Source: Microbulbifer flavimaris
GTDB lineage: Bacteria > Pseudomonadota > Gammaproteobacteria > Pseudomonadales > Cellvibrionaceae
Length of the DNA: 64,000 bases
Direction: 5' to 3'
Assembly (NCBI RefSeq): GCF_001641755.2
Contig: NZ_LRFG02000003.1
Coordinates: 1 to 64,000, forward strand
The notes below the pieces were generated by a model. That model was not told where the DNA came from, searched no databases, and worked only from the letters and a program-made list of their open reading frames with translations. Each line of letters starts with the position of its first letter. The stretch's first letter is position 1. The position numbers and the translations under genes were made by a program. Below, piece after piece: positions 1 to 64,000 of this stretch.

Positions 1-108
1 CTCCGCGACAAGCCTTTTTTGCAGGCTTTTTACAGTGCTGGATGCGATGCCCGAAAGCGTCTGATCCAACCCTGCGGGACTAGCGGAAGCCCCTTCGAAG
101 TGGCGCGC

Positions 109-136
109 ATTATAGCGACCTCTTCGACCTTGACAA
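109..136 (-). promoter_or_regulatory. rRNA-type promoter, downstream of the tandem pair
   Basis: Read on the minus strand, TTGTCA (131-136) and TATAAT (109-114) are 16 bp apart. They are followed by a G+C-only discriminator (GCGCGCC) and preceded by an A/T-rich block (about 140-172) that could be an UP element. This architecture is typical of stringently controlled rRNA promoters. It points out of the window to the left, the position where related genomes have a 16S rRNA gene after tyrS. The rRNA itself is not in the window. Confidence 0.75.
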
Positions 137-218
137 GCTCTTTCGCGAAGAAATTTTCTTAAGAAAATCAATCACTTGGAGCCGCCTCCTCCCTGCCGTT
201 CAAGCAGCGAGGGCGCGA

Positions 219-248
219 ACTATACGGGCCCGATGGGGGACCTTGCAA
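219..248 (-). promoter_or_regulatory. rRNA-type promoter, upstream of the tandem pair
   Basis: On the minus strand, TTGCAA (243-248) and TATAGT (219-224) are separated by 18 bp. A discriminator beginning TCGCGCCC follows. The sequence upstream (about 249-290) is rich in A/T runs and would serve as an UP element. It lies about 60 bp after the tyrS stop and in the same direction as the promoter at 109-136, so the two make a tandem pair. Bases 1-108 hold only leader-like sequence, including a short AAGCCT/AGGCTT hairpin at 10-28. Confidence 0.65.
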
Positions 249-308
249 GGCTTTTATGACAAAACTGTAAAAAAGATTTTTGCAGCCGAAAATTCACCAA
301 AAAGGCAA

Positions 309-1613
309 TCAAATTGGCAGCACAAACAGGTGGTACTTCTTCTTACCCAGGCGAACAATAAAGTAGCGCTCGTGCAGGGCCCGGCCTGGGGCAAAGACAC
401 CCTTGGGCTCACTATTGCTCTCGGCGCCGATCGCCTCACCATTAACCAATACCGCCTTGCGGCCAAGTGCATCCTTCACCGGCTTACCCGAGGGCGCCAT
501 ACCGGCATCCACCAAGACATTGATCAGGCTCTGGTCACCAAAGTCGGCAGGCAACTCTGAACTGGGCAGGCCATCCTGACGCAGCTGCTCCAGGTCGCCA
601 GCAGATAACTCAGCGATATCCCCGGAGAAGAGCGCGCGGGAGATGCGCTCCGCTGCTGCCAGACCTTCTTCACCGTGCACTTCCCGGGTTACTTCGCGGG
701 CCAGAATACCCTGCGCTTCCGGCTTGCCCGCTCGCTCGGCATCGGCGCGCTCAATAGCGTCAATCTCGTCAACGCTCAGGAAGGTGAAATAGCGCAGGAA
801 CTTGTAGGCATCCGCGTCGGCGGTATTGAGCCAGAACTGGTAGAAGGCGTAGGGAGACGTGCGCTTCGGGTCCAGCCAGATGGTGCCACTTTCGGTCTTA
901 CCGAACTTGGTGCCATCCGCCTTTGTGACCAGAGGCAGTGTCAGGCCAAATACCTTACCCCGGTGCTGGCGCCGGGTCAGGTCCACGCCGCCGGTAATGT
1001 TGCCCCACTGGTCCGAGCCTCCGATCTGCAGGGTACAGTTCTCCCGCTGATACAGCTCGGAGAAGTCCATGGACTGCAGCAGCATGTAGCTGAACTCGGT
1101 AAAGGAGATCCCCTCACCCTCGCGCTGGATACGCTGTTTGACGGACTCCTTATTCACCATATTGTTGACGGAGAAATGTTTTCCTACGTCTCGCAGGAAA
1201 TCGAGCACATTGAGGTCTCGGGTCCAATCCAGATTATTGGCAACTGCGGCACTATTTTCGCCACAATCGAAATCGATGAACTGGGAAACCTGGGCGCGAA
1301 TCTTATCCACCCAGCCAGCCACGACGTCCGGCGTGTTGAGGCTACGCTCCTGAGCCTTGAAGGAAGGGTCGCCAATAAGGCCGGTTGCGCCGCCAACCAG
1401 AGCAATCGGACGATGCCCTGCCGCCTGAAACCTCTTCAAGGTCAGCAGGGGTACTAGACTGCCTATGTGAAGGGAATCGGCGGTCGGATCGAAGCCGCAA
1501 TAAAGGGTGCGGGAATGCGCCAGATGCTCGGTCAATTCCCCATCTCCCGTGGCCTGATTGATCAGTCCTCGGCGGTCCAAATCTTTCAGCAGTGTCGTGT
1601 CGACCCCGGCCAT
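309..1613 (-). CDS. tyrS: tyrosyl-tRNA synthetase
   Basis: Class I aminoacyl-tRNA synthetase that charges tRNA-Tyr in the cytoplasm. The 434-residue product has the HIGH-type signature as HIGS at residues 49-52 and the KMSKS-type loop as KFGKT near residue 237. A C-terminal S4-like RNA-binding domain covers roughly residues 360-434 and includes VLVNGEAI. The length matches the bacterial TyrS family (about 420-430). The ATG is preceded by GAGGGG at a good distance. It is divergent from the M23 peptidase gene, and an rRNA-type promoter pair lies just beyond its stop. That reproduces the peptidase-tyrS-rRNA order known from pseudomonads. Confidence 0.97.
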
Positions 1614-1891
1614 TGTTTCCCCTCAGTGCAGTATATGGCTATAGGTGCCGCCGGCTGGCGGCAAAGAGGGCTGCAACATTACCGAATACGCCGGTAAATA
1701 CAAGCAGCCCACATCCGCAGCCAAACCCGGTCAGGAGACAGTGCAGAGGAACCAAACCATGGAAAGGCAGGTCAATTACCCCGTGAATGCCGGCAGAAAT
1801 TTTGCTATAAAGCCCACTCGGTGTTCGTTTTTTAGTCACAGCAAATGCCGTACACCGATAAAAAGTAATACCAGCGCCACCTGTTAAGACC

Positions 1892-3286
1892 ATGGATAAT
1901 CTATCTACACCGACGCCCAAGCGCCTGTTCGGCGCGCTGCGCCAGCATTTTCCCCGCACCCATGCACTCGCGGCAGGCGCCGCCAGTTTTGCTCTGGTGC
2001 TCGCCATGCTCGTGCCGACCCCACAGGTGGAGGCCAAACGACTGCCTCTGCCGGTAAACCTCTCCACACCTGAGGATCCGGTGGTCATCGCTGCCGATTC
2101 TGCACTGGTGGCTCCGGAGGCGGGTCCGGCCGTCATCGCTCAAGAGACCGCAACAATTGAGCAAAAGGACCTGGAGGTTCGCAACGGCGATACCCTGTCC
2201 GATCTCTTCAAGCGCGCCGGAGTCGATGCTGCTGAGATGTACAAGCTTCTCCACAGTGGTGACGAAGCGCGCGGACTGGCCCGCCTGACGCCCGGAGAGA
2301 AACTCACCTTCCACGTCAATGCCGACGGCTCCCTGCAAAGCCTGGAACTGCACCGGGACCGCCTGAACCTGGTGGCATTTACCCGTGAAGCCAGCGGCAC
2401 CTTCAAGCATGCACTGCACCAGCGAGAGGCCGATAGCTATACCGCTTATCGCGAGGCGGAAATTGACAGTTCTCTCTTTATGGCTGGCAGCGAGGCCGGC
2501 CTCAGCCATGACCTGATTATGGAAATGGCGCAGGTGTTTAGTTCCGACATCGACTTCGCCCTAGACATTCGCAAAGGCGATCGCTTCAGCGTTATGTTTG
2601 AGGAGGAGTTCCTCGATGGCGAAAAGATTGGCAATGGTCCTATCCAGGCTGTCACCTTCGTCAATCAGGGCAAGAGCTTCAGCGCCGTGCGCTACGTGGA
2701 CGCCAATGGTGATGCGAGCTACTACACGCCCGACGGCCGGAGCATGCGCAAGGCATTCATCCGTACCCCCGTGGACATCGGCCGCATCAGCTCGCACTTC
2801 AACCCGCGCCGTTTACACCCCATTTTCAAAACCCGCCGCCCGCACAATGGCACCGACTATGCGGCACCGCGCGGCACACCTGTCTACGCGGCAGGCAGCG
2901 GCCGGGTGATCAAGGCCGGTTACAGCAAGGCAAATGGTAATTACGTCTTTATCAAGCACGGTGAACGCTATGTCACCCGCTACCTGCATCTGCACAAGCG
3001 CAAGGTCAAACAGGGCCAGCGCGTGAAGCAGCGCCAGGTCATTGGTACCGTCGGCGCCACCGGCTATGCCACTGGTCCGCATCTGCACTACGAGTTCCTC
3101 GTGGACGGCAGTCATCGCAACCCGGCCACGATTGTGCGCAAGCTGCCCAAGGCCAAGTCCATTCCAGCGGCTGAGATGGAGCGCTTCCAGGCCCAGACAC
3201 AACCGCTCCTGGCCAAGCTCGAGAGTTACGAGCAGCCGGCCCTGGCTCAGCGTGGCGAGCCCGAGGACAGCCAGGGAGTCAACTAA
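1892..3286 (+). CDS. M23-family peptidoglycan DD-endopeptidase (MepM-like)
   Basis: Predicted envelope zinc endopeptidase that cuts peptide crosslinks in murein. There is a cytoplasmic basic N-terminus and one hydrophobic segment at about residues 25-45 (signal anchor or signal peptide). A LysM/OapA-like module (DTLSDLFKRAGV) lies at about 100-150. The M23 catalytic domain is at about 300-420. Its zinc ligands are visible as HNGTD (H318, D322) and the HLH motif near residues 397-399. A basic linker and a Gln/Pro-rich tail follow. The divergent 278-bp spacer to tyrS contains a TATAAA at 1806-1811, but no convincing -35 box. anmK follows on the same strand, which groups two murein-turnover genes. 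Confidence 0.92.
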   Translation: MDNLSTPTPKRLFGALRQHFPRTHALAAGAASFALVLAMLVPTPQVEAKRLPLPVNLSTPEDPVVIAADSALVAPEAGPAVIAQETATIEQKDLEVRNGDTLSDLFKRAGVDAAEMYKLLHSGDEARGLARLTPGEKLTFHVNADGSLQSLELHRDRLNLVAFTREASGTFKHALHQREADSYTAYREAEIDSSLFMAGSEAGLSHDLIMEMAQVFSSDIDFALDIRKGDRFSVMFEEEFLDGEKIGNGPIQAVTFVNQGKSFSAVRYVDANGDASYYTPDGRSMRKAFIRTPVDIGRISSHFNPRRLHPIFKTRRPHNGTDYAAPRGTPVYAAGSGRVIKAGYSKANGNYVFIKHGERYVTRYLHLHKRKVKQGQRVKQRQVIGTVGATGYATGPHLHYEFLVDGSHRNPATIVRKLPKAKSIPAAEMERFQAQTQPLLAKLESYEQPALAQRGEPEDSQGVN

Positions 3287-3297
3287 ACGTCCCTGCG

Positions 3298-3321
3298 TGC
3301 GCCGGCATTCCTGCCGGCGCA
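3298..3321 (+). terminator. hairpin between the M23 peptidase and anmK
   Basis: A perfect 10-bp stem, TGCGCCGGCA (3298-3307) with TGCCGGCGCA (3312-3321), closes a TTCC tetraloop 11 bp after the peptidase stop. Only a short pyrimidine run (CCTTTCCC) follows. It could be a weak terminator or a stem that stabilises the mRNA end. Confidence 0.4.
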
Positions 3322-3412
3322 TGGCCTTTCCCGGCCGGTACATTCGCCGCGCCGTCCCGCCCCCAAACAAGAAAAAACGAGCACTGATAGCTCACAGGTT
3401 TAGGAAGCGCGA

Positions 3413-4522
3413 ATGTCTGAGCTCTACATCGGCCTGATGTCCGGCACCAGTGTCGATTCCATCGACGCCGTTCTGGTGGAATTTGAAGGCGCTTCCCCGC
3501 TCCGGACACGAATCCTCGCAGCCATTGGCCACCCCATCGCCGCTACCATGCGCGAAGCCATTCTCGCCCTCTGTGCCCCGGGCCCGTCGGAGCTGGACCG
3601 GGCCGGGCAGCTGGACCGGCAACTGGGTGAGGCTTTTGCAGATGCCGTCACCACCCTGCTCGACAAGGCCTCGATCGGGCCCGGCGAGATCAAGGCCATT
3701 GGCAGCCACGGCCAGACTGTACGACATCGCCCTCCCGGCAGCGTCGCGGTGCCCTTCTCCATGCAACTGGGCGACCCCAATACCATCGCCACACTTACGG
3801 GTATCACCACGGTAGCGGACTTCCGTCGCAGGGATATGGTGCTGGGCGGCCAGGGGGCACCACTGATGCCAGCGTTCCACCAAGCGGCCTTTGCCACCAG
3901 CAGTGACCGGGCCGTGGTAAATATCGGCGGCATGGCCAATATCACCGAACTCAGCGCGGATGGCAGCGTGCGCGGCTACGATACCGGGCCCGGCAACGCA
4001 CTCCTGGATTACTGGGTTGAGCTACATCAGGACCAGCCGTTTGATCGCGACGGCGCCTGGGCGGCCAGTGGGCGGGTACATCCAGCACTGCTCGAGCGAC
4101 TGATGGCCGACCCCTACTTTGCCGCCAAAGCCCCCAAAAGCACTGGCCGGGAAACCTTCAACCCCAGCTGGCTGGAGCGGGCTATTGCCGGGCTGCACCT
4201 GTCGCCAGCGGACGTTCAGGCCACCCTGTCCGAGGTCACGGCAGCCAGCATCGCCGATGCGGTCAATGCTTTCACCAATGGCGGGGAGCTGCTGATTTGC
4301 GGCGGCGGGGCGAGAAACCTGGACTTGATGCAGCGTCTACAGCGACGCCTGCCCACCTGGTCAATTGCCGATACCGGCAAATACGGTATCGACGCGGATT
4401 GGCTGGAAGCGGTGGGTTTTGCCTGGCTCGCGCACCAGACGCTGCATGGATTGCCCGGCAACTGCCCCGGGGTAACCGGTGCAAGTCGCAACACGGTCCT
4501 CGGTGGTATCTACCCGGCTTGA
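3413..4522 (+). CDS. anmK: anhydro-N-acetylmuramic acid kinase
   Basis: AnmK opens and phosphorylates 1,6-anhydro-MurNAc, released by lytic transglycosylases, to MurNAc-6-phosphate using ATP. The 369-residue protein carries the N-terminal nucleotide motif GLMSGTSVDSIDAVL (about 7-21). SHGQTVRH lies near residue 98, GGMANIT near 171, YDTGPGN near 190 and CGGGARN near 297, all hallmarks of the family. AGGA lies about 8 bp before the ATG. In pseudomonads the product enters the MupP-AmgK-MurU recycling route. amgK and murU are both present at 42638-44418, so this strain probably recycles MurNAc anabolically. No mupP is visible in the window. Confidence 0.96.
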   Translation: MSELYIGLMSGTSVDSIDAVLVEFEGASPLRTRILAAIGHPIAATMREAILALCAPGPSELDRAGQLDRQLGEAFADAVTTLLDKASIGPGEIKAIGSHGQTVRHRPPGSVAVPFSMQLGDPNTIATLTGITTVADFRRRDMVLGGQGAPLMPAFHQAAFATSSDRAVVNIGGMANITELSADGSVRGYDTGPGNALLDYWVELHQDQPFDRDGAWAASGRVHPALLERLMADPYFAAKAPKSTGRETFNPSWLERAIAGLHLSPADVQATLSEVTAASIADAVNAFTNGGELLICGGGARNLDLMQRLQRRLPTWSIADTGKYGIDADWLEAVGFAWLAHQTLHGLPGNCPGVTGASRNTVLGGIYPA

Positions 4523-4580
4523 GAAGTGAAATGCCTCAGGGAAAGCAGGCCGCGCCTGCAACCCGGGGAGTCTGCCGGGC

Positions 4581-4599
4581 GGAGGCAGGCCTGGCCTCC
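4581..4599. terminator. possible hairpin between convergent anmK and erpA
   Basis: A short inverted repeat GGAGGC (4581-4586) and GCCTCC (4594-4599) with a 7-base loop lies in the 80-bp convergent spacer, immediately beside the erpA stop. There is no U-tract on either strand, so termination is only a weak suggestion. Confidence 0.25.
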
Positions 4600-4602
4600 G
4601 GC

Positions 4603-4956
4603 TCAGATCGAGAAGGAGGAACCACAACCGCAAGTGGAAGAGGCGTTGGGGTTTTGCACCACAAAACGGGACCCACTCAGCCCCTCTTCGTAGTCCACAC
4701 TCGCACCCACCAGATACGGATAGCTCATGGCATCAACGAGCACCTGGATACCGTCTTTCTCCACGATGGCGTCGTCCTCCGCCACCAGCTCGTCAAAAGT
4801 AAAGCCATACTGAAAACCGGAACAGCCACCGCCGGTCACGAAGACGCGCAGCTTCAGCTCCGGATTGCCCTCATCCTCCAGCAGGCTCTTGACCTTGGCC
4901 ACGGCACGCTCGGTCACCATGACTGGTTCGGGGGAAAAGGATACAGCTTCAGACAT
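4603..4956 (-). CDS. erpA: A-type iron-sulfur cluster insertion protein ErpA
   Basis: A-type carrier that delivers Fe-S clusters to apoproteins such as the isoprenoid-pathway enzyme IspG. The 117-residue protein has the HesB/IscA fold sequence with the three conserved cysteines: GGGCSG in mid-protein (about residue 45) and CGCG close to the C-terminus. A short N-terminal extension ([12 protein letters not shown]) precedes the core. It is the last gene of the minus-strand run argC, membrane protein, bactofilin, erpA and is convergent with anmK. That matches pseudomonad gene order. Confidence 0.95.
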
Positions 4957-5061
4957 AGATTTATCTCGGTATTTGGGGCGAAAGGCGCCCTCTCCGGTAG
5001 TATATCGAGGGCGGCCTCAAGGCCGTCATCTTGCTAAAACCGACCGGAGCAGTCAAGTATT

Positions 5062-5084
5062 CGGGGCCGGCGGGAGCGGCCCCG
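5062..5084 (-). terminator. possible hairpin after the bactofilin gene
   Basis: A G+C-rich inverted repeat, CGGGGCCG (5062-5069) with CGGCCCCG (5077-5084), lies just past the bactofilin stop in the 138-bp spacer to erpA. The downstream sequence on the minus strand (AATACTTGAC) has no real U-run. It could be an attenuating stem or a weak terminator. Confidence 0.3.
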
Positions 5085-5094
5085 GCAGGAGGGG

Positions 5095-5535
5095 TCACTC
5101 GACTTCGGCGACAGCTTCTTCTGCATGCTCCAGCAGGCGAGTCTCACCCGTGGAATCGAGATCGATATTGGAGACCAGGGAACCGTTGACCTGGGCACCT
5201 TTGACCATTTCGATCAGCTTGTAGTGGACATTGCCCTCAACCATTGCCTTGGAGGAGAGTTCCAGGTGACGGGCAGCGAAGACGTCACCTTTGACGGTGC
5301 CGTTGATGACCACGTGCGGGACACGAATCTCGCCCTCAACCTCGCCGCCGTCGACGATCTGCAGACGCGCATCGCTGTCGCTGTGTGCGCTGACATTACC
5401 GGTCACCTTGCCCTCAATCACCAGGTTGCCGCGAAAATGCAGATCACCGGTAACCTCGGTCTGGCGGGCGATCAGTGTTGTGTGGTTGCTTCCGGAGCTC
5501 GCCATAACTGTAGCCTTCTCTTTTTTTCTCAACAT
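5095..5535 (-). CDS. bactofilin (polymer-forming cytoskeletal protein)
   Basis: Bactofilins self-assemble without nucleotide into filaments through a right-handed beta-helix and commonly organise local peptidoglycan synthesis. The 146-residue product has the characteristic repeating pattern of short beta strands with regularly spaced Gly/Val (for example VTGDLHFRGNLVIEG and VEGEIRVPHVVINGTVKGDV) across about residues 25-120. Short unstructured tails flank it, and the C-terminal one is acidic. The start is ambiguous. The first ATG gives the Lys-rich MLRKKEKA start usual in the family, but an internal ATG at 5505 has the better ribosome site (GAGAAGG). It follows the coiled-coil membrane protein gene by 36 bp. 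Confidence 0.88.
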   Translation of the reverse strand: MLRKKEKATVMASSGSNHTTLIARQTEVTGDLHFRGNLVIEGKVTGNVSAHSDSDARLQIVDGGEVEGEIRVPHVVINGTVKGDVFAARHLELSSKAMVEGNVHYKLIEMVKGAQVNGSLVSNIDLDSTGETRLLEHAEEAVAEVE

Positions 5536-5571
5536 AATTCAGTCAAAACCTCATTGTTCAGCGCCAGGTGA

Positions 5572-6315
5572 CTAACTCTTCTGAACCAGCCAGCCATAGC
5601 GCTGATCGATATTGAAACCCCCGCGGCCGCTGGATTTCAGCGACAGCTCCACACCCTCGGGCTCGAAACCCTCGGGCAACTGTAGCTCGCCTTCAATATT
5701 TTGAAAGTACTTGAAGCGCAGAGGTATCTTTTCGCTGTCCACCTGGGGCGAGAGTGCACTCAGGGGGTAGCGTTTTGGCTGTCCATCCTGACTGCCCACC
5801 ACGGTGAAGGTCGCCTGACCGGTCACCAGGTTGTGTCGCGTCGCCGACTGCTGCACCAGCAACTTGTACTGGTAGCTGCGGGATTCGGCGGCCTGCGAGA
5901 TACTGAATCGACCGATGGACACGCCCTCGCTGCCATCGGCTGGAGCCATCAGGCCCCGGTAAAAGGAAATCTCCTGCTTGAGCTCCGCAATGCGGTTCTC
6001 TTTTTCCACCAGCTCGCTGCGGACATTTTCACTGGCTTTTTCGCCGATGGTGAGGGACTGCTCGGCGGTCGTGGCGCGCAGGCGCAGGGCCTCGTTTTCC
6101 TTCTGCAGCTTTTCCAGCTCTTGTAGAGCGCGCTCATGGGCCAGGCTCTTGCGGTCCAGATTGCCACGCAGGTGGTGTTGCCCCGCGTAATAGCCCGCCG
6201 CGGAGGTGGCGAGCACCAGCAGCGCAACCCCCAGGACCGACAGGGGCCCGGAAAACGGCCGGTGGGGGACCACCTTCATACGGTACTGCTTGCTGCCTTT
6301 GACTTTGCGCGCCAT
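5572..6315 (-). CDS. single-pass membrane protein with coiled coil (DUF6776-like)
   Basis: I recognise this as the conserved protein usually encoded between argC and a bactofilin in pseudomonads and relatives. Its function is not established. The 247 residues comprise a basic N-terminus, one transmembrane helix at about 24-45, a heptad-rich coiled coil at about 55-120 (LQELEKLQKENEALRLRA) and a C-terminal beta-rich periplasmic domain at about 125-247. The layout resembles divisome or elongasome scaffolds such as FtsL/MreC-type proteins, but that is only a topological analogy. Tight linkage to the bactofilin suggests a joint envelope-morphogenesis role. Confidence 0.8.
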   Translation of the reverse strand: MARKVKGSKQYRMKVVPHRPFSGPLSVLGVALLVLATSAAGYYAGQHHLRGNLDRKSLAHERALQELEKLQKENEALRLRATTAEQSLTIGEKASENVRSELVEKENRIAELKQEISFYRGLMAPADGSEGVSIGRFSISQAAESRSYQYKLLVQQSATRHNLVTGQATFTVVGSQDGQPKRYPLSALSPQVDSEKIPLRFKYFQNIEGELQLPEGFEPEGVELSLKSSGRGGFNIDQRYGWLVQKS

Positions 6316-6370
6316 GAATTCCGCTGTGCTGTTAGTAAACTGATGATTAGTGTGGATTAAGCTGCCGATT

Positions 6371-7417
6371 CTAAGGCAGCAGCGCCGGGCTCTCCAGCCC
6401 CAGGGTTTCCTCCCAGCCGAACATGATGTTCATATTCTGCAGCGCCTGGGCCGATGCCCCTTTGGCCAGGTTGTCGATCACCGACAGGACCACCAATGTA
6501 TCCCCATCCTGCGGCCGGTGCAGCGAAACACGGCACAGATTGGTTCCGCGCACACTGCGCGTCTGCGGGTGACTCTCCGGTGGCATCACATCGACGAACG
6601 GCTCGTCCCGGTAGCGCTCCTCGAACAGTGCCTGTGCAGACTCGAGGGTCTGGCCCGGTTTCAGACGGGCATACAGCGTGGCATGAATACCGCGCACCAT
6701 TGGCAGCAGGTGCGGCACAAAGGTCAGGCTGGCGGGCTCACTGCCCTCTGGCTGGACGTTGCGCAACCCCTGCTCGATCTCAGGCAGGTGCCGGTGACCA
6801 CCGGCGGCATAAGCGCGAAAGTTATCGCTGTTTTCAGCGAACAGCAGCTCGGTCTTGCCCTGCCGGCCTGCGCCACTGGCACCACTGGCAGCATTGGCAA
6901 TCAACCCGGAGGGCTCAATCGCACCGGATTCCAACAGTGGAATCCAGCCCAGCTGAATGGCGGTGGGATAGCAACCCGGACAGGCCACCAGTTGTGCGCC
7001 AGCGATTTCCTGCCGATGCACCTCGGGCAGGCCATAGACAGCCTCGGCAGCCACCGCGGGCGCGGCGTGCAACTGCCCGTACCAGCGCTCCCAGGCGGGG
7101 ATATCCTTGATGCGGAAATCGGCAGACAGGTCGATCACGCGCACGCCCCGCCGGACAAGTTCCGGTACCTGCGCCTGCGCAACACCATGGGGAGTGGCAA
7201 AGAACACCAGGTCGGCGCCAGCGAGCACCTCTATGTCAGGCTCGCTGAAAGTCAGGTCACTGTGCCCGCGAAGGTTGGGAAACAGCTCCGCAACCGGCGT
7301 TCCGGCCAGAGTCCGGGAGGTGATCGCTGCAATTTGCACCTGCGGATGCCCGGTCAGCAGCCGCAACAGTTCCACCCCCGTGTAGCCGGTCCCCCCGACA
7401 ATTGCTACCTTGATCAC
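6371..7417 (-). CDS. argC: N-acetyl-gamma-glutamyl-phosphate reductase
   Basis: NADPH-dependent reduction of N-acetyl-glutamyl-5-phosphate to the semialdehyde, the third step of arginine biosynthesis. The Rossmann motif [14 protein letters not shown] lies at about residues 8-21. The active-site cysteine is in [10 protein letters not shown] near residue 148. HRHLPEIEQ and [10 protein letters not shown] are further family signatures. The reading frame is open far upstream, but homology begins at [10 protein letters not shown] place the start at the GTG at 7415-7417, preceded by AGGAGT about 10 bp away. This gives 348 residues, the normal ArgC length. It is divergent from the CLC gene across 115 bp. 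Confidence 0.95.
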
Positions 7418-7532
7418 CTTTCCAGTCACTCCTGTGCTCAAAATGAATCCCGCCGGACGGGCCCTCTGGCCACCATCCGGATAAAATATGCGCAGCACTC
7501 TACCACAAGCCAGACGATAAACAGGACGAGCG

Positions 7533-9341
7533 TTGAAGCCAGACCCAGATTCCCGCCACAAGAAACCCGGCTCCCGCTGGCTGCGCAGCGAGCGTGGACT
7601 GGAAAAACTGCGGCTGCAGCTCTCCGCCCAGGATGCCCTGGCGCCACTGCTGGGCATGGCCCTGCTCACCGGCATTGCGGCGGGATTGGTCACTGTCGGC
7701 TTCCGCCTGCTGAGCGAATCCCCGTCGCGGATGTATCTGCCAATGCCCGACCAATTCGAGGCACTGCCGCCCATCTGGCGTTTCGGCCTCCCAGTCCTGG
7801 GCGCCCTGGTACTGGCGGCGATGTACCACCTGCTGAAACCCAGCCGTCGGCACACCGGGGTGGTGCATGTACTGGATCGGCTGCACAACCACCAAGCACA
7901 GATGCCGGCCTCCAACGCGGTCTTGCAGTTCCTGGCCGGCTCAGTGGCACTGCTCAGCGGTCAGTCGGTAGGGCGGGAGGGCCCGGCGGTGCACCTGGGC
8001 GCCGCCAGCGGCAGTCTGCTCGCCCGACAACTGAAACTGCCCAATAATTCGGTCCGCAGTCTGCTGGGCTGTGGGGTTGCCGCGGCCATTGCTGCCTCCT
8101 TTAACACCCCCCTGGCGGGAGTAGTGTTTGCCATGGAGGTAGTGATGCTTGAGTACTCGGTGGTGGGCTTTCTGCCGGTCATCCTTGCCGCGGTGATCGG
8201 CAGCACTGTCTCCCAGCTGGTTTTCGGTAGCGAGCCCGTCTTCACGGTTCCAGCAATCCAGCTGAATTCCCTGGCGGAAATGCCGGTGCTTTTCTTTTTC
8301 GCCATTGTGATTGGCTGCCTCGCCGGTGTGTTTATCCATATTCAGCGACGGCTGGCGCCCCTCCAGCGCAGTGCCCCGGCAGTGCGATTTCTCATTGCCG
8401 GAGTCGCCACTGGCATCATCGCAATCTGGGTCCCGGAAGTACTGGGGGCCGGCTACGACACACTGGAAAAGGCGATCCTTGGAGAGCTGGCGCTCACGGT
8501 GCTCGTCATCATAGTGGTGGCGAAGTTCGCCACTACCCTGCTGGCCAGCAGCCTCGGCATTCCTGGCGGCGTGATCGGTCCGAGCCTGTTTCTTGGCGCC
8601 TGCCTGGGGGGGATCGCCGGCGCGCTGACCAATTTATGGCTCGGGGAGGATGTCGCCAGCCCCGGCTTTTACGCCATGGTGGGCATGGCGGCGATGATGG
8701 CGGCGCTGCTGAACGCGCCCCTGGCGGCGCTGCTTGCCATCCTCGAGCTCACTTACAACCCCAATGTGCTGTTCCCAGGCATGCTGATGATTGTGGTGGC
8801 CTGTCTGGTCAGCCGGCACTTTTTCCAGACGGAGGGCATTTTCCAGGAGACGTTGCGCTCCCTCGACAAGAGCGGCACCCCCAGCTGGCGACAGCAGATG
8901 CTGAGCCGGATCGGTGTGGCCAGCGTGATGGAGCGGCGTTTCAGTATTGCGCCGCAGAAGGTCAGCGAGCAGGAGGCGAACCGGCTGATTGCACCCGGTC
9001 CACAGTGGATAGTCATCGACCTGCCCGAAGAACCGGCCCCGCAACTGCTGCGCGCGGCGGATCTCGCCAGCTTCCTGCAGCGTCTGGAAGAGGCCCGCAA
9101 ACAGGACCGGGAGGACAAAGATGAAGGTGCGGACGAACCGATAGACCTGCTGAAACTGCCCGGTGAGCGCCAGCAGTTGGCACCGCTCAACTGGCGTGCG
9201 ACCCTGCTGGAAGCACAACTGAAGCTGGAGAAGAGCGGCGCCGGCGGCCTCTACGTGCACCGCAGCCTGACACCAGCGCTGGACAACAATGTGGCGGGTA
9301 TTATCCTGCCGCTGCATATCGACAATTTTTATCGCCAATAA
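7533..9341 (+). CDS. CLC-family chloride channel/transporter
   Basis: A polytopic membrane protein of 602 residues with the CLC core at about 40-450. The gating-glutamate motif is present as GREGPAVH near residue 150, and GIPGGVIGP corresponds to the GxFxP loop. Two features are unusual. The GSGIP serine motif is replaced by HTGVVHV near residue 111. The second Glu of the IEE motif (proton glutamate 203 of E. coli ClcA) is Val in FAMEVVM, as in CLC channels. The C-terminus (about 465-602) looks like a degenerate CBS pair with an acidic insert. The start is TTG with AGGA 6 bp upstream. Transport mode is inference. Confidence 0.9.
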
Positions 9342-9382
9342 GAACTTATCGAATCAATCATTTTTAAACGGGAGGGAGCCCA

Positions 9383-9805
9383 ATGCTCTGGGTCCAAGCA
9401 TTTCACCTGATGGCAGTCGTTACCTGGTTTGCCGCACTGTTTTATCTGCCGCGTCTGTTTGTCTATCACGTGGAGGCCAGCGACGAAATCAGCCGCGAGC
9501 GCTTCTGCACCATGGAGCGCCGTCTCTACCGGGGCATCGCCCTGCCGTCGATGATTGCGGTGATCGCACTCGGCATCTGGCTACTCTCATTCAACCCGTC
9601 TTATTACATGAGCTCTGGCTGGATGCATGCCAAGCTGACGTTCGTGGTGCTGCTGATTGGCTACCATCACATCTGTGGCGCTTATGTGCGCAAGTTCGCC
9701 GCCGGTACCGTCACCCGCAGTTCGCGTTTTTTCCGCATTTTTAACGAGCTGCCGGTAATAGCCCTGGTGGCCATCATGATTCTGGCGGTGGTGAAGCCCT
9801 TCTGA
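9383..9805 (+). CDS. hemJ: protoporphyrinogen IX oxidase HemJ
   Basis: HemJ is the membrane, haem-binding protoporphyrinogen oxidase that performs the penultimate step of haem synthesis in many proteobacteria lacking HemG/HemY. The 140-residue protein has four hydrophobic segments. The family signatures FHLMAVVTWFAALFYLPR (with the conserved His near residue 8), MERRLYRGI and WMHAKLTFV are present. A strong GGGAGGGA site lies 5 bp before the ATG. The gene sits 41 bp after the CLC gene, and haem genes hemL and hemB follow further downstream. Confidence 0.93.
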   Translation: MLWVQAFHLMAVVTWFAALFYLPRLFVYHVEASDEISRERFCTMERRLYRGIALPSMIAVIALGIWLLSFNPSYYMSSGWMHAKLTFVVLLIGYHHICGAYVRKFAAGTVTRSSRFFRIFNELPVIALVAIMILAVVKPF

Positions 9806-9966
9806 TTCAGTCGAGGGGCTGGTTTCGCATCCCGGTGCAAAACCACTGCACTGCAGCGTCGTCACAACTCTTATAAAGAGGCGCGAGAAGTCTCGGGACG
9901 GTCGTGCGGCGCAACTAGAATGTAGTGGCCCCTGAACCGCAGCCCGCGACCAGTGCGAATCGCCCC

Positions 9967-10752
9967 ATGGATACACGCCAACCGATTGTCCTCACTGTCA
10001 CCCACCACGATCCCAGCGGCAGCGCCGGGATCACCGCGGATACCGAGACCGCCGTCAGCCTTGGCTGCCACTGCACCTCCGTGGTATCGGCCATCAGCGT
10101 GGGTGATACCGGCGAATTGATGGGTGTGGCCCCCGTGGATGATTCCCTGCTGGTGGAGCAGGCGCGGGCGGTGCTCGAAGATATGCCCGTGGCTGCCATC
10201 AAGGTGGGCTACCTGGGCTCGGTGGAAAATGTGCGCGCCCTGCACAGCGTGCTGCGGGACTACCCGGAGATTCCGGTCATCATCGACCCGGACGCCACCC
10301 TGGCCGACAAGCAAAGTATGCTCGCCCCGCCGCTGTGGGAGGCGATGAGTTCCCTGTTGCTCCCCTACGCAACCATGGCTTGCCCCAATCGTCGCGAGGC
10401 CAGGGCCATGGCGGTAGAGGCCGACGTACTGGATGCCCAGGCACAGGAGCTTCTGGAGAGCGGCTGTCGTTATCTGTTGCTCACCGGCGTACCCTGCGAG
10501 CAGCAACTGGAGAACCGCCTTTATGACGAGCGAGGGCTGATTCGCCAGTTCCACTGGCAGCGCCTGCAACCCGCTGCTTACGGCGTCTGCGGCACCCTTG
10601 CCACGGCCATTGCCTGCCATATCGCCCACGGTCTCACAGTGATCGAAGCGGTAGCCCGCAGCCAGCAGTTCACCTGGAGCGCCATCGCCGACAGCCGCCG
10701 GCTGGGTATGGGCAGGCCGATCCCCAACCGCCTGTTCTGGGCACGCAGCTGA
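9967..10752 (+). CDS. divergent hydroxymethylpyrimidine(-phosphate) kinase-like protein
   Basis: It resembles ThiD, the ribokinase-fold enzyme that phosphorylates HMP and HMP-P for thiamine synthesis. The N-terminus VTHHDPSGSAGITADTE aligns with DPSGGAGLQADIE of ThiD, and the position next to hemL matches pseudomonads. Key motifs are degraded, however. The anion-hole loop GSGCT reads GVCGT (YGVCGTLATA, about residue 206). The DPVLRAGGG segment reads DPDATLADK, and the usual ITGGHG segment reads LTGVPC. No thiE follows. The gene may be inactive for HMP-P or repurposed. The start is taken as ATG 9967; a GTG at 9925 is in frame. Confidence 0.75.
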   Translation: MDTRQPIVLTVTHHDPSGSAGITADTETAVSLGCHCTSVVSAISVGDTGELMGVAPVDDSLLVEQARAVLEDMPVAAIKVGYLGSVENVRALHSVLRDYPEIPVIIDPDATLADKQSMLAPPLWEAMSSLLLPYATMACPNRREARAMAVEADVLDAQAQELLESGCRYLLLTGVPCEQQLENRLYDERGLIRQFHWQRLQPAAYGVCGTLATAIACHIAHGLTVIEAVARSQQFTWSAIADSRRLGMGRPIPNRLFWARS

Positions 10753-10839
10753 AGCACCACCCCGTCCCGGCGCCATTGTCCCGAGCCCAGACGAGCTGGA
10801 TAATAGCCCGCCAAATTCCCAAGCTATTGCCGAACCCTT

Positions 10840-12123
10840 ATGAGCAAATCCGAGCAACTCTTCTCCGACGCCCAGCAATACATTCCCGGCGGCGTCAATT
10901 CGCCGGTTCGCGCCTTCCGCGCCGTCGGTGGCACGCCACTGTTTATCGACCGTGCAGAGGGCGCCTACCTCTATGACGCCGATGGCAAACGCTATATCGA
11001 CTATGTGCAGTCCTGGGGGCCGATGGTGCTCGGTCATGCCCACCCGGATGTGATTGAGGCGGTCGTGGAACAGGCCCAGTCAGGCCTCAGCTTCGGCGCT
11101 CCCACCGAGCTGGAAACCGAACTGGCAGAGGAGCTCTGCCGGGTGTGGCCGAATATGGACCTGGTGCGCTTCGTCAACTCCGGCACCGAAGCCACCATGA
11201 GCGCCATCCGCCTGGCCCGTGGCGCCACCGGGCGTGACAAGATCGTCAAGTTTGAGGGCTGCTACCACGGTCACTCGGATTCCCTGCTGGTCAAGGCCGG
11301 CTCCGGTGCCCTGACCATGGGCGTGCCCTCCTCCCCGGGCGTGCCGGCATCTCTGGCGGATCACACCATTACGCTCGCCTACAACGACGCCGAATCAGTG
11401 CGGGACTGCTTCGCCAGGATGGGCGATGAAATTGCCTGCATTATCGTTGAGCCTGTCGCGGGCAATATGAATTGCATCCCGCCGGTGCCCGGTTTCCTGG
11501 AAGCATTGAGAGAGGTCTGTGACGCCCACGGCGCATTGCTGATTCTCGACGAAGTGATGTCCGGCTTCCGCGTGAGCCTGACCGGCGCACAGGGCCACTT
11601 TGGTGTCGATGCGGATATCACCACGCTTGGCAAGGTCATCGGCGGTGGCATGCCGGTAGGCGCCTTTGGCGGCAAGCGCAAATATATGGAGCAGATTGCG
11701 CCTACTGGTCCGATCTACCAGGCAGGCACCCTTTCCGGAAACCCGGTGGGCATGGTGGCCGGTCTGGAGACCCTGCGACTGGTGCAGGAGCCGGGCTTTT
11801 ACGAGCGGCTGACCGAGAAGACCGAGCGGCTGGTGAAGGGAATGCTGGCGGCAGCAAAAGAAGCGGGCGTGCCCCTCACCGCCAATCATGCCGGCAGCAT
11901 GTTCGGCTTCTTCTTCACCGATGAGCCCAAGGTCACCAACTACCAGCAGGTCATGAACTGCAATACTGAGCGCTTCAACCGCTTTTTCCACGGCATGCTG
12001 GACGAGGGTGTGTACCTGGCCCCGGCCTCCTACGAAGCCGGCTTCATGTCCGCCGCCCACAGCGACGAGGACATCGACGCGACCATCGCGGCCGCGAAGA
12101 AGGTGTTTGCCCGGCTGGACTGA
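10840..12123 (+). CDS. hemL: glutamate-1-semialdehyde 2,1-aminomutase
   Basis: A PLP enzyme that converts glutamate-1-semialdehyde to 5-aminolevulinate, the last step of the C5 route to tetrapyrroles. The 427 residues show class III aminotransferase features: [16 protein letters not shown] (about 118-133), the cofactor Asp in [12 protein letters not shown] near residue 245, and the PLP lysine in [18 protein letters not shown] near residue 267. The GSA-specific start [12 protein letters not shown] is intact. Together with hemB, only 503 bp further on, and hemJ, it forms a loose haem-synthesis neighbourhood. The ribosome site is weak. Confidence 0.97.
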
Positions 12124-12139
12124 GCCCTCGATAGAGCCC

Positions 12140-12535
12140 TCAGACTGAAGGCGCAGCCAGTGCTGCCATGACCAGCAGCGCCAGGCAGCACAGGTAGGCC
12201 CCGCTCCAGACCAGCGAGCGGGCGCCGGCCCAGTCCTTCAGGTAACAGATACCGTAAAGCACGCGAAAGGCGATAAAGCCAAGCGACAGTACCGCCAACC
12301 ACTGATCCGCCACCCCGGCGATGGCGGCTGCCAGCACGGCAGCTACAAAGATCGGCAAAGCCTCAAAACTGTTGCGCTGGGCCCAATCGGCCCGCTGCGC
12401 CAGTCCCTCCTGGGCATCCAGGTAGGCCCGCGGCGCGCGGTTATCGTAGCGGCCCTCGCCGCCAAATTTCGCTGTCAGGGTGAAGACATAAGGCATGATG
12501 GCGGCGGCCACCAGGCACCATAGAGCGACGGTCAT
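12140..12535 (-). CDS. MAPEG-family membrane protein
   Basis: A small four-helix membrane protein of 131 residues. The MAPEG signature RAxxAxxNxxExLPxF is recognisable as RADWAQRNSFEALPIF at about residues 48-63. Hydrophobic segments lie near 3-20, 58-78, 80-98 and 110-130. Bacterial members of this eicosanoid/glutathione-metabolism superfamily are mostly uncharacterised. The gene is inserted in opposite orientation between hemL and hemB and ends 16 bp from the hemL stop. AGAGGGAG lies 6 bp before the ATG. Substrate and activity cannot be told from sequence. Confidence 0.88.
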   Translation of the reverse strand: MTVALWCLVAAAIMPYVFTLTAKFGGEGRYDNRAPRAYLDAQEGLAQRADWAQRNSFEALPIFVAAVLAAAIAGVADQWLAVLSLGFIAFRVLYGICYLKDWAGARSLVWSGAYLCCLALLVMAALAAPSV

Positions 12536-12620
12536 GACGAACTCCCTCTTTTGTTATCATTGCCGCCAGCTTAGTCGCCTCTCTCGCGGGCGGCAAAACC
12601 CAGACGACCAGCCCGAGTGA

Positions 12621-13637
<1,017 letters not shown>

Positions 13638-13658
13638 CGCCAGCCAAAAGATAGATAG

Positions 13659-13684
13659 AAAAGCCCCGCCCACTAACGCGGGGC
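13659..13684 (-). terminator. rho-independent terminator for the peroxiredoxin-like gene
   Basis: On the minus strand, GCCCCGC (13684-13678) and GCGGGGC (13669-13663) form a 7-bp G+C stem with an 8-base loop. TTTT follows at 13662-13659. It directly follows the stop of the minus-strand gene at 13691 and also lies just after hemB, so it may insulate both. Confidence 0.7.
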
Positions 13685-13690
13685 ACCACC

Positions 13691-14230
13691 TCAGCGAAAA
13701 GTGCCGCGGATGGGATAGTTGTTATCCGGATTCTTGATCCACTCCAGTCCCGACACCAACTGCTCCAGGTCGGGCCGCACGAAGGGATTATTGGAGATAT
13801 CTACCACGTGCAACTTGCCTTCCTGATTCACCACAAACAGTCCTGGCTCGGCAAAGTTGTGGTCGGTCTCCTCCGCCGAGCGCGGCAGGGAAATATACAG
13901 CCCCAGCTCTTTCATCTGCGCTTCCGATAACCCGTAAGCGATCGGAAATGACACCTGGAGTTTTTCCAGGTGCCCCTTGAGCTGCTCTTCCGAATCTGCA
14001 GATACCGCAATCAGATCCACCCGGTTCAGACAGAGACGATCCCAGTACTTTTCCAACTGATTCAGGTACTTGGTGCAGAGCGGACAATGCTTGCCACGGT
14101 ACACCACAACCATTCTCCAGTCGGCCTCCTCACAGGCCGGTCGACCCAACTCCGCGGAGCCGCCACCAGACAGCGGCACCGTAATCTGGGGGAAAGGCTC
14201 CCCCGCTGCCAGCTTGGATTGCATCGCCAT
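13691..14230 (-). CDS. AhpC/TSA-type peroxiredoxin-like protein
   Basis: A thioredoxin-fold protein of 179 residues with VVVYRGKHCPLCTKYLNQLE at about residues 40-59. The HCPLC motif places a candidate peroxidatic Cys at the usual position of the AhpC/TSA family, plus a second Cys two residues later in a CxxC arrangement. The core then runs through VDLIAVSADSEEQL and GLFVVNQEGKL. I chose the ATG at 14230 because GGGAG lies 7 bp upstream; two other in-frame ATGs flank it. It follows the mdaB-like gene by 37 bp and is probably co-transcribed with it, suggesting oxidant or quinone defence. Confidence 0.85.
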   Translation of the reverse strand: MAMQSKLAAGEPFPQITVPLSGGGSAELGRPACEEADWRMVVVYRGKHCPLCTKYLNQLEKYWDRLCLNRVDLIAVSADSEEQLKGHLEKLQVSFPIAYGLSEAQMKELGLYISLPRSAEETDHNFAEPGLFVVNQEGKLHVVDISNNPFVRPDLEQLVSGLEWIKNPDNNYPIRGTFR

Positions 14231-14267
14231 ATCCATTCTCCCTGTTGCCAATGGCCGCGCAGACAAT

Positions 14268-14861
14268 TCAACCCTGGAGGGCGAGTTGCTCGCGTAGATG
14301 TTTGCGGAAACGCACCTTGTCGTTCTCGGTGTCCGGGTTTTTCAGTACGTCGTAACAGACGAAAGTCTGCAGCGGCTTCATTCCGAAGAAGCGGAAGTTC
14401 ATGTGTGTCGGGAAAAACAGGTCGTCGACACTGCGCCCCTGGAACAGGAACTGCTCGGGATCATTGAATGCCTCTCTCGGCGCGTTGAAGGTGAGTGAGA
14501 GCATGTAGCGCTTCTCACCCAGCACGCCCCCGCTCCCGTACTGCTTCTCTGGCTGGTCACGATGCCGGCCATCACCCTCACACAGTCGGCCAGACATGCC
14601 TGCGGTGTAAACCTCGTCCATATACTTCTTGAAAGACCAGGGCACCCCCATCCAGTTGACCGGAACCTGCAGCAGGATCACATCGGCCCACTCATGTTTG
14701 GCCATCTCCCCCTCGACGTCATAGCTGTCCTGCATGGTCGTAATCTGGACCTGATGCCCCGCGGCCTCGGCCTCTTCACGGGCGATATCCACGAGGGCGG
14801 CATTGAGCTTGCCCTCGGAGAAGGGGTAATAGTGATGGGTGTTGATAATAAAAAGATTCAC
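14268..14861 (-). CDS. NAD(P)H:quinone oxidoreductase, MdaB-like flavodoxin-fold protein
   Basis: A flavodoxin-like FAD/FMN reductase of 197 residues, closest in pattern to MdaB (modulator of drug activity B), which reduces quinones by two electrons. Recognisable segments are the N-terminal strand and cofactor loop [17 protein letters not shown], then [18 protein letters not shown] (about 58-75), [18 protein letters not shown] and [16 protein letters not shown]. It is divergent from an HxlR regulator across a 111-bp spacer carrying a palindromic operator and a good promoter. Regulation by that HxlR protein in response to quinones or electrophiles is therefore likely, by analogy with YodB/QorR systems. 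Confidence 0.87.
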
Positions 14862-14900
14862 TTCACTCTCCGCTACAGCGTTATTGGATCAGCGGGCGGG

Positions 14901-14929
14901 ATACTGTTACTCTAGGTTACCATTGTCAA
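14901..14929 (-). promoter_or_regulatory. promoter of the mdaB-like gene
   Basis: On the minus strand, TTGACA (14924-14929) and CAGTAT (14901-14906) are separated by 17 bp, a near-consensus sigma-70 promoter about 40 bp ahead of the ATG. One arm of the inverted repeat described at 14913-14951 lies inside the -10/-35 spacer, so a bound repressor would block RNA polymerase. Confidence 0.6.
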
Positions 14930-14951
14930 CCAGTATACTTTTTGTAACCTA
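14913..14951. promoter_or_regulatory. inverted-repeat operator between the mdaB-like and hxlR-type genes
   Basis: TAGGTTAC (14913-14920) and GTAACCTA (14944-14951) are perfect 8-bp inverted repeats 23 bp apart, centred in the divergent spacer. The centre-to-centre distance of 31 bp is about three helical turns, suitable for two dimers or one bridging dimer on one DNA face. The neighbouring HxlR protein is the obvious candidate ligand. That assignment is inference. Confidence 0.55.
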
Positions 14952-14972
14952 CGTGTGATCGGAGCAGCCCCT

Positions 14973-15326
14973 ATGACGGTAGTCCAGACCGAAACGAAGC
15001 CGGCGCAGGAAAAAGATGGGGTCTGCCTCTCGCCCTGCCCGATCGAACGGGGCATGCGGATTATCGGCGGCAAGTGGAAAGGCTCCATCCTCTGGCACCT
15101 GCAGGACGGACCGATGCGCTTTAACGCGCTCGCGCGGCAGCTGGGTGGCGCCAGCAAGAAAATGGTGGATCAACGCCTGAAGGAAATGGAGCAGCAGGGT
15201 CTGGTGAGTCGCCAGGTATTGAGCACACGGCCAATTGCCGTGGCTTATGAGATCACCCCGTTCGGGCGCTCATCGCTGGCCATACTGGAACAGTTAAAAG
15301 ACTGGGCGGAAGCAAACGAGCTGTAA
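14973..15326 (+). CDS. HxlR-family transcriptional regulator
   Basis: A winged-helix DNA-binding protein of 117 residues. The HxlR signature is clear. CPIERGMRIIGGKWKGSILW (about residues 23-42) includes the conserved Cys just before helix 1, which is the redox or electrophile sensor in YodB/QorR relatives. It continues with RFNALARQLGGASKKMVDQRLKEME (recognition helix region) and a wing ending VAYEITPFGRS. A second Cys precedes it in the N-terminal arm. The start is ATG 14973, with GGAG 8 bp upstream; a GTG at 14955 is possible. The divergent mdaB-like gene is its probable target. Confidence 0.9.
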   Translation: MTVVQTETKPAQEKDGVCLSPCPIERGMRIIGGKWKGSILWHLQDGPMRFNALARQLGGASKKMVDQRLKEMEQQGLVSRQVLSTRPIAVAYEITPFGRSSLAILEQLKDWAEANEL

Positions 15327-15351
15327 CAGGCGGCCGCCGTACCACATAGGC

Positions 15352-17991
15352 TCAGGGCCACTGATCTTCCTCTTCGGCAGACCAGGGGCGCGCCTCTTCC
15401 ACCGGCACGCCGGAATCATCGCCGCGGCGCAATTCATCCTGCTGACGCAATTGCTGTTCTTCATCCCGCGGCAATTGCAGCGGCTCCTCTTCGATCTGGA
15501 GTGGCTCTTCCTCGAGCAACGGTCCCTGATCGAACTGGCGCGGCTGCTGCGTTTCGTCGTCCCGCTGTAATTGCTCCTGGAGCTGCCGCTCCTGCTGCTC
15601 CTGCCGGCGCTGCTCACGGGGGTCCACGCCCCACCCGGGGGTCATTTCCTCCTCCGGTACTGCTTCATCGGCCTGGTCGCGATCATCGCCAAAGAAGTCC
15701 CTGAACCAGCGGAAGCGATCGCGACCGGCACACTCCGGCGCGGGCTCCAGTTGCGTCTCGAAGGAGAACGGCATGTTGCGACCGCCCTCGCAGTAACGGG
15801 GGTCCATAAACTGGCCGCGATCATTCACGGTCTTGTACTCCACGCCTCTCGGGGCGGCGACGCGACCGTGGCGGTGGGGCAACTTGCGCATAATCTCGGT
15901 CCAGATCGACAGGGAGCCGGTGGCACCGGTGAGGCTGGTGCGATCATTGTCGTCACGACCCAGCCACACAACGGCAGTGACGTCCGGAGAAAAGCCGGCG
16001 AACCAGCTGTCGCGATAATCGTTGGTGGTGCCGGTCTTGCCGGCGAATGCCACGCTGCCGGGCAGGCGCCGCATGGCGCTCTTGCCGGTGCCCTCACGCA
16101 TCACCTGCTCGAGGCCATAGCGCAGCAGGAAGGCGGGCACCGCATCGACATTGCGATCGGCTTTGCGGCGGAACTGCTGCACCTGATCCCCGTTGGCGTC
16201 CGACACCGCCAGCAGTGTTCGCAGCTCCACACTCTCGCCACCGTTGGCAAACGTCTGGTACATCCCCGCCACCTCAAATGGCGTCAGCTCCACCGCACCC
16301 AGGAACAGCGAGGGCACGCGCGGCAGATCCGCCTGCACACCGAGGCGCCGGATGGTCTGGCGGACATTTTCCAGCCCCAGGTCGAGGCCCAGCCGCGCGG
16401 TGGCCTGGTTGTAGGATTTCGCCAGGGCCAGATACAGCGGTGTCTGGCCGTGACTCTGGTTGCCAAAATTGGAGGGCATCCACACCTGCCCGTCCGGCGC
16501 CTCGACCCGAATCGGGGCATCCTCGATGAGCGTGGCCAGGTTGTACTGGTGCGGCCTCTCCAGTGCGGTCAGGAACACCGCCGGCTTGATCAGTGAGCCC
16601 ACCTGCCGGCGGGCCTCGAGAGCCCGGTTGAAGCCGGGGTAGCTGGGCCTGCGGTCCCCCACCATGGCCAGCACATTGCCGGTCTCGTTGTCGACAACCA
16701 CCGTCGCCGCCTGCAGGGAGTCAGACTGGATTCCCCGGTCCTTTTCCAGCCGCGCAGCGCCATTGCTGATCGCATCCTCCACCAGCTTCTGCACCGAGGG
16801 TGCCAGGGTGGTGTAGATACGCAGTCCCGCTGTGCGCAGCTCTTCGTAAGAATAGAAAGGCCGCAACTCCTGCAACAGCCGCTCGGTAAAGGCCGGATAG
16901 GGGTTCTGCGCCGCCCCGGCTGCGCTGGCGACACCCAGTGGCATGGCCCGATAGCGCTGGTGCTGCTCGGCACTGATCAACTCCTGCTGCTGCATCACGT
17001 CGAGCACCGTGTTACGGCGTTCCAGTGCCCGCTCGGGATTGCGCCACGGATTGTAATAGGAAGCCCCCTTCGCCAGGCCGACCAGCAGCGCCATCTCATG
17101 CGGCTCCAGGGTATCCAGGGGTTTCTGGAAATAAAACTCGGAAGCCAGCCCAAATCCGTAAATGGCACGGCTGCCCTGCTGGCCCAGCCACACCTCGTTA
17201 ATGTACTCCTGCAGGATGTAGGGCTTGTCGTAGTGAAGCTCCATGAGCACTGCCATCAACGCCTCATTGAACTTGCGCCACAGGCTCGGCTTGTGGTCGA
17301 AGAAGATATTCTTGACCAGCTGCTGGGTGATGGTAGAGCCACCCTGCACTACCGCTCCGGCGCGCAGGTTGGCCACCATGGCCCGGGCGATCCCCCGCGG
17401 GGAGACGCCAAAGTGATTGAGAAAATCCTGATCCTCCACGGCGATCAGGGTATTGGCCAGCAGCGGCGGAATATCCGCAAAGCGCACCGGATTACGGTCG
17501 TCGCCGCCGCCCAGCAGCGTGCCGATCGTGGCCGCATCCAGGCGGAACTCGCGCAGTGCTTCTCCGCTCTCGCCGCGCAGGTTGCTGAGCTCGTCGTTGC
17601 GCAGGCGGAAGCTGACCACTTCGGCGGGCTCGCGACCGTCGGCGTGCACAAAGTCCCGGCGCCAGACCCGGTAATCCATGCCCTCGCGGGTCCACTGGCC
17701 AGGCTCAGACAACGTCTGCTTTTCGCGGTAATTCAGCGCCGTGAACTCGTCCTGTAGTTCGTCGGGCCGCATCACCATGCCTTCGCGAAGGATCAGCGGG
17801 CGCGCGAACACCCGGGCCGGCAACTGGTATTGACGGCTGTCTAGTCGCTCCCGCAGCTGCACGTCCAGGTAAACCATGTAGGCGACGAGCGCCAGTGCGC
17901 CCACTAGCGCGAGGAGGCCGAGCCTCACCATCCAGCGGTGCATTCTTCCTGATTTGGACGCCCCGGAGCGTCTGCGCTTCGTCGATGCCAT
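15352..17991 (-). CDS. mrcB: penicillin-binding protein 1B (bifunctional transglycosylase/transpeptidase)
   Basis: Class A PBP that polymerises and crosslinks peptidoglycan in the periplasm. A short basic cytoplasmic end precedes one transmembrane helix (about 20-45) and a UvrB-like UB2H domain. The GT51 glycosyltransferase has EDQDFLNHFG (catalytic Glu, about residue 193) and QGGSTITQQLVKN. The transpeptidase has SLIK (about 466), SYN (about 524) and KTGT (about 651). Beyond residue about 765 comes a Gln/Glu/Arg low-complexity tail of roughly 110 residues, longer than usual for E. coli PBP1b. The start is ATG 17991; a TTG at 18015 extends the frame by 8 codons. Total 879 residues. Confidence 0.94.
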   Translation of the reverse strand: MASTKRRRSGASKSGRMHRWMVRLGLLALVGALALVAYMVYLDVQLRERLDSRQYQLPARVFARPLILREGMVMRPDELQDEFTALNYREKQTLSEPGQWTREGMDYRVWRRDFVHADGREPAEVVSFRLRNDELSNLRGESGEALREFRLDAATIGTLLGGGDDRNPVRFADIPPLLANTLIAVEDQDFLNHFGVSPRGIARAMVANLRAGAVVQGGSTITQQLVKNIFFDHKPSLWRKFNEALMAVLMELHYDKPYILQEYINEVWLGQQGSRAIYGFGLASEFYFQKPLDTLEPHEMALLVGLAKGASYYNPWRNPERALERRNTVLDVMQQQELISAEQHQRYRAMPLGVASAAGAAQNPYPAFTERLLQELRPFYSYEELRTAGLRIYTTLAPSVQKLVEDAISNGAARLEKDRGIQSDSLQAATVVVDNETGNVLAMVGDRRPSYPGFNRALEARRQVGSLIKPAVFLTALERPHQYNLATLIEDAPIRVEAPDGQVWMPSNFGNQSHGQTPLYLALAKSYNQATARLGLDLGLENVRQTIRRLGVQADLPRVPSLFLGAVELTPFEVAGMYQTFANGGESVELRTLLAVSDANGDQVQQFRRKADRNVDAVPAFLLRYGLEQVMREGTGKSAMRRLPGSVAFAGKTGTTNDYRDSWFAGFSPDVTAVVWLGRDDNDRTSLTGATGSLSIWTEIMRKLPHRHGRVAAPRGVEYKTVNDRGQFMDPRYCEGGRNMPFSFETQLEPAPECAGRDRFRWFRDFFGDDRDQADEAVPEEEMTPGWGVDPREQRRQEQQERQLQEQLQRDDETQQPRQFDQGPLLEEEPLQIEEEPLQLPRDEEQQLRQQDELRRGDDSGVPVEEARPWSAEEEDQWP

Positions 17992-18072
17992 AGAGATGCC
18001 AAGCGTTTTAAACAACTATAGATAGGGTGTGACCGCAGCGTCGACGACCGTCGCGCCGCACTGCGCCGGGGT

Positions 18073-18100
18073 TTTATAAGGTCTGACAGCCACAAGTCAA
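18073..18100 (-). promoter_or_regulatory. candidate promoter of mrcB
   Basis: On the minus strand, TTGACT (18095-18100) and TATAAA (18073-18078) are 16 bp apart, about 80 bp upstream of the mrcB ATG. Both hexamers differ from consensus by one base. No other good candidate is visible in the 219-bp divergent spacer on this strand. Confidence 0.55.
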
Positions 18101-18110
18101 ACCCATCGCC

Positions 18111-18138
18111 TTGCACTTGCCCCCGGGGCAGCCATAAT
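18111..18138 (+). promoter_or_regulatory. candidate promoter of the PfkB-family kinase gene
   Basis: TTGCAC (18111-18116) and CATAAT (18133-18138) are 16 bp apart, about 73 bp before the kinase ATG, with a G+C-rich discriminator (GCGGCCG). It faces away from the mrcB promoter at 18073-18100 in the same divergent spacer. Confidence 0.5.
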
Positions 18139-18210
18139 GCGGCCGGTAGCCGTGCTCGGACCGCTCCAGTCGCCCGCGCACTTTCCCGCCATCGACGACC
18201 AAGGAAACCC

Positions 18211-19230
18211 ATGCACCAATACGACCTCTACGGCATCGGCGCCGCTCTGCTGGATACCGAAATCGAAGTCAGCGATGACGACCTGCAGACCCTCGGAGTC
18301 GATAAAGGCGTGATGACCCTCGTGGACGATCACCGGCAACACCAGCTGGTAAGCGCGCTCAGCGATCACCTGGTCACCGCCAAGCGGGCCTGTGGTGGCT
18401 CCGGCGCCAACACCGTCATCGCTGCCAGCTATTTCGGCCTGCGCACCTTCTACTCCTGCAAAGTGGCCGCGGACGAGAATGGCGACTTCTACCGGGCCGA
18501 CCTTGCGGACGCCGGCGTCGCCTATCCGGGTACCCTGCGCGAGGCGCAACCGGGAGTGACCGGCAAATGCCTGGTGCTCATCACGCCGGATGCCGAGCGC
18601 AGCATGAACACCTTCCTCGGGATCAGCGCCGAGTTGTCGATAGCAGAGCTGGATGTCGATGCGCTCTCCGCATCCCGCTGGGCCTATATCGAGGGCTACC
18701 TGGTCTCTTCCCCGACCGGCAAGGCGGCAGCCATCGAGCTGCGGCAGACGGCGGAGGGTGTCGGCGTCAAAACCGCCCTCAGCCTATCCGACCCCGCGAT
18801 GGTGCATCTGTTCCACGACGGCCTGCGGGAGATGATCGGTGACAGCGTGGACCTGCTGTTCTGTAACCGGGACGAGGCTCTGGGCTTTACCGGCACCGAC
18901 AACGTGACCGCCGCCGCAGAGGCCCTCAAAGACTTCTGCCGCGGCTTTGCCATCACGCTGGGCGCCGACGGCGCCCTACTCTGGGACGGCCAACGCGAAT
19001 ATCGGGTGGCCGCCCCCAAAGTCCACGCGATCGACACCAACGGTGCCGGCGATATGTTCGCAGGAGCCTTCCTTTATGGCATCAATCGGGACATGTCCTT
19101 TGAAGAGGCTGGAGAGCTGGCCTGCCGGGCGGCGGGCCAGGTGGTGAGCCAGTATGGCCCCCGCTTGCAGGCAGACCAGCACAGTCAACTGCTGGCTGCA
19201 GAGGTGGAGGCCCGGGGCGCGGAATCCTGA
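18211..19230 (+). CDS. PfkB-family kinase, probable adenosine kinase
   Basis: A ribokinase-fold sugar/nucleoside kinase of 339 residues. GGSGANTVIAASYFGL (about 62-77) is the substrate-binding glycine motif. DTNGAGDMFAGAFLYG (about 275-290) is the PfkB signature 2 with the catalytic Asp and anion hole. LFCNRDEALGFTG is the ATP-side motif. Proteins of this subtype in gammaproteobacteria are usually labelled adenosine kinase, which salvages adenosine to AMP, but the exact substrate is not proven by sequence. AAGGAAAC precedes the ATG. The 79 bp after the stop contain no recognisable gene. Confidence 0.87.
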   Translation: MHQYDLYGIGAALLDTEIEVSDDDLQTLGVDKGVMTLVDDHRQHQLVSALSDHLVTAKRACGGSGANTVIAASYFGLRTFYSCKVAADENGDFYRADLADAGVAYPGTLREAQPGVTGKCLVLITPDAERSMNTFLGISAELSIAELDVDALSASRWAYIEGYLVSSPTGKAAAIELRQTAEGVGVKTALSLSDPAMVHLFHDGLREMIGDSVDLLFCNRDEALGFTGTDNVTAAAEALKDFCRGFAITLGADGALLWDGQREYRVAAPKVHAIDTNGAGDMFAGAFLYGINRDMSFEEAGELACRAAGQVVSQYGPRLQADQHSQLLAAEVEARGAES

Positions 19231-19309
19231 GCCGCCCTTCCCCGGTAATTCCGCTAGGGAAACACCTGACTAAACACTGAGTCACGGAGAGAGCGCCCAA
19301 GCAGGGCGC

Positions 19310-21091
19310 TCAGGCGTCCTCACCTTCCAGGTCAGGCAGACTGGTGGCGGCGGCAATGCCAAAGCCCTGGGCGAAATCCACCCCGAGTACCCGCAGCTGT
19401 CCGATCAATTCTGGTGTTTCGGCATATTCAGCGATGGTACTGATGCCCATGGACTTGGCGAGGTGATTGACGGTACTGACGATGGCGCTATCGATCTCAT
19501 CCTCGAGCATGTTGCGCACAAAGCTGCCATCGATCTTCAGGAAATCCACCGGCAACTGGCGCAGGTAGGCCAGAGACGATGCACCGCGACCGAAATCGTC
19601 GAGGGCAAAGGTACACCCCGCTGCGCGGAGCTTGTGAATGAACAGCAGCGCCCGCTGCAGATTGTTGATGGCGCTGGTCTCGGTAATTTCAAACTGCACC
19701 CGCGAGGGTGGCACACCCGCCTCTGTGAGCTCCTGCAGCACAAAATCCGCGAAATATTCATCGCCCAGGCTCAGGCCGGAGATATTGATGGCATAGCCGT
19801 GACCGGTGAGGCCGCAGTGCTGTTCCACAGCCATATACTCGAAGATCCGGCGAATCACCCAGCGATCCACCTCTTCGATCAGCCCATAACGCTCTGCGGC
19901 GGGGAGGAAGTCCCCCGGGGAAATCACGTCTCCGTCGCGCCCGCGCATGCGCACCAGCACCTCGTAGTGGTGCAGGCTGTCCTCGTGCTGCAGCGCTACC
20001 ACCGGCTGCCGGTACAACAGCAGACGCTCTTCCCGCAGGGCGGCATGAATCTCAGCCACCCAAGTGCTCTGCCGGCGCTTTTCCAATACCCGCCGGGAGT
20101 CACTGAACAGCTTCACCCGATTGCGCCCCTGATCCCGCGCGGCACAGCAGGCGTCGTTGGCGGAGGCCAGCAACTGGCCAGCCGGCGGCGAAGCGCGGTC
20201 TACCGCCACCGCGCCAATGGATATGGCCACGCGGCTCTCGTCGCCATCCCAATTGAAGACAAACCCCTGCACCGCATCGCGCAACCGCACCACCACCCGT
20301 CGCGCTTCCTCGATGGTGCAATCGCGCAGCAGCACCGCAAATTCGTCGCTGCCCACCCGGGCGATCACGTCATCCGGGGCCAGACACTGGCGCAGCTGTT
20401 GCGCCAGTTGCCGGATCAGCTGATCACCTGCGGCATAACCGAGGGTGTCATTCACCACCTTGAACTGATAGATATCCAGGTAGAGCAACACGTGGTGCTG
20501 CCGCCGGTCCCGGCAGCCCGCACGGGCACGCTGCAATTCGCTCTCGAAGTACTGGCGGTTGGGAAGGTGGGTGAGACTGTCGTGGCTGGACTGCCAGCTG
20601 AGGCGGGAGAAGAGCCGGCGCTCCGCAGAAACTTCGCGCATCACCACCACGAACCCGGTCACTTCGCCGGCTTCGTGGACCGTCTGCACCTGGACGGAGA
20701 CTTCCAGCAGCACCTCCCCCAGGTCATCGACGCGGGGGATGGCGGCAATAAACTCCCGTCCATCCGCCAGGTCCCGCTCCGTCTCATCAGTGTCATCAGT
20801 TTCCGGTGCGAGCAGCGGAGCCAGGGGCTCACCGTCGGTGTCCACCAGCTTCAGGCCATCGTCAAGATAGCGGCCCGGCTTGAGCGCCAGCGCGTTGCCG
20901 CTCAACTCACCGGCCAGCGGGTTACAGTAAGTCACCCTGCCGGCGGCGTCCGTCACCACCACGCCATCGGCCACTTCCGCCAGAGCCACCTCCGCCGCCC
21001 CCGGCACCAGGCGGACGGGACGGCCCGGCGACCCCGCAACGTCGTGAAGGGTACCGAGCGGCTCGGTGGAATCGGGGTCGAAATCAGTCAC
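19310..21091 (-). CDS. PAS-GGDEF-EAL c-di-GMP signalling protein
   Basis: A cytosolic 593-residue protein with no transmembrane segment. A PAS-like sensor covers about residues 25-160 (VVVTDAAGRVTYCNPLAGEL). A GGDEF domain follows at about 165-320 with the signature altered to GSDEF (RVGSDEFAVLL), then an EAL domain at about 340-590. In the EAL part the motif is EVL, which keeps the metal-binding Glu. EITET, DDFG, the Lys in FLKIDGSF and a final Glu in AEYAE are all present. Phosphodiesterase activity is therefore likely, whereas cyclase activity is doubtful. The start is GTG with AAGGGA upstream. A YajG lipoprotein gene precedes it by 38 bp. Confidence 0.92.
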   Translation of the reverse strand: MTDFDPDSTEPLGTLHDVAGSPGRPVRLVPGAAEVALAEVADGVVVTDAAGRVTYCNPLAGELSGNALALKPGRYLDDGLKLVDTDGEPLAPLLAPETDDTDETERDLADGREFIAAIPRVDDLGEVLLEVSVQVQTVHEAGEVTGFVVVMREVSAERRLFSRLSWQSSHDSLTHLPNRQYFESELQRARAGCRDRRQHHVLLYLDIYQFKVVNDTLGYAAGDQLIRQLAQQLRQCLAPDDVIARVGSDEFAVLLRDCTIEEARRVVVRLRDAVQGFVFNWDGDESRVAISIGAVAVDRASPPAGQLLASANDACCAARDQGRNRVKLFSDSRRVLEKRRQSTWVAEIHAALREERLLLYRQPVVALQHEDSLHHYEVLVRMRGRDGDVISPGDFLPAAERYGLIEEVDRWVIRRIFEYMAVEQHCGLTGHGYAINISGLSLGDEYFADFVLQELTEAGVPPSRVQFEITETSAINNLQRALLFIHKLRAAGCTFALDDFGRGASSLAYLRQLPVDFLKIDGSFVRNMLEDEIDSAIVSTVNHLAKSMGISTIAEYAETPELIGQLRVLGVDFAQGFGIAAATSLPDLEGEDA

Positions 21092-21129
21092 GACAGCGCA
21101 TCCCTTTCACTTCCTGACTCCCTGCGCCT

Positions 21130-21708
21130 TCAGAGGTTGGCTTGCAGGAACATCTTGAGTTTTTCATCCTCGAACGCCCGCTGCAGGGTCGCACTGAGGA
21201 GACCGTTCAGCCGCGCCTCAACCTCTTCCTTATTGGGCTTGATCAGGTTGCGATCCTTGCCGCTGGAGCGGTAGGTCCCGAAGTAGGTGGCGCCACCAAT
21301 ACGCACTTCCAGCTGGATCTCTGCCGAACTGTCGACCTTACTGGTGTACAGCTTGTTCGGGCTGTCGTACTTGAGGCTGGTCAGGTTCGCCACCACCTGC
21401 ACCCGTGCAGCGGGGTCAGATGCACCAACAGTGCGGAATCCCCACTGGGTGAAACCCTCAGCCAGCGTACTCGCAAGCGCATCCTCGACACTGTTGGCCA
21501 GGCGGATATTGGAGGTGTCGGCATAGATACCGCCCAGCGATCCCAGCCCGCCGCCAGGGAGCTTGTTGCCCCCGCGCACACTGAGCGCATAGCCACTGCC
21601 GATCACGCTCGGCGCCACTTCCACTTGCGGGCGCACCTGGATCTGGATCGGACTGTGGGCACAGGCGACCAGGGTGCAGAGGCCCAAAATCATGAATAAC
21701 TTCTTCAC
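21130..21708 (-). CDS. YajG-family lipoprotein
   Basis: An outer-membrane or periplasmic lipoprotein of 192 residues. A type II signal peptide ends in the lipobox LVAC (cleavage before Cys at about residue 16). The body matches the YajG/LptO-like pattern: GSGYALSVRGG, YADTSNIRLANSVEDALASTL and AEIQLEVRIGG. I set the start at the GTG at 21708 because GGAGG lies 5 bp upstream and the signal peptide starts there (KKLFMILGLCTL). The longer open frame upstream is not credible. The function of YajG is unknown; its relatives bind peptidoglycan or lipid A-associated proteins. Confidence 0.85.
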   Translation of the reverse strand: MKKLFMILGLCTLVACAHSPIQIQVRPQVEVAPSVIGSGYALSVRGGNKLPGGGLGSLGGIYADTSNIRLANSVEDALASTLAEGFTQWGFRTVGASDPAARVQVVANLTSLKYDSPNKLYTSKVDSSAEIQLEVRIGGATYFGTYRSSGKDRNLIKPNKEEVEARLNGLLSATLQRAFEDEKLKMFLQANL

Positions 21709-21786
21709 TGTATCCTCCGTTGTTTTATTCCAATAACTGAGAGCAGATTCGGTGCTTCCGCAGCACAAAAGTTCAGTCGGGCTGCT

Positions 21787-22314
21787 CTAGCCGTGGTGAT
21801 GATGGTGGTGATGCTGGCCTTCCGCCTGCAGACTCCGAATCGGCAGGGTGACTTCTCGGGTCTCGCCATTGGCGAAATGCACCAGCAGTGACACTTCTGC
21901 GCCAGCCCGCAGCTGAACCCCCTCCAGCATGACATGCAGCCCCCCGGGAGACATCTGCACGGTCTGGCCGGCGGGGATAGCAAGCTTTTCCAGGGGTCGC
22001 ATCCTGCTGATGCCATCCCGCTCTTCCGTGGTGTGAAGGCTCGCCCGGGCTGAGTCCTCGCTGGCGAGGGCCACACTGATGAGCTGACGCTCCACGGTGG
22101 TGGGGTTGCTCAGCTTCAGATAAGCCGCGCTGGTAGAGAGCCCCGGCAGTGTCTCCCGGGCATAGCCGTGGATTTGCAGCATCCGGGACGCGCTGTCCGC
22201 CGTGGCGCCGTGCACGTGTTCTTCACCGGCAACGGCCCCTGCGGCCGCCAACTGCAGTAACGCAGCGATCAGGGATTTCTCGAGAAGACGGAATCTTTTA
22301 ATGGCTTCAATCAT
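21787..22314 (-). CDS. PCu(A)C-type periplasmic copper chaperone with natural poly-His tail
   Basis: PCu(A)C proteins carry Cu(I) in the periplasm to cytochrome c oxidase. The 175-residue product has a signal peptide (about 1-29). It has the full copper motif H-x10-M-x21-H-x-M: H in LHTTEERDG, M in ISRMRP, then LHVM. The mature N-terminus has an extra EEHVHG. The C-terminus ends QAEGQ followed by seven His and Gly, an added metal-binding tail. Downstream of it is the YajG gene, and upstream, 5 bp away, a lipoprotein gene. The divergent dsbD fits a copper/thiol handling neighbourhood. Confidence 0.92.
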   Translation of the reverse strand: MIEAIKRFRLLEKSLIAALLQLAAAGAVAGEEHVHGATADSASRMLQIHGYARETLPGLSTSAAYLKLSNPTTVERQLISVALASEDSARASLHTTEERDGISRMRPLEKLAIPAGQTVQMSPGGLHVMLEGVQLRAGAEVSLLVHFANGETREVTLPIRSLQAEGQHHHHHHHG

Positions 22315-22319
22315 GTTGT

Positions 22320-23078
22320 TCAGGTTCCCCCGGTCGACATCAGGATCAGGCGCGGCGGGCTGCCGAGCCTGATATCACCGCGCACCCGATAGCCCATCAC
22401 GGCCTCCCGCAGCTGCTGATAGATCCAGCGGCCCTCGGCATCGGTGCGCGCGACAATCATTACCCGCAGGTTCTCGCGGCGGATGCGCTCCGCCGTTTCC
22501 CTGAGCAGCGCGATGACCGCCTCATTGCGGGACGCGAGAGAGCCGCCCGGCAGCGAGATGTTTTCGCCTTGTGGCAAATCGCTACTGGCGCGACTGCGCT
22601 CGCTCGCGAGCTGGGTGCGCACTTCGGTCACGAGCGGATTGCCCGGCGCCAGTTCATCGGCGCGGTTCAGATAACTGTTCACCTCCCCGAACGAACGGCG
22701 GCGCAGGGCCTCACGGGCGCGCTCAACCAGCTCGATCACAATGGTCTGGATTCCGGTGGCGGCCCGGGAGTTATCCGGATCCAGCTGGCGCACGCGCAGG
22801 TAATAGTCGAAGGCGCTGGCCCCCGCGGGCTGGGTCAGGAAACCCTCTCGTTGCGCGGCCTCGGCACGCTGGAGAAAAAAAGCGATGTTGCGTTGACGGA
22901 TCTGTTCCGGGGTGGGCCCCGCAGGCTTTGCGCTCTCGGGCAGGGGTACGGCGCGAGGCGCAGGTAACGGCGGCGTAGTCACGCAGCCGGCCAGCAGCAC
23001 ACCGGCCAGTAGGATCCCGATCCTGCGACAGGAGATCAGCTCTGCAAACACCGTCGACTCCACTGTTGTTTTTCCCAT
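22320..23078 (-). CDS. lipoprotein of unknown function
   Basis: I do not recognise the family with certainty. The 252-residue product has a signal peptide with lipobox LLAGC (Cys about residue 32) after an unusually long N-region. A Pro/Ala-rich linker comes next, then a helical region at about 55-165 that reads like one or two TPR-type repeats (AFDYYLRVRQLDPDNSRAAT, SFGEVNSYLNRADELAPGNP). The C-terminal domain, at about 185-250, has a strand-helix pattern (NLRVMIVARTDAEGRWIYQQ) distantly like OmpA-type peptidoglycan-binding domains. It is probably co-transcribed with the PCu(A)C gene 5 bp downstream. Role unknown; an envelope anchor is a guess. Confidence 0.75.
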   Translation of the reverse strand: MGKTTVESTVFAELISCRRIGILLAGVLLAGCVTTPPLPAPRAVPLPESAKPAGPTPEQIRQRNIAFFLQRAEAAQREGFLTQPAGASAFDYYLRVRQLDPDNSRAATGIQTIVIELVERAREALRRRSFGEVNSYLNRADELAPGNPLVTEVRTQLASERSRASSDLPQGENISLPGGSLASRNEAVIALLRETAERIRRENLRVMIVARTDAEGRWIYQQLREAVMGYRVRGDIRLGSPPRLILMSTGGT

Positions 23079-23178
23079 CCGGCACGACCACTATATTGCC
23101 CTGCTCGCCTGACTGTGAACTGGTCGCAAACCATACAGTCAGACAAACCGTAAAGGCATGAAAGTGCGACCAGCGTGG

Positions 23179-23206
23179 TTGCCGGACTCTTTCACCCGAC
23201 TATAAA
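23179..23206 (+). promoter_or_regulatory. weak candidate promoter of dsbD
   Basis: TTGCCG (23179-23184) and TATAAA (23201-23206) are 16 bp apart. Initiation would fall only about 10 bp before the chosen ATG, giving an almost leaderless mRNA. Either the promoter or the chosen start may therefore be wrong. Confidence 0.3.
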
Positions 23207-23220
23207 GAATTTTGAAGCCC

Positions 23221-25029
23221 ATGGCTGTGATCAGCGACAGTTTCCGCAAAATTTTCCTCCTGATGGGAGCACTCCTGGCCCTGGCGACTACCATGGCCGC
23301 CGCACAAACCCCGTTTGGCAACAATCCACTCGGCGCTAGCCAGGATGCTGAGTTCCTCCCCGTCGACCAGGCCTACCAGCAGGACTTCCTGTTCTCCGGC
23401 GACGGGGCCAGCGTCATCTTCCAGATCGCCCCGGAGTATTACCTCTATCGCGATAAGCTGGCGCTCTACCGCCTGGATCCGGACGGTAAAACGCCGCTGC
23501 CAATGGAGCTACCCGACGGGGAAGTGATCTGGGATGAATATTTCGAGAAGGAAACCGAGGTCTACCGGTTTCAGCTTGAAATCCCGCTGGCGGCCACCCC
23601 GGCGGAGCGGATGCAGCTGGAGGTGCACTATCAGGGCTGTGCCGATGCGGGTCTCTGTTACCCGCCGCAGGTGCGCCAGTTCGATCTGGACTTTAATAAC
23701 GGCACGGCCGCTCCCCTCGATCCAACTGGCGGCCCTCGCTCCACACCCGCCCCGCTCACGGCCGGCGCGAGCGAAAGCGCCAGTCTGGGCCTGCCTCTCG
23801 CCATGCTGCTGGCATTTCTCGGCGGGCTGATCCTGAACTTCATGCCGTGCGTTTTTCCGGTGCTTTCCATCAAGCTGCTCTCCATCACCCAGGCGAATCA
23901 ACAGAGCCACGAGCGGCACTGGCATGGCTGGGCCTACAGTGCCGGCGTGGTCGGCAGCTTTGTGGCCATCGCCGCCGCGATGCTGACGCTGCGCGCCGGT
24001 GGCGAGGCCGTGGGCTGGGGCTTCCAGCTGCAGTCCCCGGCGATGGTCGCGGGGCTCGCCTACCTGTTCTTCATCATGGGGCTGAGCCTGTCCGGCCTCA
24101 CGGAAATTGGCGGTCGGCTGATGGGACTGGGCCAGGGTATCGGCAATCCCCGCCAGCTGCGGGGCTCCCTCGCCACCGGCGCGCTGGCCACCCTGGTCGC
24201 CAGCCCCTGCACGGCGCCGTTAATGGGTTCCGCCCTGGGTTTTGCAGTGACTCAGCCCGCCGCCGTAGCGCTGCTCGTGTTCGCTGCGCTTGGTGCCGGC
24301 ATGGCGGCCCCCTTCCTGCTGCTGACTTACGCTCCGGGACTGATCGACCGCCTGCCACGTCCAGGGCCGTGGATGGACCGGCTCAAACAGTTGCTGGCTT
24401 TCCCCATGTACCTGACCGCCGTGTGGCTGCTGTGGGTGCTGGGTCGCCAGAGCGGTAGCGATGGCGTCGCCCTGGTGCTGGCCGGCGCTGTGGCCATTGC
24501 CTTCGCTTTGTGGCTGTGGCCGCGCCCCCAGTGGCACTGGGGCAGCGGCAGCCTGGCCGTACTGGCCCTGTTCGGCGCCCTGGCGCTCCTGCCGCGCCTC
24601 GAGCCCGTTGCGGGCGCTGGTGCCGCCTCATCTGCCAAATCCGACTACTGGCAACCCTACTCTCCAGAGCGCCTCGAGGAGGCCCGTCGCGAGGGCAGAC
24701 CGGTGCTGATCAACATGACCGCTGCCTGGTGCATCACCTGTCTCGCCAATGAAAAAGTCGTGCTCTCCAGCGACACGGTCGCCGAAACCGTGTCCACCCT
24801 CGACATCGTGGCCCTGAAAGGCGACTGGACCAATCAGGATCCGCTGATCACCGAACTGCTGAGCCGCTACGGGCGCACCAGCGTGCCCCTCTATCTTGTC
24901 TATCCCGCGGGCGGCGGGGAAGCGCGGGTCCTTCCCCAGATTCTGACCCGCGACGGGCTGATCGCCGAGCTGCAGTCAGCGGCCGCCCCGGAGGCAGGCG
25001 CCGCCCTCGCCGCCGGGTCGGCGCTGTAA
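23221..25029 (+). CDS. dsbD: thiol:disulfide interchange protein DsbD
   Basis: Transfers electrons from cytoplasmic thioredoxin across the inner membrane to periplasmic DsbC/DsbG and cytochrome c maturation. The 602-residue protein has a signal peptide, then an N-terminal immunoglobulin-like domain with the Cys pair in GCADAGLCYPP (about residues 140-147). The eight-helix membrane domain follows, with its Cys pair in MPCVFPVLSIK (about 208) and SPCTAPLMG (about 330). The C-terminal thioredoxin domain has WCITC near residue 503. The start is ATG 23221; an in-frame TTG lies at 23212. It is the first of the dsbD-aroQ-accB-accC-prmA block also seen in pseudomonads. Confidence 0.95.
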   Translation: MAVISDSFRKIFLLMGALLALATTMAAAQTPFGNNPLGASQDAEFLPVDQAYQQDFLFSGDGASVIFQIAPEYYLYRDKLALYRLDPDGKTPLPMELPDGEVIWDEYFEKETEVYRFQLEIPLAATPAERMQLEVHYQGCADAGLCYPPQVRQFDLDFNNGTAAPLDPTGGPRSTPAPLTAGASESASLGLPLAMLLAFLGGLILNFMPCVFPVLSIKLLSITQANQQSHERHWHGWAYSAGVVGSFVAIAAAMLTLRAGGEAVGWGFQLQSPAMVAGLAYLFFIMGLSLSGLTEIGGRLMGLGQGIGNPRQLRGSLATGALATLVASPCTAPLMGSALGFAVTQPAAVALLVFAALGAGMAAPFLLLTYAPGLIDRLPRPGPWMDRLKQLLAFPMYLTAVWLLWVLGRQSGSDGVALVLAGAVAIAFALWLWPRPQWHWGSGSLAVLALFGALALLPRLEPVAGAGAASSAKSDYWQPYSPERLEEARREGRPVLINMTAAWCITCLANEKVVLSSDTVAETVSTLDIVALKGDWTNQDPLITELLSRYGRTSVPLYLVYPAGGGEARVLPQILTRDGLIAELQSAAAPEAGAALAAGSAL

Positions 25030-25272
25030 TAGCCAGCCTGACCGGCAAAAAAGACAACCCCTCAGGCTTTCTTGCCTTAAACAGGCAGGAAAAGCAGGGT
25101 AACTGCGGCTAACGTCTATTCCTGACTACTCGGCCATGGACACAAGGTCACTTTTCCGGCACACTCGCCCGAGTTTTGGGGCAAGTTGGCGGAAAGCGTG
25201 ACTTTATCCACACGTTTGCCGACATTCCCCTCCGTTTTGTGACCAAATCACGCTTTTCCTTCAGAGAAAGCC

Positions 25273-25728
25273 ATGGCGAAACTTCTGTTGTTGCACGGCC
25301 CCAATCTCAACCTGCTCGGCACCCGCGAGCCAGAGATCTATGGCGCAACCACCCTGGCGGAAATCGACCGAAGCGCGCGCGCACTGTGCGAGCAGGCCGG
25401 ACACCAGCTGGAAACCTTCCAGAGCAACACGGAGGGCAGCCTGGTAGACCGTATTCAGGCAGCCCGGGACGAGGGCGTCGCGTTCATCGTGATCAACCCG
25501 GCCGCTTACACCCACACCAGTGTCGCCCTGCGGGACGCTCTGGCGGCAGTGGCGATCCCTTTTATCGAGCTCCACCTGTCCAACCCTCATACCCGGGAGG
25601 CGTTCAGGCACCGCTCCTATCTTTCCGACCTGGCTCGCGGAGTCATCTGCGGGTTTGGCGCACACAGTTACACCCTGGCGTTGCAGGCCGCTATCCACCA
25701 GCTGGCAGCAGCGCCCGACCACCCCTAA
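25273..25728 (+). CDS. aroQ: type II 3-dehydroquinate dehydratase
   Basis: Third step of the shikimate pathway (dehydroquinate to dehydroshikimate). The 151-residue, type II (dodecameric) enzyme has [17 protein letters not shown] (about 8-24), which includes the catalytic Tyr. It also has the flexible-lid Arg, [14 protein letters not shown] (about 75-88) with the substrate Asn, ELHLSNPH with the catalytic His, and FRHRSY. The 243-bp spacer after dsbD contains no obvious gene. It holds a GTGA-N5-TCAC inverted repeat at 25239-25251, just before the ribosome site. accB follows by 27 bp, as in many proteobacteria. Confidence 0.96.
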
Positions 25729-25755
25729 CGCAAAAAACACGACGAGTGAAGACCT

Positions 25756-26232
25756 ATGGACATCCGCAAGATCAAAAAACTGATTGAGCTGCTCGAAGAA
25801 TCCGATATCGGCGAGCTGGAAATCAAAGAGGGCGAGGAATCCGTCCGCATCAGCCGCGGCGTAAGCGGCGCGGCACAGGCGGCAGCGCCGGTGGCACCGG
25901 CCCCCGTTGCGGCACCTGCACCGGCGGCACCGGCACCGGCGGCACCGGCACCGGCGGCGCCAATTGCCGAGCCGGAAGAATCCGTGCCCGCGCTCAGCGG
26001 CCACGCGATCAAATCCCCGATGGTGGGCACTTACTACGCGGCCTCGAGCCCCGGCGCAGAGCCCTTCGTCAAAGTCGGCCAGCAGGTGAAAGTGGGCGAC
26101 GTGGTCTGCATCGTTGAAGCGATGAAGATGATGAACCAGATCGAGGCCGACAAAGCCGGCACTATCGAGAGCATCCTGGTGGAAGACGGACAGCCGGTGG
26201 AATTTGACCAGCCGCTCGTGACCATCGTCTGA
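25756..26232 (+). CDS. accB: acetyl-CoA carboxylase biotin carboxyl carrier protein
   Basis: BCCP subunit of acetyl-CoA carboxylase, the first committed step of fatty acid synthesis. The 158 residues comprise an N-terminal AccC-binding helix region ([20 protein letters not shown]), a Pro/Ala linker encoded by short tandem repeats (about 38-75) and the C-terminal biotinyl domain (about 80-158). EAMKMMNQI marks the biotin attachment Lys124. The thumb region typical of accB-encoded BCCP is present ([13 protein letters not shown]). It is followed 15 bp later by accC and is presumably co-transcribed with it. Confidence 0.97.
25921..25961 (+). repeat. 15-bp tandem repeat coding the BCCP Pro/Ala linker
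   Basis: The unit CCGGCGGCACCGGCA occurs twice in full and once in part, coding an Ala-Pro-Ala-Ala-Pro periodicity. Because the unit is a multiple of three, changes in copy number would alter linker length without a frameshift. Confidence 0.8.
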
Positions 26233-26247
26233 GCGGGGTGAATCGGC

Positions 26248-27588
26248 ATGTTTGATAAAGTACTGATCGCCAACCGCGGCGAAATCGCACTGCGCATCCT
26301 GCGCGCCTGTAAAGAGATGGGCATATCCACCGTGGCCGTCCACTCCCAGGTGGACCGGGATCTGAAGCATGTGCGCCTGGCCGATGAAGCTGTCTGCATC
26401 GGCCCCAACCCCTCAACACAGAGCTACCTGAATATCCCGGCGATCATCTCCGCAATGGAGATTACCGACGCGGTGGCCGTGCACCCAGGCTATGGCTTCC
26501 TGGCGGAAAACGCCGACTTCGCCGAGCAGGTACAGAAGAGCGGCTTCACCTTTATCGGCCCCGATGCCGACGTGATCCGCCTGATGGGGGACAAAGTCTC
26601 TGCCATCGCCGCCATGAAGAAAGCCGGCGTGCCCACCGTTCCCGGCTCCGACGGCCCCCTTCCCGCCAACGGGGAGCGCTGCCTGGAGATCGCGCGCAAG
26701 ATCGGATACCCGGTCATCATCAAGGCGGCGGCCGGTGGCGGTGGTCGCGGGATGCGCGTGGTGCACACCGAGGCGGCCCTGCTGAACGCCATCTCCGTCA
26801 CCAAGTCCGAGGCCGGTGCCGCCTTCGGCGACAGCACCGTGTACATGGAGAAATTCCTGCAGAACCCCCGCCACGTGGAAATCCAGGTGATGTCCGACGG
26901 CCAGGGCAACGCGATTCACCTGGGCGACCGGGACTGCTCCCTGCAACGCCGACACCAGAAGGTGCTGGAGGAGGCTCCGGCTCCCGGCATTCCGGACAAT
27001 GTGCGTCAGGATGTCTATCAAGCCTGCGTGCAGGCGTGTATTGATATTGGCTACCGCGGCGCCGGCACCTTCGAGTTCCTGTACGAAGACGAGCGCTTCT
27101 ACTTCATCGAAATGAACACCCGTATCCAGGTGGAGCACCCGGTCACCGAAATGGTCACCGGTGTCGACCTGATCAAGGAACAGATCCGGGTCTGCGCAGG
27201 GCAAAAGCTGTCCCTGAAGCAGGAAGATATCGTGATCCGCGGCCACGCCTTCGAGTGCCGGATCAACGCCGAGGATCCGAAGACCTTCTTCCCGAGCCCC
27301 GGCCGAGTCAACAACTTCCACGCACCCGGCGGCCTGGGCGTACGGGTGGACTCCCACGTCTACTCCGGCTATACCGTGCCGCCGAATTACGACTCCATGA
27401 TCGCCAAGGTGATCACCCACGCAGAGAGCCGCGAGGCGGCGCTGGCACGGATGCGGGTCGCCCTGTCGGAGCTGATCGTCGACGGCATCAAAACCAACGT
27501 CCCCCTGCAGCAGGACCTGGTTACCGATGCGGCATTCGCCCAGGGCGGAGTGAACATTCACTACCTTGAGAAAAAGCTGGGCCTGTAA
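26248..27588 (+). CDS. accC: acetyl-CoA carboxylase biotin carboxylase subunit
   Basis: ATP-grasp enzyme that carboxylates biotin on BCCP. The 446-residue protein matches the E. coli AccC length (449). The N-terminal fold [19 protein letters not shown] is followed by [14 protein letters not shown] (about 159-172, the glycine-rich ATP lid), [17 protein letters not shown] (about 230-246), [20 protein letters not shown] (about 285-304, metal and catalytic Glu/Arg) and the C-terminal SMIAKVITH. It follows accB closely. Start ATG 26248, with a GGGG-rich ribosome site. Confidence 0.98.
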
Positions 27589-27597
27589 CCGGCCCCC

Positions 27598-27617
27598 GGG
27601 CGCCAGGGACGGCGCCC
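27598..27617 (+). terminator. possible terminator after accC
   Basis: GGGCGCC (27598-27604) and GGCGCCC (27611-27617) form a 7-bp G+C stem with a 6-base loop, 10 bp past the accC stop. Only TTG follows, so it would be a weak intrinsic terminator. Confidence 0.35.
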
Positions 27618-27729
27618 TTGCCCCCGGCCTCCGCACCCCTTACCTTTGCGTCCCGAGCCCACCCCGCCAGCCCCGGTGCTGTCTAGGGCGATTTTCCATT
27701 CAGCCATACCACCAACTGGAGAAGACCCC

Positions 27730-28611
27730 ATGCCCTGGCTGCAACTGCGTGTCGATACGGATCGCGAACAGGCCGAACGCATCGAGGACGCCCTGCTCTT
27801 TGCCGGTGCCGTCTCCGTCACCCTGCAGGACAATGCCGACCAGCCCATTCTTGAACCGGGCCTGGGCGAGGTGCCGCTGTGGGACCAGACACGGGTCACC
27901 GGTCTGTTCGATGCCGAAGTGGACACCGGTGTGACCGAGGCCAAAGCCGCCTCGTTTCTCTGCGAGCCACTACCCAACGCGCGCTGGGAGCAGCTTGAGG
28001 ACAAGGACTGGGAGCGGGAGTGGATGTCCCACTATCAACCGATCCAGTGTGGCGAGCGCCTGTGGATCTGCCCCAGCTGGTGTGAGCCACCGCAACCCGG
28101 GGCGGTCAACCTGATGCTGGATCCGGGCCTCGCCTTCGGCACCGGCACACACCCGACCACCTTCCTCTGCCTGCAGTGGCTGGCCCGCGAGCCGGTGGAT
28201 AACAAGAGTGCAATCGACTTTGGCTGTGGCTCCGGCATTCTCGGCATCGCCGCCTTGCTGCTCGGCGCCAGTGAGGCCCGCGGCACGGATATCGACCCCC
28301 AGGCGCTACTGGCAAGCCGCGACAATGCCGCCCGGAACAATGTGCCGGCGGACCGCTTCCCGGTCTATCTGCCAGAGCAGATGCCCACTGAGCCCGCCGA
28401 TATCATGCTGGCCAACATCCTCGCCGGCCCACTGGTGGAGCTGGCCCCGCAGCTGCTGGCGCTGACCAGGGTGGGCGGTCGACTCTGTCTTTCCGGCGTA
28501 CTGGCCTCGCAGGCAGACCAGGTTCGCGCCGCCTACGGAGATCAGGTTGAGTTTGATGAGGATGCCCACAAGGATGAGTGGGTCCGGATCTCCGGTACCC
28601 GGATACGCTAG
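27730..28611 (+). CDS. prmA: ribosomal protein L11 methyltransferase
   Basis: SAM-dependent methyltransferase that trimethylates ribosomal protein L11. The 293-residue product has the N-terminal L11-recognition domain (MPWLQLRVDTDREQAERIED), then the Rossmann methyltransferase domain. That domain shows AFGTGTHPTT (about 138-147), AIDFGCGSGILGIAALLLGA (about 160-179, SAM motif I) and IMLANILAGPLVEL (NxL[AN] motif IV). The start is ATG 27730, with GGAGAAG upstream; the frame is open 28 codons further but without homology. Position after accC is conserved in related genomes. Confidence 0.96.
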   Translation: MPWLQLRVDTDREQAERIEDALLFAGAVSVTLQDNADQPILEPGLGEVPLWDQTRVTGLFDAEVDTGVTEAKAASFLCEPLPNARWEQLEDKDWEREWMSHYQPIQCGERLWICPSWCEPPQPGAVNLMLDPGLAFGTGTHPTTFLCLQWLAREPVDNKSAIDFGCGSGILGIAALLLGASEARGTDIDPQALLASRDNAARNNVPADRFPVYLPEQMPTEPADIMLANILAGPLVELAPQLLALTRVGGRLCLSGVLASQADQVRAAYGDQVEFDEDAHKDEWVRISGTRIR

Positions 28612-28721
28612 CCGCCATCGCATCGTGGCAGTGTGAGTGCTTACACCCGCGCACACTGCCCTTACACCGCCGGGTGGCGTACTGATAGACTTGGCCATCG
28701 TTCTGACACCGTCGAATTTCA

Positions 28722-29885
28722 ATGTCGCAACTGGTTACCCGCTGCCCCAACTGCAGCACCTCTTTTCACGTCAATGAAGAACAGCTGCGCGCTGCGCGCG
28801 GTGCTGTTCGTTGCGGCTCCTGCCTGCAGGTTTTCCGCGCCGATGAAAACATCGTGTTTAGCGAGAGCAGCCCGGGGGCGCAAAAAGATCTGGAAGCCCT
28901 GCTGGAAGACGATGACTTTCTGATCCACGACGACATCGAGCTCGAAGGTGAAGACAACGAGCCCAAACCGCCCACAATGGCCTCGGACCCCGAGCACGCC
29001 GGGCGCAATGAAACGGACGAGCCGCTGATTGGCGACGCCTTTGGCGATACGCACTGGCAGGACCTGTCCAAGGCCAGCACTCCGGAACCAGCAGGCGACA
29101 GCGACGATGACGAATCCGCATTCCTGCTGCCGGACGACAATGACCATGACGCTGACGACCCGTGGGGCGAGCCTCTCGATGATATTCCGCGCTCACAGCA
29201 GGCCCGCGCCCGTCACCACAAACCGGACGAGCGTGACTCACTCTCCGAGCGCCTGCATGAAATTGAATCACACGCCGCGGCCACATCGCGCAATACCGAT
29301 GCAGAATCCGAAGCCATTCATGCCAGCCCCCAACGGGATCAACTGATCTCGTCGATCGAACCGGCGCCCCTGGAGGTTCGCTGGCAGCCAGAGCGGGACC
29401 GCCGTGTACCCGGCTGGCTCTGGTGGCTGCTGGCCCTGCTGATGCTGGCGGGATTGCTGGCCCAGTTTGCGACTTTCCGCTTTGATACGCTCAGCAAGCA
29501 GGAGCCTTGGCGGGCACTGTACAGCCAGGTCTGCCCCCAACTCGGCTGTCAGCTGCCGGAATTGATTGATACCGGAGCCATCCGCACATCCAACCTGGTA
29601 GTCCGCAGCCACCCACAACAGGAAGGCGCGCTGGTGGTGGATGCGGTGCTCCTCAACACAGCCGGCTTTGACCAGCCCTTCCCTGCCCTGCTGCTCACCT
29701 TCAGTGATCTCAAGAATCGCCCGGTTGCCAGCCGAATCTTTACTCCCAGAGAGTATCTGCAGGGAGAACTGGCCGGTCGCACCCGGATGCCGGCGGGAAA
29801 CCCGGTCCATATCGGGCTGGAAATCGTGGATCCGGGCCCGGAGGCGGTCAACTACCAACTACAGATTGCGCCGGCTGAAAAATGA
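28722..29885 (+). CDS. zinc-ribbon, DUF3426-type membrane protein
   Basis: A 387-residue protein conserved between prmA and dusB in pseudomonads; function unknown. The N-terminal zinc ribbon (MJ0042 type) has CPNC (about 8-11) and CGSC (about 31-34). A long acidic, low-complexity region covers about 45-215. It is followed by one transmembrane helix (WLWWLLALLMLAGLLAQF, about 228-246) and a C-terminal DUF3426 domain (about 255-387, with SHPQQEGALVVDAVLLN) predicted outside the cytoplasm. An inside zinc sensor linked to a periplasmic domain is the simplest reading. No clear ribosome site precedes the ATG. Confidence 0.85.
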   Translation: MSQLVTRCPNCSTSFHVNEEQLRAARGAVRCGSCLQVFRADENIVFSESSPGAQKDLEALLEDDDFLIHDDIELEGEDNEPKPPTMASDPEHAGRNETDEPLIGDAFGDTHWQDLSKASTPEPAGDSDDDESAFLLPDDNDHDADDPWGEPLDDIPRSQQARARHHKPDERDSLSERLHEIESHAAATSRNTDAESEAIHASPQRDQLISSIEPAPLEVRWQPERDRRVPGWLWWLLALLMLAGLLAQFATFRFDTLSKQEPWRALYSQVCPQLGCQLPELIDTGAIRTSNLVVRSHPQQEGALVVDAVLLNTAGFDQPFPALLLTFSDLKNRPVASRIFTPREYLQGELAGRTRMPAGNPVHIGLEIVDPGPEAVNYQLQIAPAEK

Positions 29886-30076
29886 AAGAGGCGCCATTTC
29901 GGCGTAATTTTCGGCAAAAGCTGCGCAATCCTCGCGCTAAACGCACAACAGGCAACCAGATTGCGCGCTTTTTCGCTTTTCCATTCGGGGAGCAGCCGCT
30001 ATCATATGCCGCTCTTTGCCCGAGCCATCCCGTGCGGGACTGCGGCTCCCTTGGCGTCATATCCGCGGAGTGAGAC

Positions 30077-31075
30077 GTGTCCAGCAACTTTGCCATCGGC
30101 CCCTACGCTATCGGCAACCCGGTGATCCTGGCCCCCATGGCCGGCGTCACGGACCGACCCTTTCGGCAGCTTTGCCGGAAACTCGGCGCTGGCCTGGTGG
30201 TATCAGAGATGGTGACTTCGGACACCCGCCTGTGGAACAGCCGCAAATCCCGGTTTCGGCTCGACCACAGCGGTGAAACGGCACCGATTTCGGTGCAGAT
30301 TGCCGGCGGCGACCCGGAGATGATGGCGAACGCTGCGCAGGAGAATGTGCGACGCGGCGCCCAGATCATCGACATCAACATGGGCTGCCCGGCGAAGAAG
30401 GTTTGTAAGAAGGCAGCGGGCTCAGCCCTGCTGCGCGATGAAAAACTGGTCGCGGATATTCTGGAAGCAGTGGTCCAATCCGTCTCAGTACCAGTGACGC
30501 TGAAAATCCGCACCGGCTGGTGCACGGAGACACGCAATGGCGTCACGGTGGCCAGAATGGCAGAGGATATCGGTATCTCAGCGCTGGCAGTGCACGGGCG
30601 CACAAGGGCCTGTGGGTACCACGGTCAGGCTGAATTCGATACCATTGCCGATATTGTATCCAGGGTGAAGATTCCGGTTTTCGCCAATGGTGACATCACC
30701 GGACCAGAGCGGGCGCGCGAAGTGCTCGATTACACCGGTGCCGCTGCAGTCATGATCGGCCGTGCAGCACAGGGACGGCCATGGATCTTTCGGGAGATAG
30801 CCCATTACCTCGCCACCGGCGAGCGGCTGCCCGAACCCTCACTGGAAGAAGTCAGGGATATTTTGCTCGCCCATCTGGGCGAATTGCACCGTTTCTACGG
30901 TGAAGTGATGGGGGTCCGTATCGCCCGGAAGCACGTCGGGTGGTACCTGAAGACACTCGCGGGGAGCGAGTCCTTTCGCAAGACCTTTCTCCAATTGGAT
31001 AGCGCAGAAGCACAACATGCCAGCGTTCAGACCTGGTTTGAACGCCGAATAAATAGAGGGGCACAAGCGGCATGA
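30077..31075 (+). CDS. dusB: tRNA-dihydrouridine synthase B
   Basis: An FMN enzyme that reduces uridine to dihydrouridine in the tRNA D-loop. The 332-residue product has a TIM-barrel start, [14 protein letters not shown]. The catalytic Cys is in [11 protein letters not shown] (about residue 104). VTLKIRTGW and [12 protein letters not shown] are FMN/phosphate motifs, and [13 protein letters not shown] completes the pattern. The start is GTG with GGAG 6 bp upstream. Its stop overlaps the fis start (ATGA, 4 bp), the classical dusB-fis operon in which fis is expressed from the dusB promoter. About 190 bp upstream is free for that promoter, but I could not pick a clear one. Confidence 0.96.
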
Positions 31076-31380
31076 ATAACGAAGCACTGATTCCGGATGC
31101 CAACAGCGAAGAGGCATCCACCGGGGGACAGACTCAACTGGCACAGCCTCAGCAGCAGTCGCTGCGCGATGCCGTTGAGCAGGCGATGGAAAACTATTTC
31201 CGCCACCTGGACGGTCAGATGGTGACCGATGTCTACGACATGGTCCTGTCCGAGATTGAGGCGCCGATGCTGGAGGTGGTGATGAAGTACACCCGTCACA
31301 ACCAGACCCGCGCCGCGCAGCTGCTCGGCCTGAACCGTGGCACCCTGCGCAAGAAGCTGAAGCGCTACGGCCTGCTGTAA
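31072..31380 (+). CDS. fis: DNA-binding protein Fis
   Basis: Nucleoid-associated protein that bends DNA and activates rRNA promoters. The 102-residue product has an extended Gln-rich N-terminus. The dimerisation helices follow ([20 protein letters not shown]), then the C-terminal helix-turn-helix [20 protein letters not shown] (about 77-96), nearly identical to E. coli Fis. It is translationally coupled to dusB by a 4-bp overlap. A strong hairpin lies 30 bp after the stop. The rRNA-type promoters at 109-248 are plausible targets of this regulator. Confidence 0.97.
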
Positions 31381-31410
31381 GCGCTAGCGGCTGTTACCGC
31401 CGAACAACTT

Positions 31411-31440
31411 GAGGGGGGATGAGGTAGCTCATCCCCCCTC
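31411..31440 (+). terminator. strong hairpin after fis
   Basis: GAGGGGGGATGAG (31411-31423) and CTCATCCCCCCTC (31428-31440) form a perfect 13-bp stem with a GTAG loop. The downstream U-tract is weak (GCTATTTGC). Position right after the dusB-fis operon supports a termination role. Confidence 0.6.
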
Positions 31441-31501
31441 GCTATTTGCTGGCGGCAGGATTTTTACGCCAGCGGCTGCCCACTCACCCCGTCCCCTGAC
31501 A

Positions 31502-31561
31502 CGCTGGCTTCTCAGCCAGTGGGTACGGCAGCCTTTCCCGTCTCTGAACTGGATCAGAGAC
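31502..31561 (+). promoter_or_regulatory. two consecutive hairpins in the purH leader
   Basis: The first pairs CGCTGGCT (31502-31509) with AGCCAGTG (31514-31521), including one G-T pair, around a 4-base loop. The second pairs GTCTCTGA (31540-31547) perfectly with TCAGAGAC (31554-31561) around ACTGGA. They lie 37-96 bp before the purH ATG, with no U-tract. A regulatory 5-prime UTR is possible. I do not recognise a purine riboswitch or a PurR box. Confidence 0.35.
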
Positions 31562-31598
31562 AGCTACCCTTTTCAGAAACCCAAATGGACCAAGTGCT

Positions 31599-33170
31599 AT
31601 GACTGACAAGGTTGCGATTCGCCGCGCGCTGATCAGCGTCTCAGATAAAAGCGGAATCGTGGAATTCGCCCGGGAACTCTCCGCCATGGGCGTAGAGCTC
31701 CTCTCCACCGGTGGCACTCACCGCCAGCTGAAAGAGGCCGGTATCCCGGTAGTGGAAGTCTCCGACTACACCGGTTTTCCGGAGATGATGGACGGACGGG
31801 TCAAGACACTGCACCCGAAGGTCCACGGCGGCATTCTTGGCCGCCGCGGAACCGACGATGCGGTCATGTCAGAGCACGGCATCACCCCCATCGACATGGT
31901 GGTGGTCAATCTTTACCCCTTCGCCCAGACCGTCGCCAATCCGGACTGCACGCTGCCCGATGCGATCGAGAACATCGATATCGGCGGTCCCACCATGGTT
32001 CGCGCCGCAGCCAAGAACCACAAAGACGTCGCCATCGTGGTCAACGCATCCGATTACAACGGCATCATCGCCGAGATGAAAGCCAATGACGGCGCACTGA
32101 ATCAGGCCAGCCGCTTTGATCTGGCAGTCAAAGCCTTTGAGCACACCGCCAGCTACGATGGCGCCATTGCCAACTACCTGGGCGCAATCCAGGGCGGCGA
32201 GAAAAAGCCGTTTCCCCGCACTTTCAATAGCCAGTTCATCAAAAAGCTGGACCTGCGCTACGGCGAGAACCCACACCAGAAGTCCGCCTTTTACGCTGAA
32301 GCCAACCCGGCCGAGGCCAGCATTGCCACCTCCGAGCAGCTGCAGGGCAAGGAACTTTCCTACAACAATATCGCCGATACCGATGCGGCCCTGGAGTGCG
32401 TCAAGGCATTCAGTGAGCCCGCCTGTGTGATCGTCAAGCACGCCAACCCCTGCGGCGTGGCCATCGCCGACACCATCGGCAAGGCCTACGATCTGGCTTT
32501 CGCCACCGATACCGAGTCCGCTTTCGGCGGCATCATCGCCTTCAACCGCGAGCTCGACGGAGAAACAGCCAGGACCATCGTCGATCGCCAGTTTGTCGAA
32601 GTGATCATCGCACCGTCTGTTTCTGACGAGGCGCGCGCTGCCGTGGCAGAGAAGAAGAATGTGCGCCTGCTGGCCTGTGGCCAGTGGAGCGAGGAGCGCC
32701 AGCCGGCTCTCGACTACAAGCGGGTGAACGGCGGCCTGCTGGTGCAGGATCGCGATGATGGCATCATCACCGCTGCGGACCTGAAAGTGGTGAGCAAGCG
32801 GCAGCCGACCGAGGAGGAGATCCGCGACCTTCTGTTCACCTGGAAAGTCGCCAAGTTTGTGAAGTCCAACGCCATCGTCTATGGCAAGGACGGCCGCACC
32901 ATCGGCGTGGGCGCCGGCCAGATGAGCCGCGTGAACTCCGCACGCATCGCCGCCATCAAGGCCGAGCACGCCGGTCTCGAAGTGAAGGGATCCATGATGG
33001 CCTCCGATGCCTTCTTCCCCTTTCGCGACGGCATCGACAATGCCGCGGCCGTGGGTATCAGCTGCGTGATCCAGCCCGGCGGTTCCATCCGCGACGAGGA
33101 AGTGATCGCGGCCGCCGACGAGCACGACATGGCCATGGTCTTCACCGGCATGCGGCATTTCCGCCACTGA
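31599..33170 (+). CDS. purH: bifunctional AICAR formyltransferase / IMP cyclohydrolase
   Basis: Catalyses the last two steps of de novo purine synthesis. The 523 residues show the N-terminal IMP cyclohydrolase (methylglyoxal-synthase-like) with [29 protein letters not shown] (about 36-44), [19 protein letters not shown] (about 60-78) and [18 protein letters not shown]. The C-terminal AICAR transformylase has [14 protein letters not shown] (about 220-233), KHANPCGVA with the catalytic Lys-His pair, and [17 protein letters not shown] strong terminator follows its stop, and purD comes next on the same strand. Confidence 0.98.
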
Positions 33171-33185
33171 TCGGTACTTCTCGCA

Positions 33186-33210
33186 AGCCGGCCCACAGGG
33201 CCGGCTTTTT
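33186..33210 (+). terminator. rho-independent terminator after purH
   Basis: AGCCGGCCC (33186-33194) and GGGCCGGCT (33198-33206) form a 9-bp stem with a 3-base loop. A run of five T (33206-33210) follows. This is a textbook intrinsic terminator 16 bp past the purH stop, so purD probably has its own promoter. TAGAAT at 33233-33238 is a candidate -10 box. Confidence 0.88.
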
Positions 33211-33283
33211 CTTGCCCGCCCGGTTTACGGGCTAGAATAGCGCATCTTTTGATTTTCAACGCCTTTTAGAGGGGGATCCCGGA

Positions 33284-34570
33284 ATGAACATACTGGTTAT
33301 TGGCGCCGGCGGCCGCGAGCATGCCCTGGCCTGGAAAGCGGCCCAGAACCCCGCCGTCGACACCGTGTTCGTCGCTCCGGGCAACGCCGGCACCGCCCGC
33401 GAGCCCAAACTGCAAAACGTCGCCATCGGCGTGGACAACTTCTCCGCCCTGGCGGAATTTGTCGAACTCAACAATGTCGAGCTGACCATCGTCGGGCCGG
33501 AAGCACCGCTGGTGGACGGCATCGTCGACTTCTTCAATGGGCGCGGCCACGCCGTCTTTGGCCCCAGCAAGGCAGCCGCCCAGCTGGAGGGCTCCAAGGC
33601 ATTCACCAAGGACTTCCTGGAGCGCCACAAGATCCCCACTGCCGACTATCGCAACTTCACCGAAGTGGAGCCGGCACTGGAATTCATCCGCGAGAAAGGC
33701 GCTCCCATCGTGGTGAAGGCCGATGGCCTGGCCGCCGGCAAAGGCGTGATTGTCGCCGAGACCGAACAGCAGGCTGAACTGGCCGTGCGCGACATGCTGT
33801 CCGGCAACGCCTTCGGCGACGCGGGCTGCCGGGTGGTGATCGAGGAGTTTCTGGCGGGCGAGGAAGCCAGCTTTATTGTCATGGTGGACGGTGAGCATAT
33901 CCTGCCCATGGCCACCAGCCAGGATCACAAGCGGGTTGGCGACGGCGACACCGGGCCCAACACCGGCGGCATGGGCGCCTACTCCCCGGCACCGGTGGTC
34001 ACCGATGACGTCTACCAGCGCATCATGAGCAAAGTGATCGAGCCCACCGTCAGGGGCCTGGCCGAGGAGGGCATGCCCTACACCGGCTTCCTCTACGCTG
34101 GTCTTATGATCGACGGGGAGGGTGAGCCCCGCGTGATCGAGTACAACTGCCGCTTCGGTGACCCGGAAACACAACCGATCATGATGCGGCTCAAGTCCGA
34201 CCTGGTGACCCTGTGTCAGGCTGCACTGGACAAAAAACTGGACCAGGTCACTATCGAGTGGGATTCCCGACCGGCCCTTGGTGTGGTGCTGGCGGCCAAC
34301 GGCTATCCCGGCAGCTACCGCAAGGGCGATGCCATTTCAGGCCTCGATCGTGCCGATAGCGACAATGCCAAGATCTTCCATGCCGGCACGGCATTGGACG
34401 GTGAACGCGTGGTCACCAGCGGCGGGCGTGTCCTCTGCGCCACGGCACTGGGGGACACCGTCGCAGAAGCCCAGGCCAATGCCTATGAGTGCGCCAAGGC
34501 GGTCCACTGGGACGGCGTTTTCTATCGCAAGGATATTGGCTATCGTGCAGTTGAGCGGGAAGAGTCCTGA
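33284..34570 (+). CDS. purD: phosphoribosylamine-glycine ligase
   Basis: ATP-grasp ligase that makes glycinamide ribonucleotide, step two of purine synthesis. The 428-residue product carries the N-terminal NILVIGAGGREHALAWK and the ATP-grasp segments PIVVKADGLAAGKGVIVA (about 143-160), EEFLAGEEASF and DHKRVGDGDTGPNTGGMGAYSP (about 215-236, the PurD signature). EYNCRFGDPETQ is the metal-binding motif (about 286-297). GAGGGGGA precedes the ATG. It follows purH, as in pseudomonads. Confidence 0.98.
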   Translation: MNILVIGAGGREHALAWKAAQNPAVDTVFVAPGNAGTAREPKLQNVAIGVDNFSALAEFVELNNVELTIVGPEAPLVDGIVDFFNGRGHAVFGPSKAAAQLEGSKAFTKDFLERHKIPTADYRNFTEVEPALEFIREKGAPIVVKADGLAAGKGVIVAETEQQAELAVRDMLSGNAFGDAGCRVVIEEFLAGEEASFIVMVDGEHILPMATSQDHKRVGDGDTGPNTGGMGAYSPAPVVTDDVYQRIMSKVIEPTVRGLAEEGMPYTGFLYAGLMIDGEGEPRVIEYNCRFGDPETQPIMMRLKSDLVTLCQAALDKKLDQVTIEWDSRPALGVVLAANGYPGSYRKGDAISGLDRADSDNAKIFHAGTALDGERVVTSGGRVLCATALGDTVAEAQANAYECAKAVHWDGVFYRKDIGYRAVEREES

Positions 34571-34594
34571 ACCTTTGGTGTGACGGTGGCAGGA

Positions 34595-34613
34595 GGGCGG
34601 CTCCAGGCCGCCC
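34595..34613 (+). terminator. hairpin between purD and coq7
   Basis: GGGCGGC (34595-34601) and GCCGCCC (34607-34613) form a 7-bp stem with a 5-base loop in the 79-bp spacer after purD. No U-tract follows, so it may be only an mRNA-end stabilising stem. Confidence 0.35.
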
Positions 34614-34649
34614 ATCGCCGGATCACTAGCGAAGAGTGAGTAATCAAAA

Positions 34650-35294
34650 ATGAGTGAGCGCAGACTGACAGGTTTTGATCGAATACTGATCCAGGCGGAC
34701 CGCGCACTGCGGACCCTGAGCCCCGGCGCCCCCAGCCACGGCCGCCCCTCCCCCGCGCGCGCCGAGCCGGAAGCGGACATGACCGATGCGGAACGCCGCC
34801 ACGCTGCCGCACTGATGCGCGTCAACCACAGTGGCGAGGTCTGCGCCCAGGCGCTGTATCAGGGACAAGCTCTGACCGCCAGGCTGCCGAAGGTACGCGG
34901 TGAGATGGAGCGGGCCGCCGACGAGGAAATCGATCACCTGGCCTGGTGCGACCAGCGCCTGCGCGAGCTGGACAGCCGCCCGAGCCTGTTGAATCCGCTC
35001 TGGTATGGGCTGTCCTTCGGCCTCGGCGCCGCAGCCGGTAAGGTCAGTGACCGGGTCAGTCTCGGCTTCGTCGCCGCTACCGAGGAACAGGTGTGCAAAC
35101 ACCTGGAGAGCCACCTGCAGCGGCTTCCCGCCCAGGACGCAAAGAGTCGCGCAGTGGTGGACCAGATGCGGATTGACGAAGAGGAGCACGGCGCCGCCGC
35201 ACTTCAGGCTGGCGGCGCCCGCTTCCCGGCACCGTTGAAAGGCGCAATGAAGCTGGTAGCAAAGGTAATGACCACCATCAGCTACCGCCTTTAG
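34650..35294 (+). CDS. coq7: 2-polyprenyl-3-methyl-6-methoxy-1,4-benzoquinone monooxygenase
   Basis: Di-iron hydroxylase (Coq7/UbiF-replacing type) that performs the last hydroxylation of ubiquinone synthesis. The 214-residue protein shows the four-helix ligand motifs [12 protein letters not shown] (Glu, about 62), EEIDHLAW (ExxH, about 93), ATEEQV (Glu, about 146) and DEEEHGAAA (ExxH, about 181). A variable Pro/Arg-rich N-terminal arm precedes the core. Pseudomonads carry the same enzyme two or three genes from vfr. The ribosome site is weak. Confidence 0.95.
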
Positions 35295-35355
35295 CGCCAG
35301 ATCCAGCGAGCCCCGGAGACCGGGGCTTTGCGCCAAAACCCGAATGATCGGCCGC

Positions 35356-35763
35356 TCAGATCTCCTCGATACGGAAGCGGTGAGCGATCTCCACACCCGC
35401 GTTGCGCAACATGATCGACGCAGAGCAATATTTGTCTGCCGACAGCTCAACCGCACGGGCCACCTGGGCCTCCTTAATGTTGCGGCCTTTGATTACAAAC
35501 TCCATTTCAATGCGCTCGAACGGCGCCGGCACCGCATCCGGGCGCTCCCCCACCAGTTCGCAATGACAGGAAATCACGTCCTGGCGGGCCTTCTTCAGGA
35601 TGGAAACCACGTCGTACGAGGCGCAGCCGCCAACCCCCAGAAGAATCATTTCCATCGGGCGGATGCCATTGTTCTTCTCGCCACCCTCCATCACCACGGA
35701 GTTGCCACTGCCGGCTTCGCCCACAAACATGAGCCCGTCCACCCAGGTCACCTTGCCCTGCAT
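35356..35763 (-). CDS. OsmC-family protein (YhfA-like)
   Basis: A 135-residue OsmC/Ohr-fold protein. GVGGCASYDVVSILKKARQD (about 51-70) contains the first reactive-type Cys. SADKYCSASIMLRN (about 108-121) contains the second, so the two-cysteine pair of the peroxidase family is kept. The YhfA subgroup is conserved next to crp in gammaproteobacteria, but its physiological peroxide or other substrate is unknown. I set the start at ATG 35763, because AGGAG lies 7 bp upstream and overlaps a spurious earlier ATG. It is divergent from crp. Confidence 0.9.
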   Translation of the reverse strand: MQGKVTWVDGLMFVGEAGSGNSVVMEGGEKNNGIRPMEMILLGVGGCASYDVVSILKKARQDVISCHCELVGERPDAVPAPFERIEMEFVIKGRNIKEAQVARAVELSADKYCSASIMLRNAGVEIAHRFRIEEI

Positions 35764-36080
35764 ACTTCCTCTCCTCATTCATTTTTCAGCTGCCCGAAGC
35801 AGGCGGCGAAGCTTAGCACAGAAGCCCGCTGCAACCTTTTGGCATGCTTTTTCCGGTATAGTGGACAACGGTCGCGCCATCAGAGGGCAAGGCCGCGGCG
35901 CCCTTTTGAACTTACCACTGCGCACGCGGTCAATTAGCATTGCCAAGGCGTAACAGGTCACACTGCGGCGTTTTACCGATCAAGACCCCTGTTGGGGGCG
36001 GGTTTTTCACGTCATAATCCGCATAGCATGAGTTTTCAGGTCTGGGTCGGACATAAGAGTGAACAATAAGGAGTAGATCC
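35764..36080. other. divergent intergenic region between the OsmC gene and crp
   Basis: I see no credible coding sequence in these 317 bases. Candidate signals on the plus strand are TATAGT at 35857-35862 and CATAAT at 36013-36018 (no good -35 for either). A CCCC/GGGG stem at 35986-35997 has a T-run at 36003-36007 that could act as a weak terminator or attenuator in the crp leader. A half-site like TCACA (35958-35962) hints at, but does not establish, crp autoregulation. Confidence 0.4.
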
Positions 36081-36716
36081 GTGACGGTTGCTACCGAAGA
36101 ACCCCTTTCCACTGGCAATATCGAGGACTTTCTCGCCCATTGCCATCGTCGCCGCTATCCGGCCAAGAGCACCATCATCTACGCCGGTGACCGCTGTGAA
36201 TCCCTGTACTTCATCATGCGCGGCTCTGTGACCGTACTGATCGAAGACGACGAGGGCCGCGAGATGATTGTCGCCTATCTCAATGACGGCGACTTTTTTG
36301 GTGAAATGGGCCTGTTCGACCAGGACACCCGCAGTGCCTGGGTGCGCACCAAAACCGAATGTGAGGTGGCGGAAATCTCCTACAGCAAGTTCCAGGAGCT
36401 TAGTCGCCAGCATCCGGAATTCCTGTTCGCCCTCGCTACCCAGATGGCGGGCCGCCTGCGCAACACCACCCGCAAGGTGGGTGACCTGGCGTTCCTCGAC
36501 GTCACCGGTCGCGTCGCGCGCACCCTGCTGGACCTGTGTAACGAGCCCGATGCCATGACCCACCCCGAGGGCATGCAGATCAAGATCACCCGCCAGGAAA
36601 TCGGCCGTATCGTGGGTTGCTCCCGCGAGATGGTCGGACGTGTCCTCAAGACACTCGAGGAACAGGGGCTGGTCTCCGTCAAGGGCAAGACGATGGTGGT
36701 CTACGGCACCCGCTAG
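36081..36716 (+). CDS. crp: cAMP receptor protein (Crp/Vfr-type)
   Basis: Global transcription regulator of 211 residues. The cAMP-binding beta roll includes [12 protein letters not shown] (phosphate-binding cassette, about 70-81) and [17 protein letters not shown] (about 84-100, the Arg-Ser pair that holds the cyclic phosphate). The DNA-binding helix-turn-helix, [20 protein letters not shown] (about 170-189), carries the RxxxGxxxGCSRE recognition helix of CRP. It should therefore read TGTGA-N6-TCACA sites. The start is GTG with AAGGAG 7 bp upstream. In pseudomonads this position is vfr, next to trpC. Confidence 0.96.
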
Positions 36717-36742
36717 GGGCCGGGCTTCTCAAGCCACCACTA

Positions 36743-36780
36743 AACGACAAAAGGCGATCCCCGGATCGCCTTTTGTCGTT
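36743..36780. terminator. bidirectional terminator between crp and trpC
   Basis: An 18-bp perfect inverted repeat, AACGACAAAAGGCGATCC (36743-36760) and its complement (36763-36780), has A-rich and T-rich outer stems. Each strand therefore reads a G+C core followed by TTTTGTCGTT. It lies between convergent genes and should terminate both. Confidence 0.88.
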
Positions 36781-36797
36781 CTGGGGCCGCTGCAGCG

Positions 36798-37592
36798 CTA
36801 GTTGAACATCTCCAGCAGGCGGCGCCCTGGCTCTTTCTCGCGCATGAAGGCCTCGCCGACCAGGAATGCATGCACGTCGTGGCCACGCATGGCAGCGACG
36901 TCGTCGGTCGTGTGGATGCCGCTCTCGGTCACCACGATACGATCGTCGGGAATGCTATCGAGCAACTGGAAAGTGGTTTCGAGTTGCACATCAAAGGTGT
37001 GCAGGTTGCGGTTGTTGATACCGATCAGCCGGTTCGGTAAGACCAGCGCCCGCTCCAGCTCCCCTGCGTCATGTACTTCCACCAGCACGTCCAGACCGAT
37101 TTCCGTGGCCAGGCCGTTGAGGTCGCGCATCTGCCCGTCCTCGAGGCAGGCGGCGATCAGCAGAATGCAGTCGGCACCGATCGCGCGGGCCTCATAGACC
37201 TGGTAGGGATCGACAGTAAAGTCTTTGCGCAGAACCGGCAGGCGTACCGCATTGCGGGCCTGCTGCAGATAGGCATCGGCGCCCTGGAAGAAGTCCACAT
37301 CCGTGAGTACCGACAGGCAGGCAGCACCGCCCTTTTCGTAGCTGGTAGCGATCTCCGCCGGCAGGAAGTCCTCTCGAATGACGCCCTTGCTCGGAGAAGC
37401 TTTCTTGATTTCGGCGATAACCGCCGCCTCACCGGCAGCGATCTTGCTCTCCATGGCCCTGACAAATCCACGGGCCGGCGGCTGGGCGAGCGCCCGGTCA
37501 CGGACTTCGGCCACAGGCGCTTTCTGGCTGCGCTCAGCTACTTCCTGCCACTTTCGCTCGACAATGGTCTTGAGAATGGTCGGGGTACTCAC
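36798..37592 (-). CDS. trpC: indole-3-glycerol phosphate synthase
   Basis: TIM-barrel enzyme of tryptophan synthesis that closes the indole ring. The 264-residue monofunctional form has no TrpF domain fused. Motifs are [17 protein letters not shown] (about 60-76, catalytic Glu and Lys), [12 protein letters not shown] (about 92-103), [15 protein letters not shown] (about 117-131, catalytic Lys), [12 protein letters not shown] and [12 protein letters not shown]. It is the last gene of the trpE-channel-trpG-trpD-trpC run and overlaps trpD by 4 bp (ATGA). Confidence 0.97.
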
Positions 37593-38638
37593 TGGCCTAC
37601 CTCCGCCGGGCGGAAGGCACTGGTGAATGCAGCGAGATCCTTGATCTTCTCCGCCGCCAGTCCGCTGGCAATCGCATCCTGGGCCATGGCCACGCCCTGC
37701 TCCGCCGAGTCAGCCACACCACTGACATAAATCGCCAACCCCGCATTCAGGGCAATCAGGTCCGCGGCCTTACCCGCAATCTCGGACTCCTGTTTGCCGA
37801 GGGCATCCAGGATCAGCGTCAGCGACTGTTCTGCACTGTCGACGCCCAGGCCCTCGAGGCTGGAGCGCTCGACTCCGAAATCCTCCGGGCGCAGGGTCCG
37901 CTCGCGCAACACACCATCTTTCAGCTCAACCGCATAGGTGTCGCCCGCCAGGCTCATTTCGTCGAGACCGTCTTCGCTATGGATGACCAGCACGTGTTCG
38001 GAGCCCAGTGTCTGCAGTACTTCCGCCAGCATGCGGCAGTAGGCGCGGTCATAGACACCAACAACCTGACGCTTCACCCCGGCGGGATTGGTCAACGGAC
38101 CGAGCAAGTTGAAAATCGTGCGCATGCCAAGCGCCCGGCGCGGTGCTACCGCGTGGCGCACCGCGCGGTGGAAGGTGGGCGCAAACATAAAGCCGACACC
38201 GATTGTATCGATACAGCGCGCTACCTGTTCGGCGTTCAGTTCCAGGTAAATACCGGCACGCTCCAGCAGGTCGGCAGCACCACTGCTGGAGGAAACAGAG
38301 CGGTTGCCATGCTTGGCAACATGGGCACCGGCAGCAGCCGCCACAAAACTGGCGGCACTGGAGACGTTGAACAGGTTGGCTCCATCACCGCCGGTACCGA
38401 CGATGTCCACAGCATCCTGATGCTGCAACGGGACTTTGGTGGCCAGCTCGCGCATGGTTTCAACCGCGCCGGTAATCTCGTCCACGGTCTCTCCACGGAT
38501 GCGCAGTGCGACCAGCAGCCCGGCGATCTGCGCCGGCTCTGCCTCGCCTCGCATAATCTGGCCCATGACCTCGCGCATTTCCGCGCGGCTGAGGTGCTCA
38601 TTGTCCACCAGTTTGGCGGTGGCTTCCTGAATCAGCAT
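37589..38638 (-). CDS. trpD: anthranilate phosphoribosyltransferase
   Basis: Transfers the phosphoribosyl group of PRPP to anthranilate. The 349-residue product shows the PRPP/Mg signature [20 protein letters not shown] (about 74-93), [18 protein letters not shown] (about 106-123), [12 protein letters not shown] and [12 protein letters not shown]. The start is the ATG at 38638, with GGGGAGGGG immediately upstream. The frame runs on upstream into trpG but without homology. It is translationally coupled to trpC by a 4-bp overlap, and trpG precedes it by 43 bp. Confidence 0.97.
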
Positions 38639-38681
38639 ACCCCTCCCCTTTTCTATTTTTGATGAAAGACCAAGGGCCTGA

Positions 38682-39260
38682 TCAGGCCTCGAGGAAATTG
38701 CGCAGCATGTCGTGCCCGTGCTGCGTGAGGATGGACTCGGGGTGAAACTGCACCCCTTCCACGGCCAGCTCGCGGTGACGCAGCCCCATAATTTCGTCGA
38801 TCTCACCGTCCTCGGTCTCGGTCCAGGCAGTTACCTCGAGGCAATCGGGCAGGCTGCCCTTCTCCACTACCAGAGAGTGGTAACGGGTGGCCTCGAACGG
38901 ATTCGACAGGTTGTGAAACACCCCCAGGTTGTTGTGCACGATCGGAGATGTCTTGCCATGCATCACCTTGCCCGCGCGCACGACGCGGCCACCGAAGACC
39001 TGACCGATGCTCTGGTGGCCGAGACAGATACCGAGTATCGGGGTTTGCCCGGCATAACGGCGGATGGTGTCGAGTGAGATCCCGGCCTCATTGGGCGTAC
39101 AGGGTCCGGGGGAAATAACGATCTTCTCCGGCGCCATCGTCTCGATATCAGCCACCGAGATCTCGTCGTTGCGCTTCACCACAACATCCGCACCCAGTTC
39201 CGCCATGTACTGCACCACGTTCCAGGTAAAGGAATCGTAGTTATCGATCATCAGAATCAT
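38682..39260 (-). CDS. trpG: anthranilate synthase component II (glutamine amidotransferase)
   Basis: Supplies ammonia from glutamine to TrpE. In some bacteria it also serves p-aminobenzoate synthase. The 192-residue class I amidotransferase has [16 protein letters not shown] at the N-terminus, [11 protein letters not shown] (about 50-60, oxyanion loop), the nucleophile Cys79 in GICLGHQ, and the His-Glu pair in VQFHPES (about 171-177). Its start overlaps the stop of the ion-channel gene by 4 bp, so it is translationally coupled to that gene rather than directly to trpE. Confidence 0.96.
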
Positions 39261-40129
39261 GGCGCGGATCCTCCGGGTGTTCTATCGGCCGATGGGGCCG
39301 GTACGTCTTGCATACGCTTCTGCAGGCGCGCCAGCGCCTCTTGCGTGGCGCGCAACTCGCGCAGAATTTCAGTCTGGCTCGGCGGCAGCTGCAGCTCATC
39401 CAGCCGGCGCAGCTTGGCCTCCTCCAGGTTGTTCAGGACCACCCCGATAAACAGGTTGATCATCACGAAGGCCCCCATGACCACAAAGCTGACAAAGTAC
39501 ACCCAGGCCCAGGGCATGGCCTCCATGGCGGTGTACATGATGTCTGTCCAGTCCTCAAAGGTGACAATCCGGAACAGGCTCAGCAGGGCGATGGGCAGGC
39601 TTCGCCAGTGCGTCGGGTCGATCTCATGGAAGAGAAAATATCCAGCGACACCGTATATATAAAAGATGATCCCCATCAGCAGCGCAATGTGGAACATGCT
39701 GGGCAGGCTTCGCAGCAGCGTATCCACCAGCAGGCGCAGCTCCGGGAAAGCGGAGACCAGGCGCAATACCCGCAGTACCCGCACGAGTCGCGCCAGTGTG
39801 GCCAGTGGTCCCGCAGCGGGAATCAGGCTCAGGGCGATAATGGAAAAGTCGAAGCAATTCCAGCCGCTGGCGAAGTAGCGCCAGGGGCGGTTGCCGTGCG
39901 CCGCCATCTTCACCAGTGCTTCGACCACAAAGGCGGCGAGAATCAGCTGGTTGATGCCGTGCAGCATTGACCCGAAACGCTCGGTAATCCAGGCCGATGT
40001 CTCCAGGCCCACGGCGACGCCGTTCAAAATGATCAGCCCGATAATGACCTGGTTAAACAGGGGTGCCGCAACAATCCGCCGACAGACTTCAGCCACCGGC
40101 AACGGGGGTCGCGCCGACACTTCACTCAT
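39257..40129 (-). CDS. voltage-gated-type cation channel subunit embedded in the trp operon
   Basis: A single-domain six-helix channel (290 residues) of the bacterial NaChBac/Nav superfamily; a tetramer would form the pore. Helices S1-S3 span about 25-105. The S4 sensor has Arg at 114, 117, 120 and 123 (every third residue). S5, the pore loop and S6 follow at about 145-240. The selectivity filter reads TFEDWTD (190-196), against TLESWSM in typical Na channels. Asp at the second and last positions resembles Ca-selective filters. The C-terminus is a predicted coiled coil (about 245-275). The start lies 8 bp inside trpE, and the stop overlaps trpG by 4 bp. Confidence 0.9.
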
Positions 40130-41633
40130 GATGCTCTACCTCAACCTGGCCATTTCTGGTGCTGCCCGCCGTCGCCATCGCCGTGGCCCGGAAAAGGGCG
40201 CGGGCCTTGTTCATAGTCTCATCCCACTCCGCCTGGGGATCTGAGTCTGCCACCAGGCCAGCGCCGGCCTGGATAAAGACACGGCCGCCCTTGATCACCG
40301 CTGTGCGGATGGCAATGGCCGTATCCATGTTGCCGTTCCAGGCCAGGTAGCCCACGGCGCCGCCATAGATTCCCCGCTTCTCGGGCTCCAATTCGTCGAT
40401 GATCTCCATCGCGCGGATTTTGGGGGCACCTGACAGGGTGCCTGCCGGCAGTGCCGCGCGCAGGGCATCGATACCGCTCAGTCCCGCCTGCAGACGGCCG
40501 GTGACATTGGAAGTGATATGCATGACGTGGGAGTAACGCTCAACCACCATCTGCTCGGTGACCTTCACACTCCCGGTCTCAGCCACACGACCCACATCGT
40601 TGCGGCCCAAATCGATCAGCATCAGGTGTTCGGCAATCTCCTTGGGATCGGCGAGCAGCTCCTGCTCCAGCGCCTCGTCCTCCGCCTCGGTAGCGCCGCG
40701 TCGGCGGGTACCGGCCAGCGGACGCACGGTCATATCGCCCTCTTCCAGGTGCACGAGAATTTCCGGGCTGGAGCCCACCACCTGATGGTCGCCAAGATCG
40801 AGGAAATACATATAGGGAGAGGGATTGAGACTGCGCAGGGCCCGATACAGATTCAGCGGAGGTGCGGAGAATGGCGCGGACAGCCGCTGCGAGGGCACCA
40901 CCTGCATCACATCACCGGCAAGGATGTACTCCTTGACCTTGTCGACGCCGCGCTTGAAGTCGCTCTCGCCGAAATGGGACTGGAAAGCGGCCTCGTCCAG
41001 GCCGGCGCCGTCCAGATCCAGCGGCACCGTATCCGGCAGCGGCTGCGCCAGCTTCTCGACCAGTCCGTCAAGCCGCTGCTGGGCGCGCTCGAAATCCCCT
41101 TCCTGCTGCGGGTTTGCGTGAACGATGAAAATCACCGCGCCGGCCAGGTTGTCGAACACCACCAGCTCGTCGCTGACCATCAACAGGATATCCGGGTTGC
41201 CGAGGGTATCCGGCGGCGCCGTCTCAGCAAGTCGCGGCTCGATGTAGCGCACGCAGTCGTAGCCAAAATAGCCCACCAGTCCGCCATTGAACCGTGGCAG
41301 TCCCTCGATCTCCGGCACCCGGTAGCGCTGCTGGAAAGCCTCGACAAAAGCCAGCGGGTCCGGACTCTCATGCTGCTCCGTCACCTGGCCATCGGTCTCC
41401 ACTGTCACCTGATGGCCGTGGACTTTGAGCAGTGTGCGGGCTGGCAGGCCGATGATGGAGTAACGACCCCACTTCTCACCGCCCTGCACGGATTCCAGCA
41501 GGTAGCTGTGACGGCCCGCGGCCAGTTTCAGATAGGTGGAGAGAGGGGTTTCAATATCTGCCAGCACACGGCGTACCAGGGGAATACGGTTGTATCCCGC
41601 GGACGCAAATTGGCTGTATTCGCTGGGTGTCAT
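40122..41633 (-). CDS. trpE: anthranilate synthase component I
   Basis: Converts chorismate and ammonia to anthranilate. The 503-residue protein has the tryptophan feedback site [17 protein letters not shown] (LLES motif, about 43-59), as in allosteric TrpE. The chorismate-binding core contains [25 protein letters not shown] (about 325-335), [13 protein letters not shown] (about 362-374) and [18 protein letters not shown] (about 415-432). It heads the trp gene run. The 266 bp upstream, toward rpe, show a weak promoter candidate but no Trp-rich leader peptide. The pseudomonad gph gene, expected between rpe and trpE, is absent. Confidence 0.97.
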
Positions 41634-41899
41634 GGCGACTCCGGGTGCTCTGCTGGTTTTACCGAAGTAATTACCTGGGGTATCGGCAACTCGGGCGGCT
41701 GCAACAGGCTCCGCCCACAGGGAAAGGGGCTCGCTACGCTTGTGCGGGCCTCAGCGGGTCAGTGGCGCCATCGCCAGCTGCTGATGTGGGGGACGAGTGG
41801 ATTCACGGGACTGCCTCGTTTTACGAGCCGCCAAGTTTACAAAGCCAGCCCCGGGTGGACAAGCGCCGGCCTGTCACCGGCATGGCATAGGACAAAAAA
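41634..41899 (-). other. intergenic region upstream of trpE
   Basis: No credible gene is present in these 266 bases. On the minus strand TTGTCC (41857-41862) and TAAACT (41834-41839) are 17 bp apart and could be a weak sigma-70 promoter about 200 bp before trpE. A small CTCGT/ACGAG hairpin lies at 41816-41828. I found no leader peptide rich in Trp codons and no terminator/antiterminator pair, so classical attenuation is not supported. Confidence 0.35.
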
Positions 41900-42565
41900 C
41901 TAATTTTTCAGCGCCGAACGCATGGCGGTGATCGCTTCTGCGTAGTCATCCGCATTAAAGATGGCGGAGCCGGCAACAAAGGTATCGGCACCGGCAGCGG
42001 CAATCTCGGCAATATTGTCCCGGGTCACACCACCGTCGATCTCGAGACGGATATCCAGTCCGGAGTCGTCGATCAGTTTGCGCGCTTCGCGCAACTTGCA
42101 CAGCGTTGCCGGGATAAACTTCTGCCCTCCAAAGCCGGGATTGACGGACATCAGCAGCAACATGTCCAGCTTGTCCACTACATAGCGGACGGAATCCAAT
42201 CCTGTTGCCGGGTTGAGCACCAAACCCGCCTTGCAGCCGAGGCTTTGGATCAGCTGCAGGGAACGATCCACGTGGCGGGAAGCTTCCGGGTGGAAGGTGA
42301 TATAGGTGGCGCCGGCATCGGCGAACATGCGGATCATGTCGTCCACCGGCTCCACCATCAGGTGCACGTCGATCGGGGCCTCGACGCCGTGTTTGCGCAG
42401 GGCCTGACAGACCATCGGGCCGATGGTCAGGTTGGGGACGTAGTGATTGTCCATCACATCGAAATGCACCCAGTCAGCGCCGGCTTCCAGCACCGCGTCC
42501 ACCTCCTCACCCAGGCGGGCGAAATCAGCGGAGAGAATCGAGGGGGCAATCTTGAAATCTGTCAT
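41900..42565 (-). CDS. rpe: ribulose-phosphate 3-epimerase
   Basis: Interconverts ribulose-5-phosphate and xylulose-5-phosphate in the pentose phosphate and Calvin-type routes. The 221-residue TIM barrel has [16 protein letters not shown] (about 7-22), [17 protein letters not shown] (about 34-50, metal His and catalytic Asp), [13 protein letters not shown] (about 66-78), [16 protein letters not shown] (about 136-151) and [12 protein letters not shown] (about 172-183, second catalytic Asp). It is upstream of trpE on the same strand, as in many gammaproteobacteria. Confidence 0.97.
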
Positions 42566-42637
42566 GTGCAGTCTTCCCAGTGCGTTTGGCCCGGTACTGT
42601 GGGCGTGAAAGCGGGAGTGTACCGGAAAGGGGCTGCG

Positions 42638-43342
42638 TCAGGCGACGCTGCCGCGCAGGCGTGCATCGAGCCGCTGCAAGCGTTCGGGGGTGCCAACGTC
42701 GCACCAATCGCCCTCAAACAGCTCCGCCTGAAGCCGGCCCTCGTTGTAGACGAAAATCTCACCGAGGCCGAAACAGGGGCGCATCTTGGGGTAGTCAGTC
42801 AGCATCTCCGGTCGCAGCCAGCTGATACCGGAAAATGTATAGCGGGGTTTGGTGGTGCCGGACAGCAGACCGCCGTCGATACCAAAATCCCCCTCGGGGT
42901 TATGGGGCGGGTTCGGCACCATCAGCAGTCGCCCCGGGCAAGCCTCGGGAAGCGGCTTCTGGAGCCAGCTGGAGAGATCGAAATCGCACCAGACATCGCC
43001 ATTGACCACCAGAAACGGCTCACTCCCCAGCAGTGGCAACGCCTTGATGATGCCGCCGGCAGTTTCAAGCGGCTCCACTTCGACGGAATACTGGATATCC
43101 AGCCCCCAGCGCTCACCGCTGCCCAGCCGCGCGCGAATCTTCTCTCCCAGGTGCCCCAGGTTGATCACTACCCGGCGCACCCCGATTGCCACGAGCCGCT
43201 CCAGGGCATGCTCGATCAGGGGCTTGCCCGCTACCTGCAGCAGCGGCTTTGGCGTCTGGTCGGTGAGTGGTCGCATGCGCTTGCCGAAGCCGGCCGCCAG
43301 CACCATCGCCGTGGGAATCTGTGTCTTGTCTGTTGCGGTCAT
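42638..43342 (-). CDS. murU: N-acetylmuramate alpha-1-phosphate uridylyltransferase
   Basis: MurU makes UDP-MurNAc from MurNAc-1-phosphate, bypassing MurA/MurB and giving intrinsic fosfomycin tolerance in pseudomonads. The 234-residue nucleotidyltransferase has AMVLAAGFGKRMRPLTDQTP (about 12-31, NTP-binding loop), KPLLQVAGKPLIEH, VVNGDVWCDFDL (about 119-130, metal Asp) and DVGTPERL at the end. It overlaps the upstream amgK by 4 bp (ATGA). With anmK at 3413-4522, most of the anabolic MurNAc recycling path is encoded here. Confidence 0.93.
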   Translation of the reverse strand: MTATDKTQIPTAMVLAAGFGKRMRPLTDQTPKPLLQVAGKPLIEHALERLVAIGVRRVVINLGHLGEKIRARLGSGERWGLDIQYSVEVEPLETAGGIIKALPLLGSEPFLVVNGDVWCDFDLSSWLQKPLPEACPGRLLMVPNPPHNPEGDFGIDGGLLSGTTKPRYTFSGISWLRPEMLTDYPKMRPCFGLGEIFVYNEGRLQAELFEGDWCDVGTPERLQRLDARLRGSVA

Positions 43343-44418
43343 TGAGGCATTCTTTGCAGTGAAGCGCCCGGTTCTCCCGCAGTACGGTAATCCCGGTACC
43401 AGCTCTGCCGCTCGATCAACGGCAGTAAAGCCTCACGGAACCAGTCCGCGAAGGGCGCCATCTCGGGGTAGCGTGCAGCCACCTCCAGGGTATAGCGGAT
43501 CACCAGGGGCAAGTCCGGCAGGTAGCCCGGCTTGCGATCCCTCAACCACAGGCGCGGGAAGAGCCCCAGCACCTTGATATGGCGCTGCAGGCCCATCCAG
43601 TCGAACCAGCGCAGAAATGTCTTTTCGTCCAGTGAGGAGAGGATGCCCGCGGACTCGGCGGTGGTGGCGTAGCAGAGCGCCCAGCGCTCCACCTGTTCCC
43701 GAGGCCAGCGGATATAGCAGTCTCTCAACAGGGAAACCAGGTCATAGGTCACCGGCCCCCAGACCGCATCCTGGAAGTCCACCACTCCGGGCCGTTCGCC
43801 ATCCCGCAGCATCAGGTTGCGGCTGTGGTAGTCCCTGTGCACCAAAACCTGCGGCTGCTCGGCAGCGTTATCCAGCAGCAGGGCGAACGTTCGCTCCAGC
43901 AGCGCGGCCTCCTCGTCACTCAGGGAGTAGCCGAGCATCTGCCCGGCGAGCCATTCCGGCAGGATACGCATCTCGGTCAACAGTAGCTCGCGGCTGTACT
44001 GAGGAAACAGATCACCGCAAGGGGGAATCTGCTGCAGGCAGAGCAGCTCGTTCATGACCTCGCCGTAAAGCCCTTCCACGCTGTCTTCATCCAGCTCGCT
44101 GAGCAACTGGCAGTCGCCCAGATCCTCGAGCAACATAAAACCGTGCTCGACGTCGGCCTGGGTGACCATCGGCGTGTGAATGCCATGACGACGGAGGTAA
44201 TCGGCGACGGCCACAAAACGGGCGGGATTGGTGCGCTCTGGCGGGGAATCCACCGCAATCAGGCTCGGTACCGTGAGGGTGCGGAAATATCGGCGAAAGC
44301 CGGCATCGCCGGCCAGAGGCTGCAGCGTCAGGCTGTCGCCGGCCTCCAGAGCGCGCCCGGCCCAGCCGCGCAACGCATCGCGCCGCTGATCCACTGCATC
44401 TGTCGAACGCTCACTCAT
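43339..44418 (-). CDS. amgK: N-acetylmuramate/N-acetylglucosamine anomeric kinase
   Basis: Phosphorylates MurNAc (and GlcNAc) at C1 with ATP. The 359-residue protein belongs to the aminoglycoside phosphotransferase fold. Its catalytic loop is LVHRDYHSRNLML (about 208-220, with Asp and Asn), and the metal motif is GVVDFQDAVWGPVTYDL (about 226-242). RYFRTL and LLEDLGDCQLL mark the N-lobe. Coupling to murU by a 4-bp overlap and divergence from lptD match the pseudomonad arrangement, which supports AmgK over a resistance enzyme. Confidence 0.93.
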   Translation of the reverse strand: MSERSTDAVDQRRDALRGWAGRALEAGDSLTLQPLAGDAGFRRYFRTLTVPSLIAVDSPPERTNPARFVAVADYLRRHGIHTPMVTQADVEHGFMLLEDLGDCQLLSELDEDSVEGLYGEVMNELLCLQQIPPCGDLFPQYSRELLLTEMRILPEWLAGQMLGYSLSDEEAALLERTFALLLDNAAEQPQVLVHRDYHSRNLMLRDGERPGVVDFQDAVWGPVTYDLVSLLRDCYIRWPREQVERWALCYATTAESAGILSSLDEKTFLRWFDWMGLQRHIKVLGLFPRLWLRDRKPGYLPDLPLVIRYTLEVAARYPEMAPFADWFREALLPLIERQSWYRDYRTAGEPGASLQRMPQ

Positions 44419-44815
44419 GAGCCACTGCTACTCCAACTGTTCCGGGCCGCATTGTAACGGGGCATAACACCCCGTCCAGCAAAAGCCCCCATTTCGCCAT
44501 ATCCGTAGCCGGCGCGTCTACTGCCGTGTTGGACCACCGAAGAGACCGGGAAGTTGCGCAGCATAGCAAACGCGCCATTCCTCCCCTCCGTCCATTGGCC
44601 ACGACTACCCATCCGTGCACAACGGCCGGCCTTTCAGTTTAGCCTTACTCGCTCAGTTCTGGGGTCCATGGGCCCCGGCACTCCGCACAGTGTTAACGGT
44701 GTCTACATTCAAGTAGAATCCCGGGCTGATTTTGGCGCACCTCTGGTTAGCAATAGGTAGACGGCGCTCCCCCCCTCAGGAAGAAACACAAACGAAAGTC
44801 GGAACCAATCACCCG
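44419..44815. other. divergent intergenic region between amgK and lptD
   Basis: I see no convincing gene in these 397 bases. TAGAAT at 44714-44719 is a plausible -10 box for lptD but has a poor -35 (TGTTAA at 17 bp). The lptD frame is open back to a TTG at 44732, but the signal peptide begins at ATG 44816. The segment may carry envelope-stress control of lptD-surA; no sigma-E-type -35 (GAACTT) was found. Confidence 0.35.
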
Positions 44816-47446
44816 ATGCTGGATTTCCCCCGCTGGCAACGCCTGGCCATGGCGATTGCGCAGATTTCCCGCCCGCGCAGGCTGGGCCTCGGCACCCTCG
44901 GTGCAGTCGGCTTTGCCGTCGCGGGCCCCCTGTGGGCGGAAACTGCCGATCCGCAGGAGGGGCAGGCGGACCTGACGCCTCCACAGCAGGCGGAAGAAGC
45001 CGCGCTCGACTACAACCCCTACATCTATCTCGACTGGCTGCCCGCCTGGCAGCTGCCGCCACATATGCAGCCGGCTCAGGCGACTGCGTGCAGCGGGGCT
45101 TTTGTAGCTCCGCCGCGGGATTACCGGGATGCGGACCTGACACCGGAGATGGCTCCCCTGCGCGCGACCGCAGATTCCTCCGAATGGCTGGACGACGGCA
45201 CCGCGCGGCTGCGGGGCAATGTGCATGTCACTCAGGGTTATCGCCAGCTGTTTGCCGATCAGGTGGACGTGAATCGCAACGAAAGCACTGCCACGCTGCG
45301 CGGAGCCATCGAAATGCGCGAGCCGAGCCTGCTGGTACGCGGCCGTTCGGCAGAGATACAGACCGATAGTCAGGCGGCGCAGATCGAAGATGCGACCTAC
45401 GTCATTCACAATGAGTTCGTGCACGGCAGCGCCAGCTTCGCCTCCCGGGAGGCCAGCGGCGAGCTGATACTCACCGATGGCAATTACACCCGCTGCGAGC
45501 CGGGCAACGTTGTCTGGCAGATGCGCGGCGGGGAAATCCACATCGATAACGTGGAGCGGCAGGGTGTGGCGCGCAATGTACGCCTGGAGATTCTGGACGT
45601 GCCGCTGTTCTATTTCCCCTACCTGCGCTTCCCCGTGGGCACAGACCGCCTGTCCGGACTGTTATTCCCCAGCATCAGCAACAGTGACGAGAATGGCTGG
45701 GACGTCGCTGTTCCCTATTACTGGAACATCGCTCCGCAAATGGACGCCACCATCGTACCGCGCTATATCCAGTACCGCGGTACCGGTGCCGAAGTGGAAG
45801 TGCGCCACCTGAGCCAGCTGTTCAACACCGAACTGCGCGCAGCCGGCCTGCCCGACGACAAGGGCGGTGACGACGAGGATGCGGAGGATCTGATTCGCCA
45901 GGGCTTCCCCGAAGATCTGGTACTGCCGGCCAAGGGTGAGGACCGCTGGCTGATCAATTTTGAACAACAGGGCACAGCGGGCACTTTCTGGCGCACCAAT
46001 GTCGACTATGCCAAGGTCAGCGACCCGGACTATTTTCGCGATCTGGACACCGCCAATCTCAGTGTCGCCGCGGAGACAAGCCTGAACCAGCGCGCCGAAG
46101 CCAGCCTGTTCAATGAGAACTGGACCGCAACCCTGCGCGCGCAGGACTACCAGCAGCTGGTCAAGGACCGCTTCGATACCTATCGCCAGCTGCCGCGACT
46201 GGATATCGACGGCAACTACCGCTGGGGCGACTGGGCTCTGGGCCTGGAACACGAGATCACCCGCTGGGACCACGACGACGAACAGACCATCCGCTTTATT
46301 GCCGATGTCGGCGATCCGGACAGTGTCACCGAGCTCAGCCGCAATTTCGTCAACGCCGACCGCGTGCGCCTCGATTATGAACTGGAGTGGGATAAGCAGT
46401 GGCTGTGGGGGTATTTCACCCCGGGCATTGCCGGCCGCTACCTGGGTTACCAGGTCGATGAGCAGTTCCTGAACCCGGAAGCCAGCGACTCCCCCGAGGC
46501 CTCGGCCGGGCAGTTTACCCTGGACAGCGGACTCTTTTTTGAGCGGGACGCCAGTGCGTTTGGTTATAACCTGGTGCAGACCCTGGAGCCGCGGTTTTTC
46601 ACCCTGGTGAGCTCAAAGGCCGACCAGAGCGACTTTATCGACGTCAGCACCAGCCCTGCGGACGGCGGCAACGACCTGCTGTTTGACACGTCACTGTTTA
46701 CCTTCAGTTATGACCAGCTGTTCCGCGACAGCCGCTTCACCGGCAACGACCGCATCGATGATGCGGACCGGGTGGCCCTGGGCCTGACCACCCGCATCCT
46801 TGATCCGGTCAGCGGCCGCGACCTGTTTGCCCTCAGCGGCGGGCAGATCTTCTATCTCGAGGACCGCGAGACCACTCTGCGCGGTATTGTTGAGGACGCT
46901 CCCCGCTCCGAGTTCGCGGCGCGCCTGGAGAGCCGTCCGATTCAGTCGATGCGGATCAGCAGCGAGCTGATTTACGATGATGACGAGGGAGACCTCAACC
47001 GCGGCAACTTCAGCCTGCGCTACCTTGACGATGACTTCCGCCTGTTCAACCTGGGCTATCGCTATCTGCGTCGCGACGAGGTGCTGGATATCGACGGCGA
47101 CCTGATCCGCGGCTCCATCGAGCAGGTGGATGCCTCCATGGTACTGCCAGTATCCCCGACTACGGCGATACTGGCGCGCGCCAATTACGATATCACCTTC
47201 GATCGGGAACTGGAGTACGTGGCCGGCGTCGAATATGACAGCTGCTGTTATATGGTGCGATTGGCCTGGCGCCGTACTCTGGACAATGACCTGGCAGACG
47301 TGGTTTCCCCGGAAGAGCTTGAGTTTGATGAGGGTATTTACATAGAGTTCCAGCTCAAGGGGCTCGCCAGTCTTGGCACCACGGTGACCCGGATGCTCAG
47401 CCAGGGCATCCCCAATTTCGAACAGAGAGAACAACTGAAACAGTGA
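44816..47446 (+). CDS. lptD: LPS-assembly outer-membrane protein LptD
   Basis: The outer-membrane beta-barrel that, with LptE, inserts lipopolysaccharide in the outer leaflet. The 876-residue precursor has a signal peptide (about 1-42) and an OstA/LptA-like N-terminal jellyroll (about 120-250, with TARLRGNVHVTQGYRQLFAD). The large barrel follows (about 260-860). Conserved cysteines occur in the N-terminal part (ATACSGAF, YTRCEPG) and as a CC pair near the C-terminus (YDSCCYMVRLAW), matching the disulfides that LptD needs. Its stop overlaps the surA start by one base (TGATG), so lptD-surA-pdxA are coupled. Confidence 0.95.
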   Translation: MLDFPRWQRLAMAIAQISRPRRLGLGTLGAVGFAVAGPLWAETADPQEGQADLTPPQQAEEAALDYNPYIYLDWLPAWQLPPHMQPAQATACSGAFVAPPRDYRDADLTPEMAPLRATADSSEWLDDGTARLRGNVHVTQGYRQLFADQVDVNRNESTATLRGAIEMREPSLLVRGRSAEIQTDSQAAQIEDATYVIHNEFVHGSASFASREASGELILTDGNYTRCEPGNVVWQMRGGEIHIDNVERQGVARNVRLEILDVPLFYFPYLRFPVGTDRLSGLLFPSISNSDENGWDVAVPYYWNIAPQMDATIVPRYIQYRGTGAEVEVRHLSQLFNTELRAAGLPDDKGGDDEDAEDLIRQGFPEDLVLPAKGEDRWLINFEQQGTAGTFWRTNVDYAKVSDPDYFRDLDTANLSVAAETSLNQRAEASLFNENWTATLRAQDYQQLVKDRFDTYRQLPRLDIDGNYRWGDWALGLEHEITRWDHDDEQTIRFIADVGDPDSVTELSRNFVNADRVRLDYELEWDKQWLWGYFTPGIAGRYLGYQVDEQFLNPEASDSPEASAGQFTLDSGLFFERDASAFGYNLVQTLEPRFFTLVSSKADQSDFIDVSTSPADGGNDLLFDTSLFTFSYDQLFRDSRFTGNDRIDDADRVALGLTTRILDPVSGRDLFALSGGQIFYLEDRETTLRGIVEDAPRSEFAARLESRPIQSMRISSELIYDDDEGDLNRGNFSLRYLDDDFRLFNLGYRYLRRDEVLDIDGDLIRGSIEQVDASMVLPVSPTTAILARANYDITFDRELEYVAGVEYDSCCYMVRLAWRRTLDNDLADVVSPEELEFDEGIYIEFQLKGLASLGTTVTRMLSQGIPNFEQREQLKQ

Positions 47447-48795
47447 TGAAAATAATGACCGCATTCGCTCTCAAGCGGGCCCTGCTGCCCGCGCTGGCCC
47501 TCTGTGCCGTCGTGGCCGCCCCGGCGCTGGCCCAGGTGCAGAAACTCGATCGCGTCGTCGCCGTGGTGGATGACGACGTGGTGATGGCCAGTGAGCTGCA
47601 GCAGCGCCTCGACACCATTACGGCGCAGATCCAGTCACAGAACGTACAGGCACCACCGATCGATGTCCTGCGCCGACAGGTTCTGGAGCAGCTGATCATC
47701 GAGCGCCTGCAGCTGCAGATGGCTTCCCGGGCGGGCGTCACTGTGTCCGACGCCGAGCTTGACCAGGCCATCGCCCGGGTAATGCAGAATACCGGCGCCA
47801 GCCCGGAACAGTTCCGCGAGCGCCTGGCCGCTGATGGTATGTCGATGAAATCGTTCCGCCAGCAGATCCGCAATGAACTGCTGATTCGTCGGGTGGAACA
47901 GGGCAGTGTGAACCGCCGCATCCAGATTACCGACCAGGACATCGACAACTTCCTGCGCTCCAAAGAGGGCGAATTCTGGAAGTCGCCCCAGTTTGAGCTT
48001 GGCCATATCCTGATCCCGGTCAACTCCAGCGCCCCCGCCGACGAGGTCACCAAGGCCCGCGAAAAAGCCCAGCAGCTCGCCCAGCAAGTGCGCGATGGCG
48101 CCGATTTCCGCCAGCTGGCCATCGCCAACTCCGCCGGCCAGAACGCCCTGTCCGGCGGTGACCTGGGCTGGCGCAAGACTGTCGAGCTGCCCACCCTGTT
48201 CTCCGACGCACTGCAGGGACTTGGCGTTGACGACGTTACCGATCCCTTCCGCAGTGATGCCGGCTTCCACCTGCTCAAGATCCACGCCCAGCGCGGTTCC
48301 AACGAGCAGGTGGTGGAACAGACCAAGGTTCGCCACATCCTGGTGAAGACTTCCGCCATTCGCGATGATGACGCCGCTTACAACCTGCTGATCGACCTGC
48401 GCAAGCAACTGGAGGATGGCGCCTCCTTTGACGAACTGGCGCGCGAGAACTCCGAGGATATCGGCACCATGCTCGCCGGGGGGGACCTGGGCTGGTCCAT
48501 GCCCGGCCAGTTCGTGCCGGAATTCACCCAGGCCATGAACAATACTCCGGTGGGGGAGACCAGCATGCCGTTCAAGTCCCAGTTCGGCTGGCATATCCTG
48601 CGGGTTGACGGTCGTCGCAACCAGGACATGACCGAACAGTACATCCGCAACCAGGCGGCCAACCTGCTGCGCAACCGTCGCTACGAGGAGGAGCTGCAGA
48701 ACTGGCGCCGTGAAATCCGCGACCAGGCCTATGTGGATATCAAACTTCCGGACCTGAAAGACGGTAGCGACAGCGCAGACAACACCGAGCAATGA
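47446..48795 (+). CDS. surA: periplasmic chaperone / peptidyl-prolyl isomerase SurA
   Basis: Escorts outer-membrane proteins, including LptD, to the BAM complex. The 449-residue protein has a signal peptide ending PALAQ (about 30). The SurA N-domain follows ([20 protein letters not shown], about 34-53), then two parvulin domains. The first starts near FELGHILIP (about 183) and the second near [12 protein letters not shown] (about 290), each with a GGDLGW motif. Start choice: ATG 47446 (GTG 47443 is adjacent and in frame). Its stop overlaps the pdxA start by 4 bp. Confidence 0.96.
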
Positions 48796-49793
48796 TCCCC
48801 CGCATTGCCTTCACGCCCGGCGAGCCCGCCGGGATTGGCCCGGAACTGGCGGTCAGGCTCGCCAGTTCCCGGGCCAACGGCCACCAGGGGCCGGTGCAAA
48901 TCATCGCCCTGTCCGACCCCGATCTGCTCGCGGACGCCGCTGAGCGGATGGGCCTTCCCCTCAACCTGATCCCATTCGATCCAGATAGCCCGCCCGCCGA
49001 CACCCCGGACGGCAGCCTTTACGTGCGGCCGTTCAAGCTGGCAGAGCCCGCCACCCCGGGTCGCCTCAACCGGGCCAATGCCCCGTTTGTGGTGGAGACG
49101 CTGCGCAACGCCGCCCGCGACTGCCTGCAGCGGCGCTTTGATGCTCTGGTGACCGGGCCAGTCCACAAGGGTGTCATCAATGAGGCGGGCATTCCTTTCA
49201 GTGGGCACACCGAGCTGTTTGCCGAGGAGGCCGGCGTTGAACGGGTGGTCATGATGCTGGCAGCGGAAGAGTTGCGCGTCGCACTGGTGACCACACACCT
49301 GCCATTGAAGGATGTCAGCGCGGCAATCACCCCCGAACGGCTGGAGCAGACCATTCTTGTCCTGCACCGCAGCCTCCGCGACCAGTTCCGCATTAGCGAA
49401 CCGCGTATCGGCGTCTGTGGGCTCAATCCCCACGCCGGGGAGGGCGGACACCTGGGCAAGGAGGAGATTGAGGTAATCGAGCCGGCCCTGGACAAGCTGC
49501 GAGCCCTGGGCGTGCACCTGCTCGGCCCGCTCCCCGCCGACACGCTTTTCACTCCGCCGCAACTGGCGCGCTGTGACGCGGTACTGGCCATGTACCATGA
49601 CCAGGGCCTGCCGGTGTTAAAATTCAAGGGGTTCGGCCATGCGGTGAACATCACCCTCGGGCTGCCCTTTATCCGCACCTCGGTGGATCACGGCACCGCG
49701 CTCAACATCGCGGGCCAGAACGAGGCCGACTGCGGCAGCCTCCGCACCGCACTGGCTCAGGCGGTGCAGCTGGCAGAGCTGCGCTCTCTCTAG
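48792..49793 (+). CDS. pdxA: 4-hydroxythreonine-4-phosphate dehydrogenase
   Basis: NAD-dependent enzyme of the DXP-dependent vitamin B6 pathway. The 333-residue product has the N-terminal [18 protein letters not shown] (about 6-23). [26 protein letters not shown] (about 120-145) contributes the first metal His. Further motifs are [13 protein letters not shown] (second metal His), [16 protein letters not shown] (about 214-229), [21 protein letters not shown] (about 265-285, third His) and [10 protein letters not shown]. The ATG overlaps the surA stop by 4 bp, giving translational coupling. Confidence 0.97.
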
Positions 49794-49833
49794 TCGAACC
49801 GCGATACTGCACCAGAGACTGACAGAATTCCCT

Positions 49834-50628
49834 ATGGATCATTTTTTCCAGCACAAGGCGCGCAAGCGCTTCGGCCAGAATTTTCTGGTCGATGAAAATA
49901 TTATCGAGCGGATCGTCCGCGCCATCGCGCCCAAAGAGGATGATCGCCTGGTGGAGATCGGCCCGGGCCAGGGCGCCATCACCGCGCTGCTATTACAACG
50001 CTGCCCGTCCCTCACCGCCGTGGAACTGGACCGCGACCTGATCCCGCTGCTGGAATTCAAGTTCCGTGACTACCCGGAGTTCAGCATCATCGAGCAGGAT
50101 GCCCTGAAGTACGACTTTGGCAATCTCGCCGGCGATGAGCAACTGCGCATCGTGGGCAACCTGCCTTACAACATCTCCACACCCCTGCTGTTCCACCTTC
50201 TGAGCTTCCGCGGCAAGATCCGCGACATGCATTTTATGCTGCAGAAAGAAGTGGTGGACCGACTGAGCGCCGTACCCGGCAACAAGTCCTATGGTCGCCT
50301 CAGTGTCATGGTCCAGTATCACTGTCGGGTACAGGGCCTGTTTCCGGTGCCACCGCAGTCCTTCCGTCCGGCACCGAAGGTGGATTCGGCAATTGTTCGC
50401 CTGGTTCCCCACGCCACTCCACCACACCCTGCGCAGGATGAAGATCTACTGGAACGCTTGGTGAACGTGGCCTTCCAGCAGCGTCGCAAGACGCTGCGCA
50501 ATGCGATCAAACCCCTGTATCCGGAACTGGACATATCTGCGCTGCCGGTAGATGCGGGCCGCCGCCCGGAGACGCTGAGCGTGAAAGAATTTGTGGAACT
50601 GGCAAACTATCTATCCACACTGGATTGA
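49834..50628 (+). CDS. rsmA: 16S rRNA dimethyladenosine transferase
   Basis: KsgA/RsmA dimethylates two adjacent adenosines in helix 45 of 16S rRNA. The 264 residues begin with HKARKRFGQNFLVDENII (the family start RFGQNFL). The SAM motif is VEIGPGQGAITALLL (about 43-57). The catalytic NLPYNIS (about 108-114) and the SYGRLSVMVQYH segment follow. The C-terminal helical domain ends FVELANYL. In pseudomonads apaG sits between this gene and apaH; here there are only 34 bp and no apaG. Confidence 0.97.
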   Translation: MDHFFQHKARKRFGQNFLVDENIIERIVRAIAPKEDDRLVEIGPGQGAITALLLQRCPSLTAVELDRDLIPLLEFKFRDYPEFSIIEQDALKYDFGNLAGDEQLRIVGNLPYNISTPLLFHLLSFRGKIRDMHFMLQKEVVDRLSAVPGNKSYGRLSVMVQYHCRVQGLFPVPPQSFRPAPKVDSAIVRLVPHATPPHPAQDEDLLERLVNVAFQQRRKTLRNAIKPLYPELDISALPVDAGRRPETLSVKEFVELANYLSTLD

Positions 50629-50662
50629 CTAATCGGTTAGAAGAGAAAGCGCGAGGAGCATC

Positions 50663-51475
50663 TTGGCCACTTACGCCATCGGGGACATTCAGGGCTGCTT
50701 TGAGCCCTTCATGCGCCTGCTCGACAAAGTCCATTTCCGCCCGGACCGGGACAAGCTCTGGCTGGCCGGGGACATGGTCCATCGGGGACACGACAGTCTC
50801 AGCACGCTGCGCTTCCTTTACGAACACCGCAGCCAGGTCACTGCCGTGCTGGGCAATCATGACCTGCACCTGCTCGCCCTCGCCCACGGTGCCAAACGCC
50901 TGACCGATAAAGAGCATGATTTGGCAAAAATTCTTCGCGCCAAAGACGCGGACAAATTGCTCGAATGGCTGCAGGGCCTGCCCCTGGTGGTACACAAGAA
51001 AAGCTATACCATGGTCCACGCGGGCATCCCGCCCATCTGGAGCATCACCAAGGCTGTGGAACTCTCCCGCGAAGTACACCGGGCACTGGCGGACGATGCC
51101 ATGGCCAAAGCGTATTTTTACGGTATGTACGGCAACGAGCCCCATTGCTGGAGTGACCATCTGCTGGGTATCGAGCGGCTGCGCTCAATTACCAACTACT
51201 TCACCCGCATGCGCTTCTGCAAGGAAGACGGCACCCTGGACCTGGTCACCAAACGCGGCCCAGAGGCCGAGCACAATGGCTACCTTCCCTGGTTCAGTCA
51301 CCCCGAGCGGAAAACCCGAAAAGATAAGATCATTTTTGGCCATTGGGCGGCATTGGAAGGCCGTGCCGATACTCCCAACGTCTACGCCCTGGATACCGGC
51401 TGTGTGTGGGGAGGCTACCTGACTGCGATGCGGCTCAGCGATGAGAAATTTTTCTGCGCGGATTGCTCACCATAG
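50663..51475 (+). CDS. apaH: symmetrical bis(5'-nucleosyl)-tetraphosphatase
   Basis: Hydrolyses Ap4A to two ADP and decaps Np4-capped RNAs. The 270-residue metallophosphoesterase has the signature triplet GDIQG (about 7-11), GDMVHRG (about 36-42, usually GDLVNRG) and GNHD (about 65-68). MVHAGIPP (about 118) and FGHWAALEG (about 225) provide the remaining metal histidines. The start is TTG, with GAGGAG 4 bp upstream. It is the last core gene before the A+T-richer island that begins right after its stop. Confidence 0.95.
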   Translation: MATYAIGDIQGCFEPFMRLLDKVHFRPDRDKLWLAGDMVHRGHDSLSTLRFLYEHRSQVTAVLGNHDLHLLALAHGAKRLTDKEHDLAKILRAKDADKLLEWLQGLPLVVHKKSYTMVHAGIPPIWSITKAVELSREVHRALADDAMAKAYFYGMYGNEPHCWSDHLLGIERLRSITNYFTRMRFCKEDGTLDLVTKRGPEAEHNGYLPWFSHPERKTRKDKIIFGHWAALEGRADTPNVYALDTGCVWGGYLTAMRLSDEKFFCADCSP

Positions 51476-51524
51476 GAAGTGACAAGACAAAAGCAAAAAG
51501 AGGTCTTTAATTAATTCATACATG

Positions 51525-51902
51525 TCATCGCTCACTTTGATTGCTGACTTCCCTAGAAAGCCGAGTGATAGCAAAGTAAAAAAATAAAGCACCGACGTAA
51601 AAAACCAAGGTAATCAACACGTCCCACTCATCAAACGTCTGAGAAGAAGAATAAATCTGCAGAACTTCATAACAAATCAAACCGAGAGTATACAAAGATA
51701 CATTTTGGGGGAACTTTTCGGCACCAAAAGCCAAAATAATCAATAGACACCCTAGTATCACTGAAAGGGCGTTCGGAAATGACCCCGCAATCAGCCCGCC
51801 CATCCCTTTATTAGACTGATATTCAGCACGATAAGCATCAAAATATCCCATCAATATATATGACAGGAGTAATACGAAAATAATGGATAAGTATCTAATC
51901 AT
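51525..51902 (-). CDS. small polytopic membrane protein, candidate microcin immunity protein
   Basis: I do not recognise the family. The 125-residue product has four predicted membrane helices (about 3-20, 35-57, 62-80, 90-112) and a charged C-terminus (RLSREVSNQSER). Base composition is clearly A+T-richer than the flanking core genes. It is the last gene of the minus-strand run adaptor, exporter, precursor peptide, and starts 57 bp after the peptide stop. Small membrane proteins in that place are often the self-immunity factor (as Cvi for colicin V), which is the inference here. The start is ATG 51902, just past a strong hairpin; no clear ribosome site is visible. Confidence 0.65.
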   Translation of the reverse strand: MIRYLSIIFVLLLSYILMGYFDAYRAEYQSNKGMGGLIAGSFPNALSVILGCLLIILAFGAEKFPQNVSLYTLGLICYEVLQIYSSSQTFDEWDVLITLVFYVGALFFYFAITRLSREVSNQSER

Positions 51903-51914
51903 GTCATTTTCGCC

Positions 51915-51939
51915 AAGGGCCTGCCCGAAGCAGGCCCTT
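51915..51939 (-). terminator. strong hairpin after the microcin-like peptide gene
   Basis: AAGGGCCTGC (51915-51924) and GCAGGCCCTT (51930-51939) form a 10-bp perfect stem with a 5-base loop. On the minus strand it lies 20 bp after the peptide stop and 13 bp before the membrane-protein ATG. There is no long U-tract. It may partly terminate or protect the precursor mRNA, giving the peptide more transcript than the gene behind it. Confidence 0.5.
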
Positions 51940-51958
51940 GCCTCCAATCCTCAAATTA

Positions 51959-52162
51959 TCAACGGGCCCAAGTCTGCCCTGCCGTGTACAAACTTGAATC
52001 GGAGTTTGCGGATGAGAAATCACTCAGGAAAGAGTCAATACCAGATTTTCCTCCAACAGCATCATAAGCGTATGATCCCGCTAAGCCGACTACAAAGGAA
52101 GCTACATACTGATAAAACCCGCCATTTACGGATTCAATCTCATTCAGATTAAGTTCTTGCAT
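51959..52162 (-). CDS. double-glycine leader precursor peptide (colicin V-like class II microcin/bacteriocin)
   Basis: A 67-residue precursor with leader MQELNLNEIESVNGG. The pattern is nearly that of the colicin V leader (Leu4, Leu6, Asn7, Glu8, Ser11, Val12, Gly14, Gly15), and predicted C39 cleavage falls after Gly15. The mature part would be 52 residues. It is aromatic/hydrophobic first (FYQYVASFVVGLAGSYAYD), then Gly-rich (AVGGKSG), then Ser/Asp-rich (DSFLSDFSSANSDSS), ending TAGQTWAR. It has no Cys, so no disulfide or lanthionine. A strong AAAGGAG lies 6 bp before the ATG. It follows the C39 exporter gene by 31 bp. Confidence 0.88.
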   Translation of the reverse strand: MQELNLNEIESVNGGFYQYVASFVVGLAGSYAYDAVGGKSGIDSFLSDFSSANSDSSLYTAGQTWAR

Positions 52163-52193
52163 TTTTTTCTCCTTTCAGTTGATTGAACCGAAA

Positions 52194-54323
52194 TCATTCG
52201 GTTAGATCTATCTGCCTCCCTGCAGATTCGGCCGTCTCAGGCCTATGAGCCACCAATACCCGGGTGATGGCAAGCCGGCTTATATGGTCATTGACCAAAG
52301 ACTCGTTCGCCACATCCAGGTGACTGGTTGCTTCATCCATGAACAGTATGCGCGGCATGCGGTAGAGCGCACGGGCCAACACGATTCTTTGCTTTTGCCC
52401 GCCACTGAGGCTGGCACCCATATCACCCACCAGTGTGTTGTACTGCATGGGCATGGTGAGGATCTCGTCATGTATGCAGGCCAGCTTGGCGCAATGCGTG
52501 ATACGCTGAAGATCGGGCTGCGGCTCGAAACAAGTGATATTGTCTGCGATCGTCCCGGCCATCAGCTGATCGTCCTGCATGACGCCGGCAATTTGACACC
52601 GGTACCCCGACAATTGGTGCAGAGGTTTACCATCAACCAGAATTTCACCTTCAGTCGGCTCTAGCAGCCCCATCAGACATTTGAGTAGTGTCGTTTTGCC
52701 GCACCCGCTGGGACCAACAATGGCTACTGTCTCGCCCGCTTCAATGGAAAAATTCAGATTCTTGAATACTGGAGGCTCTGCTTCACCGTAGCGGAACCCT
52801 AAATTTCGGACCTCAATATGCCCAATCAGCGGCTGAACAGTCTCAGCAGTACTATCACCCAATGGATACCCGTCATCCGGATTTTCCATTTTTGTAAAGA
52901 CGATATCTGACAGGCGATCGAGGTGCAGACCAAGCATCTTGATCTCGATCCATTTGGCGATTAGCGCGTCCATAGATTCGACAAAGCGCGTTTTATAGCT
53001 GACGAATGCGTAGAGCATACCGACTGTAAACAGGTTGGCCATCACTGCCGTGGCAGCAAAATAAATCACCAGCAGATTCTCCAGGCCAAACAACAGTCGA
53101 TTGGCAGTGTCGTAGCCAATATTCCATCGCGTGATACGAATATCTTTATTCATGGTTTCTGCCAGGCGGTTATGCCACTGACCCTGCCGATCATTCTCAC
53201 GCTGAAACAGCTTGACTGTTTGAACGGCACGGATAGATTCCATAAAGTGTGAATCATGCTTCGCCTGAGCAACGATCTTCTCTTCCGTCAGCAACCGCAA
53301 TGGACGAAATAGCAACAATCGCAGCACTGCATAAATCATCACCACCAGCAAAACAATCAGGGTGAGCTCCACATCATAGAAAAACATAACGGCAAGAGTG
53401 ATAACTGCCATAATGCCGTCTACCAGTGCCGCTACCATGCCAGTGGTCATAAGTTCACGGACCTGATTCAAGGACCCAAAACGGGATACCACATCGCCCA
53501 TATGCCGTGTTGAGAAATAATTCATAGGCAATCGGATCAGATGTCGAAAGAGGTTGGCGGCCATTTGCATATTTAGCCGGGTAGACAAATGCAGGATAAC
53601 CCACTGACGCAGCGCACTGGTGCCTGCTTGAATCACAAGTAACAACCCAAATCCCAGCGCGAGCACAAGCAATAAACTGGTATCACCACGCAAAATAACG
53701 TCGTCAATAACCGTCTGCATATAGAACGGCGTAACGACAGCAAATAGCTGCAATAAGAGCGACAATAAAAGGATTTGGGTCAGGCTTCTCTTCAGGCCGG
53801 TAACGCTTGACCAGAAATGGCCAAGCGTCAGTCTCTGGCGGTCTTCTCCAGTTGTAAAATTCTTTGTTGGTGTCAGCTCCAGAGCCACGCCGGTGAAGTG
53901 CTGCGCGAACTCTTCGCTGTCTAGAACACGCTCACCAACAGCGGGATCATGAATCCTGAGACGCCTGGGCTGGACCGATTTCAATACAACGAAATGATTC
54001 ATGCCCCAGTGCAAGATACAAGGCAGCTGTAATTCGCCCAGATGCTCCATCTCCAGACGGAGGGCACGACCTGCTAGCTGCAAACGCCCCGCCATATCCA
54101 TGAGTGTTTTGAGGTTAATGCCGTGGCTGGAAATGCTGAAACGACGGCGAAGCCCAGCCAGATCAGTCTCGAAACCGTGATAACCGGCGATCATTGCCAG
54201 GCAGACAAGACCACACTCTGCAGCCTCTGTCTGTAAAATCACGGGAAGCCTGCGGCCGACAGAGAAGTGAAGTAGATTCTCCGGCCGAGATCTAGCGGTG
54301 AACTGATGTGCCGCAGCTTCCAT
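52194..54323 (-). CDS. C39 peptidase-containing ABC exporter (CvaB/PCAT type)
   Basis: A bifunctional processing and export ATPase of 709 residues that cleaves GG leaders and pumps the peptide out. The N-terminal C39 peptidase has QTEAAECGL with catalytic Cys about 37-38, the His in GMNHFVVL (about 110-111) and the Asp in IHDPAVG (about 126-127). Six transmembrane helices cover about 165-430. The ATPase has GPSGCGKTT, the Q-loop MQDDQLMAGTI, LSGGQKQR, Walker B ILFMDEATSHLD and the H-loop His in LVAHRPET, all intact. The start is ATG 54323, with AAGGGG upstream, overlapping the adaptor stop by one base. Confidence 0.95.
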   Translation of the reverse strand: MEAAAHQFTARSRPENLLHFSVGRRLPVILQTEAAECGLVCLAMIAGYHGFETDLAGLRRRFSISSHGINLKTLMDMAGRLQLAGRALRLEMEHLGELQLPCILHWGMNHFVVLKSVQPRRLRIHDPAVGERVLDSEEFAQHFTGVALELTPTKNFTTGEDRQRLTLGHFWSSVTGLKRSLTQILLLSLLLQLFAVVTPFYMQTVIDDVILRGDTSLLLVLALGFGLLLVIQAGTSALRQWVILHLSTRLNMQMAANLFRHLIRLPMNYFSTRHMGDVVSRFGSLNQVRELMTTGMVAALVDGIMAVITLAVMFFYDVELTLIVLLVVMIYAVLRLLLFRPLRLLTEEKIVAQAKHDSHFMESIRAVQTVKLFQRENDRQGQWHNRLAETMNKDIRITRWNIGYDTANRLLFGLENLLVIYFAATAVMANLFTVGMLYAFVSYKTRFVESMDALIAKWIEIKMLGLHLDRLSDIVFTKMENPDDGYPLGDSTAETVQPLIGHIEVRNLGFRYGEAEPPVFKNLNFSIEAGETVAIVGPSGCGKTTLLKCLMGLLEPTEGEILVDGKPLHQLSGYRCQIAGVMQDDQLMAGTIADNITCFEPQPDLQRITHCAKLACIHDEILTMPMQYNTLVGDMGASLSGGQKQRIVLARALYRMPRILFMDEATSHLDVANESLVNDHISRLAITRVLVAHRPETAESAGRQIDLTE

Positions 54324-55570
54324 CACAGTTGCCCCTTGAGGCTATAGATGGGTTCTAGCAGCCACTGCAAGAGACTACGCTCAGCTAGGAGTATATCTGC
54401 CGAAAGTGTCATCCCTGGCTTCAAAGTCAACTGCTTCCCATACCCTCTAACTGAGGGTTGCGTAAGAGTGGCTGACACCCTGAACACTGGTTCGCGTGCA
54501 GATACAGGCACATTAAGCAGCTCCTCTGGTAACAAGACCGTATCGGAGATTGCTGATATGGAACCGCTGTAAAGACCAAATTTCTGGTAGGGAAAGGCAT
54601 CGTACCGGATACTCAGGGGCTGACCTGGCTCCATTAGACCGGCTGCCCTAACAGGAACCAACAATTGTGCGGTCAGTGCGTGGTCCTTGGGGACCAGGGA
54701 GAGCATCGGGACACCACTCTTAACATTCCGGCCCTCCCTTGCCTGCAAGTTATTTACAACCCCAGGTCCGGGTGCTTTTATGATATAAGCACGCTGTCCA
54801 TGAAGTTGTGCCATCTTCTGGGCGAGGTCAGAAAGGCGGGCAGTTAGCCGGGCAGCATTATTGGCATGCTCTTCAGGTAATACGCTGCGCCGGGTTATTA
54901 ACTGCTGAATCTTATTGCGAAGATTAAGTTGGTTACGCTTCAGGCTTTGAAGCTCTGCCTGCAGCTCCAGCTCCTGAGCTAATACTGCGTCTAGTTCTGC
55001 TGATGATATATGCCCTGAATGCTTGAGATGCCTGTAACGCGCCGCTTGCGCCGCGACCAAATCGTAACGGTGCCGTTGGGTTTTCACTTGGCTCCTAACA
55101 AGCTGCAGATCAGCCTCGGCCAAGTCGATCTGCCGCTCGATGTTCTGTAAATTTTGTTGATGTATGCGTTCGCTACGCTCCAACTGCTCATTGAGTAAAT
55201 TATGCTGGCTTTCATACTCCGCGATCAGCAGTGATTCAAGATTCTTACCGTCGGCAAGCACACGATCACCATTCACGGCAAACAAAGGTTGGCCTTTGAC
55301 TACCTGCTCTCCCTCACTAACCAAAACCTTTTGAACAATCCCGGGGTTGTTGGCATAAACGCGCAGCACACCAGTTGCAGGCTCTAGCCATCCAAAAACA
55401 GTTTCTTTGCGTGCATAACTACTATTGATCAACCAGATGATTGTGATTAACACCCACAGTAACAGCAGGCTCAATAGGATTACGTGAGAAAGCCTTGGCA
55501 GCAGGAGAATCTCTCCGTGCAATCTATCGGCCTGCCGGTCAACAACCTGCTTTCGAAACAACTCTGTCAC
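54323..55570 (-). CDS. HlyD/CvaA-type membrane fusion protein
   Basis: Periplasmic adaptor linking the ABC exporter to a TolC-type outer-membrane channel. The 415-residue protein starts LFRKQVVDRQADRLHGEILL, typical of CvaA-like adaptors. It has one membrane helix at about 30-50 and a split lipoyl/barrel-sandwich domain (GIVQKVLVSEGEQVVKGQPL and IIKAPGPGVVNNLQAREGRNV). Between these halves lies a long coiled-coil hairpin (about 110-270). A beta-barrel C-domain ends the protein. I prefer the GTG at 55570 (GAGAG 8 bp upstream) over the GTG at 55585. No TolC gene is in the window, so a chromosomal TolC is presumably used. Confidence 0.93.
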   Translation of the reverse strand: MTELFRKQVVDRQADRLHGEILLLPRLSHVILLSLLLLWVLITIIWLINSSYARKETVFGWLEPATGVLRVYANNPGIVQKVLVSEGEQVVKGQPLFAVNGDRVLADGKNLESLLIAEYESQHNLLNEQLERSERIHQQNLQNIERQIDLAEADLQLVRSQVKTQRHRYDLVAAQAARYRHLKHSGHISSAELDAVLAQELELQAELQSLKRNQLNLRNKIQQLITRRSVLPEEHANNAARLTARLSDLAQKMAQLHGQRAYIIKAPGPGVVNNLQAREGRNVKSGVPMLSLVPKDHALTAQLLVPVRAAGLMEPGQPLSIRYDAFPYQKFGLYSGSISAISDTVLLPEELLNVPVSAREPVFRVSATLTQPSVRGYGKQLTLKPGMTLSADILLAERSLLQWLLEPIYSLKGQL

Positions 55571-55704
55571 CGCACATTCTCTCACTTGGCATTTGGTGAC
55601 AACAGATTCAAATGATTTCAGGACTACGAAGCAAGAGGTTTTTAATTACAAGTCATTACAAAACCTGAAGTTAAATTCGAGTTTTACTTCTACACTTGCA
55701 CAGC

Positions 55705-56811
55705 ATGAAACTATGTAAATCTTTTCGACTAATTATCTCTGGCGATGTCATGACCGGCCGGGGGATTGACCAGATACTTCCGCATCCCGGTGATTCGCAA
55801 ATTTACGAGGGCTACCTGCACTCGAGTGTGGACTATGTGCGCCTTGCTGAGACGCAGAGCGGCCGCCTGCCCGAAGACATTCCATTCTCATATCCCTGGG
55901 GCGATGCGCTAACGGAGATGGACAACCGGTCCCCCGCTGCTCGAATCATTAATCTGGAAACTGCCGTGACCGGCTGCGATGATTACTGCCGTGGCAAGGG
56001 CATCAACTATCGCATGCACCCTGACAACATGCCCTGCCTGACGGCGGCAAAAATCGACGTATGCACCCTGGCAAATAACCATGTACTCGATTGGGGCTAT
56101 GGAGGACTGAAGGAGACGCTGTTGAGCCTGCGTTCAGTAGGACTTGCTCAGGCTGGCGCCGGCGGTGATTTACCGGAAGCCTCTGCGCCGGCCATTATTA
56201 CCGCTGGCGACTCCAGGATACTTGTCTTTGCCTGCGGCCATCCCAGCAGCGGCGTACCGGGGGATTGGGGTGCGGGCGACGATCGTCCCGGCATCAACCT
56301 GCTACCGGACCTATCACCACAGTGTGCCGATACATTGGTACGGGAAATAGTGAAACACCGCCGGGTCGGCGAGCTGCTAATGGTGTCGATTCACTGGGGA
56401 GGAAACTGGGGATACCAGGTACCCGAGGAACAGCGGGATTTCGCCCACCGGCTGGTGGACGCCGGCGTTGACCTGGTCTGCGGCCACTCTTCACACCATC
56501 CGAAGGGCATCGAGATTTATCGGCAGCGGCCGATTTTCTATGGCTGTGGAGACCTGATTAACGACTACGAGGGCATCTCGGGACACGATGCTTTTCGCCC
56601 CGAGTTGAGGATTCTTTATTCTGTGGATCTGGATCGGGAAAGCGGTGAGGTTCGGGGAGTGGAACTGATTCCGTTCGAGTCCCACAAACTGCGGCTGTGC
56701 CGAGCGACGGCCGCTGATACGGCGTGGCTGCAAAAGACGTTGAACCGGGAGTACCGCTCGATCGGGATGCACCTCGAGACAACCGAGAGCGGACTCATGC
56801 TGCGATGTTAG
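55705..56811 (+). CDS. CapA-family (poly-gamma-glutamate synthesis-like) protein
   Basis: A CapA/PgsA-type metallophosphatase-like protein of 368 residues. Motifs are ISGDVMTGRGID (about 11-22), INLETAVTG, TLANNHVLDWG (about 113-123), SIHWGGNWGYQVP (about 230-242) and CGHSSHHPKGIEIY (about 262-275). No signal peptide or membrane anchor is apparent, unlike capsule-operon CapA. No other capB/capC-type genes are nearby, so poly-glutamate synthesis is not implied. It is divergent from the microcin export genes across a 134-bp A+T-rich spacer. Start ATG 55705 is uncertain: a TTG lies at 55696 and there is no ribosome site. Confidence 0.8.
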   Translation: MKLCKSFRLIISGDVMTGRGIDQILPHPGDSQIYEGYLHSSVDYVRLAETQSGRLPEDIPFSYPWGDALTEMDNRSPAARIINLETAVTGCDDYCRGKGINYRMHPDNMPCLTAAKIDVCTLANNHVLDWGYGGLKETLLSLRSVGLAQAGAGGDLPEASAPAIITAGDSRILVFACGHPSSGVPGDWGAGDDRPGINLLPDLSPQCADTLVREIVKHRRVGELLMVSIHWGGNWGYQVPEEQRDFAHRLVDAGVDLVCGHSSHHPKGIEIYRQRPIFYGCGDLINDYEGISGHDAFRPELRILYSVDLDRESGEVRGVELIPFESHKLRLCRATAADTAWLQKTLNREYRSIGMHLETTESGLMLRC

Positions 56812-56837
56812 ATTTTAAAGGAAAGCCGTCAGTAACT

Positions 56838-57863
56838 TTAGTCGCGGTAGCCGTTGGGGTTCTGCGACTGCCAGCGCCAGGTATCTTCTGCCATCCGCAG
56901 CAGGTCATATTCCGCCCGCCAGCCAAGCTCCTGCTCAGCCAGTGCCGGGTTGGCATAGTACTCGGCCACATCGCCATCACGGCGAGGCGCCATTTTTATT
57001 GGAATTTCTCTCGCACTTGCCTGCTCAAAGGCTTTGACCACCTCGAGGACCGAGCTTCCCTTCCCTGTTCCCAGGTTATAGGTGTAACACCCCGCCACCG
57101 TTTCCGCACCGCGCAATTTTTCCAGTGCAGCCAAATGGCCGCGGGCCAGATCTACCACGTGGATGTAGTCGCGAACGCCGGTTCCATCGACGGTATCGTA
57201 GTCATCACCGAACACCTGCAGGAGTGGCAAGCGACCGACCGCTACCTGGGCCACATAGGGCAGGAGATTGTTGGGGATACCACTGGGATCCTCCCCGATA
57301 CGACCAGTTTCATGGGCACCAATCGGGTTGAAATAGCGTAGAAGGCTTACTTTCCACTGACTGTCCGGCGCGGCACAGACATCCCGCAGGATGTTTTCCA
57401 CCATCAGCTTGCTGGCGCCGTAAGGGCTTTCGGGGGCAGTGGGACAATCCTCGGGAACCGGCACTATCGCCGGATCACCGTAGACCGTAGCGGACGAACT
57501 GAATACAAACTGGTTGACACCAAACTCCTCCATCACCTCACAGAGCGTCAGCGTTCCCGCAACATTGTTCTGGTAATAACGCAAAGGTTGGGCAACTGAT
57601 TCACCGACAGCCTTCAGACCAGCAAAATGAATCACTGCCTCAATACTGTGGCGGCTAAAAATCTCCCGCAGTGCAGCGGCGTCGCGAATATCAGCGGTAT
57701 AGAGGGGGACGGACTTGCCGGTGATCGCCTCGACACGATGCAGGGATTCCGGGCTGCTGTTGGAGAGATTATCCACCACCACCGGTTCCCAGCCCGCCGA
57801 GAGCAGCTCCACACAGGTATGACTGCCGATGTAGCCGGCACCGCCGGTGACCAGGATCGCCAT
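56838..57863 (-). CDS. galE: UDP-glucose 4-epimerase
   Basis: NAD-dependent SDR enzyme interconverting UDP-glucose and UDP-galactose for surface polysaccharide or galactose use. The 341 residues have [19 protein letters not shown] (about 3-21, Rossmann), [11 protein letters not shown] (about 121-131, catalytic Ser/Thr), YGASK (about 148-152, Tyr-Lys pair), [10 protein letters not shown] and [12 protein letters not shown]. The start is ATG 57863, with GGAG 9 bp upstream; the frame opens from a TTG at 57878. It is convergent with the CapA gene (26 bp apart) and divergent from prkA. Confidence 0.96.
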
Positions 57864-58231
57864 GGCGCGAATCTCCAAATCGTTTCTGTTTCTCAGGGGC
57901 GCAAGTAGACCGTAAAACTGCCGCCCAATTCAACCTATGTTGGCGGCTGCGCCTCCCGCAGTGCGAAGGGAAAGCTATCCTCATTATGCAAGGGAAATTT
58001 TACAGTTTCTCGTTTGGCGACACACCGAGTGTCCCACAGGTAATAAAGATAGAGTTCAGCGCAAAAGCGCCTTTCAGTTACCGCGAAACCTGCCGATCAG
58101 GTCGCGCCCGCTTCGTCAGCCGCACGGGTCAGTTGTTCACACAGGCGAGAGCCTCTGCGATACCCAGCTTGCATGATTCTGGTGCGACTGGCTGGAAGAG
58201 CTGTCCGACACGCCAAAGGGAGTTGTGCACG
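57864..58231. other. divergent intergenic region between galE and prkA
   Basis: These 368 bases hold the regulatory region for galE and for prkA-yeaH-spoVR. The prkA frame is open back to 57986 but without family homology, so I treat that part as non-coding. I searched by eye for a sigma-54 GG-N10-GC element and a sigma-70 pair ahead of prkA and found no convincing match. A small GCGC-AAAA-GCGC hairpin lies near 58060-58071. Confidence 0.35.
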
Positions 58232-60154
58232 ATGACGATTTTCAACCACTACCTGGAACGGTACGAAGCCATTCAGGATGAAGAGCTCAGCATCCAGGAA
58301 TATCTGGAGCTGTGCAAAAACGACCGCAGCGCCTACGCCTCACCGGCGGAGCGCATGCTGATGGCCATCGGCGAGCCGGAACTGGTGGACACATCCCGCG
58401 ATCCGCGGCTGTCGCGCATCTTTTCCAACAAGGTGATCAAGCGCTACGCTGCCTTCAGTGAGTTCTACGGCATGGAAGAGGCCATCGAGCAAATCGTCTC
58501 CTTCTTCCGCCACGCCGCCCAGGGACTTGAAGAGAAGAAGCAGATCCTCTATCTGCTGGGGCCAGTTGGTGGCGGTAAATCCTCTCTGGCCGAACGCCTC
58601 AAGGCCCTGATGGAGAAGATTCCCATCTATGCCATCAAGGGCTCCCCGGTATTCGAGTCACCCCTGAGCCTCTTTTCCCCTGACGAAGATGGGCAGATCC
58701 TTGAGGAAGACTACGGGATTGCCCGGCGCTACGTGAACACCATCATGTCACCCTGGGCGGTCAAGCGATTGCATGAATTCCGTGGTGATATCAGTCAGTT
58801 CCGTGTTGTGAAGATCCGGCCATCAATCCTCGATCAGATTGCGATTTCCAAAACCGAACCCGGTGACGAAAACAACCAGGACATCTCGTCCTTGGTAGGC
58901 AAGATCGATATTCGCAAGCTGGAGGACTTCCCCCAGAACGACCCGGATGCCTACAGCTTCTCTGGCAGCCTCTGTCGTGCCAACCAAGGGCTGATGGAGT
59001 TCGTCGAGATGTTCAAGGCGCCCATCAAGGTTTTGCACCCACTGCTCACCGCGACGCAGGAGGGCAACTACAACAGCACCGAAGGACTGGGCTCCATTCC
59101 CTACAATGGCATTATTCTCGCCCACTCTAACGAGTCAGAATGGCAGACCTTCCGCAACAACCGCAACAATGAAGCGTTCCTTGACCGGATCTATATCGTC
59201 AAGGTGCCCTACTGCGTTCGAGTGCAGGAAGAAATCAGGATCTACAAGAAGCTGCTGGAACACAGCTCGCTTTCCAAGGCCCCCTGCGCGCCGGATACGC
59301 TGCGCATGTTGGCGCAATTCTCCGTTCTGTCCCGAATCAAGGACCCGGAAAACTCCAGCGTCTTCTCCAAAATGCGGATCTACGACGGCGAAAACCTGAA
59401 AGATACCGACCCGAAGGCAAAAACCATTCAGGAATACCGTGACAACGCTGGTGTTGACGAGGGCATGAACGGCCTCTCCACCCGCTTTGCCTTCAAGATC
59501 CTGTCCAAGGTCTTCAACTTCGATGCAACAGAAGTGGCTGCCAACCCGGTGCACCTGCTGTATGTGCTGGAGCAGCAAATAGAGCAGGAACAATTCCCGC
59601 CAGAGCAGCAGGAGCGCTATCTCGGCTTTATCAAGGAATACCTGGCGCCACGCTACGTCGAGTTCATCGGCAAAGAGATCCAGACGGCCTACCTCGAGTC
59701 CTACGCAGAGTATGGACAAAACCTGTTTGACCGCTATGTGACCTATGCCGATTTCTGGATCCAGGACCAGGAGTACCGCGATCCCGAGACCGGCGAGATT
59801 CTGGATCGGGGCGCCCTGAACGAGGAACTCGAGAAGACCGAGAAACCGGCAGGCATCTCCAACCCGAAGGACTTCCGCAACGAGATCGTCAACTTTGTGC
59901 TGCGCGCCCGTGCCAACAACCAGGGCAAGAACCCGGATTGGCGCTCTTACGAGAAGCTGCGTGCAGTGATCGAGAAGAAGATGTTTTCCAATACCGAGGA
60001 CCTTCTCCCGGTTATCTCGTTCAACACCAAGGCCTCTGCAGAAGACAAGAAGAAACACGCCGACTTCGTCGCGCGTATGGTCGAGCGGGGCTATACCGAG
60101 AAGCAGGTGCGGCTGCTCTCGGAATGGTATCTGCGGGTCCGCAAGTCGCAGTAA
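58232..60154 (+). CDS. prkA: PrkA family serine protein kinase / AAA+ stress protein
   Basis: A cytoplasmic 640-residue protein, the same length as E. coli YeaG (644). The N-terminal AAA domain has Walker A as LGPVGGGKSSLAERL (about 109-123). PSILDQIAISKTEPGDEN and GSIPYNGIILAHSNESEW are conserved blocks. The C-terminal PrkA domain (about 400-640) has weak similarity to kinases. In enterobacteria, YeaG works with YeaH in starvation and stationary-phase stress, and the homologues sit together with SpoVR/YcgB. The start is ATG 58232, with AAAGGGAG upstream. It is followed by yeaH after 151 bp. Confidence 0.95.
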   Translation: MTIFNHYLERYEAIQDEELSIQEYLELCKNDRSAYASPAERMLMAIGEPELVDTSRDPRLSRIFSNKVIKRYAAFSEFYGMEEAIEQIVSFFRHAAQGLEEKKQILYLLGPVGGGKSSLAERLKALMEKIPIYAIKGSPVFESPLSLFSPDEDGQILEEDYGIARRYVNTIMSPWAVKRLHEFRGDISQFRVVKIRPSILDQIAISKTEPGDENNQDISSLVGKIDIRKLEDFPQNDPDAYSFSGSLCRANQGLMEFVEMFKAPIKVLHPLLTATQEGNYNSTEGLGSIPYNGIILAHSNESEWQTFRNNRNNEAFLDRIYIVKVPYCVRVQEEIRIYKKLLEHSSLSKAPCAPDTLRMLAQFSVLSRIKDPENSSVFSKMRIYDGENLKDTDPKAKTIQEYRDNAGVDEGMNGLSTRFAFKILSKVFNFDATEVAANPVHLLYVLEQQIEQEQFPPEQQERYLGFIKEYLAPRYVEFIGKEIQTAYLESYAEYGQNLFDRYVTYADFWIQDQEYRDPETGEILDRGALNEELEKTEKPAGISNPKDFRNEIVNFVLRARANNQGKNPDWRSYEKLRAVIEKKMFSNTEDLLPVISFNTKASAEDKKKHADFVARMVERGYTEKQVRLLSEWYLRVRKSQ

Positions 60155-60305
60155 CCCAGCAGTACTCGCGGGGCGCCGAAGAGCGCCCGGCGGTGCTGGC
60201 CGAGTCATACCCGAGTGCAGTCACATCCATCCCACGGGTTGAGATGCTCCTGCACACCGGGGCAGCGCCAGCTACCGCTGCCACGCACTGGTCAGAGGCA
60301 GTAAC

Positions 60306-61583
60306 ATGAGCTACATCATCGACCGCCGGTTAAATGGCAAAAAGAAAAGCACGGTCAATCGCCAGCGTTTTCTCAGGCGCTATAAAGCCCACATCAAAAA
60401 GGCCGTCGGCGAGGCCATGACCAACCGCTCTATCACCGACATGGACAAAGGCGAGCGGATCAGCATTCCCACACGAGATCTCAACGAGCCGATCTTCTCC
60501 CATGGGCCCGGAGGCCACGTCGAGCGGGTTCTGCCGGGCAACCGCGAATTCGTCTCCGGTGACCGAATTCCACGCCAGGGCCAGCAGGGTGGTGGCGGCG
60601 GTGGAGGTGGCGCCAGCGACAGTGGCGAGGGGGTGGACGATTTTGTCTTCCAGATTTCGCAGGAAGAGTTCCTCGACTTCATGTTCGAGGGCTTGCAGCT
60701 ACCGAATATGATCAAGCGGCGCCTGGCGGGCAATGAATCCTTCAAGATGGTACGAGCCGGCATCAGCAACGAGGGCACACCGGGCCGGATCAATGTGGTG
60801 CGCTCACTGCGCGCGGCCAATGCCCGCCGCATCGCACTGACCAGCAGCAAGCGGCGCAACCTGCGGGAACTTGAGACCGAACTAGAGAGGGAAGAGCAAA
60901 AAGACACAGCCCTCCGTGACCAGCGAAAGCTCGAGGCCCTGAAAAAGAGTATCGTCGACCTCCGTGAGCGTATCGAGCGGGTACCCTTCCTCGACGACTT
61001 TGACCTGAAGTACAACCTGCTGGTTAAACAACCCAAGCCCCGGTCAAAAGCGGTCATGTTCTGCCTTATGGATGTCTCCGGTTCCATGAACCAGGCCACC
61101 AAGGACATGGCCAAGCGCTTTTTCCTGCTGCTGTACCTGTTTCTACAGCGGAGTTATGAACACACCGAAGTGGTCTTCATCCGCCACCACACCAGTGCAA
61201 AGGAAGTGGACGAGGAGGAGTTTTTTTACTCCCGCGAGACCGGGGGCACCATCGTTTCCAGTGCCCTGAAGCTGATGCGCCGCATCATGCAGGAGCGCTA
61301 TCCTGCAAGCGAGTGGAACATTTATGGCGCGCAGGCATCGGATGGCGACAACTGGAATGACGACTCCAGCACCTGTCACAAGATCCTGATCGACGACATC
61401 ATGCCCCATGTCCAGTATTTCTCTTATGTAGAGATCACCCCCAGGGATCACCAGGCATTGTGGGAGGAGTACGAGAGTGTCCGTGCCCTGTTCCCCGAGC
61501 ACTTCGCCATGGAGCAGATCGTCGACTTGCAGGATATTTATCCGGTATTCCGTCAACTGTTCAGTCAGAAGGTGGCCGCGTAA
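60306..61583 (+). CDS. yeaH: YeaH/YhbH family (DUF444) vWA-type protein
   Basis: The partner of PrkA in the starvation-response cluster. The 425-residue protein begins with [21 protein letters not shown] (DUF444 start). It carries a Gly run (QGGGGGGGG, about 97-105) in a flexible linker and a charged coiled coil at about 180-230. It ends in a von Willebrand A-like domain with the MIDAS motif [16 protein letters not shown] (about 256-271). The spacer to prkA has a GGGCGC/GCGCCC stem at about 60171-60190. Its stop overlaps the spoVR start (TAATG), so translation is coupled. Confidence 0.95.
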
Positions 61584-63163
61584 TGCTCGATAAATTTCCC
61601 ACAGCACCGGATGCAAAATCAGAGGGCCCCATCTCCACTACCTCTGAGTGGACGTTTGAACTAATCCAGGAATACGACCAGGCCATCGGCGAACTGGCGG
61701 AAGAGTTTGGTCTCGACACCTATCCCAACCAGATAGAGATCATCAGCTCCGAGCAGATGATGGATGCCTATTCCTCGGTGGGTATGCCTGTCGGCTACAA
61801 CCACTGGTCCTTTGGCAAGCAATTCATCAGTGTCGAGAACAGTTACCAGCGCGGCCTGATGGGACTCGCCTATGAAATCGTGATCAACTCCAACCCCTGC
61901 ATTGCCTACCTCATGGAAGAAAACACCATGACGATGCAGGCCCTGGTGATTGCCCACGCTTCCTATGGCCACAATTCCTTCTTCAAGGGCAATTATCTCT
62001 TCCGCAGCTGGACCGATGCCAGCAGCATCATCGACTATCTGATCTTTGCCAAAAACTATATCGCCAAGTGCGAGGAGCGCCACGGACTGGAGGAGGTCGA
62101 GGCAATCCTGGACTCCTGCCATGCGCTGATGAATTACGGCGTCGACCGCTACAAGCGCCCCTACCCAATTTCAGCCGTCGAGGAAGAGCGCCGTCAGAAA
62201 GAGCGGGAGGAATATCGACAGCGGCAGCTCAATGACCTTTGGCGCACTATTCCCAAGATGGGTGCAGGCCGCGAGGAAAAGTCGATTCACCGCTTCCCCG
62301 ACGAGCCCCAGGAAAACATCCTCTACTTTATTGAGAAGAATGCGCCACTACTGGAGAACTGGCAGCGGGAGCTGGTACGTATCGTGCGCAAACTGGCACA
62401 GTACTTTTATCCACAGCGGCAGACCCAGGTGATGAACGAGGGCTGGGCCACCTTCTGGCATTACACCCTGCTGTCGGAGCTTTATCGCCGCGGGCGCGTG
62501 ACCGAGGGCTTCATGATGGAGTTCCTGCAGAGTCACACCAACGTCATTTACCAGCCGCCTTTTGATAGCCCCTATTTCAATGGTATCAACCCCTACACCC
62601 TGGGCTTCAGCATTTTCAGCGACCTGCGGCGTATCTGTGAGGAACCGACGGAAGAGGATCGCGCCTGGTTCCCGGATATCGCCGGCAGCAATTGGAAGGA
62701 AACCCTGCAGTTCGCCATGCGGGACTTCAAGGATGAGAGCTTTATCCTTCAGTTCCTGTCACCGAAGGTGATGCGGGACATGAAACTGTTCTGCATCAGT
62801 GACAATGATCGGGAGAATGAAATCGTCGTCAGCGCTATTCACGACGAGGATGGTTATCGGCAGCTGCGGGCGGACCTTGCCGGGCAATATAACCTAGGCA
62901 ACCGCGAGCCCAACATTCAGGTTTACTCGGTGGATACCCGCGGCGATCGCTCACTGACCCTTCACCACACCCAGTATCGCCGTCGCCCCCTGGGCAAGGA
63001 TAGTTCCGAGGTGATGCGGCATCTGCACCGCCTGTGGGGATTCGATGTGCACCTGCACAGCCTGCATGAGGATGAAATCACCGCCAGTTACCACTGCCCG
63101 GAGCGGGGACGTGATCGCCTGGACCACGATGAGGAACCAATGCTGGTGCCAAAACCGATCTGA
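61583..63163 (+). CDS. SpoVR/YcgB family protein
   Basis: A 526-residue conserved protein of unknown biochemical role. It was named for a Bacillus spore-cortex gene, but in proteobacteria it is linked to prkA-yeaH and probably peptidoglycan or stress adaptation. Characteristic segments are SEWTFELIQEYDQAIGELAE (about 21-40), YNHWSFGKQF (about 73-82), ALVIAHASYGHNSFFKGNYL (about 123-142), MNEGWATFWHY (about 284-294) and INPYTLGFSIF. The many conserved His/Glu residues suggest a metal site. The ATG overlaps the yeaH stop by one base. Confidence 0.94.
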   Translation: MLDKFPTAPDAKSEGPISTTSEWTFELIQEYDQAIGELAEEFGLDTYPNQIEIISSEQMMDAYSSVGMPVGYNHWSFGKQFISVENSYQRGLMGLAYEIVINSNPCIAYLMEENTMTMQALVIAHASYGHNSFFKGNYLFRSWTDASSIIDYLIFAKNYIAKCEERHGLEEVEAILDSCHALMNYGVDRYKRPYPISAVEEERRQKEREEYRQRQLNDLWRTIPKMGAGREEKSIHRFPDEPQENILYFIEKNAPLLENWQRELVRIVRKLAQYFYPQRQTQVMNEGWATFWHYTLLSELYRRGRVTEGFMMEFLQSHTNVIYQPPFDSPYFNGINPYTLGFSIFSDLRRICEEPTEEDRAWFPDIAGSNWKETLQFAMRDFKDESFILQFLSPKVMRDMKLFCISDNDRENEIVVSAIHDEDGYRQLRADLAGQYNLGNREPNIQVYSVDTRGDRSLTLHHTQYRRRPLGKDSSEVMRHLHRLWGFDVHLHSLHEDEITASYHCPERGRDRLDHDEEPMLVPKPI

Positions 63164-63270
63164 GCGGCATTGAGCAGCGGCATGAACAGAAAAATGGGCG
63201 CCGGTGAACGGCACCAGAGGACCGGAGCGACAGTCTGAATCGCCCCGGGAAAGCCGAAACTGCCCTTAAC

Positions 63271-63837
63271 TCAGATCTCGAGCAGCAGCTTGACCTTCGC
63301 CACCAGCTCGTTGCGGTCTACCGGAGAGGTCACCACCGCATCTGCGCCAGCTTCCAACCAGCGTTGCTGCTCCTGATCACCGCTGGGAGCCACAACCAGC
63401 GCATGCACATTGGCAAATTCGCTGCGTGAGCGCAGGTGATCCAGAATCTGGAAACTGTTCAGCTGACTCATGTTGCCGTCGATCAATAGCATTGCTGGCT
63501 TGCAAGCCGCCATCAGGGTGCCAGCAATGAAACTGTCCCCTGCCACGTCCACCTCGCAACCAGACTGTTGCAGCGCCTGGCGGCCGGCGCCGGCAATCGC
63601 AGGATCTGAAGTCAGTAACAGCACCTTGCGGCTGGCAACGGCCAACTCGCTGGGCACTGGCATGGCGTTATCCCGCAGAAATCCCACGAAGTCCTCGACA
63701 CAGATACGATGGTCCCCGCGGCCGGGCAATTTGTAGGCCTTGAGCTGCCCTCGCTCAATCCAGCGAATCACAGTGCGGAAGTTCACGCCGCAGTACCGTG
63801 CTGCCTCGCCAGTTGTGAGCACATGCAGTTCGTTCAT
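63271..63837 (-). CDS. excisionase-type HTH fused to a pseudo-receiver domain
   Basis: A 188-residue regulator. Residues about 5-55 form a MerR/excisionase-like helix-turn-helix (LTTGEAARYCGVNFRTVIRWIERGQLKAYKLPGRGDHRI). Residues about 70-188 form a response-regulator receiver fold. The phospho-acceptor-like Asp is present in MLLIDGNMSQL. The usual acidic pair near the start is SD (LLTSDP), and the conserved Lys-Pro near the end is Ser-Pro (VVTSPVD), so phosphorylation is doubtful. The start is ATG 63837, with GGGGGA upstream. It is convergent with spoVR. No sensor kinase is adjacent. Confidence 0.87.
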   Translation of the reverse strand: MNELHVLTTGEAARYCGVNFRTVIRWIERGQLKAYKLPGRGDHRICVEDFVGFLRDNAMPVPSELAVASRKVLLLTSDPAIAGAGRQALQQSGCEVDVAGDSFIAGTLMAACKPAMLLIDGNMSQLNSFQILDHLRSRSEFANVHALVVAPSGDQEQQRWLEAGADAVVTSPVDRNELVAKVKLLLEI

Positions 63838-64000
63838 TTTTCTAATTCCCCCAAACATCCTGCAAACACTGACAGGTACCCCGGGCAAGCGCCACGGCAA
63901 TCATCGATGGAAACAGGCAGCCTAACGCGAATTTATCCTGCCAACACCGGGGACCCTTATAAATTATGCTGCCGAAGACGGCAAAGCCAGACCGAAACTC
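63838..64000 (-). other. upstream region of the HTH/pseudo-receiver gene at the window edge
   Basis: No coding sequence is apparent in these 163 bases. On the minus strand there are A/T-rich stretches (GCATAATTTATAAGG near 63954-63968, GGATAAATTCG near 63928-63938) that could hold the promoter of the regulator, but I could not define a clear -35/-10 pair. Confidence 0.3.

Follow-up and report, generated by a model that had tools for sequence, protein, structure and literature searches.

What does the C39-peptidase ABC exporter in this 64,000-nucleotide stretch of Microbulbifer flavimaris DNA (the window) carry, and is the short peptide encoded behind it a bacteriocin? Four intact ORFs lie on the minus strand in the order hlyD, exporter, GG peptide and membrane protein according to the ORF list (Table 1), with the exporter and hlyD overlapping by 4 nt and 31 nt separating the exporter from the peptide, in agreement with the earlier note's description of a 67-aa GG-leader ORF 31 bp after a C39 exporter coupled to an adaptor. 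We think it likely that this unit represents a bacteriocin operon like Mcb and CvaC, made up of adaptor, C39 exporter, GG peptide and immunity gene and carrying an exchangeable cassette. In such an operon the C39 domain would cut the 67-aa precursor after Gly15, and the 52-residue peptide would be released by way of the exporter, the HlyD adaptor and a TolC encoded elsewhere. Close relatives would probably be attacked at the envelope, and the producer would be protected by the 125-aa VanZ-like membrane protein. Peptide and membrane protein together would be a changing cassette behind an exporter that is itself conserved. The locus first delimited as 51959-55570 is real, but the adaptor ORF reaches 55585 from its listed GTG, 55570 being a later start.

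Table 1. Features of the exporter-peptide unit and their positions in the window.
Feature	Position	Strand	Basis
HlyD/CvaA-type periplasmic adaptor, 420 aa	54323..55585	-	GTG start listed; HlyD_3, HlyD_D23 above Pfam cut-off
C39-peptidase ABC exporter, 710 aa	52194..54326	-	Pfam; Cys38, His111, Asp127
Whole peptide precursor ORF, 67 aa	51959..52162	-	ORF list, TIGR03949
GG leader of precursor, 15 aa	52118..52162	-	ORF list, TIGR03949, sequence pattern
52-residue core peptide, Phe first, including stop codon	51959..52117	-	ORF list, G015 homologue
Hairpin in the gap from the peptide gene to the membrane-protein gene, lacking a U run	51912..51942	-	Approximate limits; shuffle test
125-aa membrane protein, candidate immunity protein	51525..51902	-	ORF list, congener homologues
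4,272-bp stretch, 106 bp instead in nearest relative G035	51467..55738	.	Genome comparison

Exporter and adaptor both look intact. The exporter matches ABC_membrane, Peptidase_C39 and ABC_tran above the Pfam cut-off; Cys38, His111, Asp127, Walker A, LSGGQ and the H-loop were found by pattern, and the C39 residues could be aligned to the corresponding domain of 6mpz. Walker B was identified by eye only, as ILFMDE, the search pattern for it having given no match. The intact Cys, His, Asp and ATPase motifs claimed for the exporter were thus confirmed, as was the HlyD-type nature of the adaptor, with HlyD_3 above the Pfam cut-off. C39 matches in the genome are confined to this exporter. The locus had also been called self-contained, which is only partly true: the two TolC-type (TIGR01844) matches above cut-off in the genome are both unlinked to it, and the description overlooked an adjoining candidate immunity gene.

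The precursor starts with the leader MQELNLNEIESVNGG, followed by Phe16, and is preceded by the strong Shine-Dalgarno sequence reported earlier, AAAGGAG, 6 nt upstream of the ATG. It scores 22.9 bits against NCBIfam model TIGR03949 (lactobin A/cerein 7B; cut-off 21.5) over residues 2-37, a match that covers the leader and the start of the core and says little about the remaining core; with Pfam PF10439 (Bacteriocin_IIc) it reaches 14.1 bits, below the gathering cut-off of 27.1. Outside its leader region the peptide matched none of the described bacteriocin families in Pfam and NCBIfam, consistent with the earlier note, which recognised no bacteriocin in the core, and a plasmid search gave no match to it. 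The “Gly-rich middle” ascribed to the core needs a small correction, as the core is 12% Gly; its net charge is -2 and it is therefore not cationic, which counts against the bacteriocin operon. The peptide ORF is more than a chance ORF because a homologue in the congener G015 (E 8e-16, 52%) likewise follows this exporter at the corresponding position. Our preferred reading of the peptide is a bacteriocin of the Mcb kind, class II microcin-like and so far undescribed.

The unit occupies a variable site beside apaH, which is empty in the nearest relative, G035 (106 bp for 4,272 bp). The exporter is conserved across congeners, and of its 14 close copies 13 are directly followed by a GG peptide, in most cases unrelated to the window peptide. 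The window peptide is seen again behind the exporter in a single congener, G015. The earlier note had tied its proposal to conservation of the ORF beside the exporter: a GG peptide is indeed kept there, but it is mostly a different one. Exchangeable bacteriocin cargo therefore fits better than a conserved signal peptide, and of the two roles originally left side by side, antibacterial peptide and secreted signal, the class II microcin-like one is now the better supported. Bacteriocin cargo is usually unrelated between relatives. No signal of rapid swapping inside the exporter was seen, the protein identities of its last 115 columns ranking much as whole-protein identities do. Among the five recurring peptide families, four have a small downstream membrane ORF of their own; no membrane ORF was found near family D (G029/G062) or near a free-standing family C peptide in G026, and both cases argue against the operon.

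An exported peptide might instead act on the producer's own population, as a signal or in autolysis, biofilm or surface functions, with the membrane protein as its receptor or regulator. There is precedent for this in the gonococcal Naps, GG peptides described in PMC11798529 as promoting autolysis with no inhibition of competitors, and in four GG proteins that affect Synechococcus biofilm according to PMC4997328. We consider such a role unlikely here, given the mostly unrelated cargo of the congeners, neighbouring genes (apaH and PGA_cap by ORF list and Pfam) among which no kinase or regulator gene adjoins the unit, and the retention of the membrane protein in G007 without an intact peptide.

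That membrane protein, absent from the earlier note, is encoded downstream of the peptide across a 56-nt gap containing a strong hairpin (z = -4.6 against 200 dinucleotide shuffles), which the terminator scan did not pick up. Promoter and terminator consensus matches over the locus fell below shuffled expectation, and an Rfam search of 51400-55800 gave no match. The protein has three hydropathy peaks, and four helices in a low-confidence model; AlphaFold run on single window sequences gave mean pLDDT values of 62 and 67. G015 has homologues of peptide and membrane protein one after the other, in the same order, and in G007, where a C39 exporter was not found, the membrane protein is kept beside a peptide remnant recognised by eye. 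Homologues in the same position ruled out a chance ORF. Outside the genus, a search of 389 other genomes of the order found no relative, a point against the bacteriocin operon. The protein has the right size, place and membrane nature for class II microcin immunity and in relatives lies beside the peptide or what is left of the peptide, and we regard it as the probable immunity protein of the peptide.

Its sequence also appears remotely VanZ-like. Against PF04892 (VanZ) the window protein scores 11.4 bits and its G015 and G007 homologues 20.0 and 23.0, all three below the gathering cut-off of 30.1, which again tells against the operon as proposed. Profile alignment with hhalign gave 86% and a score of 39.3 when the VanZ rows were motif-filtered (maximum of 16.6 in 60 column shuffles), and 31% and 29.8 before filtering. 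A VanZ-like immunity protein would, if true, supply a native context for a family mainly known for low-level glycopeptide resistance. The gene could also be an unrelated VanZ-like one, with immunity encoded elsewhere or unneeded: a hairpin-bearing gap precedes it, VanZ-like genes occur in 26 of 48 congeners (E up to 0.05), and family D lacks such an ORF. This, too, seems improbable to us, as the protein accompanies the peptide or a remnant in all three genomes of the genus that have it and other peptide families come with membrane ORFs of their own at the equivalent place.

The genome encodes a second GG peptide (G000:C2:129190), and the window peptide might be active only in combination with it, as a two-peptide bacteriocin; the leader matches a class IIb model, and there is precedent for two-protein systems with this type of export, as with Caulobacter CdzC/D in PMC5380434. 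However, the partner peptide is encoded on a different contig together with a membrane ORF of its own, and elsewhere members of its family are found singly, which makes such a pairing very unlikely. A silent or decaying locus is highly improbable with all four ORFs intact and the catalytic motifs kept, despite broken exporters or cut cargoes in G006, G062 and G067, an in-frame TAG in G015 and a promoter scan with nothing above chance.

With the membrane protein as probable immunity protein, the gene order of the bacteriocin operon becomes that of Moraxella catarrhalis mcbABCI, for which PMC2761928 reports demonstrated killing and immunity. Both have an adaptor, a C39-type exporter, a GG peptide and a small immunity gene (a candidate here), arranged alike. 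The account in PMC2761928 describes no linked TolC, and that of the window is unlinked as well; mcbC and mcbI overlap and McbI has 74 aa, whereas the window has the 56-nt gap with hairpin and a 125-aa VanZ-like protein. The class II microcin components set out in PMC9746304 are also present: a GG-leader precursor, a PCAT with Cys/His/Asp catalytic triad, a membrane fusion protein and TolC in the genome, in addition to a small membrane immunity candidate as in colicin V (CvaCAB). Unlike those microcins, whose verified members in that source are enterobacterial, the putative bacteriocin of the window has no core match. Caulobacter Cdz, as presented in PMC5380434, shares type I secretion, bacteriocin-like small proteins, a small transmembrane immunity protein and an unlinked TolC, but has two glycine-zipper proteins, divergent operons and contact dependence where the window has one peptide. 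The pneumococcal blp locus and BIR also combine a shared C39-type exporter with surrounding GG peptides and immunity genes, but in a Gram-positive organism and, by the description in PMC5295010, under pheromone and two-component control, whereas no such regulator adjoins the window unit. If our interpretation is right, Gram-negative GG bacteriocins would extend to the marine genus Microbulbifer; among the papers listed by word search with that genus name, no title or abstract shown dealt with such a peptide.

Possible traces of cargo change are visible in congeners. Six orphan exporter 3′ ends occur in four of them. A further GG peptide comes after five of these ends, and internal deletion accounts for four of the six, which are fusions of the form hlyD::exporter. 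Five came from a search with the exporter's last 110 residues and the sixth (G025) from a local search; a seventh fragment, G006:C61, stops at a contig end and was left out of the count. We dropped the idea that these fragments are assembly ends, as only this one of the seven is at a contig end. Querying with the first 110 residues found no N-terminal orphans of this subfamily and one divergent case in G014 (34%), and no orphan 3′ ends were seen at the window locus or around the second cargo.

These remnants suggest a wider picture of polymorphic-cargo secretion in Microbulbifer, which we offer tentatively, as possible but doubtful. The 3′ end of one conserved C39 exporter gene would anchor swaps of peptide/hairpin/immunity cassettes, and old cassettes would be displaced or shrink to “satellites” (an hlyD start fused to an exporter end, then cargo) dependent on a full exporter in trans; VanZ-like immunity would hint at a cell-wall precursor or related lipid as the target of the peptide. 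Two tandem layouts fit recombination in the shared gene end, and the four fusions are explicable by duplication plus deletion as well. Cargo and putative immunity modules changing behind a fixed exporter have left visible remnants, so the mode of exchange is testable. The orphan ends recall the Rhs/CDI orphan toxin-immunity cassettes of PMC3967940 and PMC3482391, since in the congeners (not the window), too, 3′ remnants of a large conserved gene stand ahead of other cargo. In Rhs/CDI as described there the toxin is part of a large protein, whereas in Microbulbifer a separate cargo gene follows the exporter stop, and orphan cargo would need only an exporter in trans.

A DNA pattern for the leader was not enriched in the producer's genome (2 matches against 2 for the reversed control) and serves only as a pointer, many congener matches lying inside long ORFs; both matches in the producer's genome are GG peptides on other evidence.

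The exporter motifs that the earlier note had read as intact are confirmed, and the three genes that it assigned to a microcin locus (peptide, exporter and adaptor) are present, but its list was incomplete, as it left out the gene for a 125-aa membrane protein. The exporter is the sole Peptidase_C39 match in the M. flavimaris genome, in which two TolC-type genes score above cut-off, neither at the operon locus. Judging from the protein families, the precursor would be cut after Gly15 and exported via HlyD and TolC.

Coordinates of the operon genes and of related features in M. flavimaris and congeners
Feature	Location	Strand	Remark
HlyD adaptor	54323-55585	minus	
C39 ABC exporter	52194-54326	minus	4-nt overlap with HlyD adaptor gene
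GG-leader peptide, 67 aa	51959-52162	minus	31 nt past exporter
Membrane protein, 125 aa	51525-51902	minus	56 nt beyond GG-leader peptide gene
Second GG-leader peptide	G000:C2:129190-129333 (L170 7191-7334)		M. flavimaris
Exporter of G015	G015:C17:77554-79677		in-frame TAG
Divergent C39 exporter of G011	G011:C12:223730-225766 (L115)		40% identity
CPBP/Rce1-like gene	L104 11324-12127		PF02517 above cut-off
Orphan exporter 3' fragment	G006:C3		
Orphan exporter 3' fragment	G006:C35		
Orphan exporter 3' fragment	G026:1098077		tandem layout
Orphan exporter 3' fragment	G026:1112339		sole fragment not followed by GG peptide
Orphan exporter 3' fragment	G067:2539027		
Orphan exporter 3' fragment	G025:C33:10005		tandem layout

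These genes are best explained as encoding a bacteriocin and its cognate immunity protein, as suggested by the pairing of peptide and membrane protein, a lone immunity candidate in the congener G007 and the changing cargo behind the exporter. The kind of system is already known. The gene order is that of the Moraxella catarrhalis mcbABCI operon, for which passages of PMC2761928 describe demonstrated killing and immunity. It is possible instead that the peptide acts within the producer's own population, a role for which passages of PMC11798529 can be cited. No description of the peptide family, the VanZ-like candidate or the exporter-tailed satellite cassettes was found by word search over titles and abstract openings of the open-access literature, or in selected passages of individual papers.

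With regard to the pairing expected of a bacteriocin and its immunity protein, the congener G015 carries a homologue of the peptide (52%, E 8e-16) followed by one of the 125-aa protein (30%, E 3e-12). In G007, where no C39 match was found in a genome 80% complete, the homologue of the 125-aa protein (44%, E 4e-28) adjoins what appears by eye to be the C-terminal half of the peptide. The 125-aa protein is present in just these three of 48 genus genomes, and among 390 genomes of the order (M. flavimaris included) it matched in M. flavimaris alone. Comparison of the cassettes gave five peptide families with two or more members, and a homologous small membrane ORF is kept just downstream in four of them: A (M. 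flavimaris/G015/G007), B (G006:C35/G018), C (M. flavimaris C2/G006:C106) and E (G006:C3/G067b). Family D (G029/G062) has no membrane ORF within 450 nt, and G026 has a further, free family C peptide with no such ORF, which counts against the pairing. Across families, the adjacent membrane ORFs showed no similarity at E 1e-4. The family C peptide of M. flavimaris is a second, exporter-free GG-leader peptide followed by a small membrane ORF; its relative G006:C106 is exporter-adjacent, and the one family is thus free in this species and exporter-attached in the other.

Cargo changes behind a conserved exporter. Fourteen close exporter copies were inspected in 12 genomes (M. flavimaris, G018, G015, G034, G030, G026, G025, G029, G014, G006, G062 and three in G067), and a GG peptide begins directly after 13 of them; the exception, G067a, continues by eye into transposase-like sequence, and the peptide of G067c is interrupted by an insertion. 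Among 14 exporter-adjacent cores from 12 loci, the only pairs related at E <= 0.001 were M. flavimaris/G015 and G029/G062, although the cores are 20-89 aa long and weak kinship among short ones could escape detection. When the M. flavimaris exporter is compared with ten other copies, the 100-nt windows of its final 900 nt show 61-90% identity; the departures are a single window per copy at 42-54% and, in G014 and G067a, the opening window (52-53%). Past the stop codon identity is 24-58%, except in G015, with its homologous peptide, at 57-62% over the first 200 nt. ApaH identity is 92% for G030, 91% for G018 and 88% for G015, yet it is G015 that shares its cargo with M. flavimaris. The 600 nt past the exporter have lower G+C than the exporter in 12/12 loci. 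The in-frame TAG in the exporter of G015, the one congener with the same exporter-adjacent peptide, may reflect either sequencing error or decay. In G034 (L106) the cargo is very short, a leader then MQCEETIVVTPTGGGVVNDG, and is perhaps a modified peptide; when the first 160 aa of the two larger ORFs beyond it were scanned, one gave a sub-threshold ChaN match only and the other no Pfam match.

The operon occupies a variable site beside apaH. The segment 51467-55738 puts 4,272 bp between the aligned flanks, which are 106 bp apart in G035, the closest relative on ApaH identity (96%); G+C is 39% in the membrane ORF, 45% in the peptide and 51% in the exporter and hlyD, against 60% in the window. 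The surroundings of apaH were inspected in 32 of the 48 genus genomes, M. flavimaris counted. Six have a close exporter there (M. flavimaris, G018, G015, G034, G030 and G025), G011 has a divergent one (the stretch from there to apaH showed no GG peptide), G005 retains an hlyD remnant, and the remaining 24 lack an exporter at the site. In some exporter-free sites apaH adjoins PGA_cap or galE; in others a CPBP gene or extra DNA lies between. CPBP/Rce1-like proteins are tied to bacteriocin immunity in lactic acid bacteria. Such a membrane protease gene recurs beyond the cargo in L104, near it in L105, L107, L108 and L109, and at exporter-less apaH sites in L180, L263 and L264; unlike L104 and the others, the M. 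flavimaris locus has none.

Away from contig ends, four congeners hold six orphan exporter 3' fragments, five of them followed by a GG peptide. A search with the exporter N-terminus found no orphan of the same subfamily and a divergent one in G014 only. Four of the six are internal-deletion products in which hlyD is fused to the exporter (hlyD::exporter); in that of G006:C3 the frame is preserved and the junction lies inside a short stretch common to both genes. Duplication plus deletion could explain the fusions. The two tandems run exporter, cargo A, exporter 3' end, cargo B and CPBP gene, resembling the Rhs orphan layouts described in passages of PMC3967940; displacement by recombination may account for them. 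No exporter fragments were seen around the M. flavimaris operon or its second cargo.

The VanZ link of the 125-aa family is a lead drawn from sequence comparison. All three members fall below the Pfam VanZ (PF04892) cut-off of 30.1 bits (M. flavimaris 11.4, G015 20.0, G007 23.0), and all three have E..Q....FD..D-type motifs. With VanZ rows pre-filtered by motif (20/26 kept), hhalign gave a score of 39.3 and a probability of 86%, where none of 60 column shuffles scored above 16.6; with unfiltered rows the score was 29.8 and the probability 31%. The proposed cell-wall-precursor target derives solely from this link.

The gap between peptide and membrane ORF reaches z <= -3.4 against dinucleotide shuffles in 10 of 12 cases (-4.6 in the operon), the others being the second M. 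flavimaris cargo (-1.7) and G026A (-0.5). Some of these hairpins carry a terminator-like U run; that of the operon has none and was not among terminator-scan matches. The hairpin may balance peptide and immunity levels.

Among 79 loci with exporter relatives from named genomes, 11 show a same-strand GG candidate in the 1.5 kb downstream; for base-shuffled downstream stretches the figure was 31 of 1,580. Cellvibrio and a related MAG (L031, L064, L081) have GG-leader ORFs ~1.0-1.3 kb past the exporter, with cores that consist of tandem TTLAIGEEGGG-like units. A number of the remaining loci have GG candidates upstream instead, for example in Rheinheimera, Alishewanella, Glaciecola and Acetobacteraceae. 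The Acetobacteraceae precursors (L061-L063, L065, L068, L073, L075, L083, L103) are ~130 aa long and several appear by eye to share a similar C-terminal sequence.
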